Below, in pieces: positions 1 to 64,000 of a stretch of DNA of 64,000 nt. This DNA comes from an uncultured Lachnospiraceae bacterium (GTDB lineage Bacteria; Bacillota; Clostridia; Lachnospirales; Lachnospiraceae): assembly GCA_902789665.1 (NCBI GenBank), contig CADAOY010000003.1, positions 248,001 through 312,000 of the forward strand, in the 5' to 3' direction. The stretch's first letter is position 1; every line of letters starts with the position of its first letter. The position numbers and the translations under genes are program-made. The notes under the pieces are model-generated. The model had not been told where the DNA came from. It did not search any database and saw nothing but the letters and a program-made list of their open reading frames with translations.

Positions 1-989
1 GACTTATCAGAATCATCAACCTTAACCCTGAAATTAGAAAGTCTTTCTTTAAGTTCTGCTGCCTTCTCAAGTACGCCCGGCTTATTCTGCGCAATCGGAA
101 TAATATTAACCTGAATTGGTGCAACTCTTGGAGGTAATACAAGGCCTGAATTATCGCCGTGTACCATAATGATGGCACCGATTAATCTTGTAGTCATACC
201 CCAGGATGTCTGATGAGCATACTCTAATTTATTATCCTTGGATGTATACTGAATATCAAACGCTTTTGCAAAACCATCGCCGAAGTTATGGCTTGTACCT
301 GACTGAAGCGCCTTACCGTCATGCATAAGTGCTTCTATTGTATAGGTAGCAATGGCGCCGGCGAATTTTTCCTTATCTGTCTTACGTCCTTTGATAACAG
401 GAATCGCAAGAACGTTCTCGCAAAAGTCCGCATATACATTAAGCATCTGAAGTGTTCTCTCTTCAGCTTCCTCAGCTGTAGCGTGGATGGTATGACCTTC
501 CTGCCATAAGAACTCACGGCTTCTTAAGAAAGGTCTTGTAGTCTTCTCCCATCTGACTACTGAACACCACTGATTGTAAACTTTCGGTAAATCTCTGTAT
601 GAATGAACTTCATTTTTATAGAAATCACAGAAAAGAGTTTCGGATGTAGGTCTTACGCATAACTTTTCCTGAAGCGGCTCAAGTCCTCCCTGAGTTACCC
701 ATGCAACTTCAGGTGCAAAACCTTCAACATGATCCTTCTCTTTTTGAAGTAAACTTTCCGGAATAAACATAGGAAGATATACATTCTCAACGCCGGTTTC
801 CTTAAATCTGTCATCCAGCTGTCTCTGAATAAGTTCCCAAATTGCATAACCTGCAGGTTTAATAACCATACAACCCTTAACGGAAGTATAATCAATAAGC
901 TCAGCCTTAATTACAACATCTGTATACCACTGGGCAAAATCCTCCTCCATAGAGGTTATGGCTTCTACTAATTTTTTATTGTCAGACAT
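1..989 (-). CDS. proS: Prolyl-tRNA synthetase, C-terminal part cut by window edge
   Basis: Class II aminoacyl-tRNA synthetase that charges tRNA-Pro in the cytoplasm. About 329 N-terminal residues are readable, starting [18 protein letters not shown]; an AGGAGT ribosome binding site lies a few bases before the ATG. Class II motif 2 is clear in the stretch [19 protein letters not shown], followed by EGHTIHAT; the RPTSE proline-site motif and the QSGTSHNFG segment are also present. The pattern and the early [11 protein letters not shown] segment fit the short archaeal/eukaryote-like ProS common in Clostridia, not the long bacterial form with an editing insertion. The frame runs off the left edge, so the anticodon-binding domain is outside. 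No T-box leader is visible in the short upstream gap. A tRNA-Pro gene lies less than 3 kb away. Confidence 0.95.
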
Positions 990-1064
990 TTCAAACTCCT
1001 TATATAGATTTAGTCCCTATCAAAGATTTTAGGTTTAAATACAGTAATTGTCAAGGGCGAGAGC

Positions 1065-1670
1065 CTATGATTCAAGGCTTTTCAGATACTCCTTCGCTTC
1101 CTCGTATCCCTTAAAAAGATGACCGTTAATTCCAATTTTTTGCGCCCCATCGATATTCTCCGGCTTATCATCAAAGAATAATGTCTCTTCCGGCTTTAAA
1201 TTATAGGTTTTAAGAAGGTGCTCATATACATCCCTGTGAGGCTTTAGTTTCTTAACATGCGCTGAGATTATATAGCCGTCCATCTCATCCAAAAACTTAT
1301 GAAGTTCATCATGGGTTGACTTATAAAGGCTTCTTGGATAGTTAGAAAGCGCATAAACATTATAGCCCTTAGCCTTTAATTCCTTAACCCAAGGAACCGA
1401 ATAATCATAGCACTTAACCGCTTCATAAAGATTCTCGAAAAGCTTATAAACCACATCATCATATTCATGGTTAAGCTGCCTGCACATGGCATCAAGCACA
1501 ATATCCTCATCAATTATGCCTTCATCAAGGTCATTCCAGAACTCGGAATAAATGGTTCTTTGTCCCACATATTCAACCTTTTCCTCATCAAGTCCCAGAT
1601 TACGGAGTACCTTTTTCCACTCAAACTCCACCATTACAAGACCGATGTCAAAAACAATATTCTTAATCAT
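1065..1670 (-). CDS. HAD-family hydrolase (YihX-like phosphatase)
   Basis: Haloacid dehalogenase superfamily phosphatase of about 201 residues, cytoplasmic. Motif I is near the start (IVFDIGLVMVEF, the DxG form seen in YihX-like sugar phosphatases), motif II is the serine of YALSNYP, motif III the lysine of KLKPHRDVYEHLL, and motif IV the aspartate pair of LFFDDKPENIDGA. A helical cap domain lies between motifs I and II. The substrate is not predictable from sequence; YihX acts on glucose-1-phosphate. An upstream in-frame ATG at 1697 would overlap the MATE gene by 31 bases. The start at 1670 gives an ATGA overlap with the MATE stop, typical of translational coupling, and puts motif I at the usual distance from the N terminus. 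Confidence 0.9.
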   Translation of the reverse strand: MIKNIVFDIGLVMVEFEWKKVLRNLGLDEEKVEYVGQRTIYSEFWNDLDEGIIDEDIVLDAMCRQLNHEYDDVVYKLFENLYEAVKCYDYSVPWVKELKAKGYNVYALSNYPRSLYKSTHDELHKFLDEMDGYIISAHVKKLKPHRDVYEHLLKTYNLKPEETLFFDDKPENIDGAQKIGINGHLFKGYEEAKEYLKSLES

Positions 1671-3049
1671 ACGCTTTCTCCCTTTAATTTCTCCCATTTA
1701 TTTACTTTCTTCACAAACAATATTGCAAAAATCCCCGCCAGCACAAACGACCCTGCATCCGCCACAGGCTGTGCAAACAGTACTCCATAAAGACCGAATA
1801 TCCTTGGAAGTATAAGTAATATAGGGAGCAGGAATAACCCCTGTCTTCCCGATGCAACCAACGATGCTTCCTTGGACTGGCCACTGGCCTGAAGGAGCAT
1901 ATTTGTTATAATAATTACGCTACCGAAAGGATAAGTCAGACACTGGGCTCTTAATGCAAGAGAGCCAAGGTAAGTAACTTCCTTACTTGAAGGCATCATA
2001 AATGTAATAATAAACGGTGCAAAAATAAATATTACTATTGATACAGTTATTAAGAAATACAGCGCTACCAGAACGCAAAACTTAAATCCCTGCAAAACCC
2101 TCTTATATAATTTAGCTCCGAAATTGTAACTGCATACAGGCTGGAAGCCCTGACCAAATCCTATTAAAAGCGAGTTGGCTATCATGGAAACCCTGGATAC
2201 AAGGCCCATTGCGCACAGTGCATTATCCTGCATCTCAGGATCCAAAACAACTTCCTTAACCTGAACATTTAACAGAATACCTGCAGTTGCTGCAAGGCCC
2301 TGCCTTAAAAGAGACGGAAAGCCCTTGGCAAAAACTGTAGGGAAGTATCTGGCAGTTAAGTACTTAGGCTTTAAACTAATTGGAATATTATCACCTTTAT
2401 AAGTCGTAATCCACAAAATTATAAAAGCTACCAGCTGACCTATGATAGTTGCGAGAGCGGCGCCGCGAATCCCTAACTTAAATACAAAAATAAGCAGCGG
2501 ATCCAAAGCCACATTAAGCACAGCTCCCGACATAATTCCCAGCATTGATGTCATGGCATTGCCCTGATATCTTATCTGATTATTAAGAACGATGGAGCCC
2601 ATCATCCACGGCGTACCAATCAGAATTATATTCATATATTCAAGTGAATATGGCAGGATTGTATCCGTTGAACCAAGGGTATAGGCAAGTGGTCTTCTTA
2701 ATATAAAACAGCTGGCAGCCAGAAGCGCTCCAAAAGCAATGGCATAAACAAAGCCGGAATTCGCAATTGTCTTCGCCTTCTCATCTTCTTTTTCGCCAAG
2801 ACTTAAGGACACAAGAATTCCGGAGCCGTGGCCAAATGTAAATCCAAAGGCCTGAATAATTGCCATCAGGTTAAAAACAATTCCTACTGCAGCTGAAGCC
2901 TGTACATTAATCTTCCCAACAAAAAAAGTATCCGCAGCATTATACAGCGCGGTTATCATCATACTTATCATTGTCGGAACCGCCAGTTTACTTATTAACT
3001 GGGGTACCGGTGTAGTTGTCATATAATTAAATTTCTCATCCTGTGTCAT
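1667..3049 (-). CDS. MATE family efflux transporter
   Basis: Multidrug and toxic compound extrusion transporter of about 460 residues with twelve predicted membrane segments, expected to use a Na+ or H+ gradient. The N terminus MTQDEKFNYMTTTPVPQLI followed by SKLAVPTMISMM is characteristic of Clostridia MATE proteins, and two MatE halves are visible, the second beginning around the segment GFPSLLRQGLAA. The frame is open to a TTG at 3085, but that start has no ribosome binding site; ATG at 3049 matches the family N terminus. The substrate is unknown. It is coupled to the HAD phosphatase downstream through an ATGA overlap. Confidence 0.93.
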   Translation of the reverse strand: MTQDEKFNYMTTTPVPQLISKLAVPTMISMMITALYNAADTFFVGKINVQASAAVGIVFNLMAIIQAFGFTFGHGSGILVSLSLGEKEDEKAKTIANSGFVYAIAFGALLAASCFILRRPLAYTLGSTDTILPYSLEYMNIILIGTPWMMGSIVLNNQIRYQGNAMTSMLGIMSGAVLNVALDPLLIFVFKLGIRGAALATIIGQLVAFIILWITTYKGDNIPISLKPKYLTARYFPTVFAKGFPSLLRQGLAATAGILLNVQVKEVVLDPEMQDNALCAMGLVSRVSMIANSLLIGFGQGFQPVCSYNFGAKLYKRVLQGFKFCVLVALYFLITVSIVIFIFAPFIITFMMPSSKEVTYLGSLALRAQCLTYPFGSVIIITNMLLQASGQSKEASLVASGRQGLFLLPILLILPRIFGLYGVLFAQPVADAGSFVLAGIFAILFVKKVNKWEKLKGESV

Positions 3050-3105
3050 AGAATAGATTTTAATACTATGCCCTTTGTTTGTCAAAATGAATAACCCGTA
3101 TTTCG

Positions 3106-3135
3106 TTGACTTATAATAAGTTTAAAGAGTATAAT
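3106..3135 (+). promoter_or_regulatory. Sigma-A type promoter for the lipoprotein gene
   Basis: TTGACT at 3106-3111 and TATAAT at 3130-3135 with an 18-bp spacer. It lies 45 bases before the lipoprotein start and drives rightward, divergent from the MATE gene. Confidence 0.75.
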
Positions 3136-3179
3136 TTGAATAACCTGTTTTACTATAAAAGGGGATTTGAGGAGGTATT

Positions 3180-3683
3180 ATGAAAAAAAGAATTATAGCC
3201 ATTATGGCAGTTTTAACCATAACAGCCACCATGCTTGCAGGATGTGGCAAGAAAGAGACAATTATCTCAGACCATTTATCCGGCCTCTACTGGGGAGAAA
3301 GCCAGGTTGGCGTTGAATCTGCTCTTGGAAGCAATCTTGTAGACCCGAACCTTTTTACAGACAATGGTTCAACAATCGGTGTTTTTGACGCAGAGAAGTT
3401 AGGCTTCCCAACAAGAGCCAATACAGAGATTTATGCAACATATACTGTTACAGATGACAAACTTACAACCATCTGTGTAAGCTACTCAGGAAGCGAAGAA
3501 GATTTAAATGCAATTTCAGCATCAGTGCTTACTTTCCTGGATGACGAATATGGCAATCCTAAGAAGAAAGATGCATATGAAGAAAACTTCATCTATGAGT
3601 GGTCAACCAAGAAAGCCTATATCAAGATGGAATCCTATGACATCATGGGAGTAATCATTACATATAAGGCACCACAGAAATAA
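3180..3683 (+). CDS. Small secreted lipoprotein of unknown function
   Basis: A 167-residue protein with a lipoprotein signal peptide: MKKR, a hydrophobic stretch, then the lipobox LAGC with the acylated cysteine near residue 22. The mature part is a mixed alpha/beta domain with a central YSGSEEDLNAISASVLTFLD segment and two tyrosine-rich strands at the end. I do not recognise a named family. A strong ribosome binding site (GAGGAGGT) and a good promoter precede it, and a hairpin terminator follows, so it is a one-gene transcript. It is one of only a few plus-strand genes in this region. It should be anchored to the outer face of the cell membrane. Confidence 0.85.
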   Translation: MKKRIIAIMAVLTITATMLAGCGKKETIISDHLSGLYWGESQVGVESALGSNLVDPNLFTDNGSTIGVFDAEKLGFPTRANTEIYATYTVTDDKLTTICVSYSGSEEDLNAISASVLTFLDDEYGNPKKKDAYEENFIYEWSTKKAYIKMESYDIMGVIITYKAPQK

Positions 3684-3699
3684 TCAGTTAACGAATAAT

Positions 3700-3729
3700 G
3701 AGCAGGAATACATATCCTGCTCTTTTTTT
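3700..3729 (+). terminator. Rho-independent terminator after lipoprotein
   Basis: Stem GAGCAGGA / TCCTGCTC with a seven-base loop followed by a run of T, just 16 bases past the lipoprotein stop. Confidence 0.9.
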
Positions 3730-3772
3730 CTTGCCTACTTTTATTTGTTGTGCTATTATTATCTATGCTTGA

Positions 3773-3846
<74 letters not shown>

Positions 3847-3891
3847 TAAAAAAGGAGAAGTTGGCAAACAATTGCCATACTTCTCCTTTTA
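3847..3891. terminator. Bidirectional terminator after tRNA-Pro
   Basis: Long stem AAAAGGAGAAGT / ACTTCTCCTTTT with a second inner pairing GGCAA / TTGCC. It begins right after the tRNA and lies 45 bases beyond the stop of the convergent hydrolase gene. A-rich and T-rich arms allow use in both directions. Confidence 0.75.
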
Positions 3892-3935
3892 ATTAGTAAT
3901 GTATGTTGTGTACTAAAAAAACTAATAGATTACTA

Positions 3936-4457
3936 TTATTCTATATTAATCTGGCAACTCCTCATTACCTCTAAAGCCGCATTATGCTTATCGGCTGTTA
4001 CTCCTGCACAGCACTTTGGATCCAAACTTATCTTTACTTCCGGCAGGAAAGCCTTAATCATAAGGGCATTTGAGATAACGCAAATATCAGTGCAAAGTCC
4101 TACAACTTCTATCTCTATTTCCTCTTTATCTGCAATAGCCTTAATATCTTCTGCTAATTTTGTGCTTCCAAAAGTTGGCTTTTCATATATTTTAGCACCA
4201 TTAACTGCTTCCTTAATCTTGGCATTAAGTTCCCATCCATTTGTACCCTTAATACAATGCTCTACCGGAAGATACTTTCCTTCCTGAGTATTCATATAAT
4301 TTTCTGTATGAGTATCCATGGTAACAAATATATTTTCAAGGCCATAATGTTTGATTTTATTTACAACATTATCAACAATTTCAACAGCCTCTTTTGTTCC
4401 AAGTGACCCATCAATAAAATCATTTTGCATATCAATCACAAGAAGTATTTTTCTCAT
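3936..4457 (-). CDS. Isochorismatase-fold cysteine hydrolase, nicotinamidase-like
   Basis: A 173-residue cytoplasmic hydrolase of the isochorismatase superfamily, closest in layout to nicotinamidases (nicotinamide to nicotinate plus ammonia in NAD salvage). The catalytic aspartate is D9 in LLVIDMQNDFIDG, a lysine follows in IYEKPTFGST, and the nucleophile is C126 in VVGLCTDICVISNA preceded by the usual cis-peptide region. The HCIKGTNGWEL segment supports the nicotinamidase branch. It is the last gene of the redox operon: its ATG overlaps the stop of the 4Fe-4S protein by four bases, and GGAG lies just upstream. The nicotinamidase activity itself is an inference from family resemblance. Confidence 0.88.
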   Translation of the reverse strand: MRKILLVIDMQNDFIDGSLGTKEAVEIVDNVVNKIKHYGLENIFVTMDTHTENYMNTQEGKYLPVEHCIKGTNGWELNAKIKEAVNGAKIYEKPTFGSTKLAEDIKAIADKEEIEIEVVGLCTDICVISNALMIKAFLPEVKISLDPKCCAGVTADKHNAALEVMRSCQINIE

Positions 4458-5287
4458 TTTTTATCTCCTTTCACAAACCCCAGATGCAGGCTGCCATTAC
4501 ACTCATGCACGCATTTCCCACATCTTATACATTCTGCCGAATCCGGATTCTTAGACGGGTCCACAGCCATAGGGCAGCACCGTGCGCAGGCTCCGCAGTG
4601 GGTACATGTTTCCTCATTTACCTTAAGTCTTACAATGGAAATCTTATTAAAGAGTCCATAGAAAGCCCCCAAAGGACATATATATCTGCAAAACGGTCTT
4701 GCTATAAAAATACTCATCACCAGAATTATTCCAAGAACACTGGCTTTCCATATAAACTGCCCACCAAGGGCGGCGAGTATTTTATGATCAGCTATTGCCA
4801 GAAGTATTCCGCTGACAGTTCCGGAGGGACAGATATATTTACAGAAAAACGGTGTAAATCTGACTAAACTTGGAATCAAAAGCACGCATATAACTAAAAT
4901 AAAATACTTTAGATACCTAAGAATCCCGTCTCCTCTAAAAGTCCTGACCCTTTGCTTCTTAAAAATCGGAATCATATATATAAGGTCCTGCAAAAATCCA
5001 AAGGGACAGAGAAATCCGCAGATCAGTCTTCCCAGTATAACTCCAAAGAAAATCAAAAGCCCCACAACGTAATAAGGAATACGAATATGAAGTCCTGAAA
5101 GAGAACTTTGAAGCGACCCTATGGGGCAGGCTCCTATTGCCCCCGGACAGGAATAACAGTTAAGCCCCGGCACACATACGCTCTTAGTCGGCGCTTCAGA
5201 AATTTTTCCTGTAAAGAATCCCTTAAAATTAGCATTTTGTATTAAAGTTGCAACCAGCTGAATGGCTGTTCTTTTTTTATTATCCAA
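4454..5287 (-). CDS. Membrane-bound 4Fe-4S binding protein (NapH/CcdA-associated type)
   Basis: A 277-residue polytopic iron-sulfur protein. In order: an N-terminal cysteine cluster (CVPGLNCYSCPGAIGACPIG), four to five membrane segments carrying CxxxCP motifs (CGFLCPFG, CKYICPSG, CRYICPLG), and a C-terminal ferredoxin-like domain with CTHCGACARCCP and CIRCGKCVHEC. This is the NapH/YccM layout, proteins that move electrons across the membrane. The start is TTG at 5287, which overlaps the end of the CXXC microprotein by eight bases and has GGAG ten bases upstream. Position between a TlpA-type thioredoxin and the microprotein suggests it feeds reducing power to an extracytoplasmic thiol system; that role is inference. 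Confidence 0.88.
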   Translation of the reverse strand: MDNKKRTAIQLVATLIQNANFKGFFTGKISEAPTKSVCVPGLNCYSCPGAIGACPIGSLQSSLSGLHIRIPYYVVGLLIFFGVILGRLICGFLCPFGFLQDLIYMIPIFKKQRVRTFRGDGILRYLKYFILVICVLLIPSLVRFTPFFCKYICPSGTVSGILLAIADHKILAALGGQFIWKASVLGIILVMSIFIARPFCRYICPLGAFYGLFNKISIVRLKVNEETCTHCGACARCCPMAVDPSKNPDSAECIRCGKCVHECNGSLHLGFVKGDKK

Positions 5288-5417
5288 TGCCGATACACTC
5301 CAGACAAATCTTAGCTGCCTTGGCCAGAACCTCTCCCGGCTGGCCCATAATTATTCCAGTTACTATCAGGGCTGCAGCTGCAAAAAGCAGGGATATCTGC
5401 AATATTCTTCTTTTCAT
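5280..5417 (-). CDS. CD1871A-family CXXC microprotein (45 aa)
   Basis: A 45-residue ORF easily missed by length cut-offs: MKRRILQISLLFAAAALIV, a single membrane helix, then a short outer segment ending KICLECIGIG. The C-terminal CLEC is a CxxC motif. Size, single helix and the terminal CLECIGIG match the CD1871A family of CXXC motif-containing proteins from Clostridia as I know it. It begins two bases after the TlpA stop and overlaps the TTG start of the 4Fe-4S gene, so all are cotranslated. A thiol relay between the polyferredoxin and the TlpA lipoprotein is a plausible role but not demonstrated. Confidence 0.85.
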   Translation of the reverse strand: MKRRILQISLLFAAAALIVTGIIMGQPGEVLAKAAKICLECIGIG

Positions 5418-5418
5418 A

Positions 5419-6177
5419 CTAATCACCTAAATATCCCTTAATTATCTCTTCCCAGCCTTCCTTGGAATAAGCCCCAATATAAGGCTCGTCGGAAAGAACA
5501 TCACCGTTTCCGTTTATAAAGATTGTATTTGGAACATAACCGGACTGATACTTATCAAACTGCGAAATATATTTAACGATAGGATAGGTTATTCCCGCTT
5601 CATCAACTATTTCCTTAGCATCTGAATCATTGTCGGAATATATGCCAAGAATCATAAAGCCCTCATCATTATATTCTTCATATAATTCCTCAAGTTCCGG
5701 CATCTCTCCAACGCATGGACCACACCATGGCTGCCAGAAATTAACCATAATTACCTTATATCCGCTGTAATCTGCAAGGCTGATATCGTTTCCATTTATA
5801 TCTTTGGAAGTAAAATTAAATTCTCCTGTTGGCTCGACCGCTGACTCAAAAGTGGGTGCATCCGAAACAGTCTCGTCTGAAGAGCCGTTACCTCCAACCA
5901 TATCATCAGTTATACCCCAGTCTTCCTTTGATGAACTTGACTGAACCTCAGTATTCTGCCCACCATCTTCTGAAGTTGCAACGAGACCTATCTCTTCGGG
6001 TGTCACTACTTCTATATCATCTGAGGAGTCCGCACCATTTTCTTCCAGGGCTTCATTGTAGCCTTCCTCAAATCCTTCCATAAAAGCATTCGCTATCTCA
6101 CCGCAGCCTGACAAAGACATAATAAGGCTCGCTAAAACAGCTCCGGCCAGTAGCGATTTAATATATCTTTTCTTCAT
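5419..6177 (-). CDS. TlpA-like thioredoxin-fold lipoprotein
   Basis: A 252-residue extracytoplasmic thiol-disulfide protein. The signal peptide ends in lipobox LSGC with C25. An acidic, Ser/Glu-rich linker covers about residues 30-115, then a thioredoxin/redoxin domain with the active site WCGPC at C152 and C155, preceded by VIMVNFWQP, and the cis-proline region GYVPNTIFING. Family members reduce or isomerise disulfides, or deliver electrons to peroxide and methionine sulfoxide repair. It is the first gene of an operon with the CXXC microprotein, the 4Fe-4S membrane protein and the nicotinamidase-like hydrolase. The long acidic linker is unusual and probably only a spacer from the membrane. 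Confidence 0.9.
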   Translation of the reverse strand: MKKRYIKSLLAGAVLASLIMSLSGCGEIANAFMEGFEEGYNEALEENGADSSDDIEVVTPEEIGLVATSEDGGQNTEVQSSSSKEDWGITDDMVGGNGSSDETVSDAPTFESAVEPTGEFNFTSKDINGNDISLADYSGYKVIMVNFWQPWCGPCVGEMPELEELYEEYNDEGFMILGIYSDNDSDAKEIVDEAGITYPIVKYISQFDKYQSGYVPNTIFINGNGDVLSDEPYIGAYSKEGWEEIIKGYLGD

Positions 6178-6197
6178 ATTCCATTCCCCTTATCAAA

Positions 6198-7520
6198 CTA
6201 TCTTCCAAGTTCCTTAAGAACTCTCTTTGAGATTTCCTCGCATTTAGCCTTAACCTCATCCTCATTGAATGTAAGGATTTGCTTATTCTCCATTACAATC
6301 TGACCATTGATTAAAACAGTCTCAACCTCAGTTCCATTTGCTGAATATACCAGGCTTCCAATGAGATTATTATGAGGAGTTAATGAAAGCGCAGTAGAAT
6401 CCAGGATTGCAAGGTCTGCCTTCTTACCTTCTGAAATAGAACCAACCTTGTCAGCAATACCAAGAGCCTTTGCACCGTTGATGGTGGCTATTTTAAGCAC
6501 TGTTTTGGCACTCATGGCATCTGCCTTTTTCTCTACTCCCTTATGAATAAGCGAAAGAATATTCATCTCATGGAAGAAATTAAGTGAATTGTTGCTGGCT
6601 GCTCCGTCTGTTCCAAGGCACACATTAACGCCTTTTTCCAGCATCTTTTCCACTGGTGCAAAACCATTGCCCAGCTTCATGTTACTTACCGGGTTGGTTG
6701 CAACTGACACCCCGTGTTTTGCGAAGATATCGATATCGCTGTCTGTTACCTGAACGCAGTGAGCTGCAACACAAAGGCCATCGAAGAGTCCACCTGCCTC
6801 AGCCATCTCAATCGGAGTCATGTTATATTTCTCTTTAATCTGCTCAATCTCTGAAAGACTTTCAGAAAGGTGAGTATGAATTCCAACGCCTCTTTCCTTT
6901 GCCTTGGCAGAAACAATTTTCATATATTCAAGATCGCAGGTATATGGAGCATGAGGCGCAAGCATAAAGCCTACCAGTTCTTCATTTGGGAAGTTGTCCA
7001 TTTCCTCGAAAGCCCATTTAAGTCTGTCAGAACCTGCCTGATTATCGCCTTCACCCACAAGTCCTCTTGATACAAAACCTCTCATTCCTGCAGCGATGGC
7101 AGCCTTAGGAGCTGTGTTAATCTGCACATTCATATCATTAAAACATGTTGTTCCTGAGTGAATCATCTCAGCCATACCAAGGAGAGCGCCATAATATGTA
7201 TCTTCTTCAGTCATGATATTGTCTTCAATTGGCATAACTCCCTTAAAGAGCCAGTCCATAAAAGGAACATCATCCATGATATTACGCATAAATGCCATAT
7301 ATGAATGAGTATGACAGTTAATGAGTCCAGGGATTACCAGCTTGTTAGTGCCGTCGATGATTTTGTCAAAGGTGGTTCCAAGAACTGAAGGGTCTTTGAC
7401 TTCGTCGTAAATTATTTTGGAGATTGTATCTCCCTTAATAACAAGACTAACATTTTTGATTACAAAAGTTTCTTTCTCATCATTCATTAATGCCTGGATA
7501 TTCTTAATTAAGATATTCAT
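6198..7520 (-). CDS. mtaD: Amidohydrolase, 5-methylthioadenosine/S-adenosylhomocysteine deaminase
   Basis: A 440-residue metal-dependent hydrolase of the ATZ/TRZ branch. It has the metal-binding HTHSYMAFMRN motif, the distal His of GIHTHLSES, the His of VAAHCVQ, and the catalytic Asp of CLGTDGAASNNSLN. The NNSLN context and the FMDWLFKGVMPIE segment are typical of MTA/SAH deaminases, which release ammonia from methylthioadenosine or S-adenosylhomocysteine in methyl-cycle salvage. The start is supported by GGAGG seven bases upstream. Related guanine or atrazine-type deaminases share most motifs, so the exact substrate is a family inference. Confidence 0.88.
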   Translation of the reverse strand: MNILIKNIQALMNDEKETFVIKNVSLVIKGDTISKIIYDEVKDPSVLGTTFDKIIDGTNKLVIPGLINCHTHSYMAFMRNIMDDVPFMDWLFKGVMPIEDNIMTEEDTYYGALLGMAEMIHSGTTCFNDMNVQINTAPKAAIAAGMRGFVSRGLVGEGDNQAGSDRLKWAFEEMDNFPNEELVGFMLAPHAPYTCDLEYMKIVSAKAKERGVGIHTHLSESLSEIEQIKEKYNMTPIEMAEAGGLFDGLCVAAHCVQVTDSDIDIFAKHGVSVATNPVSNMKLGNGFAPVEKMLEKGVNVCLGTDGAASNNSLNFFHEMNILSLIHKGVEKKADAMSAKTVLKIATINGAKALGIADKVGSISEGKKADLAILDSTALSLTPHNNLIGSLVYSANGTEVETVLINGQIVMENKQILTFNEDEVKAKCEEISKRVLKELGR

Positions 7521-7548
7521 ATGCGTCCTCCGTATCTACTGATAGAAA

Positions 7549-7572
7549 CACCCTCCCCAAATGGAGAGGGTG
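7549..7572 (-). terminator. Stem-loop between the XRE and mtaD genes
   Basis: CACCCTC / GAGGGTG stem with ten-base loop in the gap after the XRE gene stop. The downstream T-run on the minus strand is short (GTTTCT), so termination is uncertain. Confidence 0.5.
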
Positions 7573-7578
7573 CAAAAA

Positions 7579-8031
7579 TTATTTTTCAAATGCTTTATCA
7601 ACATTCTTTGATATTAGTCTTAACAGGAAATATACTACAAAGTATACCGGAATGCTGGCCACAAGAATCAGTCCTTCGAGCCACAAGCCCCATGCTACTC
7701 CCATCACAATATACTGAAGCAGAATCAGCACCGGCATAATAAGAAATGCAATCCAGCCGTATATATCCTTATGACTTTTCTTCGGAACCTTATGAGAATA
7801 AACTGCCTTACTTTCGTCATATTCAGGAGCTTTCTCATCACCATAAATAACCTTATCAACCGACATGTCATAAACCCTGGCAATTCGAACCCAGTCCTCC
7901 GCTCCCGGCATACTGGTTCCTTCTTCCCATGATTTGACTACATCTTCACTTACTCCGACTTTCTCGGCAAGTTCAGCTGTTGTTAATTTATGATCTGCCC
8001 TTAATTCAAATAGTCTTCTCTCTATTCTCAT
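7579..8031 (-). CDS. XRE-family regulator with two membrane helices
   Basis: A 150-residue protein with an N-terminal Cro/C1-type helix-turn-helix (about residues 5-60: LFELRADHKLTTAELAEKVG, then VSEDVVKSWEEGTSMP) and two C-terminal hydrophobic helices around residues 90-140. This design, DNA-binding head plus membrane tail, is common in Clostridia and the targets are unknown. It lies 20 bases after pgi on the same strand and may be cotranscribed with it. Membrane anchoring would place its DNA target near the membrane. Confidence 0.8.
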   Translation of the reverse strand: MRIERRLFELRADHKLTTAELAEKVGVSEDVVKSWEEGTSMPGAEDWVRIARVYDMSVDKVIYGDEKAPEYDESKAVYSHKVPKKSHKDIYGWIAFLIMPVLILLQYIVMGVAWGLWLEGLILVASIPVYFVVYFLLRLISKNVDKAFEK

Positions 8032-8051
8032 ATAAATTCCCGCTTAAATAA

Positions 8052-9401
8052 TTATGATAATCTCTTAAGAAGTGCTTCTCTCTGCTCTTCGTAACCCGGC
8101 TTACCAAGAAGTGCGAACATGTTCTTCTTGTAGCTCTCAACACCTGGCTGGTTGAATGGATTAACACCAAGAAGGTATCCGCTTACGCCACATGCAAACT
8201 CGAAGAAGTAGAATAACTGACCAAGTGCAATCTCATCTACCTGTGGAACATTGATAAGAAGGTTAGGAACCTGTCCGTCTGTATGAGCAAGGATTGTACC
8301 ATTCATGGCACTCTTGTTTACGAAATCAACGCTCTTGCCTGCAAGATAGTTAAGTCCGTCAAGATCAACCGGCTCTTCCTCGATGATGATTTCTTCACGT
8401 GATGTTTCAATATTGATAACAGTCTCGAAAATATTTCTTGAACCGTCCTGAATGAACTGTCCCATTGAGTGAAGGTCTGTTGTTAAATCAACAGATGCTG
8501 GGAAAATACCCCTCTGGTCCTTACCTTCTGACTCGCCGTATAACTGCTTCCACCACTCTGATACATAGTGAACGCTTGGCTCATAGTTAGCAAGAATCTC
8601 AATCTGTTTACCCTTACGAAGAAGGATGTTTCTTGCTGCGGCGTATTTTAACGCATCGTTATTTTCAAAATCATTATTTAAAGCTGCTTCTCTTCCCTGT
8701 GCAGCGCCCTGCATAAGCTTATCAATATCAGCACCTGAAACTGCGATTGGAAGAAGACCAACTGCTGTAAGAACTGAGAATCTTCCGCCGATATCATCTG
8801 GAACTACGAATGTCTCGTATCCTTCTTCTGTTGCAAGACCTTTAAGTGAACCCTTAACCTTATCTGTTGTTGCATAGATTCTCTTTGCAGCCTCTGCCTT
8901 ACCATACTTCTCTTCAGCTAACTTCTTTAAAATTCTGAAAGCGATTGCAGGCTCTGTTGTTGTACCTGACTTGGAAATCATATTGATTGAAAAATCCTTG
9001 TCGCCGATAACCTGAATTAAATGCTTAAGATATGTTGAGCTGATTGAATTACCAACAAAATATATTTCAGGAGTCTTACGTACTGACTTATCAACTACAT
9101 TGTAGAAGCTGTGTCTTAAAAATTCGATTGCAGCTCTGGCTCCAAGATAAGAACCACCAATACCAACTACCAAAAGAATATCTGAATCTGACTGAATCTT
9201 GGCTGCTGCCTTCTTGATTCTGTCGAACTCTTCCTTGTCATATGCTACAGGCTGGTCAATCCATCCAAGGAAATCATTACCCGGTCCCTTCTTTGAAACC
9301 AATAATTCCTTTGCATCCAAAACCTGCTTCTTAATATTCTCCATCTCGTGATCTGCGATAAATGAAGAAGCCTTAGAATAATCAAAACTTACTGCACTCA
9401 T
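8052..9401 (-). CDS. pgi: Glucose-6-phosphate isomerase
   Basis: A 449-residue cytoplasmic enzyme that interconverts glucose-6-phosphate and fructose-6-phosphate. Signatures: [26 protein letters not shown] for phosphate binding, [17 protein letters not shown], and the catalytic glutamate region [16 protein letters not shown]. The length agrees with the Bacillus/Clostridium form. The ATG is supported by a GGAGGC element upstream. It faces the chemoreceptor gene divergently across a 213-bp AT-rich gap. Confidence 0.97.
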
Positions 9402-9544
9402 TGTACTTGCCTCCGTTATATAAATTTATCATTTTTGAAAAAACAATATCTTTAAAGAGTGTATCAAAAATACCCGCTCTTTTCAAGCCATCTCTTACCC
9501 CTATTTATTTTATAAAAATATTACATTTTATAAATGGGCTGTAA

Positions 9545-9573
9545 TAGATTTTTCCTATTAAAAGTGATATAAT
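9545..9573 (+). promoter_or_regulatory. Possible promoter for chemoreceptor gene
   Basis: A good -10 hexamer TATAAT at 9568-9573, with a poor -35 match (TAGATT at 9545-9550, 17-bp spacer). It lies 41 bases before the start codon. The rest of the 9402-9614 gap is AT-rich with no other clear element. Confidence 0.4.
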
Positions 9574-9614
9574 TGTTGTACTTGATTTTTATTTCTACAT
9601 GGAGGTATTAGTAA

Positions 9615-11108
9615 ATGGATAGTAAACATTCAGCAATTGAGGTCAAGGCAGCCACTCTGGCCAACAGAATCACTGTTATTGCCGTGACTATTATTTCATC
9701 AATTATTGGATTTGCCTATCTTGCAGAGGCGGTAAAGCACAATCGTACTTGGGGATACGTTTGCAGTGTTTTCGGAATAGCACTTTTAATTATTATTGCA
9801 TCATGGATTTGTTATATTATTAAACCTTCATCTCATCTTGTGAGGTTTGTTACAACTGTCGGCTATACCATTTTGTATGCATATGTAATGTTCACAGGAA
9901 CCAATGACCTGGTATTCACCTATGCCCTTCCGGTATTCGTTGTTATTACTCTGTATAATGATATCGGATATATTATAACTGTTGGCGTTGGTCTGGTTAT
10001 TATTAATGCAGCATATGTTATCGTAAGACTGATTAGTGGCGGCGTTACTCCTAAAGACATTACAACCTTTGAGATTCAGATACTTCTTTCAATTCTCTTT
10101 GGTTTATATATGCTTTTGGTTGTTAGCATTAACCGTAAACTTAACAAGATGAAAGCATCCGCTCTTAATGAAGAGAATGAACATATTACAAGACTTCTTG
10201 ATAAGATTATTCAGGTATCCGGCAACATGTCAAATGACGTTGTTAATGTATCCGGCCAGATGAAAGATCTTGAAGAATCAGTAGAAAGAACTCTCTATGC
10301 AATGGAAGAAGTTAAGAATGGTACCAATGAAACAGCATATGCCATTCAGGAACAGTTATATAAAACTGAAGAGATTCAGAATAATGTTGATTCAGTTAAG
10401 CAGGCTGTAAGCATTATTTCAGAGAAGATGGAAACAACAACTGAGGCTATAAAGAATGGTCAGAGCCATATTAAAGCTCTCAATAATTTTACGGAAGTTT
10501 CTGAGACTGCAGGCAAGGAAGTTGCAGATGCCCTTAAGACTTTCGAAGAATATACAAGCCGTATGAACTCCATCATTGATATCATTACCAATGTTGCAGA
10601 TCAGACATCACTTCTTGCACTTAATGCTTCAATCGAAGCTGCCAGAGCAGGTGCTGCAGGTAAGGGCTTCGGCGTAGTTGCTACTGAAATTTCCAATCTT
10701 GCAAGCCAGACCACATCAGCAACACTTGATATCACACAGCTGATTGGTGATATTACAAAACAGCTTAATATAATGGTTGAAACCATTGATAACTTAATTG
10801 AATCCAATGGCAAGCAGGCTGAGGCTTCATCAGAAACTTCAGAAAGTTTCAAAATTATCACATCAGATATCGGCGAAATCAGAAAGCAGTCTGAAGACCT
10901 TGAGAGTATTGTTGAACAGTTAGTTACATCCAACAAAGCCATTGTTGAATCAGTACAGACTATTTCAGCCATTACTGAAGAAGTATCTGCCAACTCAAGC
11001 GAAACCTACGAAACAAGCCGCAAGAATGAAGAAATCGTTAGAAACGTTGGTTCAATTGTTAAATCACTTGACGAAGATGCCAATACTCTTCGTAACGAGA
11101 CTAAATAA
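9615..11108 (+). CDS. Methyl-accepting chemotaxis protein with six-helix membrane sensor
   Basis: A 497-residue receptor. The first ~180 residues form about six hydrophobic helices with very short loops, in place of the usual two helices around an extracellular ligand domain. No HAMP domain is evident. The rest is the long coiled-coil signalling domain, with the conserved tip around [20 protein letters not shown] and the following EISNLASQT. Chemoreceptors control CheA, so either flagella or another Che output is expected; no che or fla gene lies in the window. GGAGG precedes the ATG. It is followed closely by a DtxR-family regulator on the same strand. The signal sensed is unknown. Confidence 0.92.
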
Positions 11109-11134
11109 TTACAGAGTAAAAGAGGGAATGTATT

Positions 11135-11503
11135 ATGTCATCACATGAAACACATGAATCTGCAGAAATGTATTTAAAGACTATCTACATACTGCGTAAA
11201 ACCAAACCTGAAGTTCACTCAATTGACGTTAGCGAATATATGAATTATTCCAAACCAAGCGTCAGCCGTGGAATTCATATTTTAGAGCAGGACGGATATC
11301 TGGTAGTAAATGAGAATAAGGCTTTGGTTCTTACAGACAAGGGCCTTAATCATGCAGAAAGAATCTACAACATCCACGAAGTTGTAACCAAAGCCCTTAT
11401 GAATATGGGTGTCAGCCAGGAAACTGCTGAATCGGATGCATGTAAGATAGAGCATGATATCAGCGATGAAACCTACAATGCTCTTAAGAAATTTGTACAG
11501 TAA
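11135..11503 (+). CDS. DtxR/MntR-family metal-dependent regulator, short form
   Basis: A 122-residue repressor-like protein: winged helix with AEMYLKTIYILRKTKPEVHS, recognition helix SKPSVSRGIHILEQDGYL, wing, and dimerisation helices. The metal ligands look like those of DtxR: the Met of SAEMYL, Cys, Glu and His of CKIEH, and a His in NIHEVV. The Cys is DtxR-like, whereas MntR has Glu at this position. The C-terminal SH3-like domain of full DtxR is absent. It normally binds DNA when loaded with Fe2+ or Mn2+. It starts 26 bases after the chemoreceptor stop with GAGGG upstream, so the two are probably cotranscribed. Confidence 0.9.
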   Translation: MSSHETHESAEMYLKTIYILRKTKPEVHSIDVSEYMNYSKPSVSRGIHILEQDGYLVVNENKALVLTDKGLNHAERIYNIHEVVTKALMNMGVSQETAESDACKIEHDISDETYNALKKFVQ

Positions 11504-11531
11504 TCAGTACAGTAAATCATTAGAAATCATT

Positions 11532-11567
11532 AAAGCCGATGGCACTAATTGTCATCGGCTTTATTTT
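11532..11567. terminator. Terminator shared by convergent genes
   Basis: AAAGCCGATG / CATCGGCTTT stem with an 11-base loop, T-rich on the plus side and A-rich upstream, between the DtxR gene and the convergent VanX-type gene. Confidence 0.9.
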
Positions 11568-12219
11568 ATCTTCTCAGATATTCAGATGATACCGGGAACT
11601 CGAAATAAGTATCCGGGTATGGCTCATCCTTTAATTTAAAATGCCACCACTCATTGTCTATTGGCTCGAAACCATTTCTCACCATTACCTTCTGAAGACG
11701 CATCCTGTTATCATACTGCTCATCACTTATCCCTCTGTATGAAGGATGAGATATCTCACTGAACATGTCAAAAGGACTGCCCATATCCAGTTCCTTACCG
11801 GTCTTCATGTCAAGAAGTGTTAAATCTATGGCGCTTCCTCTGCTGTGACTTGAAAGCTTTGCCACATATCCTTTTGAGAATACTTCCTGCTTTTCAATAT
11901 CCGGATAAAAATACGGCTTCATCCTGATATCCGTATCTTCTATTCCCCACAACATAAAATGCTTTACTGCGCTTACAGGTCTGTAGGCATCGAAGACCTT
12001 GATCCTGTAGCCCTGAACAAAGAATTCCGAGGCGGCACTTTTGAGCGCGCGGGCTGCTTCCTTACTTAAAATAGCGCAAGGCTCCTCATAGCCGTCTATC
12101 CTGTCCCCAATAAAATTATAGGTGGAATAATATCTGATTTCCTGAATAATATTAGGCACATAATCTGCCAGCACAACAAATCCTGACGGATTCATGGTCA
12201 CTTCCTTCTCATATCCCAT
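11566..12219 (-). CDS. D-Ala-D-Ala dipeptidase, VanX/DdpX family (M15D)
   Basis: A 217-residue zinc peptidase. The Zn-binding motif SSHSRGSAID gives H125 and D132; the catalytic pair is E190 and H193 in NEWWHF; the substrate arginine is R80 in FDAYRP. VanX hydrolyses free D-alanyl-D-alanine. No vanH/vanA ligase or VanRS pair is nearby, so this is more likely a housekeeping peptidoglycan-recycling or nutrient dipeptidase than part of a glycopeptide-resistance cluster. There is no signal peptide, so it is cytoplasmic. The start is ATG at 12219; an internal ATG at residue 9 is an alternative. Confidence 0.9.
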   Translation of the reverse strand: MGYEKEVTMNPSGFVVLADYVPNIIQEIRYYSTYNFIGDRIDGYEEPCAILSKEAARALKSAASEFFVQGYRIKVFDAYRPVSAVKHFMLWGIEDTDIRMKPYFYPDIEKQEVFSKGYVAKLSSHSRGSAIDLTLLDMKTGKELDMGSPFDMFSEISHPSYRGISDEQYDNRMRLQKVMVRNGFEPIDNEWWHFKLKDEPYPDTYFEFPVSSEYLRR

Positions 12220-12243
12220 TTGTCTCTCCCCCGTTTCATTTAT

Positions 12244-12274
12244 AAAAACGACTAATCCTTTTGGGGATTAGCCG
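12244..12274 (-). terminator. Terminator after cellulase gene
   Basis: On the minus strand CGGCTAATCC / GGATTAGTCG closes a short loop and is followed by TTTTT, just past the cellulase stop. Confidence 0.85.
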
Positions 12275-12282
12275 CATTATTT

Positions 12283-13905
12283 TTATTTTACACTTAACTG
12301 TATGTCTGATGACAGACCACTATTGGTAAGAATAATAAGTCCGACGTCTGAATAACTGGAGCCGCCGCCAATAGTCGAATTATAACTCTCCGGTGTAATT
12401 GTTATGGTGTTTCCGGAAGCACTTGCCTTGGCGCACCAGATCTGGTCAACAGTTACGCTTTGTCCCACATCTATGGTAACAGTCCAGCCATTAACATCAC
12501 CTGAGCCGGTATTCTCCAATTTAAGATTAAGCTGAGTTGCTGTCTTGCCGCCTGCTTCCCAGGAATTATTGGTAGATGCTGATACTGTCAGGTTACCGGC
12601 TGAACCGGAGCCACTAGCGCCGCTCTGGGTATTTTGCTGGTTGCCATTATCGTTGCCACCATTGCCGCCATTATTGCCATCAGCATTTCCATTATCTGTT
12701 CCTGCGCTTACGCTGGCTGTGCCATCACCGGTTGCCAGGGCCGCACCCTGGTCTGAGTGGGTATTTAATACACCCACCAGCCACTGACCTGATTCTGACA
12801 ATTCATTATAATTCCAGCCGCCCATTGTCTTACCGCAGTTAGATGCAATAATGGAGGATGACTCAGCCTTATTGGATAAGTTCCATGCTGTAAAACTTAA
12901 ATTATATTTATCTGCAAGTTCAATCCATTTATTTGCTTCTGCAATATTATTGTGACCATTACCTGAAGCATCACAGATACTAAACTCACTGATAAAAATA
13001 GCCGCCCCGTTTCCAATCGCAGTCTCAACCTTATTTCTAATTTGATCCTTATGTGTATCTGCATAGAAATGAACAGCATACATTATATTGTCATATCCCG
13101 TAACCGGATCTTTGCTTGCTTCATCAACATCCTGAGACCAGGTTGGGGTTCCAACAATGATGATTGCGTTCGGGTCATTAGCCCTGATTACCGGAATAAC
13201 TTCCTCGGCATAGGACTTAACCGAACTCCATGAGGTTCCACCATTAGGCTCGTTGCAGATTTCATATATTACATTATCCTGATCTTTATATTTAGCTGAA
13301 ATCTCATCAAAGAAAGCAATCGCTTCACTCTTATGCACATTCGGATCAAGGTCATGAAGAATATGCCAGTCCACAATTACATACATTCCAAGTTCTGTGG
13401 CAATATCAACACCATTAATTACGGTGCTCTTCATACTCTCTTTATTGCCCTCGCAATAACCATTTTCAACTGTATACATTGCAAGTCTTACAGTATTGGC
13501 TCCGAAATCATCCCTTAAAGAACGAAACGAATCTTCATTCACATACTCAGGAAACCACTGAAGACCATGAGTACTTATACCCACAAGCTGAAAAGCCTCG
13601 CCCTTTTCATCCACAATTCCGGCGCCTTCTACCTTAATTGCGCCATGAATTTCAAAAGGAGTCTTGCCTGTAATTTCTTCTTCAACTTCTTCCACAGTCT
13701 CTTCCGGCTCTTCTTTTACCTCTTCCTTAACTTCTTCCTTAACTTCCTCTTCTACCTCCGGCTCTTCTACTTCTTCAGTAATGACCTCAGGTGCAGGAGT
13801 TTCCTCTTTGTCAGGAATTTTGTTAATCAAAGCTCCAATCAGCATAACAAGGAGCATTACTGCTATTAAAGATACGGCAATGATTTTGGACTTTTTACTC
13901 TTCAT
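12283..13905 (-). CDS. GH5-family cellulase with C-terminal CBM2-like domain
   Basis: A 540-residue extracellular endoglucanase. In order: a basic N terminus and one hydrophobic helix (residues 8-29) with no clear cleavage site; a Glu/Val/Pro/Lys-rich spacer (about 33-80); a GH5 catalytic barrel (about 88-375) with acid/base E219 in YEICNEPNGG and nucleophile E307 in FISEFSI; a Gly/Asn/Ser-rich linker (about 395-435); and a C-terminal domain resembling CBM2 with NGWTV and QIWCA. Family GH5 cleaves beta-1,4-glucans; the CBM would hold cellulose. The uncleaved helix suggests the enzyme stays anchored in the membrane. It follows an MFS transporter by 12 bases and ends at a strong terminator. Confidence 0.9.
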   Translation of the reverse strand: MKSKKSKIIAVSLIAVMLLVMLIGALINKIPDKEETPAPEVITEEVEEPEVEEEVKEEVKEEVKEEPEETVEEVEEEITGKTPFEIHGAIKVEGAGIVDEKGEAFQLVGISTHGLQWFPEYVNEDSFRSLRDDFGANTVRLAMYTVENGYCEGNKESMKSTVINGVDIATELGMYVIVDWHILHDLDPNVHKSEAIAFFDEISAKYKDQDNVIYEICNEPNGGTSWSSVKSYAEEVIPVIRANDPNAIIIVGTPTWSQDVDEASKDPVTGYDNIMYAVHFYADTHKDQIRNKVETAIGNGAAIFISEFSICDASGNGHNNIAEANKWIELADKYNLSFTAWNLSNKAESSSIIASNCGKTMGGWNYNELSESGQWLVGVLNTHSDQGAALATGDGTASVSAGTDNGNADGNNGGNGGNDNGNQQNTQSGASGSGSAGNLTVSASTNNSWEAGGKTATQLNLKLENTGSGDVNGWTVTIDVGQSVTVDQIWCAKASASGNTITITPESYNSTIGGGSSYSDVGLIILTNSGLSSDIQLSVK

Positions 13906-13917
13906 TAATATGCTCCT

Positions 13918-15240
13918 TTAATCATCTACATCAAGATGCTCTAAAAGTGATTTCTTCTTGGTCGGTTTAACATCGCCGTGCTTAACCATAAGCATTGTTA
14001 AAAGTGCTAAAATTGAGAATACTGTTGCATATGGGAACAGTGTTCTGTAAGAAACATACTGAAGGAAGAAACCTGATAAAATCGGTGTCAGGATCTGCGC
14101 TGCCATGGAAGCGGTATAATAAAATCCCGTATACCTTCCCTCTTCACCTTCTTCACCTATATCAACTGCCATAGGGAAGGAGTTAACATTGATGGCTGCC
14201 CATCCAAGACCTACAAGTACGAAACCTATTACAATAATGGACTTATATGTTCCAAAAAGTCCCACATATGCAAAACCAACGATTAAAGCGCATACACCGA
14301 TAATGATACTCTTCTTACGTCCAAGAATACCGCCCAGTAAACCGATTGGAATATATCCGATAACTGCTGCCGCAGTACCTATCATAAGACAGTCTGTATA
14401 ACCGCCATCTCCCATGCCCCAGACTTCTGCAGCATATCTTGAGAAAGCAGACATAACGCCATTATAAGCCATATACCAGAATGCTACGGAAAGAAGCAGG
14501 AAAATAAGACTCACAAATCTGTCCTTAGGAAGTTTGTGTCTTAAAACCTTACCCTTCTTGCTAAGTACAGCCTTACCCTCTTCCTCTTCTTCATGATTGC
14601 CGTATTTTTTCTCATCCTCAACAGCAATATTGTGCCACTTGTTCTCAGGAACAAAGAGATAGAGAAGCACAGTAAACAAAATCATGAATACGATTAAGGA
14701 TATAAAAAGATACATATAATTAGGAGTTGCTGCGCCAATGCTCTTTTTAACAAGTAATCTGATCATGACAAGAGCATATATGGCGCCTGCGGTACCCATT
14801 AAGTTAATAACCGCATTTCCCTTACTTCTAAGTTCCTTCGGAGTAACATCTGGCATAAGAGCTACTGCAGGAGAACGGTAAATAGCCATGGAAAGCAGCA
14901 CGCCTCCAAGCGCTGTCATGAACATAATAAGATTCGATGAATTATCAGCAATCGGCATAAATATCATAAAAATGGATGACAGCACAGTACCCACAATAAT
15001 AAAAGGCATACGCTTGCCGATTTTGGTATTGCATCTGTCGGACAGGGTACCAAACATTGGCAGTAAGAATAATGCAAGTACATTATCGATCGCCATTATG
15101 ACACCGGTAACCACATCATTCATATGAAAAGATTCTTTTAAAATAAGTGGAATGATATTATCATACATCTGCCAGAATGCAGAGATTGTCATAAAGGCAA
15201 AACCTACCAGTATTGTCCTTCTGTAATTAAGCTTAAGCAT
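13918..15240 (-). CDS. MFS transporter, SLC45/sugar-type
   Basis: A 440-residue major facilitator with twelve predicted helices. The loop GTLSDRCNTKIGKRMPFI between helices 2 and 3 (D-R-x-x-x-x-G-K/R-R form) and the overall pattern resemble SLC45-like and GPH-type sugar transporters. A large acidic cytoplasmic loop lies between the two six-helix halves. It is 12 bases upstream of the cellulase and in the same direction, so import of a glucan breakdown product such as cellobiose is a reasonable inference. The substrate cannot be read from the sequence. GGGGG precedes the ATG. Confidence 0.85.
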   Translation of the reverse strand: MLKLNYRRTILVGFAFMTISAFWQMYDNIIPLILKESFHMNDVVTGVIMAIDNVLALFLLPMFGTLSDRCNTKIGKRMPFIIVGTVLSSIFMIFMPIADNSSNLIMFMTALGGVLLSMAIYRSPAVALMPDVTPKELRSKGNAVINLMGTAGAIYALVMIRLLVKKSIGAATPNYMYLFISLIVFMILFTVLLYLFVPENKWHNIAVEDEKKYGNHEEEEEGKAVLSKKGKVLRHKLPKDRFVSLIFLLLSVAFWYMAYNGVMSAFSRYAAEVWGMGDGGYTDCLMIGTAAAVIGYIPIGLLGGILGRKKSIIIGVCALIVGFAYVGLFGTYKSIIVIGFVLVGLGWAAINVNSFPMAVDIGEEGEEGRYTGFYYTASMAAQILTPILSGFFLQYVSYRTLFPYATVFSILALLTMLMVKHGDVKPTKKKSLLEHLDVDD

Positions 15241-15254
15241 TTTATTGCCCCCTT

Positions 15255-15878
15255 TTACTTATCTTTATTTTTCTTCTTAAACAGAATATCTCTTACCTTG
15301 AATTCTTCACCTTTAATAATTTTCATCACATTCGGTACGTGTTTAAAAACTATTATTGACATTGGAACTGCAATAATCCAGCCACTAATCCAGTCCCCTG
15401 TCTTTATGCAGACAATAAGCGGGAATGCAATCGCTGTCAAAATCGTGGAAATAATCAGATAATTCGATATAATTGCAACCAGAATTATGCACACTGCTAC
15501 CACAACAGTAGTTAAAGGATAAAGGCCAAACATTACACCAATCGTAGTTGCAAAACCCTTGCCTCCCTTAAACTTAAGATAAAACGGAAACATATGTCCC
15601 ATAACACAGGCTGCAGCCACAATATGATGCAAAAGTACCATATCCGGGAATAACAATCTTACTGCAAAAACGCAGATTGAACCCTTAAAAATATCCACCG
15701 CCCCAACTAAAACACCATATTTAATTCCCATCAATATGGTAGTATTTGAAGCTCCAAGATTGCCTGAACCCCCACTCCTTAAGTCCTTCTTCTTAAGCTT
15801 GGCAAGAAGATGGGACATGCTGAAAGAACAGATCATATAACCCAGAACAGTACATATAATATATATTGCTATCTTCAC
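15255..15878 (-). CDS. plsY: Glycerol-3-phosphate acyltransferase PlsY
   Basis: A 207-residue membrane enzyme that transfers an acyl group from acyl-phosphate to glycerol-3-phosphate, the first step of phosphatidic acid synthesis. Three PlsY motifs are visible: GSGNLGASNTT, the KFKGGKGFATTIG loop, and a third motif after the last helices. About five to seven helices are expected. The start is GTG at 15878, with GAGGTG six bases upstream. It lies between a GT-C-like protein and the MFS/cellulase pair, all closely spaced on the minus strand. Confidence 0.95.
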   Translation of the reverse strand: MKIAIYIICTVLGYMICSFSMSHLLAKLKKKDLRSGGSGNLGASNTTILMGIKYGVLVGAVDIFKGSICVFAVRLLFPDMVLLHHIVAAACVMGHMFPFYLKFKGGKGFATTIGVMFGLYPLTTVVVAVCIILVAIISNYLIISTILTAIAFPLIVCIKTGDWISGWIIAVPMSIIVFKHVPNVMKIIKGEEFKVRDILFKKKNKDK

Positions 15879-15882
15879 CCAT

Positions 15883-17550
15883 TCACCTCTTTTTTATTTT
15901 TTTCATAACTATACTAAACAATTCCACCATATATACATATCCACTCATTGATAAAACAATAAACAACGGCAAAAAAACATATAAATATCTTGCTCTGGCT
16001 TCAAAAAGCATTTGATACAGAAATATGCCAATAAATATTGTCTTAAGAAATGCAATCGGAACGTTTTTATCTTTTTTTATAAATGAAAAAATAATACCTG
16101 TCAAAACACTAATCCAGATCATCTGAACTATAGTGCAATATAATCTGGTACTGTTTCCATATACCCAGTATATCTTTCTTGTTATTTCTGTAATTTTATT
16201 ATTATCATCTATTGGTGGGCTGTAGTTACCATCCATCCACACTTCTTTTTTAAAACCAAAAGTAGACTCATTAAAAGTCATGACCATTTTTTTATACCAA
16301 AAGAATGGACATCCAAGCACTCCTTTTTCAGCAATACGTTTCATACTTCGCTGAAATAATACTTTATCTCTTACTGCTGTATCCTCTAACTGAAATTCAC
16401 CAAATACGGTAGCATCATCAGAATTATACATACCGCATCTTTCTTCATTCTGTCCCATGTATAAATAGCTCATGGCGCTTGCTGCAATATGCTCATTTCT
16501 GACAATACCGATTTCATCTGCCATTTTCTGGAACAGGGATTTTTTACCCAAAAGAGCCAGAATTAAACAGATAAAAACTACGAGATAACCCAGCCACTCT
16601 TTTTTTATGTTATATAATAACCTTACAAATCCTATAAGTAAAATAGCTATATATACTATTGCAATCGTAGGCTTAATCAGACAACCTGCAACGCAGCTTA
16701 CAATTGACAGAGCAATACAGACTACACCGGCCACCCTTACCAGTATTCTTTTTCTCTTATCTTTTTTATCAGTCGCTTCCGATAAGCCGGTTTCTTTGTC
16801 AGACAAATTAATATGGCAAATATAAAGAATCACCGACATAATAGGAAACATAATGCCATAAGAGTCTGTATATGGAACCATATTCCATCCCGAAAGCCCG
16901 ATTAATGCGATAGAACAAAAATATGCAAAAACAGAAAGAACGGTACTTTTTGTTGTTATCTTTACACACCATACTGTTAATAATATGGCGACGACTGACA
17001 TGATACACGATACCTGTATCCAGATTAATTCCATATTATTGTAGTCAAAATGCTCTACTGCTTTTTTATATAATTTACCAAGCACATATACTATTGGAAT
17101 ATTGTTCTCATATATTTGAAAATAAACTTCGCTGTCTAAATGTTCACCACGCGCAAAGTTTAATGCATTTCCCCTGACAACGCTTACATCCCATGGTACA
17201 TAAAATGCGATTTGTCTGGAAAAATAATAAATTCCAAAATAAGTTAATAAAGCAAAAATAAATAGCAGCGCATAAAAAATATAATTTGTCTTTTTGGCAT
17301 TACCTATTTTGTTTTCCAAAAATTTCAAAACGAACAGAACACCAATTATAAATACAGCCGTTATGATATAAAACAAAATCCACGGAATCGAAATAACCGG
17401 CTTCATATCATCAGGATATGGTAATGCTGTCCCGAAGAAAACAATGCCAAAGAGCACCGGACCAAACAGTACCAAAGCAATAATATTTAATATCTTTATA
17501 TATCCCGATTCAGAAAAAGTATCTATCGTTTCTTTAAGCTTTAGTTTCAA
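15883..17550 (-). CDS. Polytopic membrane protein, GT-C glycosyltransferase-like
   Basis: A 555-residue protein with about twelve hydrophobic helices. A first soluble loop (about residues 125-165) contains VPWDVSVVRGNALNFARG, and a large C-terminal extracellular loop holds MGQNEERCGMYN. The end carries FEARARYLYVFLP, the E-x-R-x-RY pattern near the last helices seen in many GT-39-like envelope glycosyltransferases of Gram-positives. These normally use polyprenyl-phosphate sugars on the outer face of the membrane. No close named family is recognised, so the glycosyltransferase call is inference. It ends four bases before the plsY start. Confidence 0.6.
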   Translation of the reverse strand: MKLKLKETIDTFSESGYIKILNIIALVLFGPVLFGIVFFGTALPYPDDMKPVISIPWILFYIITAVFIIGVLFVLKFLENKIGNAKKTNYIFYALLFIFALLTYFGIYYFSRQIAFYVPWDVSVVRGNALNFARGEHLDSEVYFQIYENNIPIVYVLGKLYKKAVEHFDYNNMELIWIQVSCIMSVVAILLTVWCVKITTKSTVLSVFAYFCSIALIGLSGWNMVPYTDSYGIMFPIMSVILYICHINLSDKETGLSEATDKKDKRKRILVRVAGVVCIALSIVSCVAGCLIKPTIAIVYIAILLIGFVRLLYNIKKEWLGYLVVFICLILALLGKKSLFQKMADEIGIVRNEHIAASAMSYLYMGQNEERCGMYNSDDATVFGEFQLEDTAVRDKVLFQRSMKRIAEKGVLGCPFFWYKKMVMTFNESTFGFKKEVWMDGNYSPPIDDNNKITEITRKIYWVYGNSTRLYCTIVQMIWISVLTGIIFSFIKKDKNVPIAFLKTIFIGIFLYQMLFEARARYLYVFLPLFIVLSMSGYVYMVELFSIVMKKIKKR

Positions 17551-17596
17551 AACAATACCTCTGCCTAATAATCAGACCTATCCCCTCTTTTATTTA

Positions 17597-18487
17597 TCAG
17601 GCAAAAGTCTTGCCCAGAATATCTGCCACGTTATTCTTAATTCCCCTTGCAACATCAGGCTTATTCATGGAATAAACATGGACATTTGTTATGCCATTTG
17701 CGTAGAGGTCGATTATCTGGTCTGTGGCATAGGCAATGCCGGCAGAACGCATGGCATCTGGATCTGAGCCGAACTTATCCACTAAGGATTTAAATCTAAC
17801 AGGCATAAATGAACCTGAAAGTTTTATAGCCCTTTCAACCTGCTTTGCGTTGGTAATTGGCATAATACCCGGAATAATCGGCACTGTGATGCCCGCCTCT
17901 CTGATTTTGTATAAGAAATTAAAGAATAAATTATTATCAAATATCATCTGTGTTGTAAGGAAATCAACACCCGCATCCACTTTTTCCTTAAGATGCTTAA
18001 TATCTTCTCTTTGATTAATGCTCTCTGGATGAACCTCAGGATAGCAGGCTCCGCCAATGCAGAAATCATAAGGGCTTTCCTTAAGCTGTCTTACAAGCTG
18101 AACTGCATAATTATAATCCCAGTGGTCTCTGCTCTCATTCTTCATCTCTTCCGTAAGATCGCCGCGAAGAGCCATTACATTCTTAATTCCCGCTGCTGCC
18201 ATATCTTCAATTCTTTTCTCAACCAGTTCCTTGGTAGAAGAAACACATGTAAGATGAGCCAGCATTGGCACGTTATATTTATCTTTAAGATTCTTGGCAA
18301 TGTCTAAAGTATAATTGCTGACACCGCCGCCTGCTCCATATGTTACGCTCATGAATGACGGATTTAAGGTAGCAATCTCCTCTGTTGCTGCCTTAACATT
18401 TTCAAATGAAGTTTCCTGCTTTGGAGGAAAGACCTCATAGGAAAGCATCATCTTCTCATCTTTTAAAATATCAATAATTTTCATCAT
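17597..18487 (-). CDS. metF: 5,10-methylenetetrahydrofolate reductase
   Basis: A 296-residue TIM-barrel flavoenzyme that reduces methylene-THF to methyl-THF for methionine synthesis. Key regions: SYEVFPPKQ with the catalytic Glu, VTYGAGG, the LAHLTC strand, NVMALRGD, and FLTTQMIFDN. The length is the normal bacterial one. ATG at 18487 is preceded by GGGGTC; an ATG one codon later is equally possible. No SAM riboswitch is visible in the 115-bp leader. It links functionally to the MTA/SAH deaminase 10 kb to the left in one-carbon metabolism. Confidence 0.95.
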   Translation of the reverse strand: MMKIIDILKDEKMMLSYEVFPPKQETSFENVKAATEEIATLNPSFMSVTYGAGGGVSNYTLDIAKNLKDKYNVPMLAHLTCVSSTKELVEKRIEDMAAAGIKNVMALRGDLTEEMKNESRDHWDYNYAVQLVRQLKESPYDFCIGGACYPEVHPESINQREDIKHLKEKVDAGVDFLTTQMIFDNNLFFNFLYKIREAGITVPIIPGIMPITNAKQVERAIKLSGSFMPVRFKSLVDKFGSDPDAMRSAGIAYATDQIIDLYANGITNVHVYSMNKPDVARGIKNNVADILGKTFA

Positions 18488-18600
18488 AGACCCCTTTTGT
18501 TTAAAATGCTTTTTTCACGAATATAATTGTACCACAATTTATCGTAGTTGTGCGCATTTTTTAACCATATTGTCAAATTAAATGTATTTCCTGTTAAACC

Positions 18601-18645
18601 AAAAAAAAGAGCAGGGCGTATTGAAGTGTGCCCTGCTCTAAAAAA
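18601..18645 (-). terminator. Terminator after the 1182-aa gene
   Basis: Perfect ten-base stem AGAGCAGGGC / GCCCTGCTCT flanked by an A-run and, on the minus strand, a long T-run. It lies 37 bases beyond the stop. Confidence 0.92.
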
Positions 18646-18681
18646 GCTAACATATTATTAAATTATAAAAATACCAAAAGA

Positions 18682-21600
18682 CTATTTCTTCATTCCTGTC
18701 TGCGGCTTAACCGGCTGCTTGTCATTCTGCTTCTGAGCCTTAACCTCAAGTGCCTTATTGGCCTTTGCCTTAACCACATCTTCAAGATGTTTAACGGTCA
18801 CTTGCTTGCCCTCTACCTCAATTGCTGAATTATAAACAGCTTCGGCGCCTATTTTTCCTGAAAGTTCACTTAACTTATTAAGTTCATTAAGACCCTTCTC
18901 GATATCCGCCTTATCATTTTTCTTGGCTGCATTTCCAAGTTTGGTCATCTCTTTAACGATTACTTCCTTGAAAGCCGCATCCTTAATTCTCTTAATTGAA
19001 TCCAGGGACAAATCAATATCATTAACCGTCCAGGCATTATCTCCGGAAATATTCTTACCAGACAAGCTGAATTCTGCAGAAAGTTTTTCTCCAAAAGCCT
19101 TATGGAATGCATTATATTCGTTCTTCATGTCAGTTCTAAACTGTCCTGCATCCTGAGCAAATTTAACCGGGTTAAAAATCACCGCCTTACTCTTTTGTAT
19201 ATCAGCAAATATATTATGATAAGCTGACTGTCTTATCTGGTTAAGAGCCTTCTTCTCATCATTATCAAAATCTGCTTTATATCCTTCAACTTCCTCATTA
19301 TTAATGAATAATGCCATTTCTTCAGCCGCCTCTTTTTTATGAAACTCTTTATTGAAGATTGATTTGGACTGATCTTTGATGATTACATCATTATGTCTGA
19401 TTATATCATCATATGAGTGAGCCGCCTCTTCCGGTTTGGAAACATTTGTATCAATATTAACTTTGTATTCTTTGTTAATGTTTTCCAGTTTCTGTTTTAA
19501 TGTATCAAGTCTGTCCGGTAAATACTCAGCAGTTTCTCTAAGGAAATAGCCTGCAACATTAACGCCAAGTTCTAAAAGTGACGCCCTGACAGGACTGTCT
19601 TTCTTATACTTATCAGCTGCAAGAAACAGTCTCTTATAAGTTGCAGAAAGTTCTTCAAGTCTTTCGCGAGAAGTCATATTTTCAGGCTTTTGCTTCATTA
19701 AATTACCAAATGAAACAAATAAATCTTTTAATTCAGGATTCTTCATGTCTAAAGTGTGGAAATACTTGATTTCAGTCATAGTATTTTCATAGAATTTATC
19801 CCTGTTTGGATCTAATCCCAAAGCCTTTTCGTCAGCAGCAATATTCTCTGCAAAAATTGCATTTACTTCTGACATAATAGTTCTACGTTTTTCTGAATTG
19901 CTGTTTTCTCTCTTATTATTATTTACTCTTTCAGCCTTTTCCAAATCCTTACGTTTCAGATAATACTTCATTTGAACAGCAAGAAGCTTCTTTGCTTCCA
20001 TAAGCGCTATTCTGTCTTCCTGAAGTTTCTTTGGATCGGCAGTTGCAGCATTCTCATTTAAGTAATCTTCGCTTATCTTTACAGCCTTCAGGCCTTTAAG
20101 AATATCATCATATTCTTTTGAACCAAACCAGACACCCTTGTTTCCTGCTGCGACGGAATCCACCAAAATACCCAGCTTCACCATTCCACGGTGAGCTTCC
20201 TCAAATGTAGGATTCTTTTTATCTGAAGGTTTAGCAGCAGCTCTGGCTTCCTGCAGGATTTTGATTGTAGAGTAGTCAATTTCTACTTCCGGTTCTTCCT
20301 CTACAACTTCTTCCGGCTTGTTTTCTTCAGGCTTATTCTCTGCTTCATTATTATTAATTATATTTTCATCCTTATTTTCTTCAGGGTTCTCCTTAGGCAT
20401 AACCGGAGGATTCTCCTGTTTAACTTCCTCTTTTACCTCTTCCGGTTTAACCTCAGCCTTAATCTCTTCCGGCTTAGCCTCTTCCTTTTGCTCGTCATTT
20501 AACTGCTTGTTCCTCATTTCCAGAGCTGCAATTCCTGGTTCAATGCCTTCATTAACAGTCTTCTTAACAGGAAGTTCCACATTGGCTTTTTTAAGAAGTT
20601 CAATATTCTTAGAATCATTCTGAATAAAATCAAAATAATCTTCTCTGCTTACTTTACCTGTGCCGAAGTAACCAAGGAATTTTACCATTCTGTTCGCCTG
20701 AACACTGGCCGGAAGAAGTACCTCATATTTATCATTCTTTATTCCATTATCAAGAATTTCAGTATCAACAATCTTATGAGTTCCTTTTCTTAATCCAATA
20801 TTAGTTTCCTGCTGATATGGATTCTCTTTATACTTTTGCATAAGAAGATCATTCTTGCCGGCTTTCATCTGATCAAGCTTAATTTTGATAGCCTCAGCCT
20901 GTCTGGATATAGAAGATGCCTTACTGGCTGCATTTCCATACCTTTCAGATATTTCGTTGTATTCTCCTTCCTGATGCTTTACTACTCCTTCATTTACTTT
21001 TCTTGTGGTCTCATCCGCAAATTCTAATTTACTAATCTTTTCTAAATTACTCTTGGCTTTTTCATATCTGCTTTTCTTTTCTGTATACTCTTTTTCCAGT
21101 GCATGGAAGTCAGCATCTGCTGAGTATTTCTTTCGCATGGCGTCATCATATAACTTTTGCTGACTGGCAATGGCATCATCTACTTCTTTTTCAACTGTTC
21201 TATTGTAATCATTAAAGAGTTTCTGTCTTATTGTTTCAAGTTTATCGTCAAAAGATCCGGTAAGCTCATTTGTAACCTTAAATTCATATGCATCAAAGTC
21301 TATTTTGTCACTATCTTGTTTTGTTAATTTGTAAATATCACATAACTCTTCAATTTCATAAACATATTCAAGCGCCGTGGCTCTGTTTGGCTCTAAATCA
21401 GCCTTGTTAGCGCCATCATCTATGGTGTGTAGTCCGATTACTTTAAGCTCTAATTCATTTTTGTAATTAATGAGACTGGTTTTAATACTGGAGTCCAGGA
21501 TGCTTACACCTTTTAAATCGAGCCCAGCGGAATATGGGTGTGCATAATTACTATTAACACTGTCATATACAAGTTTTCCTACTGGATGATTTTTTATAAA

Positions 21601-22230
21601 ATTATCTATATTCTCTTCAAATTTTCCGGAATAAAGACTTGATATTATATCATCCTGCCATTTTAAAGCTTCGGATTTCTCTTTTTCTGTTCCACTCTCA
21701 ATAATCTTTGCTGCAGCATTATATTGTCTTTTAAGTAAACCCATATAATATCTGGCTGCCATATTGCGGGCAAGGGAATCAGCACTAAGGCTGCCACCCT
21801 TAGGAGTATGAATGTTATGATTAAAATGCATAACCATTTCATCAAACAGTTTGTCTCTTCCAATGGCTATTTCATCCTCTTTGCATTTTTCAACAAGTTT
21901 CTCATACGCTTTAAGAACAGTCTGATATTCAACGCTGGTGATTTTGTCCTTATTTTTTTCAAAATACTGATTATATTCGTTTCTTAACTGAATATTACGG
22001 GCCAGGTAATCTGGTCTGTAAAATAGTTCAAAATACCCATTATCCACAACTTTGCCATTAATATCAGTGAGTTGAATTTTCTTTGCTCTGCTATCCAAAA
22101 GACCGAAATAATCCAAATTGGCCTGTCTGTATTCGTGGGTTTTCTTTTGAATATCAAGAAAAGCAGGATCACTTGATTTAAGGTCATCCAATTCAGCATA
22201 TATTTCAATATTTAAATCTTCTACATTCAT
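18682..22230 (-). CDS. Large coiled-coil protein of unknown function (1182 aa)
   Basis: I do not recognise this protein. It has no signal peptide and no membrane helix. The N-terminal ~560 residues are mostly helical with coiled-coil segments (for example around 380-490, rich in K, E and A heptads). A Lys/Pro/Glu-rich low-complexity linker follows (about 590-665, repeats of the KPEE and EEVK type, plus an Asn-rich patch). The C-terminal ~500 residues contain a distinct helical block (FGSKEYDDILKGLKAV ... MKYYLKRKDLEK) and a highly charged tail ending KPQTGMKK. It has its own ribosome binding site (AGGAGATAGGG) and terminator, so it is probably monocistronic. A second large coiled-coil protein of similar style lies at 37925-40489. 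A cytoskeletal, scaffolding or exported-effector role is possible; none is supported directly. Confidence 0.85.
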   Translation of the reverse strand: MNVEDLNIEIYAELDDLKSSDPAFLDIQKKTHEYRQANLDYFGLLDSRAKKIQLTDINGKVVDNGYFELFYRPDYLARNIQLRNEYNQYFEKNKDKITSVEYQTVLKAYEKLVEKCKEDEIAIGRDKLFDEMVMHFNHNIHTPKGGSLSADSLARNMAARYYMGLLKRQYNAAAKIIESGTEKEKSEALKWQDDIISSLYSGKFEENIDNFIKNHPVGKLVYDSVNSNYAHPYSAGLDLKGVSILDSSIKTSLINYKNELELKVIGLHTIDDGANKADLEPNRATALEYVYEIEELCDIYKLTKQDSDKIDFDAYEFKVTNELTGSFDDKLETIRQKLFNDYNRTVEKEVDDAIASQQKLYDDAMRKKYSADADFHALEKEYTEKKSRYEKAKSNLEKISKLEFADETTRKVNEGVVKHQEGEYNEISERYGNAASKASSISRQAEAIKIKLDQMKAGKNDLLMQKYKENPYQQETNIGLRKGTHKIVDTEILDNGIKNDKYEVLLPASVQANRMVKFLGYFGTGKVSREDYFDFIQNDSKNIELLKKANVELPVKKTVNEGIEPGIAALEMRNKQLNDEQKEEAKPEEIKAEVKPEEVKEEVKQENPPVMPKENPEENKDENIINNNEAENKPEENKPEEVVEEEPEVEIDYSTIKILQEARAAAKPSDKKNPTFEEAHRGMVKLGILVDSVAAGNKGVWFGSKEYDDILKGLKAVKISEDYLNENAATADPKKLQEDRIALMEAKKLLAVQMKYYLKRKDLEKAERVNNNKRENSNSEKRRTIMSEVNAIFAENIAADEKALGLDPNRDKFYENTMTEIKYFHTLDMKNPELKDLFVSFGNLMKQKPENMTSRERLEELSATYKRLFLAADKYKKDSPVRASLLELGVNVAGYFLRETAEYLPDRLDTLKQKLENINKEYKVNIDTNVSKPEEAAHSYDDIIRHNDVIIKDQSKSIFNKEFHKKEAAEEMALFINNEEVEGYKADFDNDEKKALNQIRQSAYHNIFADIQKSKAVIFNPVKFAQDAGQFRTDMKNEYNAFHKAFGEKLSAEFSLSGKNISGDNAWTVNDIDLSLDSIKRIKDAAFKEVIVKEMTKLGNAAKKNDKADIEKGLNELNKLSELSGKIGAEAVYNSAIEVEGKQVTVKHLEDVVKAKANKALEVKAQKQNDKQPVKPQTGMKK

Positions 22231-22321
22231 ATTCCCTATCTCCTTTTATAATAAACAAAGCCTGTGTTTACATGTTATATGCACCATTATAACACTTAAG
22301 AGCAACAAAAGTATAACAAAT

Positions 22322-22354
22322 AAAAATCCCGCAGACCAAAATCTACGGGATTTT
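22322..22354 (-). terminator. Terminator after gdhA
   Basis: AAAATCCCGTAGA / TCTGCGGGATTTT stem with six-base loop, T-rich on the minus strand, 30 bases after the gdhA stop. Confidence 0.9.
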
Positions 22355-22384
22355 CATGAAATATATTAATTAATGACTTTTCAA

Positions 22385-23743
<1,359 letters not shown>

Positions 23744-23750
23744 CTAACCA

Positions 23751-23791
23751 TCGCAAAATTGCGACGTACTATACTAGTTTAACTTGTTAAA
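23751..23791 (-). promoter_or_regulatory. Two palindromes in the gdhA leader
   Basis: TCGCAAAATTGCGA (23751-23764) is a perfect 14-bp palindrome and TTTAAC-TT-GTTAAA (23778-23791) a second one, both within 60 bases of the gdhA start. They could be operator sites for nitrogen control; there is no direct evidence for which regulator. A TATAGT-like -10 lies between them. Confidence 0.4.
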
Positions 23792-23894
23792 GTGTCTCAA
23801 CAAAAAAAATTATAAAACTAGAAAAAGCAAATTGCAATAAGATGAATAAAAAAAATCCCCGCGCATATAAATTTTTTTTAAGTGCCCCTTACGC

Positions 23895-23929
23895 AAAAGG
23901 AGACACTGCTTACTGCAATGTCTCCTTTT
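23895..23929 (-). terminator. Terminator after the sigma-4-like gene
   Basis: AAAAGGAGACA / TGTCTCCTTTT stem with a 13-base loop just past the stop at 23934. The T-run is moderate. Confidence 0.75.
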
Positions 23930-23933
23930 ATCC

Positions 23934-24887
23934 TTATTTATATATATTAATCGCCTCGGCTTTATCCGCGATATAAGCCGGATCCAGAGCCGCTGCATAC
24001 ATGGCACCTTCTTCATCAAGGTATATGTAATCCAGCACTCTGCTTTTTGTAAGAAGCAGGGTATCCAAGCCTGCAATTGGAAGTATATCTCTTTTTTCCA
24101 GATAAATTGCTGCAACTGCCGCAGCATTTTCTGCATTGATAGAATCATCCAGTGTATATCCCAAAGAATCATCATCAAAAATAAGCGACTCGTGGGAAGT
24201 GGCATAATAAATTTCACCAAGGGGAGGAAGAATGGCCATATCCGCCCCCTTGAAATAATCCAGAACTTCTACTTCATATTTAAGTTCATCTTCATTAAAG
24301 ATGTGAGTTCTGTTTAGGAAGAATTTCCAGTTAACCTTAATGCCTACAAGATAGGAATCGTCCTTATTTTCTACAATATTCTTAAAATCCCTGACGTAAA
24401 TGTCATCCTTATTTTTATACCCGGTGCCCATTATCTCGTCAATCTTTCTAAGACCCTGTTCATTTAAGGCCATAAGTGTTACGTCCAGGACACCGCGCTT
24501 AGGATTATCCCTGTCTTCGCAGTCTATGGAAACAGCATATACTGCCTTGCATTCATATTCATCTCTCATTGCAAGGGCAGATTTGATTTTGTCTTCTCTT
24601 GGAAGATCAATTACGATGACCCTGTCGGCGTCGGCAATTTCAGCATCGCCATGATAATTAATCATTTCAAGGCCCTGCTCTACCATATGCTCAATAACCG
24701 CAAGAGAAGAAATTTTAAGTCCGTATGTGGCGTCAAGTTCTTCGGCTATTTCTTCGAGGCTGAGTTCTACTTCTTCATCCAAAAGACCGTAGTACATACA
24801 AAGTACATCAGTATAAAGGAAAGGAAGAGTATAAAGTTTCTCTTCAAAACCGGTGGTATCAACATTTTTATGCATTTTCTCAAACAT
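23934..24887 (-). CDS. Unknown protein with sigma-70 region 4-like N-terminal segment
   Basis: A 317-residue cytoplasmic protein that I cannot assign. Residues about 18-60 (LPFLYTDVLCMYYGLLDEEV, then ELSLEEIAEELDATYGLKIS) follow the spacing of sigma factor region 4: a first helix ending in YGL, an acidic turn, L-S/T-LEEIAEEL, then a recognition helix position. No region 2 is present, so it is not a normal sigma factor. The remaining ~250 residues alternate strands and helices with acidic patches and two VDLP/VIVIDLP-like strands; no catalytic motif is evident. GGAG lies close to the ATG. The upstream region carries an unusual palindrome array. DNA binding is inference from the one segment. 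Confidence 0.8.
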   Translation of the reverse strand: MFEKMHKNVDTTGFEEKLYTLPFLYTDVLCMYYGLLDEEVELSLEEIAEELDATYGLKISSLAVIEHMVEQGLEMINYHGDAEIADADRVIVIDLPREDKIKSALAMRDEYECKAVYAVSIDCEDRDNPKRGVLDVTLMALNEQGLRKIDEIMGTGYKNKDDIYVRDFKNIVENKDDSYLVGIKVNWKFFLNRTHIFNEDELKYEVEVLDYFKGADMAILPPLGEIYYATSHESLIFDDDSLGYTLDDSINAENAAAVAAIYLEKRDILPIAGLDTLLLTKSRVLDYIYLDEEGAMYAAALDPAYIADKAEAINIYK

Positions 24888-24937
24888 ATCAGTTCTCCTT
24901 TCTTAAACAGCTTACTTAAAACAAAGTAAGGGCCAAA

Positions 24938-24992
24938 TTTCATCTCAATGATGAAATCGTTGTGAAATATATTTCATTAAAGTGAAATTATA
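24938..24992 (-). promoter_or_regulatory. TTTCA/TGAAA palindrome array at a -10 element
   Basis: Three overlapping or adjacent inverted repeats: TTTCATC-n5-GATGAAA (24938-24956), TGAAATATATTTCA (24963-24976, perfect), TTTCA-n6-TGAAA (24972-24987). They abut a minus-strand TATAAT at 24987-24992, so they would cover the transcription start of the sigma-4-like gene. A further hairpin CTTACTT/AAGTAAG (24911-24930) lies between them and the ribosome binding site. The layout fits an autoregulatory repressor array. Confidence 0.55.
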
Positions 24993-24999
24993 CTATCAT

Positions 25000-25034
25000 A
25001 AAAAAAATGGGTTGTAAATAGTTTTTTACAGCCC
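25000..25034 (-). terminator. Terminator downstream of trmB and repeat copy 1
   Basis: On the minus strand GGGCTGTAAA / TTTACAACCC closes a short loop and is followed by ATTTTTTTT. It would end the trmB transcript after the hairpin repeat. Confidence 0.85.
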
Positions 25035-25060
25035 AAACAATTAATTATTTATAAAGTTAG

Positions 25061-25149
25061 CCACGCTAGGACAAAATGCTCTCACAAAAGCGATCCTGTG
25101 CTGCTTGCAGCAATGAGCTTTTGGGAGAGTAGTTTTGGACGACGCGTGG
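25061..25149 (+). repeat. Interspersed nested-hairpin repeat, copy 1
   Basis: Core AGGACAAAATGCTCTC ... GAGAGTAGTTTTGGAC at 25068-25140. Outer arm CCACGC (25061-25066) pairs with GCGTGG (25144-25149). Main arm CTCaCAAAAGC pairs with GCTTTTGGGAG with one mismatch. Inner hairpin GCTG-CTTG-CAGC, followed by the conserved CAATGAGC. A direct repeat GCGTGGCGCGT (25144-25154, 25167-25177) flanks the right side. It lies in the 3' untranslated region of trmB. Confidence 0.85.
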
Positions 25150-25179
25150 CGCGTGGATGCTAATAAGCGTGGCGCGTAG

Positions 25180-25821
25180 TTACCTGCTTATTATATACTT
25201 ACAAATCGGATTCCCTATCGCTGAAAACTTCTCCTCATACTCAGTCATTACATTACCCACCATAAGTCTCTCATCCTTATGAAGGTCATATGTGCATTCA
25301 TCCATATGCCACTTTGGGCTTTCCTTCACCTCATCCACTGCAAAATCAAAGAGCATTCTGTTATCTGTCTTAAATTCGATAATTCCATCAGGTTTAAGAA
25401 TCGCATCATATCTTTCCAGAAACTGCCTGGACTCAAGCCTTCTTTTGGCATGTCTGTCCTTCGGCCACGGATCTGAGAAATTAAGATATATCCTGTCAAC
25501 CTCACCCTCGCCGAAGACATCGCAGATTTCCTCTGCATCCATTCTTATGAATTTAAGATTAGGAAGATTAAGCTCTTCCTGCTTCTGGATGGCACGAAGA
25601 AGCACGCTGGAGTATTTTTCAATTCCGACATAATTGATATCAGGATTATTCTGCGCAAGAGTAATAATGAACTGTCCCTTACCCATGCCTATTTCAATAT
25701 AGACCGGATTGTCGTTTCCGAATATTTCATTCCATTTATCTTTATGTGCAGCATAATCATGGATTACATATTCGCTGTCTGCAATATATTCTTTTGAACC
25801 TGTTATATTTCTAAGTCTCAA
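25180..25821 (-). CDS. trmB: tRNA (guanine-N7)-methyltransferase
   Basis: A 213-residue SAM-dependent enzyme that makes m7G46 in tRNA. Motif I EIGMGKGQFI, motif IV LNFSDPWPKDRHAKRRL with the family-defining DPWPK-x-RH-x-KRR, and the C-terminal TEYEEKFSAIGNPICK segment (T-x-Y-E-x-K) are all present. Normal length, cytoplasmic, single domain. It follows the D-Ala-D-Ala carboxypeptidase gene by 11 bases on the same strand. A hairpin repeat and a terminator occupy its 3' region. Confidence 0.97.
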   Translation of the reverse strand: MRLRNITGSKEYIADSEYVIHDYAAHKDKWNEIFGNDNPVYIEIGMGKGQFIITLAQNNPDINYVGIEKYSSVLLRAIQKQEELNLPNLKFIRMDAEEICDVFGEGEVDRIYLNFSDPWPKDRHAKRRLESRQFLERYDAILKPDGIIEFKTDNRMLFDFAVDEVKESPKWHMDECTYDLHKDERLMVGNVMTEYEEKFSAIGNPICKYIISR

Positions 25822-25832
25822 ACCTTGGTTCC

Positions 25833-27327
25833 CTACCTGAGTTTTTTATCTTTTAACTGATATCCCTTATATTTGGATTTATAGCGGCTTCTTTTTCTGC
25901 CAAACTTAAATCTTCTTCTCTTGCCCGAAGCTTTTTCAAAATTGAATTCCCTTAAAATACTGCAGGCTATAAATACTCCTGACAAAACCACAACTACTAC
26001 AACAGCACCGATAATTATCCACTTTATATTAAGGAAGACTGCGTTGTCATTGGTAGTAGGACCTCCCTCTATCTCCACAGGATTTCCTTCCGTAAAAAGT
26101 TTTTCATTTCCTTCTCTTGCACCGCCTGCATCAGCTGAAAGCACCGTCGCAGTTCCAACTTCTGTTCCATTAAAGGTATATTTAATGTCCGCAATACCAC
26201 CTGTGGCATTGGAATTATAAACGATTTCTGACTGAAGTGCACTGAAATCTGCGGTTTTAGGAATAACCACATAATCATCAGGGTCTATCTGAAGAAATGG
26301 CTGATTATCTCCAAAAATATCCTGGCCCTCTGAGAAGAAATCCTTGTCAGATACCATAAATTCTGACTCATTCTCTGCCACATTAACTAACTGGAAATTC
26401 TCAAATCCATAGTCAAAAAGCGCCACCGTATCTTCAAACTGGTACGGAGATTCTTCCTTTAATATAACGCAGATTAAAGTCATTCCGTCTCTTTCGGCAG
26501 CTGAAACCAGGGTCTGCCTTGAAATGGTAGTATAACCTGTCTTGCTTCCAAGAAGTCCCTCATATTCGCAGCGGCGTCCTTCAAGAAGCTGGTTCTTATT
26601 CTGTAGTGAGAAAGAATCCGGCTGAGTTGCTGTAGCTTCGAAAGTACAGGTTCCGGTTCTGGAAATTTTGGCCAGATAATCATATGTATAGAATTCTCTT
26701 GCAATTAATGCAAGGTCATATGCGGTCATATGCACAGGTATAGTGATTATCATCATGAAGACCGCAGGCATTAACGAAATGAGTATTAACACAGCCGAGC
26801 TCTGCAGCCCTTTGATTCATAAGTTCAGCAAAAGAATCCTTATCTCCCGCAATATGCTCTCCAATTGCCATGGCAACTTCATTGGCTGAAAGGATAAGCA
26901 TGCCGTGAAGGGCATCATTCATGGTAATTGATTCTCCTTCATCCATACCGATGTTGGAAGAACCTCTTTCAATACCGAAAACCGCTTCATGAGAGAAGGT
27001 TACCATCTCATCCAAATCACAGTTTTCTGCTGCCAGTAAACCTGTCATTACCTTGGTTACTGATGCAGGATATTCTTTTTTGGTAATTTCCTTGGCATAT
27101 AATACAGTGCCTGTGCTGGCTTCCATCAGGATTGCCGCTTCCGCGCCAATCTTCGGTCCCTGCGGCCAGTCCTGAATCAGATTGGACTGAACTTCATTAT
27201 ATTTACGATTCTCTGCTTCCTGCATATAATCCACATCTGCCTTCACTTTAAGACATGGCATAATTATAGCAAGAACCATTACCAGCACAAGTATAATGCT
27301 GATATATCTTTTATTATATCTTATCAT
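25833..27327 (-). pseudogene. D-alanyl-D-alanine carboxypeptidase (S11), frameshifted by 10-bp duplication
   Basis: Two adjacent frames together encode one DacA-type penicillin-binding protein of about 494 residues. The first frame (26716-27327) has a signal peptide, S89-x-x-K92 in YPASVTKVM and SAN (S147-N149). The second (from about 26713 down to 25833) has KTG in LGSKTGYT, a C-terminal beta domain, a membrane helix near WIIIGAVVVVVVLSG, and a very basic cytoplasmic tail. The break is an exact tandem duplication of GGTCATATGC at 26714-26723 and 26724-26733 (plus strand). Removing one unit restores HYTCAYDLALIARE, as expected for the family. All three catalytic motifs are otherwise intact. 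It could be a recent inactivation, a slippage-type switch or a sequencing/assembly error. Confidence 0.9.
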
Positions 27328-27345
27328 CTAAACCTCTAATCTCAC

Positions 27346-28497
27346 TTATCTTCTTCTGTCGTGAGTCTGATAATATTCTTCTTTATTTAAATACATGAGT
27401 TTGTCTATCTCAGACATATAATCTTCATCCCTGGTTGGATCCACAATAACTCCGCCTGCTGATGCTGCCAGTTTATATGGCTTACCGGATGTCTCATTAT
27501 ATTCATCTATTCCTTTTGTAATCTTCTCTATGTATTCTTCTACAATTCCTTCCCTGGAAGAGTTGATAATAAGGATAAATTCATCACCCGCAAATCTGAT
27601 AACATTACCTTCTCCGGATACAACATTAAAAAGAATCTGTGACATATTCTTAAGGGCTTCATCACCTTCTGTATGTGAATAGTCATCATTTATGGCCTTG
27701 AATCCGTTCATGTCCAGCATGATGGCTGCGAACTTTTTCTTATGTCTTTTATAAAACTGATTAGTCTTCTCCAGTTCGAATCTGTTATATGCTCCCGTTA
27801 ACTTATCCACATATAAAGACTCTTTTTGCAGACATATAATCATGGATGTAAAAGCGATAACGAAACTTACAGGCAGTACAGATATTCCGTAAAATAGCGC
27901 CTGAACAACCAGTCCAAGCAGAACCGGAAGCAGGAATTCCACTACAGGAAAATACCTTAATGACCCGGTTTTAAAATACGCCACCACGTATATAAAGATG
28001 CCATAACCCAGCATATATAAAGCAAAAATTATATAAAGGAAATATAAAGGTCCTCTTGAATATACATTATTCGCATCAACCTCAAAAACCACCGGAGAGA
28101 ACAGATTAACCACCAAAAGAGTTATTTCAATCGTAGCCAGAATTACCACATTCATATACTGATATTTGGTAATGGTACGGTTAATATGTCTGACAATAAG
28201 CGCCATCATACCTGTTCCCACAACCAGGTTATATAAAAATAATTCTGTATTTCCTCCATAAACCAGCACTCTTGCCAGGAGTCCCGGCTTACCATCCATA
28301 AAGAAAACCAGAGGGTCAACCAGACAATTAATTATGGTTGCGATTATGAGGAAATTAAGAATTTTTCCTTCTTCTTTTCTTCCGGGCAGACTGGTACCCT
28401 TTACAAGAAGAAGCACCAGAGATATTAATATTCCAAGTCCGTCAGCCACACAGACTGCCATTAAATTGACCGCTGAAAACATATCATTTTCTCCCAA
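27346..28497 (-). CDS. Membrane GGDEF-domain protein (probable diguanylate cyclase)
   Basis: A 383-residue protein with about seven or eight N-terminal membrane helices (residues 8-225) and a C-terminal GGDEF domain. The domain begins YVDKLTGAYNRFEL, has the metal-binding Asp in IMLDMNGFKAINDD, and an active-site loop RFAGDEFILI. The loop is AGDEF instead of GGDEF; the first glycine is lost but the other residues are kept, a form reported as active in some cyclases. No RxxD inhibition site precedes it. It would make c-di-GMP at the membrane. The start could also be the ATG five codons in. It is just upstream of the broken carboxypeptidase gene. Confidence 0.87.
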   Translation of the reverse strand: MGENDMFSAVNLMAVCVADGLGILISLVLLLVKGTSLPGRKEEGKILNFLIIATIINCLVDPLVFFMDGKPGLLARVLVYGGNTELFLYNLVVGTGMMALIVRHINRTITKYQYMNVVILATIEITLLVVNLFSPVVFEVDANNVYSRGPLYFLYIIFALYMLGYGIFIYVVAYFKTGSLRYFPVVEFLLPVLLGLVVQALFYGISVLPVSFVIAFTSMIICLQKESLYVDKLTGAYNRFELEKTNQFYKRHKKKFAAIMLDMNGFKAINDDYSHTEGDEALKNMSQILFNVVSGEGNVIRFAGDEFILIINSSREGIVEEYIEKITKGIDEYNETSGKPYKLAASAGGVIVDPTRDEDYMSEIDKLMYLNKEEYYQTHDRRR

Positions 28498-28582
28498 TAT
28501 CAGTTACACAAAACCCCTTAAGTAACACTCTAATAATATCAAAATATCCTTATAAGCACAACCTGTTACCACAGGTAAAACA

Positions 28583-28609
28583 AAAGGCCCGGTATCACTA
28601 CCGAGCCTT
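28583..28609 (-). terminator. Terminator after tRNA-Ser
   Basis: AAGGCTCGGTA / TACCGGGCCTT stem on the minus strand, directly after the tRNA, followed by TTGTTTT. A second small palindrome ACCTGT-TACC-ACAGGT lies at 28561-28576. Confidence 0.8.
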
Positions 28610-28611
28610 AG

Positions 28612-28699
28612 CGGAGAAAGAGGGATTTGAACCCTCGCGCCGGTTGCCCGACCTACACCCTTAGCAGGGGCGCCTCTTCGGCCTCTTGAGTATTTCTCC
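28612..28699 (-). tRNA. tRNA-Ser (anticodon GCU)
   Basis: An 88-nt class II tRNA with a long variable arm (TAGGTCGGGCAACCGGC region). Acceptor arms GGAGAAA / TTTCTCC, discriminator G, anticodon loop CTGCTAA giving GCU, T-arm GAGGGTTCAAATCCCTC. CCA is not encoded. Confidence 0.95.
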
Positions 28700-28744
28700 A
28701 TCCGAATTTATCTATATATTTACTTGAACCCAAACGCAATTAGC

Positions 28745-28774
28745 ATTATACAATAGGCTTTTAATCTTTGTCAA
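28745..28774 (-). promoter_or_regulatory. Promoter of tRNA-Ser
   Basis: On the minus strand TTGACA (28769-28774) and TATAAT (28745-28750) are both perfect consensus hexamers with an 18-bp spacer, 46 bases before the tRNA. Confidence 0.9.
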
Positions 28775-28789
28775 CTGATGGCGGTGGTT

Positions 28790-29200
28790 TTAGACAAACT
28801 TCTTCTTTATGGTCAGAACATTCTGATTATTAACATATTCATATTCCATGGAATCAAGACTCTTTTTAGCCATAAAGATTCCAAGACCGCCAATATCACG
28901 CTCTTCTGCCGAAAGCGTTACATCCGGATCCTCCTTGGCAAGCGGATTATATGGCTGACCGCTGTCTCTGAAAACCATGGTAACAACGTTATCACTGTCT
29001 ATATCCATATCAATGTCTGCTTTTCCGGGAGCATCTTCTGGATAGGCATAGTGTGCAATATTAACAAATAATTCCTCGATTGCAACATGCATCTGCATCA
29101 TTGATTTAGGAGAGAACTCTCTGTCATCAAGCATTTCTTCAAGTTTCTCAAGAATAATATCAAGACTGTCAATTGTTGCATCAACTGTTAATTTAATCAT
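28790..29200 (-). CDS. RsbW-like ATP-binding regulatory protein
   Basis: A 136-residue histidine-kinase-type ATPase domain without a phosphoacceptor region, as in anti-sigma factors RsbW/SpoIIAB. The N box is in MQMHVAIEELFVNIAHYAY, the G1 box in RDSGQPYNP, and the G2 box in GGLGIFMAKK. Such proteins bind and inhibit a sigma factor or phosphorylate an antagonist. No sigma factor or STAS partner is adjacent. A GTG at 29209 is possible, but ATG at 29200 has AGGGTG at the right spacing. It follows the fumarase genes and may share their transcript. Confidence 0.88.
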   Translation of the reverse strand: MIKLTVDATIDSLDIILEKLEEMLDDREFSPKSMMQMHVAIEELFVNIAHYAYPEDAPGKADIDMDIDSDNVVTMVFRDSGQPYNPLAKEDPDVTLSAEERDIGGLGIFMAKKSLDSMEYEYVNNQNVLTIKKKFV

Positions 29201-29210
29201 ATCTGTCACC

Positions 29211-29744
29211 CTAATTATTCTTTAAATACAAATCATCTCCGGTAGAATCAATTACTACGAATACCGGGAACTCCTCTACTCTTAATTTTCTGATTGCCTC
29301 TGTTCCCAAATCATCATAGGCAACTACTTCTGACTCTTTAATACATTTCGAAAGCAGAGCTCCCGCGCCACCAATAGCTGCAAAATATACAGAGCCGTTT
29401 CTTATTATGGCATCGTGTACCTCGGGGCTTCTTTTGCCCTTTCCTATCATGGCTCCAAGTCCCAAATCCAGGAGCCTTGGAGTATATTTATCCATTCTGC
29501 TGGCAGTTGTAGGACCTGCAGAACCTATTGGCTTTCCCTCTCTCGCAGGGCTTGGTCCCATGTAATAGATTACATTTCCTTTTAGATCTACCGGAAGTGC
29601 TTCGCCCTTATTTAAGGTTTCATCCATTCTCTTATGAGCCGCATCCCTTGCTGTATAAATTGTCCCTGTTATATATACATTATCTCCTGTTCTTAATTTA
29701 GATAATACATCTTTACTGATAGGAGCTTCAATATGATATTCCAT
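29211..29744 (-). CDS. Fumarate hydratase, beta subunit (two-subunit Fe-S form)
   Basis: A 177-residue subunit matching the C-terminal half of class I fumarase/L(+)-tartrate dehydratase. Marker segments: VYITGTIYTARDAAHKRM, IYYMGPSPAREGKPIGSAGP, TTASRMD, and GAMIGKGKRS. With the alpha subunit it hydrates fumarate to malate. The beta subunit supplies substrate-binding loops. Its start is ten bases from the alpha subunit stop. The related tartrate dehydratase cannot be excluded by sequence alone. Confidence 0.92.
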   Translation of the reverse strand: MEYHIEAPISKDVLSKLRTGDNVYITGTIYTARDAAHKRMDETLNKGEALPVDLKGNVIYYMGPSPAREGKPIGSAGPTTASRMDKYTPRLLDLGLGAMIGKGKRSPEVHDAIIRNGSVYFAAIGGAGALLSKCIKESEVVAYDDLGTEAIRKLRVEEFPVFVVIDSTGDDLYLKNN

Positions 29745-29753
29745 TTTACACCT

Positions 29754-30596
29754 CTATATTACTTTCTTAATATGACGGTTAACATGACAGCAGATATTTA
29801 CTGCCACCGGAAGTCCTGCAATATGAGTTGCATATGTCTCAATATTAACTCCCATGGCTGTGGTGCTTCCACCAAGACCTGCAGGTCCGATATTAAGCTC
29901 ATTTATCTTTTCAAGAAGTTCCTCTTCGAGTGCCTTAATATGTGGAAGATTTGAATGTGAGCCAACCTCTCTTGTTAATGCCATCTTACTAAGAAGCGCG
30001 GCTTTCTCGAAAGTTCCTCCGATGCCTACACCAAGGACCATAGGCGGGCAGGCATTAGGACCTGCATCCTTAACTGCCTGAAGTACGGCATTCTTAACGC
30101 CTTCAATTCCATCTGCAGGCTTAAGCATGTAAAGCTTACTCATATTTTCTGAACCGAATCCCTTAGGAGCCAGCGTAATCTCTACCTTGTCACCCGGCAC
30201 GATAAAATAATGAATTACTGCAGGTGTATTGTCTTTGGTATTATTTCGAATCAGCGGATCGTCAACCACACTCTTACGAAGGAAGCCTTCGGTATAGCCT
30301 TTTCTGACACCTTCATTAATGGCATCTTCTATATTGCCACCTGTAAAATGCACGTCCTGGCCAACTTTCATGATAATTACTGCCATTCCTGTATCCTGGC
30401 AGATTGGAATCATTTCCTCGCCGGCGATTTGTAAATTATCCTTTAACTTTTCAAGAATAACTTTGCCAAGTTCATTTTTCTCATTATCATAACTTTTTTC
30501 AATGGCGCATTTCATATCATCCGATAAAAAATGATTTACTGAAATGCACATTTCGGCCACATTCTCTGTAATAACTGAAACATCTATTTCACGCAT
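29754..30596 (-). CDS. Fumarate hydratase, alpha subunit
   Basis: A 280-residue subunit with the Fe-S cluster of class I fumarases. Cysteines lie in IPICQDTGMA, GPNACPPMVLG and the terminal VAVNICCHVNRH; the GLGGSTTAMGV loop is typical. The 4Fe-4S cluster is oxygen sensitive, which fits an anaerobe. It is immediately downstream of an EFR1-like ferrodoxin (12-base gap) and upstream of the beta subunit, forming an operon. Confidence 0.92.
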   Translation of the reverse strand: MREIDVSVITENVAEMCISVNHFLSDDMKCAIEKSYDNEKNELGKVILEKLKDNLQIAGEEMIPICQDTGMAVIIMKVGQDVHFTGGNIEDAINEGVRKGYTEGFLRKSVVDDPLIRNNTKDNTPAVIHYFIVPGDKVEITLAPKGFGSENMSKLYMLKPADGIEGVKNAVLQAVKDAGPNACPPMVLGVGIGGTFEKAALLSKMALTREVGSHSNLPHIKALEEELLEKINELNIGPAGLGGSTTAMGVNIETYATHIAGLPVAVNICCHVNRHIKKVI

Positions 30597-30608
30597 ATTT
30601 CGGTCCTC

Positions 30609-31367
30609 TTATATTTCTTCGTATGTATACTGACCATTTTTCTTACTTGCAGGTCCGTAGGAAATTGCATTTACCGGGCAGTTATGTACGCATGAAAGGC
30701 ATAATGTACATCTTGCATTATTCCATACCGGCTTTCCGCATTCCATGATAATTGTCTTTGTCGGACATTCCCTGGCGCATTTGCCACAGCTTATACAATC
30801 ATTCTTTGATACCTTAAGTGGAAAAGTAAATCTTGTGGCATTATACAGAGCATGTGTAACTGGATAAGCAGGCCATAGGCCTCTTATCTTGTTATAATTC
30901 CCTGAAGCCCTGTCTTCAATATTCTTTGCCACATTGACAAGTTCTTCTTCTGCCCTGGCATTGATTTCGCGGTTTTTGCCCTTATCATTTACATCAAAAA
31001 CCAGAGTATAATTATCTACCATCTTAAGAGCAAAAGAAGCATTTAAATGTATGTTTTTCTTCTTAAGTAACTTGGATAAAGCCACATCTGCACCGCCTGT
31101 GGTAGCGCCGCAGGTTAATACACTGTAAGTATAATGCTTTCCGTAAGTCTCAATTCTTAAATATTTAACAAAATCCTCCACCACCGAAGGCATTCCCCAG
31201 TAATATACAGGAAAAACAAAACCTATTCTTTCGCCTTTTTTAAGTTTGAAGGTGTAGATTTTATTATTGTTGCATTCAGCAATTGATACTAATTCTTCCC
31301 CTGTTTTTTTACTTATATATTCAGCAACATGCCTGCTGTTCCCTGTTCCGCTAAAATAAAAAATCAT
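30609..31367 (-). CDS. EFR1-family ferrodoxin (flavodoxin plus 2x4Fe-4S)
   Basis: A 252-residue electron carrier. The N-terminal flavodoxin-like domain has the FMN phosphate loop FSGTGNSRHVAEYI and the strand FVFPVYYWGMP; the C-terminal ferredoxin domain has CISCGKCARECP and CTLCLSCVHNCP. Members of this family are widespread in gut Clostridia; electron partners are usually unknown. It is first in the fumarase operon, so coupling to redox balance is plausible. ATG at 31367 is preceded by AGGAG. Confidence 0.92.
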   Translation of the reverse strand: MIFYFSGTGNSRHVAEYISKKTGEELVSIAECNNNKIYTFKLKKGERIGFVFPVYYWGMPSVVEDFVKYLRIETYGKHYTYSVLTCGATTGGADVALSKLLKKKNIHLNASFALKMVDNYTLVFDVNDKGKNREINARAEEELVNVAKNIEDRASGNYNKIRGLWPAYPVTHALYNATRFTFPLKVSKNDCISCGKCARECPTKTIIMECGKPVWNNARCTLCLSCVHNCPVNAISYGPASKKNGQYTYEEI

Positions 31368-31389
31368 TTTATCTCCTAATTATAATTTA

Positions 31390-31431
31390 AGACACTTTTC
31401 CTTAAGCCACCAGTCTCAGGGAAAAGTGTCT
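31390..31431 (-). terminator. Stem-loop after glgB
   Basis: Twelve-base stem AGACACTTTTCC / GGAAAAGTGTCT with an 18-base loop, 14 bases past the glgB stop. The following minus-strand bases are A/T-rich without a clean T-run. Confidence 0.65.
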
Positions 31432-31444
31432 GTAAATATTTTAA

Positions 31445-33574
31445 TTAAAATTCAAATACTACTGCTCCATATGCAGGTAAGTTAAATTCAATATGATAAT
31501 CTCTTCTGTCGCATTCGCCTTCAACAGCTTCAAGAACCTTGTCAATCTGTCCGCCGTTTCCACCGAAACGCTTGTCATCACTGTTAAGAAGAAGTTTATA
31601 TTTACCCATCTTAGGAACACCAATCCAGAGATTCTCTCTGCGCATAGGTGTCATATTGAGAACAACGAGAATATTCTTCTTACCATTGGAAGCTTTACGG
31701 TAATAACTGTAAATACTTCTGTCAGCATCATCTGCATTAATCCATTCAAAACCATCCCATGAAGCATCAATTTCATGAAGTGAAGGATACTTATTATATA
31801 ACTTAAGAAGTTCCTGCATATACTCAAACATACCTCTGTTAAGGTGATTCTCAAGCATATACCAGTCTAATTCTCTTTCCTCACTCCACTCTCTTTCCTG
31901 AGCGAATTCCTGGCCCATGAAAAGCAGCTTCTTGCCTTCATGTGTAAACATGAATGTATATCCGACTCTGAGGTTAGCATATTTATCAACCTGATAACCC
32001 GGCATCTTATTAACCATTGAACACTTAAGATGAACTACCTCATCATGAGACAATGGAAGGATATAATTCTCACTTGAGTTATAACTCATGGCGAAAGTTA
32101 ATTTATAATGATTATCCCTGTTGCTTCTAAAGTATGGATCAAGTTTCATATATTCGCAGAAATCATGCATCCATCCCATGTTCCACTTGAATGTAAATCC
32201 AAGTCCGCCATCTTCAGGCATTGCTGTAACCTTAGGCCATGCTGTGGATTCCTCAGCAATTGTGCATACTCCAGGATAAGCACCTCTTACAACTGAATTA
32301 AGATGTCTGAAGAATTCGATGGCATCCAAATTCTCATTTCCGCCGTACTTATTAGGTACCCAGCATCCATCCTGCTTACCGTAATCAAGATAAAGCATGG
32401 AAGCAACTGCATCTACTCTTAAACCATCTATATGAAACTCTCTTATCCAGTATAATGCATTGGCGATAAGGAAGTTACGAATCTCATTCTTGCTGTAATT
32501 GAAAATCTTTGTACCCCAGTCAGGATGCTCTCCAAGCCTTGGGTCCGGATGCTCGAAAAGACAGGTTCCATCGAACTCTGCAAGACCATGAGCATCTCTT
32601 GGGAAATGAGCAGGTACCCAATCAAGGATAACTCCGATACCATTCTGATGAAGTTTATTAACCAGATATCTGAAGTCGTCAGGGTTACCGTATCTTGAAG
32701 TTGGAGCATAATACCCGGTTACCTGATAGCCCCAGGAACCATCAAAAGGATGCTCTGCAATACCCATAAATTCGATATGGGTAAATCTCATCTCTTTAAG
32801 ATAATCAACTATTCTGTCTGCAAATTCCCTGTATGTATAGAAGCCGTCATTATCAGGAACAGGATGTCTCATCCATGAACCAATGTGACATTCATAAATA
32901 GCCATTGGCTGCTTGAATACATTCTTCTTATCTCTCTTTGTAACCCATTCTTCATCTTCCCAGATAAAATGACCTAAATCATATACTCTTGAAGCTGTAC
33001 CCGGACGAAGTTCTGCATAGGTTGCAAATGGGTCTGCCTTATATAACTTATTTCCGTCAGGTGTATGAAGTAAGAATTTATACATGTCTCCTTCCTTAAC
33101 ACCCGGAATAAATGTGGTGAAGATGCCATGATCAACCATCTTCTCCATTGGATTTTTATTTTCATCCCAACCGTTAAAATCACCGATTACATAAGCACTG
33201 GTTGCATTAGGAGCCCATACTGCGAAGAATACGCCTTCCTTGCCACCAACTTCTGTAACATGAGCACCCAGCTTACGGTAAATATCATAATGTGTACCCT
33301 GTCCGAAAAGGAAGCAGTCTGCATCACTTATGAATATTTCTTCTTTCTTAAAAGCTTTTAATGGTGCAGAATTTGTTTCAGTCTTCTTTACGGTTGCTGC
33401 TTTTGTTGTTGTTTTTTTGGCTGTTGTTGCCTTTTTTGTAGTTGCAGCCTTCTTTGTTGTTGTCTTTTTAGTTGTAGCAGCCTTCTTGGCAGTTGTTGCT
33501 TTCTTGGCTGTTGTAGTCTTTTTGGCTGTGGCAGCTTTAGTTGCAGCTGCTGTTTTCTTGGTAGTTTCTGCCAT
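31445..33574 (-). CDS. glgB: 1,4-alpha-glucan branching enzyme with Lys/Ala/Thr N-terminal tail
   Basis: A 709-residue enzyme that introduces alpha-1,6 branches in glycogen. After the tail: a CBM48 domain (VFFAVWAPNATSAYVIGDFN), then a GH13 barrel with DWVPAHFP, the nucleophile Asp in IDGLRVDAVASML, the acid/base Glu in CTIAEES, and LPLSHDEVVH, then the C-terminal beta domain. The unusual part is the first ~65 residues, almost only K, A and T in KKTTTAKKA-like repeats, resembling bacterial histone-H1-like (Hc1-type) tails. Standard GlgB lacks this. The tail is in frame with a good ribosome binding site (GGGAG), so it is really encoded. No other glg gene lies in the window. Confidence 0.94.
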   Translation of the reverse strand: MAETTKKTAAATKAATAKKTTTAKKATTAKKAATTKKTTTKKAATTKKATTAKKTTTKAATVKKTETNSAPLKAFKKEEIFISDADCFLFGQGTHYDIYRKLGAHVTEVGGKEGVFFAVWAPNATSAYVIGDFNGWDENKNPMEKMVDHGIFTTFIPGVKEGDMYKFLLHTPDGNKLYKADPFATYAELRPGTASRVYDLGHFIWEDEEWVTKRDKKNVFKQPMAIYECHIGSWMRHPVPDNDGFYTYREFADRIVDYLKEMRFTHIEFMGIAEHPFDGSWGYQVTGYYAPTSRYGNPDDFRYLVNKLHQNGIGVILDWVPAHFPRDAHGLAEFDGTCLFEHPDPRLGEHPDWGTKIFNYSKNEIRNFLIANALYWIREFHIDGLRVDAVASMLYLDYGKQDGCWVPNKYGGNENLDAIEFFRHLNSVVRGAYPGVCTIAEESTAWPKVTAMPEDGGLGFTFKWNMGWMHDFCEYMKLDPYFRSNRDNHYKLTFAMSYNSSENYILPLSHDEVVHLKCSMVNKMPGYQVDKYANLRVGYTFMFTHEGKKLLFMGQEFAQEREWSEERELDWYMLENHLNRGMFEYMQELLKLYNKYPSLHEIDASWDGFEWINADDADRSIYSYYRKASNGKKNILVVLNMTPMRRENLWIGVPKMGKYKLLLNSDDKRFGGNGGQIDKVLEAVEGECDRRDYHIEFNLPAYGAVVFEF

Positions 33575-33593
33575 ATTTCTTCTCCCTTGAAAC

Positions 33594-36500
33594 TTAGTTA
33601 AAGTCTTTCTCTCTTAATATGATATTGCCATTTTCGTCTTTCTTTGAAAACTTGAACAGACCTTTAGTGGCTCTCTTGACTGCTTCGTCAACAATCTCCT
33701 TAACTTCCCCAATTGTTACATTATGATTACCTTTCTTAAGGTCATCAATACGCTTGTTAAATGCAAGTTCTGCCATGGAATCAATTACATAGCCCTTGGA
33801 CTGTGCATACTGAACACCATACTTAACCAGCATCTTGGTAGTCTTGGATATAACATCAACTCTTCCGTCAAAGAACTGTGTCAGAATAGGAGCTCTGTCG
33901 AGTAAGAATCTCATCTCTGTCTTGGTATCAGTAAGTACCGCAATAATACCGGCTTCTTCCTGATTAAGTTCCTTAAGGAATGTATTAATTGATGCAGATG
34001 TGAGCTTGTTGGCTCTCTCTATGATTAAGGCACCGTTGGTTAATTTACTAAATATGCTCTTAATGTCTTTATTATTGAACTTCTCTGAATCTATAATAGC
34101 AACATTTCCTGTAAAATTACTGTCGCTTTCCTTGGCATATAAAGCAAAGAGTCTTGCAAGATCGGATGCATCCTTGCTCTCATCAGCAGTAATAAGAAGA
34201 TTACCAACATATGCTGCAAGTGTAAGTCTCTCAAGACTGTCGATGATCTGCTTCTTCATAGCCTTGGAATAAAGGAATGGAGCAAAGAGTTTTCTTTCAT
34301 CATCAGATAAAGTACCCTGACTTGAAACCTGCTCTTCAGCCTCTTCTGTTTCATCGGCTTCATCACTTTCATCAGACTCTTCAGTCTCTTCGGTTTCAGC
34401 TTCGCTCTCTTCAGCCTTTACTTCCGGCTTTTTCTTGCCTTCAACTTCTTCCCAGATGCTGCCTGACTCTGAAGTGCTTTCAGCCTTTGTTTCAGGAATC
34501 TCCTCAGCTGCTGCCTCTTCTTCGCTTTCTATCTCTTCAGCAGAATCCTCAGCTGCTTCCAAAGCCTCTTCGGATACTTCTTCTTCTATCTCTTCTTCCG
34601 CTTCTATTGCACCCGCAATAATGGAATCAAGTTCATCTTCAAGGGCTGCGGATACCTCTTCAGGAACAGCCTCTGCCGCATCTTCAGCTGCCCCGGTCTC
34701 TTCTTCAGCCTCTAAGTCAGCTGTCTCTTCAATAATCTCTTCAGCAATTACTTCAGCTGCAGCCTCAGGTATTGCTTCTTCGAATCCCTCATCAAGAACT
34801 TCTTTTTCTTCCTCGCTGATTTCCTCAGTCTCCTTAACTTCATCTTCCAAAGGAGCCTTTTCTTCAGCCTTCTCTTCTTTGGCCATAATCTCATCAAGTT
34901 CTTCCTTGGAAGAAATGATGTCAGGATTAATAACCTTGCGGAATTCTTCTACGGCTTCATCGCTTCCGCTCTTTGTAAGAAGTCTTTCATCAAGTTCAGT
35001 ATCCATGATAGGAACTGTCATATCGATGGTGCTCATTAATGAGCCTGTCTCTTCAAGCATACGGGCTTTGAAACGTTCCTGACGCTCAGTCTCTTTCTCA
35101 TCTTTGGCATTATTCCAGTTATCAAGGAATTCCTTGATATTCATCTGGCCGGTAATCTGTTTTTCAACAATTTCCTCAGCTGTAATATGAGATAAGCTAA
35201 GCTGTCCGTCTTCATTCTGATATATGTAATTACCTACTTCGCCGTAGGCATTTCTGTAACTCTCAGGAGCAGGAACACTCTCGGCAGGCTCTTCCACTGC
35301 CATGGAGCTTACGAGACTCTGAGTCTCTTCCAAATCCTTAATTTTAGCCAGTTTTTGTGACTTGGCAATTTCTTCTGCGCTAGGGAATTTATCCAAATCA
35401 AATTCAGCATCCAGGTCATCATCCAGCGCCTCGCCCTTTAAGCCGGCACTTTTCTTAAATTCCTTCTTAAAGTCATTTAATCTGCTGTCATCTTCATCTT
35501 CTCTTAAACTCATAATGAGTTCAGATGTTTTACCCTTTGTGCTTTCATCTTCCATGATTACTTCGGAAGCATCAAAAGGAATTGTGCCATGATATACTTC
35601 TTCTCTTGGCTCTAACTGCTGTCTTCTTGGAGGATTAACCCTGCTGCCTACAGCCGGGAATACTCTGGTTGAACCTAAATTCTCTGCATTGCCAAAACTG
35701 TCGGTATCAAAACCTCCGGTTCTTCCAATCATCACATTATTCTCATACTCTTCATTCATTCTTTCAATTTCTGAAGTATCTTTATGAAGAATATTCTTAT
35801 ATAAGTCACCGGTTCTTCCTATGGCAGAAGTATCATCATTCATATCATCATCGCCATAGAGTTCACTAAGGTTCTTCTTTATCATGTCCTGAAGATCGCC
35901 GGTCTGGCCAAGTTCACTGACCTGAATTTCATCAAAATCATCGACTTTGTTTTTCTCTTCCTTAGGAGCCATCTGCTCCATATTGGCCTTTGCGCCCTGA
36001 ACCAGGTCTTCCTCATCATTAATGATGAAGCGCATATCATACTGATACTGCTGAGTCTTGGACAATGGCTCAAATTCCATCTTAAGTTCCAAAGCCTTGG
36101 TTACATATTTACCCTTATGGAACCATGCGAAAATCTCATCGCATTCGGAAATACATTTTTCAACATATCCTGCCTTTTTATACAGTCTTGCAAGGGCATA
36201 TTCCCACTGCTCAATATGTCTTATTTCCTTTAACCTCTCCAGGTTTTCTATCATTTCTTCATCAGAAACAGCGCCAATTGCCACATAATACTTATGTCTC
36301 GCGATACAAATCTCCGCCTCGTCTGTCTCTAATCTTCTGAATAAATCGAAATATCTTAATGCATTGATTGGGTCTTTTCTTTTAACATTAAAATCAAAAG
36401 CCGCCAGCACAACATTCTTGCTGTTTGGTGCCTTTGAATATGCCAAATCATACAATTCGGAGCTAATCTCATCATGGTCAGGCACTTCCTTAACCTTATG

Positions 36501-36647
36501 ATACAGCTCCGCCAGCATAAGTATTTGATCTACATTTTTGATTTTTCTAGGTTCTTTGATTTTAGATGCAATTGTAACGGCACTTTCATAATCGCCCTTA
36601 CTCATGCAAGATTCTATATTTTTAAGTCTTATATCTAATTCGCCCAA
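33594..36647 (-). CDS. Acidic TPR-like protein with degenerate AAA+ C-terminal domain
   Basis: A 1017-residue protein in three parts. Residues ~1-190 look like TPR/HAT helical repeats (NIESCMSKGDYESAVTIASK, LAELYHKVKEV, ALRYFDLFRRLE). Residues ~200-770 are very acidic and probably disordered, with recurring IGRTG(D/G) peptides and long Glu/Ala runs. Residues ~780-1000 follow the order of a CbxX-type AAA+ domain but lack catalytic residues: LLITADESKDASDLARLF at the Walker A place, GALIIERANKL at Walker B (Glu-Arg for Asp-Glu), GIIAVLTDTKTEMRFLLDR at sensor 1, then a helical lid. No signal or membrane segment. I read it as a non-hydrolysing scaffold; the function is unknown. The peptide TSESGSIWEEV is shared with the sortase at 50604-51782. 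Confidence 0.85.
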   Translation of the reverse strand: MGELDIRLKNIESCMSKGDYESAVTIASKIKEPRKIKNVDQILMLAELYHKVKEVPDHDEISSELYDLAYSKAPNSKNVVLAAFDFNVKRKDPINALRYFDLFRRLETDEAEICIARHKYYVAIGAVSDEEMIENLERLKEIRHIEQWEYALARLYKKAGYVEKCISECDEIFAWFHKGKYVTKALELKMEFEPLSKTQQYQYDMRFIINDEEDLVQGAKANMEQMAPKEEKNKVDDFDEIQVSELGQTGDLQDMIKKNLSELYGDDDMNDDTSAIGRTGDLYKNILHKDTSEIERMNEEYENNVMIGRTGGFDTDSFGNAENLGSTRVFPAVGSRVNPPRRQQLEPREEVYHGTIPFDASEVIMEDESTKGKTSELIMSLREDEDDSRLNDFKKEFKKSAGLKGEALDDDLDAEFDLDKFPSAEEIAKSQKLAKIKDLEETQSLVSSMAVEEPAESVPAPESYRNAYGEVGNYIYQNEDGQLSLSHITAEEIVEKQITGQMNIKEFLDNWNNAKDEKETERQERFKARMLEETGSLMSTIDMTVPIMDTELDERLLTKSGSDEAVEEFRKVINPDIISSKEELDEIMAKEEKAEEKAPLEDEVKETEEISEEEKEVLDEGFEEAIPEAAAEVIAEEIIEETADLEAEEETGAAEDAAEAVPEEVSAALEDELDSIIAGAIEAEEEIEEEVSEEALEAAEDSAEEIESEEEAAAEEIPETKAESTSESGSIWEEVEGKKKPEVKAEESEAETEETEESDESDEADETEEAEEQVSSQGTLSDDERKLFAPFLYSKAMKKQIIDSLERLTLAAYVGNLLITADESKDASDLARLFALYAKESDSNFTGNVAIIDSEKFNNKDIKSIFSKLTNGALIIERANKLTSASINTFLKELNQEEAGIIAVLTDTKTEMRFLLDRAPILTQFFDGRVDVISKTTKMLVKYGVQYAQSKGYVIDSMAELAFNKRIDDLKKGNHNVTIGEVKEIVDEAVKRATKGLFKFSKKDENGNIILREKDFN

Positions 36648-36694
36648 TTTCTTATCCTCTAAATAAAGAAAATATTACACTTTTAGCCATTGTT

Positions 36695-36723
36695 AGTTTA
36701 TCACACACCCCTACCAATGTCAA
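36695..36723 (-). promoter_or_regulatory. Promoter of the TPR/AAA-like gene
   Basis: On the minus strand TTGACA (36718-36723), 17-bp spacer, TAAACT (36695-36700), 48 bases before the start. Confidence 0.75.
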
Positions 36724-36765
36724 AGCGATATGGCTTTATCGCAGGCCCCATATTATACATTTTAA

Positions 36766-37707
36766 CTATTCCCAAATACCCTTACATTTAACGCCCGAAT
36801 TTCTTGCCAGTTCTTCCAAAGAATCTATCTCTGCCTGAGCCAGTTCAAGCTTAATTCCTTTGCTGAGCGGCTCAGCATGACGAGCCTTATTCATACCGAC
36901 AATCGGAATGATTCCCTTATTTATTGCCCATGCTATAGGTATCTGAGAAGGGTCTACATCGTACTTTTCTGCTAATTTACGCATATACTGAAGGAGATTA
37001 TCAATCTTCTTAAACTTACCCTTGCCGAAGGTTAAGCCTCTCATTGAGAATAATTCAAAATGATGCTTGTAATCATAATGTCCCGACAAAGCGCCCTGCT
37101 CCAAGAGCATGTAACCAAAGAACAAAATCCCCTTCTCCATGCAGTATTTACGCACTTCTTCTTCCCTGTCCATGGCAAGAAGACTGTAGTGATTCTGAAT
37201 TGCTGCAAGTTTTATATCATATTTGGCAAGTGTCTCCTCGGCAATCTTAATCTGCTCTACACTTCCGTTTGATAAACCAATACTCTTAATAAGTCCGTCT
37301 TTCTGGCACTGTGCCAGTTCTTCCATATTCTTTGCCACATTCTTAGGAGAATGAAGCCAGTATAAATCTATGGAAGATATGCCGATTCTTGCAAGGCTTC
37401 CTTCGATGGCTCTTCTGTTCTCTCCTTCTGAATAACGTCCACCCGGCATATGTTTGGTGGAAATAATTACATTATCCTTATCCTTGATACACTCTCCAAG
37501 AATCTGCTCAGATGTGCCCATTCCGTATACTTCTGCAGTATCCCAGAAATTAAAGCCAAGATTATAGGCAGTATCAAAAGTTTCCTTGAGTTGCTCTTTG
37601 GTAAAAGACTGGCCAAAAACCATCTTCGAACCATTACTTCCTGAACCCCAGGACCATGTACCAATCATACAGGTACTTAATTCTTTTCCATTTAAACTAT
37701 ATTCCAT
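36766..37707 (-). CDS. Aldo/keto reductase
   Basis: A 313-residue NAD(P)H-dependent oxidoreductase of the AKR superfamily with the usual barrel. The catalytic tetrad is visible: Asp in FNFWDTAEVYG, Tyr of the same motif, Lys in VIISTKHMPG, and His in YWLHSPK. NADP-binding segments IPIVGMNKARH and the preceding PIAWAINKGI are present. The substrate is unknown. It lies downstream of the divergent gap shared with the 854-aa protein and has its own GGAG site. No partner gene is evident. Confidence 0.93.
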   Translation of the reverse strand: MEYSLNGKELSTCMIGTWSWGSGSNGSKMVFGQSFTKEQLKETFDTAYNLGFNFWDTAEVYGMGTSEQILGECIKDKDNVIISTKHMPGGRYSEGENRRAIEGSLARIGISSIDLYWLHSPKNVAKNMEELAQCQKDGLIKSIGLSNGSVEQIKIAEETLAKYDIKLAAIQNHYSLLAMDREEEVRKYCMEKGILFFGYMLLEQGALSGHYDYKHHFELFSMRGLTFGKGKFKKIDNLLQYMRKLAEKYDVDPSQIPIAWAINKGIIPIVGMNKARHAEPLSKGIKLELAQAEIDSLEELARNSGVKCKGIWE

Positions 37708-37853
37708 TTAATTCTCCTTTTACTAAACACAAACCTACTATAAGTTTAACATATATAGAACTATTTAGCACTATTTTTCGGTTATTGTTTATTTTATTTT
37801 TTTTTCGTATTACAATAAAAAAAGTGTGCATTTATGTAAAAGTTGCACTTTTG

Positions 37854-37881
37854 TTGCACTAATAGTTTTTTAATATAAGAT
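37854..37881 (+). promoter_or_regulatory. Possible promoter of the 854-aa gene
   Basis: TTGCAC (37854-37859), 16-bp spacer, TAAGAT (37876-37881), 44 bases before the start. A second GTTGCAC lies 11 bases upstream, and an imperfect inverted repeat AAAAGTG/CACTTTT spans 37820-37851. The 217-bp gap is otherwise AT-rich. Confidence 0.4.
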
Positions 37882-37924
37882 GAAGTTACCATAGAGATGT
37901 TGTCCAAGGAAAGGAAAAAACATT

Positions 37925-40489
37925 ATGGATACAATAAATAATATCAATGAATTCGATGATTACAACCCATACAGCTTCAAGAGGGAAAAAGGAGAATTTG
38001 CATCCAAAGTTACTTTGGAAGCCTTTAAGGCAAAGGCTGCAAAGAACGGCTGGATAACAACGGAAGAACAAAAAGCCGTTGAAAAGCTCTATACTTTATC
38101 TGAAAATATCAGTTTTTTAAATCTTGATGATGCACTTACTACCATATATGAGAGCAATTTTGCCCTTAATTCCCGTGAAAAGATGCACTATGTGGAAAGC
38201 ATATTAAATCCTCTTTTATTCAACATAATGCTTAAGGAGCAAAAATCAATAACAGAAGAAGAGGCACATGATATCCTTTATGGAATTTCCTACATGGAGC
38301 AAAAGAACTTTGATGAGGAATATAAGAATATCTTCAAGGAAGAAAGACCAAGAACCTTAAAAGAGCAGGAAAAAGACGCCGAAAAAGCTAAATATTACTC
38401 CGGAATGATCTGGGCGGATGATTTGACCAAAGATGAATTCCATGAAATGGCTGCCAAAAACGGCTGGGCTGATTTTAAGGACTATGCCTTCCTCGATGCC
38501 TTGTTTGATTACAGGTCTCATAATAAGTGGAATGATAACAGAAACATTGACAAGATTCTTAATACTGTAATAATTAATGACGTCTGGAGTGTTCTTGACA
38601 GGGAAGAAATCCTTAATGATATCCAAAATGAGCTTAATGAAGCAAAGAGTTCTGGCTTATTCCCTAAAGAATATATGGACAATTTAACCTCTCTTCATAA
38701 TGAACAAAGAAAGGTTAGCCAGAAAGATTTAGATAATACCTATCAGGAAATGTTTGAAAAAGAGCGTCCAAAAACCGCAAAGGATTTGGAATTTGAAGCA
38801 GTTAAAGCTGCAGAACTTAAAGCTTTGGAAGAGGCCAGGTTAGCTGAAGAGCGAAGAATTCAGGAAGAAGCCGAAAAAGCCAGGGTAGAGGCCGAAAAAA
38901 AACGTGCAGAAGAAGAAAGAGCCAGGGCGGAAGCCGAAAAAGCTCAGGCTCATAAGAATTTTACCCAAATGAAAAAAGATGTTATCTCAGGGCTTGAGGA
39001 AGCCAATAAGTCGAAGAAAAGAAATGCCTTTGATACCAACTCCAGAAGAGGACTTAAAGATGACGACATAGATAAAAAATTTCAAAAAGTTATGGCTAAT
39101 AGCACTCTTGAAAGCCGTATTATCAAGGAAGAAATGGATGCTCTCAGCAACAGTTACAGCAAAGCCTATGACTTAAATGAGTTCTTTGATTACTGGAGAA
39201 ATTCTGAATATCAGGAATGGGCCACCCGTCATGATATTATTCAAACATACGCCAATGTGGCAAAAGACGAGGACTACGCCAAGTCTTACTTAAACGCTTA
39301 TGAGGATCTGACAAAAACTTTATATATTAAAGATATCTCCCAGCACGAACTCCTTGGGGCTGTTACCAGACTTTATAATGAAGCGAATGAGATTATTAAA
39401 AAGACAGACAATAGTCTCGGTACTTTTCCTTCAGCTTTAAGAGAAGATGCCATTAGGGTAACAAGTGATGTACAGTATCTTTTCATGGATTTCTCATCTA
39501 TAAAGCAGTGGATAAAAGATACCGGAATAAAAGCAGAAGGTAAATCTGACATTTACAATGAATCCTATTCCGGAATGAAAAAGACACTGGAGAATATTAA
39601 TAAGGAAAATAAAATCGAGAAAAAAGAAATAATAACGGATTTTGATGAATTTAAGAAAAACTTAACCCGAAATACCAACGGTTTGATTTTGTTACATAAA
39701 GAATTAAGGGAGAAATTTGGTGTTGATTATAACCTTACCAATGCAGAAGGGGCAAAAAATTATTATAAATTAGGACCTAAGCCTACCGTAGAGGAAGCCG
39801 CAAAGCATTATGAAATAACCAAACATCTTGAATGGGCTTCAAGCTTTGACAGCGCAGTAAAAAACAGCGGAAGCAGGAATTTTGAAGCACTTGAAAACGG
39901 TGTCATAGATGATTATATCAATGACCAGGTTAAAAATCCTGTATTTAAGGCAGTATTCAAGGCTAATCCTACTACTTATTATGAGAAAATGCTGGATATC
40001 GAAAAAACTGCTCTTGAGATGAAGCATGAATACCAAAATGAATTGGATAAATTAGACGGTAAATATTTTCAATACATTGTTTATGGGTCGGCATTTTACA
40101 ACGACAATACTATTAAAACAGAGGCTGATTCGGAAATTGATTTCGACATGAAGACTCAGAGGTTATCTCAGGTTGTTCTTTCCAAGATTCTTACGGACCC
40201 GAAGAATGAATACCTGCTTCAGGGCATTGCTGCAGGGCAGTATGATGTCTTTGAAATGAAGGAGAAAATTTTCGACTATATTCAGACAAAGAATGATTTC
40301 GGTTTAAAGGGCGGGGACGCAACTCAGTTTATTCTTCTTGCAAATCCGGGTAATGATATTGAAAAAACAATTATGAAAGATGTCATTAAGAAGATTAAAC
40401 CGGCAAAGCTTCAGAAAGAAGAGCCTGCTGCAAACAAAGAACCGGTTAAAAAAGCAGCCAACCATAAGCCAGCTGCAATTAGAAAATAA
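37925..40489 (+). CDS. Coiled-coil protein with duplicated N-terminal module (854 aa)
   Basis: I do not recognise this protein. The N terminus holds two copies of a ~130-residue helical module: both contain F-x-x-x-AAKNGW (residues ~35 and ~175) and end in a peptide of the form Y-x-E/N-M/I-F-E/K-x-ERPKT (EEYKNIFKEERPRT and TYQEMFEKERPKT). A TolA-like coiled coil of Glu/Ala/Arg/Lys heptads follows (about 295-345), then a ~500-residue helical C-terminal region with a Lys/Pro/Ala-rich tail. No signal or membrane segment. It is on the plus strand against the local trend, with GGAAAGG upstream. Its style, large charged and helical with a basic tail, resembles the 1182-aa protein at 18682-22230, but I see no clear sequence match. 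Confidence 0.85.
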   Translation: MDTINNINEFDDYNPYSFKREKGEFASKVTLEAFKAKAAKNGWITTEEQKAVEKLYTLSENISFLNLDDALTTIYESNFALNSREKMHYVESILNPLLFNIMLKEQKSITEEEAHDILYGISYMEQKNFDEEYKNIFKEERPRTLKEQEKDAEKAKYYSGMIWADDLTKDEFHEMAAKNGWADFKDYAFLDALFDYRSHNKWNDNRNIDKILNTVIINDVWSVLDREEILNDIQNELNEAKSSGLFPKEYMDNLTSLHNEQRKVSQKDLDNTYQEMFEKERPKTAKDLEFEAVKAAELKALEEARLAEERRIQEEAEKARVEAEKKRAEEERARAEAEKAQAHKNFTQMKKDVISGLEEANKSKKRNAFDTNSRRGLKDDDIDKKFQKVMANSTLESRIIKEEMDALSNSYSKAYDLNEFFDYWRNSEYQEWATRHDIIQTYANVAKDEDYAKSYLNAYEDLTKTLYIKDISQHELLGAVTRLYNEANEIIKKTDNSLGTFPSALREDAIRVTSDVQYLFMDFSSIKQWIKDTGIKAEGKSDIYNESYSGMKKTLENINKENKIEKKEIITDFDEFKKNLTRNTNGLILLHKELREKFGVDYNLTNAEGAKNYYKLGPKPTVEEAAKHYEITKHLEWASSFDSAVKNSGSRNFEALENGVIDDYINDQVKNPVFKAVFKANPTTYYEKMLDIEKTALEMKHEYQNELDKLDGKYFQYIVYGSAFYNDNTIKTEADSEIDFDMKTQRLSQVVLSKILTDPKNEYLLQGIAAGQYDVFEMKEKIFDYIQTKNDFGLKGGDATQFILLANPGNDIEKTIMKDVIKKIKPAKLQKEEPAANKEPVKKAANHKPAAIRK

Positions 40490-40512
40490 TTTAAAATTAT
40501 ATTTAAATACAG

Positions 40513-40564
40513 GACTTCGCCTGATTTACTTTTTTAATATTAAATTGGTAAAGAGGGCGAAGTC
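40513..40564. repeat. Inverted repeat at the convergent junction with ksgA
   Basis: GACTTCGCC (40513-40521) and GGCGAAGTC (40556-40564) pair perfectly; TTTAC/GTAAA can extend the stem inside. It includes the ksgA stop codon. It may act as a terminator for both convergent genes, although no long T-run follows. Confidence 0.5.
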
Positions 40565-41386
40565 TTCTACTGTAAAGCTCTCACCTCTAACATCGGCCCT
40601 TCGGCCCATTTCTTCCAGAGTTTCAAGAATCTGTTCTTTTGAAAAATTAAGAAATCCTGCATTTGTCAGGCTGTTTACCATGGTTTTACGCCTCTGCATA
40701 AATGTGGCCTTAACTATTTTAAACATCATGGCCTCATCATCCACTTTTACAGGGGACTCTTCATATACTTTAAGATGAATGACTGCGCTGTCTACATTTG
40801 GCTTTGGAACAAAGCAGTTAGGAGATACGGTAAATGCAAGACGTGCATCACATCTGTAGGTTACTGCAACTGACAATGCGCCATAATCCTTGGTTCCCGG
40901 ACCTTCCTGCATTCTTTCGGCAACTTCCTTTTGTACCATAATTGTAATGCTTGATATAGGTGCATCACTTTCAAGCAGAGTCATTACTATCTGGGTTGTA
41001 ATGTAATACGGCAGATTGGCAACTACCTTGACTCTCTTACCTTCTGCCTCATCTTTAAGAAACTTTGGCAAATCCACCTTAAGAATATCCTGATTAATTA
41101 CTTTTACGTTGTCATAACCACCAAGTGTTTCATCAAGGATCGGAATTAAATTCTTATCAATCTCCACAGCCAGCACCTTATAAGCATTCTGGCACAGTTT
41201 CTGTGTAAGGGCTCCCATTCCCGGACCAATTTCCAGAACCACATCATCTTTTCCGATTTCTGCGGTGGCGATTATTTTGTCCAATACATTATTGTCGATA
41301 AGGAAGTTCTGTCCAAACTTCTTTTGTATATTAAACTTATGGCGCTCCAAAATATCCAGAGTGCTTCCAATATTTCCTACTTCCAT
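40526..41386 (-). CDS. ksgA: 16S rRNA dimethyladenosine transferase
   Basis: A 286-residue SAM-dependent methyltransferase (RsmA) that dimethylates A1518 and A1519 of 16S rRNA. Markers: KKFGQNFLID, motif I VLEIGPGMGALT, motif IV VVANLPYYITT with NLPY, and the C-terminal helical domain with FMQRRKTMVNSL. An in-frame ATG at 41425 overlaps tatD by 38 bases; the ATG at 41386 has GGAG six bases upstream, lies just after the tatD stop, and places the family motifs correctly. tatD-ksgA adjacency is common in Firmicutes. Confidence 0.96.
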   Translation of the reverse strand: MEVGNIGSTLDILERHKFNIQKKFGQNFLIDNNVLDKIIATAEIGKDDVVLEIGPGMGALTQKLCQNAYKVLAVEIDKNLIPILDETLGGYDNVKVINQDILKVDLPKFLKDEAEGKRVKVVANLPYYITTQIVMTLLESDAPISSITIMVQKEVAERMQEGPGTKDYGALSVAVTYRCDARLAFTVSPNCFVPKPNVDSAVIHLKVYEESPVKVDDEAMMFKIVKATFMQRRKTMVNSLTNAGFLNFSKEQILETLEEMGRRADVRGESFTVEDFALFTNLILKK

Positions 41387-41387
41387 T

Positions 41388-42167
41388 TTATTCTCCATCA
41401 GATAAGCCATAGAATTCCATGGCATTATTATAAGTTATTTCTTCAACTTCTTTGGGTGATATTCCCCTGATTTCGCTGATTTTTTCAATAACAAGCGGCA
41501 GATATAAAGAGGAATTTCTCTTACCCCTGTGAGGCGTTGGTGCAAGATACGGACAGTCCGTCTCAATTAAAAGTCTCTCAAGGGGCATACACTTAACCAC
41601 ATCCACCATCTTCCTTGCATTTTTAAAGGTAACCACGCCGCCAATTCCAATATAAAGTCCCATATCAAGAATCTCTTTTGCAACTTCCTCGGAATAGGAA
41701 AAGCAGTGCATAACAGTTTTGGACTCACCGGTATAGTTTTCTTTTAATATATCAAGTGTATCTTTGGCTGCGTCCCTTGAATGAATAATAATGCTTTTCT
41801 TAAGTTTCTGGGCGATATAAAGCTGCTTAATGAAATATTCCCTTTGAAGGGCGTGATCCGTATCATCCTCAAAATGATAATCAAGGCCTATCTCTCCAAT
41901 GGCTACTACTTTTGGGTCAGAACAAAAGCCAAATAACTGCTCTAAATCCTTATCCATATTTAAGTATACATCAGATGGATGAACCCCGATTGCTGCATAA
42001 ATATGGTCATACTTATGACATAAATCAAGGCACCAGTATGAAGACATTATGCTGGCACCCACATTTACTACCTTTGTTACATTATTAAGTGGCAGAGATT
42101 CTATTAACTCTTCCCTGTCTCCGTCAAAATCCCTGTCATCATAATGTGCATGAGTATCAAATATCAT
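41388..42167 (-). CDS. tatD: TatD-family metal-dependent DNase
   Basis: A 259-residue TIM-barrel hydrolase. Metal ligands: H6 and H8 in MIFDTHAHYDD, Glu in AIGEIGLDYH, His in SIIIHSRDA, His in VMHCFSYS, and Asp in LIETDCPYLAP. Family members act as 3'-5' exonucleases in DNA repair or turnover, or as D-aminoacyl-tRNA deacylase-like enzymes. Standard length, cytoplasmic. It precedes ksgA with one base between the stop and the preferred ksgA start. Confidence 0.94.
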   Translation of the reverse strand: MIFDTHAHYDDRDFDGDREELIESLPLNNVTKVVNVGASIMSSYWCLDLCHKYDHIYAAIGVHPSDVYLNMDKDLEQLFGFCSDPKVVAIGEIGLDYHFEDDTDHALQREYFIKQLYIAQKLKKSIIIHSRDAAKDTLDILKENYTGESKTVMHCFSYSEEVAKEILDMGLYIGIGGVVTFKNARKMVDVVKCMPLERLLIETDCPYLAPTPHRGKRNSSLYLPLVIEKISEIRGISPKEVEEITYNNAMEFYGLSDGE

Positions 42168-42182
42168 TTTACTTATCCGTTT

Positions 42183-42737
42183 CTATTTCTTATATGTTCT
42201 TTTATCCTGGCTGATACCTGCTGCCATTGCCCTGCCTATTTCTTCAAATATGGCAATATCATAAGGTGATGGCATATTATCTGAGGTAATTCTGTATGTG
42301 GTACTTCCCTTTTTAAATTTAACAACATACATCCTTCCGCATAATCCTGCGCCCTCATTCTCATCCCAGGATATAATATTTTTATCATCAATAAGTTTTA
42401 GTATTTTATCTGCAAAGTCCTTACTGCTTTCATAAGACCTGTGAATCTCAGGTGCACCGCCGTAGTTGTAATAATAATGAAGCTCATACTCATCTGTTTC
42501 TTCATTATGATATAAAACATATTCAGTATAGCCGTCTCCGCCCATGGTAGCCACTGTTTTATCGCAGTAATCTGCAAGCATTGTAAGATTTGAATCATCC
42601 CTGGCTTCCGGTTCAGACATTATATCTATGCCGGTTACACTTGATGCTGCCATAGCCATTATAACAGGATGCATGCCTCCGGCACCTCCCATCATTCCTA
42701 CTGCTCCAATATTAAGTCCATTATTATTTTTGTCCAA
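42183..42737 (-). CDS. Hypothetical protein with Gly/Met-rich N terminus
   Basis: A 184-residue protein of unknown function. The frame is open further upstream to 42884, but that stretch covers a promoter and is AT-rich. TTG at 42737 is preceded by GGGGGG at good spacing and gives the start LDKNNNGLNIGAVG. An unusual segment GAVGMMGGAGGMHPVIMAMA (with SSVTG after it) follows, then a mixed domain with YTEYVLYHNEETDEYELHYY and CGRMYVVKFKKGSTTYRI strands. No membrane helix or signal after the chosen start. It ends 15 bases before tatD and may be cotranscribed. Confidence 0.75.
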   Translation of the reverse strand: MDKNNNGLNIGAVGMMGGAGGMHPVIMAMAASSVTGIDIMSEPEARDDSNLTMLADYCDKTVATMGGDGYTEYVLYHNEETDEYELHYYYNYGGAPEIHRSYESSKDFADKILKLIDDKNIISWDENEGAGLCGRMYVVKFKKGSTTYRITSDNMPSPYDIAIFEEIGRAMAAGISQDKRTYKK

Positions 42738-42832
42738 TTTTACGCCCCCCGTAATGATATATAACCAAAAACAATAACCAATTATAAAAAAATATGAAAA
42801 AAGTGTTAAAAAACTATTGCAAATATATTTCA

Positions 42833-42861
42833 AGTATAATAAAATAGACTTTGCGTTGCAA
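42833..42861 (-). promoter_or_regulatory. Promoter of the hypothetical/tatD/ksgA operon
   Basis: On the minus strand TTGCAA (42856-42861), 17-bp spacer, TATACT (42833-42838). Two further TTGCAA palindromes flank it (42817-42822, 42869-42874), one on the side of the divergent tRNA-Lys. Confidence 0.6.
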
Positions 42862-42884
42862 GAATATATTGCAACATCTGCCAT

Positions 42885-42957
42885 GCGCGATTAGCTCAGT
42901 TGGTAGAGCACCTGACTCTTAATCAGGGTGTCCAGGGTTCGAGCCCCTGATCGCGCA
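42885..42957 (+). tRNA. tRNA-Lys (anticodon CUU)
   Basis: Acceptor arms GCGCGAT / ATCGCGC, discriminator A, anticodon stem CTGA(C)/(T)CAG with loop giving CTT, T-arm CAGGGTTCGAGCCCCTG. CCA is not encoded. 73 nt. Confidence 0.96.
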
Positions 42958-42958
42958 C

Positions 42959-43010
42959 TAAGCACTGGTTTTGTGGACATATGAGCCATGGGGTTGGTGC
43001 TTATTTTTTT
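42959..43010 (+). terminator. Terminator after tRNA-Lys
   Basis: TAAGCAC / GTGCTTA stem with a long loop followed by seven T, directly after the tRNA. Confidence 0.75.
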
Positions 43011-43021
43011 GCCTAAATAAT

Positions 43022-43041
43022 GCCCCGGATTTCCCGGGGCT
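43022..43041 (-). terminator. Terminator after the lipoprotein pair
   Basis: GCCCCGG / CCGGGGC perfect stem, five-base loop, five bases beyond the 152-aa lipoprotein stop; ATTATTT follows on the minus strand. Confidence 0.8.
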
Positions 43042-43045
43042 GATT

Positions 43046-43504
43046 TTAAAATGGATGAACATCGAATATTATGGCATCTTTACCATTGAAACGAAGATCC
43101 CAAATCTGAAGAAGCGTTGAATACTCAGAAGCAAAATCATTGGAATAATACCAGTCAGATCCACTAATGGGCTTTGTATCAACTTCATTCATCTTAGGAA
43201 GTCCTGTCTGATCCAAACTCCAGTCATCATAATCTTCAAGAAGTTCCTGTGCTTTCTCTTCACTTATATATATGATGCCTCTGTAACCCACATCCTTACC
43301 TGACATTTCAAAGAAGAGGATTTTTTCAGACAGCCAGTATTCTTCATAATCCACGGAAGTTATCCCATCAAGGTCCTTCATATACTTATTGGTAAAGATT
43401 CGCCCCGTCATATGCTGCGAATTTTCCACAGTCTTTGAACAGCCTGTAAATGTTAATGTTAACAAGGCTAAAAGAATAATTGTCAGTATTTTTTTATTCT
43501 TCAC
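43046..43504 (-). CDS. Small lipoprotein of unknown function
   Basis: A 152-residue protein with a lipoprotein signal: basic start, hydrophobic run, lipobox FTGC with the acylated Cys near residue 22. The mature domain is rich in Tyr, Asp and Glu, with a YRGIIYISEEKAQELLEDYD segment. No family recognised. The start is GTG at 43504, with GGGGG six bases upstream, overlapping the end of the preceding lipoprotein gene by 11 bases. The two lipoproteins are translationally coupled and probably act together at the outer membrane face. Confidence 0.82.
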   Translation of the reverse strand: MKNKKILTIILLALLTLTFTGCSKTVENSQHMTGRIFTNKYMKDLDGITSVDYEEYWLSEKILFFEMSGKDVGYRGIIYISEEKAQELLEDYDDWSLDQTGLPKMNEVDTKPISGSDWYYSNDFASEYSTLLQIWDLRFNGKDAIIFDVHPF

Positions 43505-44612
43505 TATTTACCCCCAGTGAAACAAATTTCTTAACATACTCGTTGAAATTATTTCCTGCATTGGTATATCCTACTAAAACACAGGAGGCATCTTCATTAT
43601 ATACAAAATAGCAGCTTTGCTCTAATTCTCCTTCTGGAACAATAATTACATATTGATCGCCTTCAACATTTGTTCTGAAATCTTTCACGGACTCTGCTTT
43701 GGCAATATACATGAAACCATCGATTGGATGATCATCTCTGTTTATCATATTTAATTCATCCGGATTAAGTTCTCCATAAGTTAATGACCAGTTTTCGTCC
43801 ATCTCATTATTAAGCACACTAAGATAAGCATTTACAAATGTTTCGAATTGTACATCACTGATACTTTTTGCATCCCGTAATTCTGTTGGGACATAATCTG
43901 AAATATCTTCCTTGGCAACGTTTGAATAATATATACTCATCATTCCGTCTATTCCATAATATTCACGTAACATTTTATCCATGGCTACGAAATTCTGATC
44001 TGCCCACATTTTCTCAATGTCTTCTCTCGGATAATCATTTTCCGTTAAGCCGGTTTCTGAATAAATAAACTCAGGAATATCTGAGATTACATCTGTAGGA
44101 TAAGGCATAACATCCTCACCACACATTTCATTTATTTTATCTATTACACCATTTAATTCAGCAGGAAAAGTATCATATCCCCATGCTTTTTCATATAACA
44201 TTTCATCATTTTCATCAAAATAACATACTGTTAAAGAATAGGTAAATAAAGAATCATCCTCTCTGTCAGTGAGGTCATTATGATCATATATATAATCAAG
44301 TAAGTATTGCAAATCCTCATCTTTAACATAATTCCTTGCTGTATATTCTCTCTCAAATTTTACTCTTTCGTTATGCTGTCCGAAAACATAATAACAGCTT
44401 GGATAATCAACACAGTAAATATGATCCTCATTAGGTGATGCAACAACTAATACAATATCATATATACGAGTCATACCTTCCGGCGTCTGATTCTCATTGT
44501 CTGATACAGCGTCTTTGCCATTAAAATTTAAGGCATTCGCACATCCCGCAAAGCATGTTGTTATAAGAACTGATAAAATACATAATAAAAATACAATATA
44601 TCTTTTTTTCAT
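43494..44612 (-). CDS. Large lipoprotein of unknown function
   Basis: A 372-residue lipoprotein: MKKRYIVFLLCILSVL, then lipobox FAGC. The mature part is acidic (many Asp, Glu and Tyr), with no recognised domain; segments such as YDIVLVVASPNEDHIYCVDY suggest alternating beta strands. The frame is open seven codons further upstream, but ATG at 44612 begins the signal peptide and has GGAG eight bases before it. Coupled to the smaller lipoprotein downstream. It follows the DUF6056-like membrane protein gene on the same strand. Confidence 0.82.
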   Translation of the reverse strand: MKKRYIVFLLCILSVLITTCFAGCANALNFNGKDAVSDNENQTPEGMTRIYDIVLVVASPNEDHIYCVDYPSCYYVFGQHNERVKFEREYTARNYVKDEDLQYLLDYIYDHNDLTDREDDSLFTYSLTVCYFDENDEMLYEKAWGYDTFPAELNGVIDKINEMCGEDVMPYPTDVISDIPEFIYSETGLTENDYPREDIEKMWADQNFVAMDKMLREYYGIDGMMSIYYSNVAKEDISDYVPTELRDAKSISDVQFETFVNAYLSVLNNEMDENWSLTYGELNPDELNMINRDDHPIDGFMYIAKAESVKDFRTNVEGDQYVIIVPEGELEQSCYFVYNEDASCVLVGYTNAGNNFNEYVKKFVSLGVNSEE

Positions 44613-44689
44613 ATTAAAATCTCCGTCTTCCATAAACTGTATTACATATACGAATCAGGATAAAATATTTATGGATATGGTTTATGTTT

Positions 44690-46111
44690 TTATATCATCG
44701 GCTTAAGTACTGTAACAAGGCCAAGTATAATTGCAATAATATTAATTATTCTCTTTTGTTTTTTATTCTTTTCATCTTCATCCGCATTGTAAAAACAAAG
44801 CAGATATCCGTTTAAAAGCGCAATTAAAATACATTCAATTATTGCTGTTCTGTGGAATGATACATATACTGTCGGGCTGAAACCTGTAAGCATACGTGAG
44901 CAAAAAGCCGCACAAAGAAGTAAAATGGCAATGATTCTCTGAGTGTATAGTGGGCAGGTATTTTGCGTGGTTATAACCACATTTTCTTCTTTACCTTTAC
45001 TGAATACTCCCACTATTCCAACTATGGTGCAGGTAATATAGAAAAGATAAATGAGCACTTCTATAATTACATGAATCATTGGTACGTCGGACATTGATGG
45101 CAAATCCACGTTACTCATAAAGTAGGTTACGCCAAAACTTATATTAATATGGGCCATTGACAGTATCTTCTCGATGAGTGAGAGAGTCGGCAGCACCATT
45201 GGAAACAGGGATGCAATGATATATATATATTTCTTTTTCTTCGTTATATTAATATAAAGAATACTTAATGTCGTAAAGAAAAACAGGAAGTTGGTTTCTG
45301 TGCTCAGCATTGGAAATGTTACTGCCTGCAAAAAGCCCATTCCAAATTTTTCTATTAATGTTACATTCTCCCAGCCCGGAAAATTAAGACCTGCTTCTAT
45401 CGCGGTTCTGTTAGCATTGCCGGGACAGGTAACAACCAGAAGAATTCCAAGTAAACTTAATATGAAGAATATATACCAGTGAACAGAAAGCGATGGTTTT
45501 TTCTTTTCTCTAATGCTTTTAATAACATCTACTAAGATAAATAATCCTGTAGCCACAAAATATATAACTGTTATCTGCTCATTAAAAAGTGCAAAGATTA
45601 AGGAAAGATAAATAAATATATACTCATATGCTTTAACCTTTATTCCTCTTATATTTCTAAAGAGAAAGGAAGCTGCATATATGCCTAAAGCTGCAGGCCA
45701 GAGATAATTAATGGTAGTTGCCATTTCGCCTGCAGAGCGCATCACCTCGGTGGGAATCATCATAACCACGGGAATGGCAAGAAGGGATATGAACTTATTA
45801 TCCGAATTATTAATGATAATTCCGGTACTTACGCTAAGGAGAATAATCATGAGAATATCCGTAATGCGCCATACCATAATGGGAAGTCTTGCAATAATAA
45901 CAAGCAATGCTTCAATTCCCTGTCTGGAGGTCCAGTTAAGATATCTGTAGGAAAGAAAAGAAAAAATATTCTCATCATCCAAAGCTTTGGAAAAGAAAAC
46001 ATCATCTCCGCTTAAAGTGCGAATACACATATGTATGATAAAATAGAGAATTATCATTAGCCCATAGCCCAGGGCATATTGAAGGATTATCTGTTTTTTG
46101 TTGTTTTTCAT
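44690..46111 (-). CDS. DUF6056-like polytopic membrane protein
   Basis: A 473-residue protein with about twelve hydrophobic helices. The first extracytoplasmic loop has GDDVFFSKALDDENIFSFLS followed by YRYLNWTSRQGIE, which matches the DUF6056 pattern as I know it (GDD near the first helix, then W-x-SRQ). These proteins have a GT-C-like layout with acidic residues in the first loop and are likely envelope polymer glycosyltransferases or related; the reaction is unknown. A charged cytoplasmic loop lies near residue 210. It is followed by two lipoproteins. Confidence 0.7.
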   Translation of the reverse strand: MKNNKKQIILQYALGYGLMIILYFIIHMCIRTLSGDDVFFSKALDDENIFSFLSYRYLNWTSRQGIEALLVIIARLPIMVWRITDILMIILLSVSTGIIINNSDNKFISLLAIPVVMMIPTEVMRSAGEMATTINYLWPAALGIYAASFLFRNIRGIKVKAYEYIFIYLSLIFALFNEQITVIYFVATGLFILVDVIKSIREKKKPSLSVHWYIFFILSLLGILLVVTCPGNANRTAIEAGLNFPGWENVTLIEKFGMGFLQAVTFPMLSTETNFLFFFTTLSILYINITKKKKYIYIIASLFPMVLPTLSLIEKILSMAHINISFGVTYFMSNVDLPSMSDVPMIHVIIEVLIYLFYITCTIVGIVGVFSKGKEENVVITTQNTCPLYTQRIIAILLLCAAFCSRMLTGFSPTVYVSFHRTAIIECILIALLNGYLLCFYNADEDEKNKKQKRIINIIAIILGLVTVLKPMI

Positions 46112-46147
46112 ATTTCTTCCTTATCTTTTAATGTGTCCACCTTTTGA

Positions 46148-46243
46148 ACTCGCGCGACCTCCAAAACTACTCTCCCAAAAGCTCATTGAAGCAAGCTTCA
46201 GGGGTTCGCTTTTGGGAGAGCATTTTGTCCTGGCGCTCGTGAG
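46148..46243 (-). repeat. Interspersed nested-hairpin repeat, copy 2
   Basis: Reverse-oriented copy; core 46159-46231. Read on the minus strand: AGGACAAAATGCTCTCCCAA ... GAGAGTAGTTTTGGAG. Main arm CTCCCAAAAGC / GCTTTTGGGAG is perfect; inner hairpin GAAG-CTTG-CTTC, then CAATGAGC. The outer arms, CTCACGAG against CTCGCGCGA, pair only partly. It lies between the esterase stop and the DUF6056-like start. Confidence 0.85.
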
Positions 46244-46265
46244 AAGTTTGAGTCTTTGCGCAGGT

Positions 46266-47105
46266 TTATAAGCTCTCAACATAAGTCATAAACTTGTCTA
46301 CTGTCTTGCTTTCGCTTCGGCTGTAAAGGAAACAGCCGGCTGTATACCAAGAGTGGGTATTCTTCTTATCTTCTACTTCATATAGTTCGCATTTAACCCC
46401 CAGCTTCGCTGCCATCTCGGCCATATCCTCAGCGCACTTAAATTCAAGAAGACCATCATGTCTGCTCTGGATTAAAAGCATTGGAATATTACTTTCACAC
46501 ATAAGTGATACAGGCTCTGCTTCTTTTCTGTCATATCCCTTTTTAAATAACATATTAATAAGAAGCTTTATGGTAAGGCCTGCATCATCCCTGAAAGAAT
46601 AAGGTCCACCGATACCTATATATCCGATAACATTGGAAATATCCACATTGTACTTTTCCTGGTCTTTTTTGCTATAACACATAATAGATGACAGATGGGC
46701 GCCTGCTGACGGGCCTGAAACAATGACTTTCGATGTATCCACATTCTTTTCTTTAAGATATTTCATGGCCTCATTGTAGCACTTACATACATCTTCTATC
46801 TGAGCCGGATATTTATATTTATTAGACAATCTGTAACCTACCGAGATAAAATGATATCCCATTCCTGCCACGCTCTGTCCCATAAAATCAAAGAACTTCG
46901 GATCACCTGCATTCCATCCGCCACCATGAATCCAGACAATAACCTTATCGCTGACAGCTTCCTTAGGTCTGTAATAATAGAAATACTGATTCTTATCATC
47001 TCCAAAAGTAACCTTATCCGGAGTAATTGTCTTCTTCACCTTAAAAAGCATCCTGTAATACATCGGATAGTAACTTAAGTTTTCTCTAATATAATCAATC
47101 ATCAT
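46266..47105 (-). CDS. Alpha/beta hydrolase, HSL-type esterase
   Basis: A 279-residue esterase/lipase-like enzyme. Oxyanion-hole motif VWIHGGGWNAGDP, nucleophile Ser in VSGPSAGAHLSS (G-x-S-A-G), Asp in QSRHDGLLEF, His in NTHSWYTAG. No signal peptide, so it is cytoplasmic. It could deacetylate sugars or hydrolyse small esters; hemicellulose deacetylation fits a fibre-degrading lifestyle but is inference. It lies 67 bases after the ABC exporter pair and may be part of that transcript. Confidence 0.88.
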   Translation of the reverse strand: MMIDYIRENLSYYPMYYRMLFKVKKTITPDKVTFGDDKNQYFYYYRPKEAVSDKVIVWIHGGGWNAGDPKFFDFMGQSVAGMGYHFISVGYRLSNKYKYPAQIEDVCKCYNEAMKYLKEKNVDTSKVIVSGPSAGAHLSSIMCYSKKDQEKYNVDISNVIGYIGIGGPYSFRDDAGLTIKLLINMLFKKGYDRKEAEPVSLMCESNIPMLLIQSRHDGLLEFKCAEDMAEMAAKLGVKCELYEVEDKKNTHSWYTAGCFLYSRSESKTVDKFMTYVESL

Positions 47106-47172
47106 TTCTACACTTCACCTCCCATCATCATAATCACTGATTTAGCCAGTTCCTTAAAACTTCATCATAACT

Positions 47173-48894
47173 TTAGGTGAACTGGGAATTATAAAGCTGT
47201 GTATAGAATCCATTCTTTGCCATAAGTTCATCATGGCTGCCCTGTTCAATGACATTGCCATCCTTCATTACAAGGATGATGTCGGAGTTCTTTATGGTGA
47301 AAAGTCTGTGGGCAACGATGAAGGATGTGCGGTTCTTCATTAATTCCCCAAAGCCCTTCTGAACCTTGATTTCTGTTCTTGTATCGATATTGGATGTAGC
47401 CTCATCAAGTATAAGAATTGATGGATCAATAAGCATTACCCTTGCTATACAGATAAGCTGCTTCTGGCCTGTGGAGAGGTTGCCGCCATCTTCTGAAAGC
47501 ATGGTATCATATCCCTTAGGTAGTCTTTTGATGAAGCTGTGAGCGTGCGCCCTTTTGGCCGCATCAATAATCTCATCTATGGAAGCCTCAGGCTTTCCTA
47601 TTTTGATATTATCTGCAACCGTCCCTTTTCTTATGTAAGTTTCCTGAAGCACCATGCCAAAATTATCTCTTAAATCCTTATATGAAAGCTCCGTGGTGTC
47701 CTTACCATCTAAATATATGTGACCTGATAGCGGATCATAAAAACGCATTAAAAGATTAATAAGTGTGGTCTTGCCGCAGCCGGTAGGTCCTACAATGGCA
47801 ACTTTTAATCCCGGCTTAACATCAAGATTAAGATTGGAAATCAAAACCTTATCCTTTGAATAACCAAATGAAACATCCTTAAGAGTAATGGCTCCCTTCG
47901 ATGGCTCTAAATCCTTACTATCAGGCATAACCATCTCTTCCTCAGTAAGGAACACCCTGATTCTCTCAGCGCAGGCAAGCGCATTCTGAAGCTCAGTAAT
48001 AACTCCAGTTATTTCATTAAATGGCTTGGCATACTGATTGGCATAGGATAGGGAAACTGTCAGAAGACCTACTGTAAAAGCATCTTCCTTCATGCATATC
48101 ATGGAGCCAACCACCGCAACCAGGGCATAACAGATTGCATTAACAAATCTGGTTGAAGGATTAACCAGCGATGAGAAAAAAACCGCCTTCGTGGATGCAT
48201 CCACAAGCCTTCCATTAATCTCACCAAACTTATCTGTATTCTCATCCTCATGTCCGAAGGCTCTTACGGTTTTAACATTGGTAACCATCTCATTAATGAA
48301 GCCGGTCTGCTCACCTCTGATACGGGACTGATTATCAAAAAGCACATATGTCTTTTTTGAAATATATGCTGATATAAACAGTGATAATGGCGTAATAAGA
48401 AGTACCAGAAGCGCGATTCTATAGTCTATCATAACAAGCAGACAAAGGGTTCCAAAAATTGTGGTTATACCAACAAAAAACTGATTAAATCCCATCAAAA
48501 GTCCATCAGACATGGCATCCGTATCCGCAATAATCAGACTTAAAAGCTCACCCTTTCCCTTTGAATCCAGGAAACTTATAGGCAGTTTTTGAATCTTATC
48601 AATCGCATCTTTTCTTATTCTCTCAACAACCTTTATGCTGACACGATTATTGCATAAACTCATAATATACTGACAAATAGCAGTCAGCGGAATGATGATA
48701 AGAAGAAGGATCAGACTCTTAAGCATAATTCTGTCTCCGCCTTCCATGAAAAGAGCATCCACTCCCTTACCAATAACATAAGGAATATAAAGAGCTCCTG
48801 CCACATAAGCCGCACTGAGAATAATGCTTAATATCGCAAAGAATAATGAGCCTTTTATGTACTTGAAAATAAAGCCTAAAGTCTTACTCTTCAT
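47173..48894 (-). CDS. ABC exporter half, ATPase plus permease (catalytic-site subunit)
   Basis: A 573-residue type IV ABC half-transporter with six N-terminal membrane helices and a C-terminal nucleotide-binding domain. Walker A GPTGCGKTT, signature LSTGQKQ, Walker B SILILDEATSNID with the catalytic Glu, and the switch His in VAHRL are all intact. Overlaps the preceding half-transporter by 11 bases, which argues for a heterodimer. Substrates of such exporters (drugs, lipids, peptides) cannot be predicted here. Confidence 0.93.
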   Translation of the reverse strand: MKSKTLGFIFKYIKGSLFFAILSIILSAAYVAGALYIPYVIGKGVDALFMEGGDRIMLKSLILLLIIIPLTAICQYIMSLCNNRVSIKVVERIRKDAIDKIQKLPISFLDSKGKGELLSLIIADTDAMSDGLLMGFNQFFVGITTIFGTLCLLVMIDYRIALLVLLITPLSLFISAYISKKTYVLFDNQSRIRGEQTGFINEMVTNVKTVRAFGHEDENTDKFGEINGRLVDASTKAVFFSSLVNPSTRFVNAICYALVAVVGSMICMKEDAFTVGLLTVSLSYANQYAKPFNEITGVITELQNALACAERIRVFLTEEEMVMPDSKDLEPSKGAITLKDVSFGYSKDKVLISNLNLDVKPGLKVAIVGPTGCGKTTLINLLMRFYDPLSGHIYLDGKDTTELSYKDLRDNFGMVLQETYIRKGTVADNIKIGKPEASIDEIIDAAKRAHAHSFIKRLPKGYDTMLSEDGGNLSTGQKQLICIARVMLIDPSILILDEATSNIDTRTEIKVQKGFGELMKNRTSFIVAHRLFTIKNSDIILVMKDGNVIEQGSHDELMAKNGFYTQLYNSQFT

Positions 48895-50593
48895 TACTAA
48901 ACTGTGTCCTGTATATTTCCTTATAAACCTCAGAACTTCTCATAAGTTCCTCATGTGTACCCATACTTTCCATATGTCCGTCTTCAAGGACAATAATTGT
49001 ATCCATATCCATAATCTGTGACGCTCTCTGGGAAATAACCACCAGTATTTTATCTTCTCCAAGGGCCTTCAGATTTTTATTAACTTCCTTCAAAGTAATA
49101 TTATCAAGAGCCGATGTGGAATCATCGAGCACATATAAATCGCTGTTTTTGATAAGGCATCTTGCAATAGAGAGTCTCTGCTTCTGGCCTCCTGAGAAAT
49201 TAGAGCCTCCCTCTTTAACCAAAGCCTCAAGCTCTCCTTCCTTATCTTTGACAAATCCGGAAGCCGCAGCCATATCCAGAGCCTTCCACATCTCATCTAC
49301 AGAAGCATCTTCCTTACCCCACTTAAGGTTTTCTGCAACCGTTCCCTTAAAAAGCACGCTGAACTGTGGAGATATGCTGATTCTGTTATTTATACTCTCC
49401 TTGGAATATTCCTTAATGTCCCTGCCATTAATTAATACCTGACCCTGGGATGCGTGGTAGAAACCACAAAGGAGTGAGGCGGCGGTGCTTTTGCCAGAGC
49501 CGGTTCCACCGATGATACCGATGCGGCTGCCTTTCTTCAAAGCAAAATTAATATCAGAAAGTGCATTCTCTCCCTCACCTTCGTAGGCAAAGCACACATT
49601 CTTAAACTCAATGGAATCAATGCGCTCCAAAATCTCATCCCCATCTTCCGCACCTTCGTCAGTTAACATGGCCGCTATACGATCGCCACAGGCAACTGAC
49701 TTGGTTACGGTGATTACGAGATTGGCGAACTTGACAAGCTCAACCAGAATCTGGGACATGTAATTAACCAGTGCCATGATTTCACCTTGGGTAATGGCGC
49801 CCTCATCAACCAGGAATGAGCCATTAACCAAAATAATATATGTGGCCAGATTAATAACCACGAATGTAATTGGATTTAATAAAGAACTGATTCTTCCAAC
49901 GAAAAGTGAAATGGCAGAAAGAGAGTCGATTTCCTTGTCAGTTTTCTCCGTCTCCTCTTCCTCCATGGTGAAGGCCCTGATAACCCTGACGCCAAGAAGA
50001 TTCTCGCGAAACAGAGTCAGCACATCCTCTAATTTACTCTGAACTTTCTTGTAAAGAGGGATGCTGCCAAGAAGAATCATAAATACGATAATAAAAAGAA
50101 GTGGAATTGCCACAACAAATATGAGGGCCTCTTTCACATTAACCGTAAAGGCCATAATTACTGCGCCGAAAACCACAAAAGGTGAGCGAAGAAGAAGCCT
50201 TAAAAACAGATTCACGCCGGTCTGCACCTGATTAACGTCGCTGGTGATGCGGGTAATCATGGTGGTAACGCCGACCCTGTCTATCTCCTTATAGCTCTTA
50301 TGCTCAATATCTTCAAAAATCCTCGCCCTCAGTATTCCCGCATACCCACTGGCTGCCCTGGCAGAGAAATACTGCGCGGTAATACTCATGGCAAGACCAA
50401 TGGCTGCAAGCGAAACTAAAACAAGACCCATATATACAATATGAGTCTTATTATTAACTGCTATTCCATTATCCACCATTGATATGATTACAAGTGGCAC
50501 AAAAAGTTCAAAAGACGCCTCAAGCAGCTTAAAAAGCGGCGCCAGCACACACTGCAATGCATATGGTTTGATGTACTTAAGTATTTTAAACAC
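48884..50593 (-). CDS. ABC exporter half, ATPase plus permease (degenerate-site subunit)
   Basis: A 569-residue ABC half-transporter. Walker A GGTGSGKST and signature FSGGQKQ are canonical, but the Walker B is DLYVLDDSTSALD, with Asp in place of the catalytic Glu, and the switch His is replaced by Gln (VISQRAS). This is the pattern of the non-hydrolysing site in heterodimeric exporters such as BmrCD and TM287/288. Its start is ten bases after the sortase stop, so it is probably cotranscribed with the sortase. Confidence 0.93.
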   Translation of the reverse strand: MFKILKYIKPYALQCVLAPLFKLLEASFELFVPLVIISMVDNGIAVNNKTHIVYMGLVLVSLAAIGLAMSITAQYFSARAASGYAGILRARIFEDIEHKSYKEIDRVGVTTMITRITSDVNQVQTGVNLFLRLLLRSPFVVFGAVIMAFTVNVKEALIFVVAIPLLFIIVFMILLGSIPLYKKVQSKLEDVLTLFRENLLGVRVIRAFTMEEEETEKTDKEIDSLSAISLFVGRISSLLNPITFVVINLATYIILVNGSFLVDEGAITQGEIMALVNYMSQILVELVKFANLVITVTKSVACGDRIAAMLTDEGAEDGDEILERIDSIEFKNVCFAYEGEGENALSDINFALKKGSRIGIIGGTGSGKSTAASLLCGFYHASQGQVLINGRDIKEYSKESINNRISISPQFSVLFKGTVAENLKWGKEDASVDEMWKALDMAAASGFVKDKEGELEALVKEGGSNFSGGQKQRLSIARCLIKNSDLYVLDDSTSALDNITLKEVNKNLKALGEDKILVVISQRASQIMDMDTIIVLEDGHMESMGTHEELMRSSEVYKEIYRTQFSNEE

Positions 50594-50603
50594 TTATACT
50601 TCC

Positions 50604-51782
50604 TTATTCGGTTTCTTCATCCTTAATCTTTCTTGCGCATACAACGAAACGTCCTTCGTTGGTATGATATGCACAGGTTACAAGCATTATTATATCATCT
50701 CCATATTCAGGCACAATCCCTGTGTCATACAAAGATTTGCTGCAGAGGTTCTCAATGTTATAATCGAAATCCTCTTTTGTTTCTGAATCAATAAAATAAT
50801 AGAATTTGTAATTTGTATCTGTTGAATTATAGATTCTGTCCCTGAATGCTGAGAATACTTCATATTCTCCCTTCTCATAAAGGGTATCGAATTCTATAAT
50901 CTTATGCTCCTCATAAAATTCCTTCTTCTCATAATTCATGATGGCCTTGAACATTGTGCCGTTACGCATATGATGGCCATAGAGAATCAGGTTGTCAGAA
51001 CGCGGATCCATGGTGCATCTGAAGTCGATGAAAATCGCGCCCGATGTGGACTCCTCACCATTGAAATCCCTGTGAATATATTTCTGACCGATTATTCCAT
51101 CCTCATCCACATAATCAGGTGTATGCATTACCGGATAATCAATAACCGTACCATCAAGGCGAATCCAGCCCACCATATCATTATTCTGCTCATAGAAAGG
51201 AAGGTACTCAGGAAGAATATCTTTCTCCTCTTCCTCCTCCTCTTTTTCCTGAGCTGCAAGAGCCATATTATCCACCATGGCATCAAGACCTATGGAATCT
51301 GCATCGATTACCACAATCTTGCTGTCCACCAGCTCCTGCCAGGCTTTTCTCTCTTTGGCAATTCTCACCTGATAACTAATCAGATATCCCGCAGATATGG
51401 CAAAAATCACCGCCGCCACCACAAAGACAAAATACATAATCTTAAGCTTCTTATCAAGAGTCTTAAAATTCTTAATGTCATTTATGACAAGGGCAAAGAA
51501 GTTCTTCTTTTTCTTATCATCTTTATCTTCTTCTGCCTTTACCGGCTTTTTTTCCTTGGGAATATCTTCCTCGATATTGATATCCTCATCAGGGATGGTT
51601 TCTTCTTCAGCCTCTTCAGGCGCTTCAGCTTCTACGGTTGCCTCTGCCACTTCGGCTTCTACGATTGCCTCGGCCTCCGGCGCTGGCGCTTCCTGCTCTG
51701 CAACTTCCGCCTCTGCCTTCGGAGTTTCATCCACCTCATCCCAAATGCTTGATTCACTTGTATTCTTTATTTCATCACTCAT
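50604..51782 (-). CDS. Class B sortase with acidic cytoplasmic N-terminal region
   Basis: A 392-residue protein. Residues ~1-105 are acidic, rich in Ala, Glu, Val and Pro, with the peptide TSESSIWDEV near the start; one membrane helix follows (about 115-140); then a sortase domain. Active-site His is in LYGHHMRNG, the nucleophile is C370 in MLVTCAYHTNEGRF, and Arg follows in VVCARK. The spacing and the YPVMHTPDY segment fit class B. Sortases attach proteins to peptidoglycan or polymerise pili. The long acidic N-terminal tail faces the cytoplasm and is unusual. No LPXTG/NPQTN-type substrate was seen in the window. Confidence 0.92.
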   Translation of the reverse strand: MSDEIKNTSESSIWDEVDETPKAEAEVAEQEAPAPEAEAIVEAEVAEATVEAEAPEEAEEETIPDEDINIEEDIPKEKKPVKAEEDKDDKKKKNFFALVINDIKNFKTLDKKLKIMYFVFVVAAVIFAISAGYLISYQVRIAKERKAWQELVDSKIVVIDADSIGLDAMVDNMALAAQEKEEEEEEKDILPEYLPFYEQNNDMVGWIRLDGTVIDYPVMHTPDYVDEDGIIGQKYIHRDFNGEESTSGAIFIDFRCTMDPRSDNLILYGHHMRNGTMFKAIMNYEKKEFYEEHKIIEFDTLYEKGEYEVFSAFRDRIYNSTDTNYKFYYFIDSETKEDFDYNIENLCSKSLYDTGIVPEYGDDIIMLVTCAYHTNEGRFVVCARKIKDEETE

Positions 51783-51845
51783 TCTTAACCTTCTTTAACA
51801 CATGTTATAAAGATTATACCATTATTACTATTATGTGACAATGTT

Positions 51846-51936
51846 GCGCAGCGCAAGGACAAAATGCTCTCCCCAAAGCCATCTAAGTGCAGCTTGCTGC
51901 AATGAGCTTTGGGGAGAGTAGTTTTGGACGATGCGC
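51846..51936 (+). repeat. Interspersed nested-hairpin repeat, copy 3
   Basis: Core 51856-51930. Outer arm GCGCA (51846-51850) pairs with TGCGC (51932-51936). Main arm TCTCCCCAAAGC / GCTTTGGGGAGA is perfect although two positions differ from copy 2. Inner hairpin GCAG-CTTG-CTGC, then CAATGAGC. It lies between the LysR gene stop and the sortase start. Confidence 0.85.
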
Positions 51937-51943
51937 GTCCTAC

Positions 51944-52846
51944 TTAGAACGGCTTATACTTCTTAAGTTCCTCAATAAAGCTAAGTGCCATAGGACTTAA
52001 AATATGATCATCTCTTATAATATATCCGATGGTCATTTTATCCTCAGCATCAAGTGGAACCGCTGTATATCCCACACCATTTAATTCCTTACAGATAACA
52101 CCGCTGCAAAGGGTAAAACCATTAAGAAGTGTCATCATATTAAGAGCAGTCGCCCTGTCATTTACACGAATAATCTTTCTGTACGGATAAGTGCTGAGCA
52201 CCTCTTCCGCAAAATAAAATGAATTCTTCTCACCCTGATTAAAGGAAAGACAAGGATACTCATCAAGGTCCTTTAATGACACCTTTTTCTTCTTTGCAAG
52301 CGGATGGTTCGTTGAAAGATATGCATAGGTATCGCAGGTAAAAAGCTCATTAAAGTTAAGATTATTTTCTGCCAGTTCCTTATATAAAACCTTATTGTTA
52401 AAGTCATTGATGTAAAGTATTCCAAGCTCGCTTCTCATATTTTTTACATCAGTAATAACCTCGCCTGTTCTGGTTTCATATATGGCAAAATCATACTCTT
52501 CCATGGAATTATTTAATACCACGTTTGAAAAAGCCTCCACCGCAAAAGTATAATGCTGGGCAGACACATGGAAAACCTTCTTGGCAGAAGATGTGCCCAG
52601 GTATCTTTGTTCCATAAACTTATACTGCTCCAAAGTCTGCCTTGCATAACCAATGAACTCACTGCCTTCGGTAGTAAGCTCTATACCCTTGTTGCTCCTG
52701 TTAAAAATCTTAATTCCGATTTCTTTTTCAAGTTCTTTAATGGTTCCGGACAAACTTGGCTGCGATATATAAAGAGCCTTTGCGGCCTCATTCATTGATC
52801 CCCTGTCCGCAACACATATAACATATTTCATCTGTTGTAATGTCAT
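51944..52846 (-). CDS. LysR-family transcriptional regulator
   Basis: A 300-residue regulator. The N-terminal winged HTH reads MTLQQMKYVICVADRGSMNE, then AAKALYISQPSLSGTIKELE; the C-terminal ~210 residues form the co-inducer-binding domain (YDFAIYETRTGEVI, LGILYINDFN, AYLSTNHPLAKKKKVSLKDL). The effector is unknown. GGAG lies upstream of the ATG. It lies between the DUF2142-like gene and the repeat/sortase region; LysR proteins often control a neighbour, but no divergent gene is present here, so the target is unclear. Confidence 0.93.
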   Translation of the reverse strand: MTLQQMKYVICVADRGSMNEAAKALYISQPSLSGTIKELEKEIGIKIFNRSNKGIELTTEGSEFIGYARQTLEQYKFMEQRYLGTSSAKKVFHVSAQHYTFAVEAFSNVVLNNSMEEYDFAIYETRTGEVITDVKNMRSELGILYINDFNNKVLYKELAENNLNFNELFTCDTYAYLSTNHPLAKKKKVSLKDLDEYPCLSFNQGEKNSFYFAEEVLSTYPYRKIIRVNDRATALNMMTLLNGFTLCSGVICKELNGVGYTAVPLDAEDKMTIGYIIRDDHILSPMALSFIEELKKYKPF

Positions 52847-52860
52847 ATAAAAATCTCCTT

Positions 52861-54264
52861 TTACAAATTAAAAACTGGAAATACATATACAAAATCCTGC
52901 ATTGATCCCCATACCGAAGGTAAATATACTTTTTTAAAGATATATAAGCTTACAATCATCATTCCAATGGCTACCGCTATAACCACTGAATTAAGAAGCT
53001 TTTCAGATATCTTTACCTTTTCCTTTAAAAGTTTATATAAAGCCTCATATCCAAGACCAAACATAACTGCTACTGCAGGAAATGCCGGATATATATATCT
53101 TCCCTGAGGCTGATAATCTGTATAATACGAATAGTGAATTGATAATAAAACAGGTATAAGCGCTGCAAATATTATCATATATCTAAAGAATATTCCCTTT
53201 ATATTCTCCTTCAGATTTTCTCTCTTAGTTACCGTATTTATTAAGAAAAACAGATAACCTAATACGTCAATTATTGCATAAAGAATATAAAACTTCATTG
53301 AACATTTAAACATCATATAGCCAAAAAACCCGACTGAAGACTTAAATGTATCAACTATCCATGGTCTCATAAATACCATATGAGCTATGCTCTCTCCCAT
53401 ATTATGTGGTGTCTGCCTGAGTGATGGCTTAAGAGTATCAGCCGCATACATTTCGCTGGACTGCTCGAGTGTCTTAAGACCAAATACATCACCATCATAC
53501 ATAATGGTATTTCTTACCAGGAAGAAGCCGCATAATCCCAATACAATTACCGTTACTATAAGACCACAAATCCACAGATTATTTTTCTCTTTATTCTCAG
53601 CATTTTTGGTATTCCAAACCAGAGTTATAAATAAAACCATACTAAGTAATATCCAGCCATATGCATTGTAATATGACAATGTTACTATGGAGATTCCAAA
53701 GCCAAGAAGTACGGATATTCTAATATTTAATTCCTCTTTTAATATATAAACCCAGGCATAACAGATCATGGAAGAACCAAGCAAAGCCAGAGCATCATTA
53801 TTTATATAGCTTGCAAGAAATGCAAACTGTGGCGTTGTTGATACACAAATAAATACAAACCACTTAACTCTCTCATTGGTTAATAATTTATCCAGTGATT
53901 TAAATAAAAATAAGGCTGTAAATACAGAAGCAACCACATTTGGAAAACGTGCTGCAACCAGAATAGCCTTGGCACTCATGGTAAATAAAGATACAATCTT
54001 CATACATAAAGCACTAAGCAGGGATGGTAACCATGTAATATAGAATGCGTAGGAGAAGCCCCACCACTGATTACGAATTTCGGAAAGCCACCCTGAAGGC
54101 AGCTTTCCGTTTTCAAACACATAATATATCATTGGGAATCTGGCATATTCATCCGGAGCATAATCATAAGGCTTTACTGCACTCCATATAAAATAATATA
54201 TAAAGAGTGCAAAACAAAAACCCGTTACAAATATCCACTTATGCTTACGATAAAATTCCTTCAT
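52861..54264 (-). CDS. DUF2142-like membrane protein
   Basis: A 467-residue protein with about ten to twelve helices. The first extracellular loop has the conserved PYDYAPDEYARFPMIYYVFE segment (DE pair followed by R-x-x), as in DUF2142 proteins and other GT-C-like enzymes with acidic catalytic residues there. A large loop in the second half holds SSEMYAADTLKPSLRQTPHN. Likely role in envelope glycan assembly, by family resemblance. Its ATG overlaps the TAA of the symporter gene upstream, so the pair is coupled. Confidence 0.78.
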   Translation of the reverse strand: MKEFYRKHKWIFVTGFCFALFIYYFIWSAVKPYDYAPDEYARFPMIYYVFENGKLPSGWLSEIRNQWWGFSYAFYITWLPSLLSALCMKIVSLFTMSAKAILVAARFPNVVASVFTALFLFKSLDKLLTNERVKWFVFICVSTTPQFAFLASYINNDALALLGSSMICYAWVYILKEELNIRISVLLGFGISIVTLSYYNAYGWILLSMVLFITLVWNTKNAENKEKNNLWICGLIVTVIVLGLCGFFLVRNTIMYDGDVFGLKTLEQSSEMYAADTLKPSLRQTPHNMGESIAHMVFMRPWIVDTFKSSVGFFGYMMFKCSMKFYILYAIIDVLGYLFFLINTVTKRENLKENIKGIFFRYMIIFAALIPVLLSIHYSYYTDYQPQGRYIYPAFPAVAVMFGLGYEALYKLLKEKVKISEKLLNSVVIAVAIGMMIVSLYIFKKVYLPSVWGSMQDFVYVFPVFNL

Positions 54265-55823
54265 TAATCTGCCATCTTCTCGTCTTCTTCCAAACCTTTT
54301 TCGGTAAGGAACATTTTCTGCTCAACTGTTACAACCTTGTCATAACACTTGAAAATCTCATCAACTTTCTTTGAGTCCATCTTAGGAGTAATTAAACTTA
54401 CAAGTGGAACTACTATAAGTCCTGCAATCATAGCAAGAGCACCGGCTACGATTGGTGATGAAAGGTAACCAAAAATCATATTTGATACTGTAATGCCTAC
54501 GCCTGTAACGAAGCTTGCCCAGACGGAAATTTTGGTAACCTTTTTAAAGTAAAGACCATACATGAAAGGAGCTAAGAAAGCACCTGCCAGAGCACCCCAT
54601 GAAATACCCATGAGCTGTGCAATGAATGTGGTCTTATTCCATGCGATAAATACTGATAAAGCTACGAAGAAAAGGATAAAACATCTAAGTACTATAAGCT
54701 GTGCCTTATCGCTCATCTTCTTAACAATGTTACCCTTTACGATATCAAGAGTAACTGTAGATGCTGAGGTAAGTACCAGTGATGATAATGTGGACATTGA
54801 TGCTGAAAGTACAAGCACTACCACGATTCCGATTAAGATATCAGGAAGACCTGATAACATTGCAGGAATGATATTATCATAAATTACCTTGCCATCTTCT
54901 GCATAGATGTCAGCGAAGCTGAATAATCTTGAGAAACCACCAAGGAAGTAGCATCCGCCGGCAACGATAACTGCAAAGAATGTAGAAACGATGGCGCCGG
55001 TTTTGACAGATCTTTCATCCTTGATTGCATAGAATTTATGAACCATCTGAGGAAGACCCCAGGTACCAAGTGATGTAAGAATAATTACGCTAAGTAAGTC
55101 TAACGGGTTGGCACCAAAGAAGGATGCATATACACCAGGGGCTGCCACGGCGATTCCTTCATCTGCAGGAATACTTGCAAGACCTACAAGTGACTGATAG
55201 AATCCGCCCTGTCCGTTGATAACTGCAACAACTACTGCGCAGATACCAAATAACATGATGATACCCTGAATAAAGTCGTTGATTGTAGTTGCCATGTAAC
55301 CGCCAAGGATTACATATACACCGGTAAGCACTGCCATAACCAGAATACATACTTCATAAGGAACATGGAATGCCATTTCAAATAATCTTGAAAGACCGTT
55401 ATATACAGATGCTGTATATGGAATTAAGAATATGAAGGCAATAACTGATGCGCCAATTCTAAGAGCTTTGGAGTCATATCTTTTACCAAAGAAGTTAGGC
55501 ATGGTTGCCGCATTTAAATGGTTGGACATGATTCTTGTTCTTCTTCCTAAGATAATCCAGGCAAGTAAGCTTCCGATAAAAGCATTGCCAAGACCAATCC
55601 ATGTTGAGGCGAGACCGAATTTCCAGCCGAACTGTCCTGCATAACCTACGAAAATAACCGCACTAAAATATGAGGTTCCATAGGAAAAAGCAGTAAACCA
55701 AGGTCCTGCCGTATGTCCGCCGAGGACGAAATTGTCTACACTTGTTGCTTTCTTTCTTGCATAAATTCCCACGCCAATCATCATGGCGAAGAAAATCAGC
55801 ATCATGGTAATTTTTGCTGCCAT
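54264..55823 (-). CDS. Sodium:solute symporter (SSS family)
   Basis: A 519-residue transporter with about thirteen helices. Markers: FVLGGHTAGPWFTAFSYGTS near the second helix, RIGASVIAFIFLIPYTASVY, GGYMATTINDFIQG, and VLVLSASMSTLSSLVLTSAS, the conserved Na+-site serines. The substrate may be proline, pantothenate, sugars or short acids and is not predictable. A ~30-residue acidic tail ends the protein. Coupled by TAATG to the DUF2142-like gene. Confidence 0.92.
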   Translation of the reverse strand: MAAKITMMLIFFAMMIGVGIYARKKATSVDNFVLGGHTAGPWFTAFSYGTSYFSAVIFVGYAGQFGWKFGLASTWIGLGNAFIGSLLAWIILGRRTRIMSNHLNAATMPNFFGKRYDSKALRIGASVIAFIFLIPYTASVYNGLSRLFEMAFHVPYEVCILVMAVLTGVYVILGGYMATTINDFIQGIIMLFGICAVVVAVINGQGGFYQSLVGLASIPADEGIAVAAPGVYASFFGANPLDLLSVIILTSLGTWGLPQMVHKFYAIKDERSVKTGAIVSTFFAVIVAGGCYFLGGFSRLFSFADIYAEDGKVIYDNIIPAMLSGLPDILIGIVVVLVLSASMSTLSSLVLTSASTVTLDIVKGNIVKKMSDKAQLIVLRCFILFFVALSVFIAWNKTTFIAQLMGISWGALAGAFLAPFMYGLYFKKVTKISVWASFVTGVGITVSNMIFGYLSSPIVAGALAMIAGLIVVPLVSLITPKMDSKKVDEIFKCYDKVVTVEQKMFLTEKGLEEDEKMAD

Positions 55824-55850
55824 TTAGGTTTTCCCCCTGTAAAAAAATAT

Positions 55851-57035
55851 TTATTCTTTAGCCTCCTCAGGCCATTTTGTATATAGTAATTTAAGCAGTA
55901 TCGGTGTGGTAATGGATGAAATAATTATTAAAAGAATAACTGCCGTGAAATACACAGGGTCCATCATTCCAACTGCCAGTCCCTTCTGGGACACAATCAG
56001 CGCAACCTCTCCTCTTGTCATCATACCGACGCCCACTTTAAGCGCATGCTTAGGCTTGATACGGCATATCATTGCCATAAGTCCGCAGCCGATGATTTTG
56101 GTAATCATTCCGACAAGTACGAAGCAGATTGCGAAGAAGAATATGCTCATATTTAAGTCTGATATATCTGTCTTAAGACCGATACTTGCAAAGAAAATTG
56201 GTCCAAATAAAACATAGGAATTTATATCAAGTCTTCTTGCGATATATTCTGAATCCCTGATATTGCAAAGAATAATACCTGCAACATATGCGCCGGTGAT
56301 ATCAGCAATACCGAAGAATTCTTCTGCAATAAATGCAAGGGCTAAGCAAAGCGCAAGTCCTGCAATTGTAATTCTTCTGCTGTGAGGATATCTGTTATCC
56401 ACAATCTTGAAGATTTTATAGCAGATAAAGCCTACACATACAGCCAGCACGAAGAATAATAATGTATTTCTCACAACCGTATATGGCTTGGCGCTTGGAT
56501 CATTAAGTCCAACCACGAAGGTCAGCACCACCATACCGATTACATCATCAATAATTGCCGCATTTAAGATGGTTGTTCCAATCTCGCCATTTAGAACCCC
56601 CATCTCCTTAAGGGATTCCACAGTGATACTTACTGATGTGGCGGTCAGAATTGTTCCCATAAATATGGCTTTATAGAACTCAGGAGTTCCTACGCTGTGA
56701 AAGCCATAGAAGCAGCTGTATAAAAGTGTTCCACCAACCAGTGGGACGAAAACGCCTGCACACGCTATGGCGAAAGCCTTAGGTCCAGTCTTAACCAGAC
56801 TCTTTAAATTGGTTTCAAGGCCGGCGCAGAACATAAGAAGAACTACACCAATCTGAGCCATCTGCAGGATAAAATCACTGGTATTAACCCATCCTAAAAC
56901 CGATGGTCCGATAATAAGTCCCGCTACAATTTCTCCCGCAACCTGTGGAGCTTTAAGCTTTCTTGCCACAAGTCCGAAGAACTTGGCAAAAAGAATAATA
57001 ATCGCTATATCTTTGAATATTTCCAAACTATCCAT
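55851..57035 (-). CDS. CPA2-type cation:proton antiporter
   Basis: A 394-residue membrane protein with about twelve to thirteen helices. The CPA2 core is visible: QVAGEIVAGLIIGPSVLGWV, LLMFCAGLETNLKSL, NAAIIDDVIGMVVL with the paired Asp that carry ions, and MMTRGEVALIVSQKG. No TrkA-N/RCK domain is attached at the C terminus, so it is the short Na+(K+)/H+ antiporter form. It precedes the SSS symporter on the same strand; a shared role in Na+ cycling is possible. Confidence 0.92.
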   Translation of the reverse strand: MDSLEIFKDIAIIILFAKFFGLVARKLKAPQVAGEIVAGLIIGPSVLGWVNTSDFILQMAQIGVVLLMFCAGLETNLKSLVKTGPKAFAIACAGVFVPLVGGTLLYSCFYGFHSVGTPEFYKAIFMGTILTATSVSITVESLKEMGVLNGEIGTTILNAAIIDDVIGMVVLTFVVGLNDPSAKPYTVVRNTLLFFVLAVCVGFICYKIFKIVDNRYPHSRRITIAGLALCLALAFIAEEFFGIADITGAYVAGIILCNIRDSEYIARRLDINSYVLFGPIFFASIGLKTDISDLNMSIFFFAICFVLVGMITKIIGCGLMAMICRIKPKHALKVGVGMMTRGEVALIVSQKGLAVGMMDPVYFTAVILLIIISSITTPILLKLLYTKWPEEAKE

Positions 57036-57073
57036 TTTATTAACCTCTGTTCTCCCCCGCTTTTACACATAAA

Positions 57074-57859
57074 TCACATTGCACTTAAACAATAATATAT
57101 CCCCGAAACCGCAATGTAAAGTATAACTTGATGTAACATATAAATTAATAGAGAATGCCTGCCAATAAATGAGAAAACAGGTATGTCTTTGGATAATATT
57201 TTTTTGATCTTTTCCTTATCCTTAATTAGGAGGCATAAATAAAAACCTGCCAAAAATAAGAATAACCATGGAATTATTGGAAAATAATCGCCGGAATAAA
57301 ATCCCTTAAATGGAAATCCAAGAAAAGTTGTAAAATAATCCTTATAAAGAAAATCCGGAAGCTTACATATAACCAGTCTTTCAAATCCAAAGCTGTGAAT
57401 ATAAACATTTCTAGTTATTACAAACAAAAGAATCGATATGATTAAGCCTGCCATATCAGGAATCTTTCTAAGCCACTTATCAAGTGCCAGGGTTATCAGC
57501 ATTGCAGCACCAAGCATTGTAAGCACACCAAAAATAATTCTCTCTTCCGGCAAAAAAATCATTGTTACAAGTGTTATTATGATTCCACACAAAGAAACAA
57601 TGATACCTCTTTTAGGATTTCTTGAACCCAGTGCCCGGCACATTCCGGATATTATAATAAAAGACCAGCATATCAACTGCTGATATACATATCCCCATCT
57701 GCTGCTGTAAAAAGGAATATGTGCTCCGCATATGGAAACCACATCATATAATCCGTGATAGATTATCATATTGATTATGGTTATTCCCCTGATTACATCC
57801 AGAAGATGAAATCTTTCTTTTTTAATTCCGTCTATTACTTTTAATTTACTGTCTTTCAT
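57074..57859 (-). CDS. DUF1624/heparan acetyltransferase-like membrane protein
   Basis: A 261-residue protein with about seven helices. The start RFHLLDVIRGITIINMIIYH, followed by GLYDVV, matches the R-x-x-x-x-D-x-x-RG-x-x-I-x-x-M-x-x-FH/YH pattern of the HGSNAT/YeiB-like family, and the end SFIGRHSLLIYMLHQ (H-x-L-x-IY-x-x-HQ) is the closing motif. Such proteins may transfer acyl groups across membranes; the substrate is unknown. It lies between the gyrA terminator and the antiporter gene. Confidence 0.85.
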   Translation of the reverse strand: MKDSKLKVIDGIKKERFHLLDVIRGITIINMIIYHGLYDVVSICGAHIPFYSSRWGYVYQQLICWSFIIISGMCRALGSRNPKRGIIVSLCGIIITLVTMIFLPEERIIFGVLTMLGAAMLITLALDKWLRKIPDMAGLIISILLFVITRNVYIHSFGFERLVICKLPDFLYKDYFTTFLGFPFKGFYSGDYFPIIPWLFLFLAGFYLCLLIKDKEKIKKILSKDIPVFSFIGRHSLLIYMLHQVILYIAVSGIYYCLSAM

Positions 57860-57918
57860 ATTGTGCTTATTTAATACTTTAACGCTTTAAATCAATACTG
57901 TCAATAAAGTTTTTAAAT

Positions 57919-57942
57919 GGCAGGGGCCATAACGCCCCTGCC
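57919..57942 (-). terminator. Terminator of the gyrA transcript
   Basis: GGCAGGGGC / GCCCCTGCC perfect nine-base stem with six-base loop, 28 bases after the gyrA stop, followed on the minus strand by an A/T-rich tract. Confidence 0.88.
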
Positions 57943-57969
57943 TGATTTAAATTTAAATTTTAGTTGTAA

Positions 57970-60582
57970 TTATTCTTCAGAAGAATCCGTATTATCGTCA
58001 GTATCCTCAATATCATTTTCTTCCAAAGCCTTATTTACAAGTGCCTCAATATCAGCAGGTGTGCTTCCTTCTTCTGAAGGTATTTCTTCTACAGGAAGTT
58101 CCTCTACCTCTTCCATGGTAAGTTCATTATCTCCATCTGAAATCTTCTCTCTTACCTTGGCAATCTTGGCAAGTTTAACCTTGGAATCAAGATTGATTAA
58201 TTTAACACCTGTTGTATTTCTTCCAATTAATGATACGTCTCCCATTGGAATCTGAATGATTGTTCCAAGAGATGTAATCATCATAATCTCATGCTCATCT
58301 GTAACAGCCTTAACACCGATTACATATCCTGATTTCTCAGTAATCTTATAGCACTTAACACCCTTACCGCCTCTTCTTTGAACATTGAATTCATCTAAGG
58401 ATGTTCTCTTACCAAGACCTTTTTCTGAAACAATAAGAAGTGAATCACCCTGGTGATCAAGCTGCATACCTACGATTTCATCACCATCAGATAAGTTCAT
58501 ACCGATAACACCCATGGTATCACGGCCTGTACATCTTACATCTGTTTCCTTAAATCTTATACACATACCATACTTGGTTACAAGGAATGCTTCTGTCTTG
58601 GCATCTGTACTCTTAACTTCTATAAGTTCATCGTCATCACGAAGATTGATTGCGATAAGACCATTCTTACGGATATTTGAGAATTCCTTAAGTGCAGTCT
58701 TCTTAATAATACCCTTTCTTGTTACCATGAAGAGATTTCTGTCTTCATCATAATCCTTAATAGGAATAACTGCGGAAATCTTCTCACCCGGATTAAGCTG
58801 TAAGAGGTTAATAATTGCAACACCTCTTGCAATTCTTGATGCTTCCGGAATCTGGTAAGCCTTCAGTCTGTATACACGGCCAAGATTGGTGAAGAACATA
58901 ATGTAATGATGATTTGAAGTCATAAGTAAGTCTTCAATATAGTCATCATCAATTGTGGACATTCCCTTAATTCCCTTGCCACCTCTGTGCTGTGACTTAA
59001 AGTTATCAACAGTCATTCTCTTAACATATCCTAAGGATGTCATGGCAATAACTGTATTCTCATTAGGAATTAAATCTTCATCAGTAATGTCATCGTCATC
59101 GATGCCGATTCTTGTTCTTCTTTCATCACCGTATTTCTGGGCAATAAGAAGCATCTCATCTTTGATTACGCCTAATAAAATCTTCTCATCAGCAAGGATT
59201 GATTTAAGATAAGCAATTCTTTCAAGTAATTCCTTATGCTCATTCTCAAGTTTTTCTCTTTCCAAACCTGTAAGAGTCTTAAGACGCATATCCACAATAG
59301 CCTGAGCCTGGACATCAGTTAATGCAAATCTTTCCATTAATGCTGTCTTGGCAGCCTGTGTATTCTCACTTGATCTGATAATATTAATTACTTCATCAAT
59401 ATTATCAAGAGCAATCAGTAAGCCCTGGAGTATATGATCTCTTTCTTCAGCTTTCTTTAAATCAAATTTGGTTCTTCTTGTTACTACATCTTCCTGATGC
59501 TTTAAGTAATACTGAAGCATCTGTAAGATATTTAATACCTTAGGCTCATTATTAACCAGAGCAAGCATAATAACACCGAAGGAATCCTGAAGCTGTGTAT
59601 GCTTATAAAGATGTTTTAATACAAGATTTGGATTAACGTCTCTTCTAAGTTCAATTACAATACGCATACCTTCACGGTTTGTCTCATCACGAAGGTCTGT
59701 GATTCCGTCGATTTTCTTATCTTTTACAAGTTCGGCAATCTTCTCAATTAATCTTGCCTTATTAACAAGATAAGGAAGCTCTGTAACAATAATTCTGTTC
59801 TTACCATTCTGAAGTGACTCAATATTGGTAATGGCTCTTACCTTAACCTTGCCTCTACCTGTTCTGTATGCTTCTTCAATTCCTGATCTTCCAAGGATTT
59901 CAGCACCTGTTGGGAAGTCAGGTCCCTTGATGATATCAAGGATTTCTTCTATTTCTGTTTCTCTGCCTTCATTAACCCTGTTATCAATTAACTTAACAAC
60001 TGCATTAATTGTTTCTCCAAGATTATGAGGTGGTATGTTGGTTGCCATACCAACGGCGATACCTGTAGTACCATTAACCAAAAGGTTAGGATAACGGCTT
60101 GGAAGAACTGTTGGTTCTTTCTCTGTCTCATCAAAGTTAGGTACAAAATCAACAGTATCTTTATCGATATCTGCAAGAAGCTGCATTGAAATCTTTGATA
60201 ATCTTGCCTCTGTATAACGCATGGCAGCTGCGCCATCGCCGTCCACAGAACCAAAGTTACCATGACCATCTACAAGTGGTGCTCTCATTGACCACTCCTG
60301 AGCCATATTAACTAATGCACCATAAATAGAACTGTCACCATGTGGGTGATATTTACCCATTGTATCACCGACGATACGCGCTGACTTACGATGTGGCTTA
60401 TCCGGTGTATTATTCAGTTCTGACATTGAGAATAAAACTCTTCTTTGTACCGGCTTAAGACCATCTCTTACATCAGGAAGAGCACGAGCGGCAATAACGC
60501 TCATGGCATAGTCGATATAACAGTTTTCCATTGTTTTTTTAAGGCCTACATGTTCAACCTTATCAAAAATATTTTCATCCAT
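57970..60582 (-). CDS. gyrA: DNA gyrase subunit A
   Basis: An 870-residue type II topoisomerase subunit that cuts and rejoins DNA. The active-site Tyr is in [10 protein letters not shown]; the winged-helix segment [20 protein letters not shown], then [11 protein letters not shown], is the quinolone-resistance region. Ser84 (E. coli S83 equivalent) is retained; residue 88 (E. coli D87) is Gly. The C-terminal pinwheel includes the GyrA box QRRGGKG near HRGGKG-like repeats. An acidic tail of ~50 residues (rich in E and D) ends the protein. GGAG precedes the ATG. Confidence 0.98.
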
Positions 60583-60611
60583 TATCTATTACTCCGTTTT
60601 CCAGAAATCAA

Positions 60612-63640
<3,029 letters not shown>

Positions 63641-63655
63641 TTAAACCTCTTAAAA

Positions 63656-63862
63656 TCAATTAATACTAACCTTTTGATTATTATATTCAATAACATCACC
63701 TGAATATAATTTTTTACCTCTTTGAAGACATACTTCACCATTAACTTTAACCTGGCCTTCAGTTATAACCATTTTGGCATCAACTCCTGAAGATACCATA
63801 CTGGCTAACTTCATGGCCTGTCCAAGTTTAATAAATTCATCTTTTATAGTAATAGAATCCAC
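63656..63862 (-). CDS. rlbA: S4-domain RNA-binding protein (YaaA/RlbA)
   Basis: A 68-residue S4-like RNA-binding protein, MDSITIKDEFIKLGQAMKLA followed by SMVSSGVDAKMVITEGQVKV, then NGEVCLQRGKKLYSGDVIEY. The alphaL motif and NGE turn are typical. The family sits between dnaN and recF in Firmicutes and may act in large-subunit ribosome assembly. It begins 13 bases beyond the dnaN stop. Confidence 0.93.
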   Translation of the reverse strand: MDSITIKDEFIKLGQAMKLASMVSSGVDAKMVITEGQVKVNGEVCLQRGKKLYSGDVIEYNNQKVSIN

Positions 63863-63875
63863 TTTGTCTCCTGAT

Positions 63876-64000
63876 TTATAAATTAATATTTACCGGCATT
63901 ACAATGTAAATATAAGAATCATTATCATCTCTTATGAAGCAAGGATTCTTCTGACTCATGAAGAAAAGACTAACTTCATCATCATCAATTGCCTTAAGAG
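63876..64000 (-). CDS. dnaN: DNA polymerase III beta clamp, C-terminal end only
   Basis: The last ~40 residues are present, ending IYIVMPVNINL. The segment FFMSQKNPCFIRDDND and the closing MPVN match the beta clamp C terminus. The rest lies beyond the right edge. It marks the origin-proximal side of the window; dnaA should follow upstream. Confidence 0.92.
   Translation of the reverse strand, partial: LKAIDDDEVSLFFMSQKNPCFIRDDNDSYIYIVMPVNINL

Follow-up and report, generated by a model that had tools for sequence, protein, structure and literature searches.

Three copies of a nested hairpin lie scattered in a 64,000-nucleotide stretch of a Lachnospiraceae genome (the window, analysed at its full length), and the letters of their paired arms differ while the pairing is kept. 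The locus therefore raises the question of what such a repeat is: a structured RNA, a mobile hairpin of the REP or MITE type, or a relative of a family that already has a name. According to a preliminary description of the same DNA, the three copies share several sequence blocks but differ in their stems. All three copies and their shared blocks were found where that description had placed them, as were all of the paired arms that it had named. The features are as follows, in window coordinates.

25054 to 25152, plus strand: copy 1, covariance-model match
25061-25066 with 25144-25149: outer stem of copy 1
25073-25083 (AAAATGCTCTC) with 25125-25136 (GAGAGTAGTTTT): P2 arms of copy 1
25099-25103 with 25108-25112: tip stem of copy 1, with the loop CTTG at 25104-25107
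46147 to 46245, minus strand: copy 2, covariance-model match
46145 to 47149, minus strand: segment comprising the 46266-47105 gene and copy 2, present in the window and absent from the sister species, Lachnospiraceae bacterium UBA4338 (hereafter UBA4338)
51842 to 51941, plus strand: copy 3, covariance-model match

The inner stems are GCTG/CAGC in copy 1, GAAG/CTTC in copy 2 and GCAG/CTGC in copy 3, and the main stems of copies 2 and 3 are CCCAAAA/TTTTGGG and CCCCAAA/TTTGGGG. The main stem of copy 1 is CACAAAA/TTTTGGG and thus contains one A.G mismatch, which the preliminary description did not mention. The predicted folds of the three copies are more stable than those of dinucleotide shuffles (z of -3.86, -4.09 and -5.52). 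All three copies are intergenic. Copy 1 is flanked by the genes 23934-24887, without a Pfam match, and 25180-25821 (Methyltransf_4). Copy 2, on the coding strand, occupies the gap that separates the stop of the alpha/beta hydrolase gene 46266-47105 from the beginning of gene 44690-46111, which has no Pfam match. Copy 3 is flanked by a sortase gene (50604-51782) and a LysR-type gene (51944-52846); it is antisense to the latter and ends 2 bases from its stop codon. No shared theme was seen among the six flanking genes. A GC-rich short near-tandem repeat (GCGTGGCGCGTGG..GCTAATAAGCGTGGCGCGT) adjoins copy 1 at 25144-25181, and similar repeats occur in UBA4338. The window also contains a tRNA-Ser (gct) on the minus strand at 28611-28699, identified by ARAGORN and a permissive Rfam scan and missed by the fast gathering scan.

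The three copies belong to a larger set. A 16-base pattern, with up to one mismatch allowed, occurs 19 times in the genome to which the window belongs (G000), and a DNA similarity search there yielded 20 strong matches. A covariance model, the means by which the preliminary description had proposed to search for further copies, was built from 20 copies (R1) and identified at least 22 sense-strand copies in G000 (150 of 644 first-look candidates scored) and at least 18 in UBA4338 (132 of 521 scored); one further, divergent copy in G000 is located at L194. Another 17 weaker R1 matches in G000 are the opposite strand of known copies, as expected because the element is a near-palindrome. Only two of the 31 genomes of the genus, G000 included, carry the element, namely G000 and UBA4338. 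When 397 sampled genomes of the family, among them G000 but not UBA4338, were searched, R1 matched G000 and gave two weak matches elsewhere; in this search 10 candidates were scored per genome with stricter filters, such that weak relatives may be missed. Within G000 the copies are unevenly placed, with none in the 625-kb contig C4 and six in the 81-kb contig C6. None of 20000 random placements was as extreme, and three of 20000 were when neighbouring copies were merged. Spread by viruses was considered and rejected: the one viral-contig stretch found by pattern scan lacks an R1 match, and the apex pattern occurs in 43 viral-contig stretches, a number attainable by chance according to a rough estimate. 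Apex-pattern matches in the genomes G048 and G102 have a fold unlike that of the element and were dropped as chance; four other pattern matches, in SAR86, Chloroflexi, Flagellimonas and Bacteroidales contigs, were likewise dropped, since R1 scored them at 15.5 or 14.6 bits or did not match them.

The copies, each about 75-110 bases in length, define a dispersed, structured, intergenic repeat with the shape of one long hairpin. Read from base to tip, a variable basal stem is usually followed by a G.A/A.G step and then by a stem of conserved sequence, in which one G.T wobble is fixed and one base bulges out; a second variable stem, an internal loop and a final stem capped by CTTG complete the hairpin. 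In the 39 copies aligned to the model, the conserved stem AAAATGCTCT/AGAGTAGTTTT is nearly invariant, its G.U pair is present in 39 of 39, and the bulged base occurs in all, being a G in 38. Paired variation is found in the basal stem, in the tip stem and in the stem next to AAAATGCTCT/AGAGTAGTTTT. The basal step GGAC/GGAC comprises the pairs G-C, G.A, A.G and C-G; in the variants GGAG/CGAC and CGAC/GGAG the flanking pair is swapped and the G.A/A.G core, seen in 29 of the 39 copies, is retained. The CTTG tip is present in 35 of the 39. In RNA, a CUUG loop with a G-C closing pair is unusually stable.

The pairing is kept despite sequence change, as had been claimed from the three copies. Of all paired cells, 95.8% are complementary compared with 84.6% in shuffles, and 16 of the 30 pairs have changed on both sides. 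The covariation score is 0.268 versus 0.088 (sd 0.008) in shuffled alignments, a value reached by none of 500 shuffles. The alignment had been fitted to the structure, however, and copies have changes in common through descent or exchange, so that these counts do not represent independent events. For each of the five measures of pairing and covariation, the true alignment is above all 500 shuffles and above slid registers, and sliding of the register abolishes the covariation signal. The arms of the basal stem pair better within their own copy than after swapping between copies (0 of 10000 permutations as good). In the outermost 14 bases there is no signal of within-copy pairing (4506 of 10000 permutations as good). 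The fold of the repeat is real.

A real fold does not disclose what maintains it. The covariation might be mostly mutational, with template switching and exchange between copies writing both arms of a stem and the fold itself unselected. DNA template switching can rewrite both arms of a hairpin in a single event (PMC8794818), and several pairs of the repeat switch from C-G to A-U without a wobble intermediate. At the orthologous site L148/L138 of the two sister species, the tip stem has changed on both arms while the surroundings are nearly unchanged, and the UBA4338 copy L144 has a 33-base stretch in common with L138; on a simple reading of these sequences, the change of the tip stem probably arose by exchange between copies. 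Arguing against a mainly mutational origin is that such processes would be expected to remove the bulge, the wobble pair G.T and the internal loops as well, all of which persist, and that relatives in other genera, described below, retain the apex while most of their remaining stem letters differ. We therefore consider this explanation unlikely. The preliminary description had nonetheless gone too far in concluding from the stems that the fold is under selection. The pairing is indeed kept, but compensatory changes alone are no proof, given stem exchange, template switching and the example of the REPs, in which, as in the present element, subfamilies carry alternative complementary stems; among GTAG REPs they are distinguished by alternative complementary stem residues (PMC3733652).

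Selection acting on a transcript, either a small RNA or an element of 3' untranslated regions, would also maintain the pairing. The G.U pair fixed in every aligned copy, the bulge, the G.A/A.G step and the CTTG tip suit such a functional RNA, as does the filing of the possible relative RF01699 (Clostridiales-1) as an sRNA in Rfam; Table 1 of PMC2864571, the one place in the main text of that paper where Clostridiales-1 is named, rates it 'probably RNA' and cis-regulatory 'n'. However, an excess of G.U over A.C, by which strand-specific selection might have been recognized, was not found at the variable pairs (16 versus 16 cells, fixed G.U excluded). There is thus, the fixed G.U aside, no sign of which strand folds. 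The copies are also present in both orientations relative to genes, their carriers are confined to two of 31 genomes of the genus, and about half of the places compared differ between the sister species, as detailed below. A functional RNA is hence improbable as the general explanation.

A gene 3' end lies on at least one side of 39 of the 40 copies, as determined with gene ends from simple ORF calling instead of annotation and with 10 orthologous pairs included. Twelve of the 40 are located between convergent genes and one between divergent genes, and in the 27 co-directional gaps 19 copies are antisense and 8 sense. By the same simple calls, four copies (L150, L151, L157:8003 and L139) overlap an ORF. 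REPs, too, occur mostly downstream of coding regions (PMC3733652).

A comparison of G000 with UBA4338, whose long aligned stretches are mostly 92-97% identical, revealed that 10 loci are occupied in both species and that 11 of the 21 copy places compared differ. The site of copy 1 is occupied in UBA4338 as well (locus L136). Among 16 G000 copies checked, six have no UBA4338 counterpart (L158:9434, both copies in L154, L153, and window copies 2 and 3); six others, in L150, L151, L152 (two) and L157 (two), were left out of the comparison. Conversely, five of 15 UBA4338 copies checked have no counterpart in G000 (L132, L133, L142, L145, and L139, in place of which G000 carries another cluster of repeats), with L135, L137 and L143 left out. 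Copy 2 is missing from UBA4338 together with the alpha/beta hydrolase gene 46266-47105, as one block of 1005 bases. The place in UBA4338 that matches copy 3 is empty, and the remaining gap has also diverged; the junction is not clean. Being dispersed, intergenic and present or absent between sister species, the repeat is in the broad sense the REP-like or MITE-like mobile hairpin that had been suspected.

Empty sites in a close relative, the evidence to which the preliminary description had pointed, are clean in four cases, with a junction overlap of 1 base at L133, 2 at L145, 1 at L142 and 1 at L132. For the 1005-base block that includes copy 2 the overlap is 2 bases; it is 6 bases at L153 and 12 at L158:9434, and there is none at L154. 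Most sites thus have little or no target duplication; the overlaps at L153 and L158:9434 could be duplications. At L133 the empty allele contains a continuous terminator-like hairpin followed by a T run, which in the occupied allele is split at that point. This favours insertion at L133, with no outgroup used for polarity, and from the two species we infer insertion rather than loss at other sites too. The inserts measure 111 bases at L133, 114 at L145, 127 at L132, 127 at L158, 186 at L153, 191 at L142 and 205 at L154, and all seven exceed the core. The L154 insert consists of two inverted copies and that of L153 of a nested pair. Elements within elements were read from the sequences at L153 and L157, where subtype C contains B, and at L147, where B contains A. 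Subtypes differ between G000 and UBA4338 at two of the loci occupied in both, L146/L134 and L158:10583/L140:10444. The copy-specific outer arms gave rise to the idea that the element inserts into pre-existing palindromes, which was rejected since at L145 and L133 the arms lie inside the insert.

Other repeats were encountered in the same comparison. At L139/L269 the same gap holds different repeats in the two species, with a cluster of a GGGTGGGGTGCCGGGGC-type family at about 8915-9146 of L269; repeats of this type occur also at L139 and L142. A stretch of some 147 bases at L146:5622-5769, found in G000 but missing from UBA4338, forms several hairpins, including the tips AAAAGCTTGCTTTT and GAGCAAATCTCTGATTTGCGAG, in a layout resembling that of full Clostridiales-1, with no Rfam match at E<=1.

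In being short, palindromic, dispersed and intergenic, the copies resemble classical MITEs of a DDE insertion sequence, and the overlaps of 12 and 6 bases at L158:9434 and L153 could be read as the corresponding duplications. However, the copies lack a conserved terminal inverted repeat, their basal arms being copy-specific, and at the four clean sites and the copy 2 segment the overlaps amount to just 1-2 bases. No autonomous copy was seen among the AAAATGCTCT matches screened; the search for transposases covered the Y1 family. An origin as a DDE MITE is very improbable.

Little target duplication would fit REPs proper. Their hairpins are substrates, in single-stranded form, of a REP-associated tyrosine transposase (Y1, HUH; RAYT) encoded in the same genome. 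HUH chemistry is compatible with insertion almost without target duplication, and one Y1 transposase match is present in each sister species (L061 and L172). In REPs and the REPtrons of RAYTs, as in the present element, the repeats are palindromic, extragenic and located downstream of genes (PMC3733652, PMC8266576), and bulged hairpins are recognised by a TnpAREP (PMC8266576). The two Y1 genes are, however, adjoined by a REP of their own, a GTAGGGACGG-type repeat, and the Y1 locus L061 has no R1 match; this transposase was accordingly rejected as the mover. Y1 matches occur in 17 of the 31 genomes of the genus whereas the element occurs in 2. GTAG/CGTC REPs comprise 20-40 bases with an unpaired tetranucleotide tag, whereas the present element is longer (75-110 bases) and has no unpaired GTAG or CGTC tag at either end of its copies; the GTAG conserved among the aligned copies lies inside a P2 arm. 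That the repeat is a REP proper is consequently a doubtful proposition. The ERIC, BOX and bcr1 families belong to other phyla or genera. They resemble the present element in their tens of intergenic copies with a common predicted fold (PMC2267715), a likeness drawn without sequence comparison.

The preliminary description knew no named family with this consensus. At Rfam thresholds this holds, as none of the three window copies has an Rfam match. RF01699 matches neither the window (limit E<=3) nor L031, L049, L050 and L194 (limit E<=5). It is likewise without a match in G000 at a limit of E<=0.01, for which 7 out of 11 first-look candidates were scored; in all of these the element remains below the RF01699 gathering score of 48 bits. 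A two-way comparison of profiles nevertheless points to a remote relation with hairpin 1 of that family. The two weak R1 matches in the family sample, L107 and L108, stem from two other genera (E of 7.3e-5 and 9.0e-5 per genome, 397 genomes) and retain the apex AGCGA..GCTTGC..ATGAGCT with largely different stems. The L108 copy, which is the same copy as L212, matches RF01699 positions 1-166 with 27.9 bits, under the gathering score, and the second RF01699 hairpin is recognisable in it. For the reverse direction, a model of RF01699 hairpin 1 (R2) was built from 26 sequences (alignment A4, containing 26 of the 29 hairpins that remained after exclusion of L295, in which the hairpin was not found). 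R2 was run against 643 kb taken from G000, UBA4338 and the two intermediates and had 11 matches with E<=10. Every one is on the sense strand, 9 on present elements and 2 on the intermediates L211 and L212. These scores are weak: the best E is 0.041, 31 of 40 copies are missed at E<=10, and 4 of the 11 matches span little beyond the tip. R1 matched four of 29 RF01699 loci, always at hairpin 1 and in its orientation. G300 is a single-contig genome of 3.52 Mb; the 400 kb of it that were searched contain no R1 match but six strong R2 matches (L308-L327), about 50 per genome by proportion. Three of the six lie within 140 kb scanned with Rfam; two reach the gathering score and the L308 match does not.

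Because the place and strand of the R1 and R2 matches agree, though each score is weak, these sequence profiles suggest remote kinship with RF01699 hairpin 1, not membership in the family. Both repeats have a long hairpin 1 with a CTTG-tipped apex, base letters that are similar by eye (AGG.CAAAA and TTGG.AC), and multiple dispersed copies in Lachnospiraceae. Clostridiales-1, modelled over 166 positions, also has an outer stem and another hairpin, whereas the present copies correspond to hairpin 1 alone, with other stem letters and scores below the RF01699 threshold. Four motifs similar to the second hairpin (GAGCA..UGCGAA) were found in the fetched stretches of G000 and UBA4338, none of them adjoining a copy. 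Of 27 RF01699 loci tallied for gene ends, 8 lie between divergent genes; this differs from the present element but is given no weight in either direction, since these loci are short and yield poor ORF calls. Two long CTTG-tipped hairpins may also have arisen by convergence.

RF01699 itself was found in 219 of the 397 family genomes at E<=0.01 and above its cut-off in 176, with at most 7 candidates scored per genome; it is present in the congener G001 and in none of 14 control genomes. This distribution, together with its density in G300, makes the Rfam-filed sRNA Clostridiales-1 resemble a high-copy dispersed repeat. We found no paper treating Clostridiales-1 as mobile in the literature searched.

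In the model that we consider reasonably probable, the element derives remotely from the Clostridiales-1 repeat, has kept one hairpin, and moves between genes, perhaps by way of a folded single strand. It would be a non-autonomous repeat, most likely derived from RF01699 hairpin 1 by loss of the other hairpins, with the direction of descent deduced from the profiles. It would spread as a unit into intergenic gaps, and a putative mover would recognise the folded single strand, either DNA or RNA that is copied back, via the conserved stem and the tip. Recognition of a folded strand would explain why the shape is conserved, why the ends have no common terminal sequence and why the four clean sites are nearly free of target duplication. 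The conserved shape with drifting ends, the clean empty sites and the nesting hint, with little weight, at such a unit. Copies may persist near gene 3' ends because insertion is tolerated there, and those that are transcribed may end or protect mRNA. A broader model appears speculative and improbable: Clostridiales-1 and its derivatives would form one large superfamily of mobile elements, a bacterial counterpart of SINEs, whose folded RNA or single-stranded DNA is recognised by shape; hairpin modules would be lost, swapped and nested between copies, and the present element would be a recently radiating single-hairpin lineage.

The repeat serves as a warning that covariation in intergenic multicopy hairpins need not imply a function as cellular RNA. 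Its single-hairpin form shows which parts of a Clostridiales-1-type fold are fixed and which drift, and the paired occupied and empty sites in two such closely similar species provide a way to test how a repeat conserved in shape spreads.
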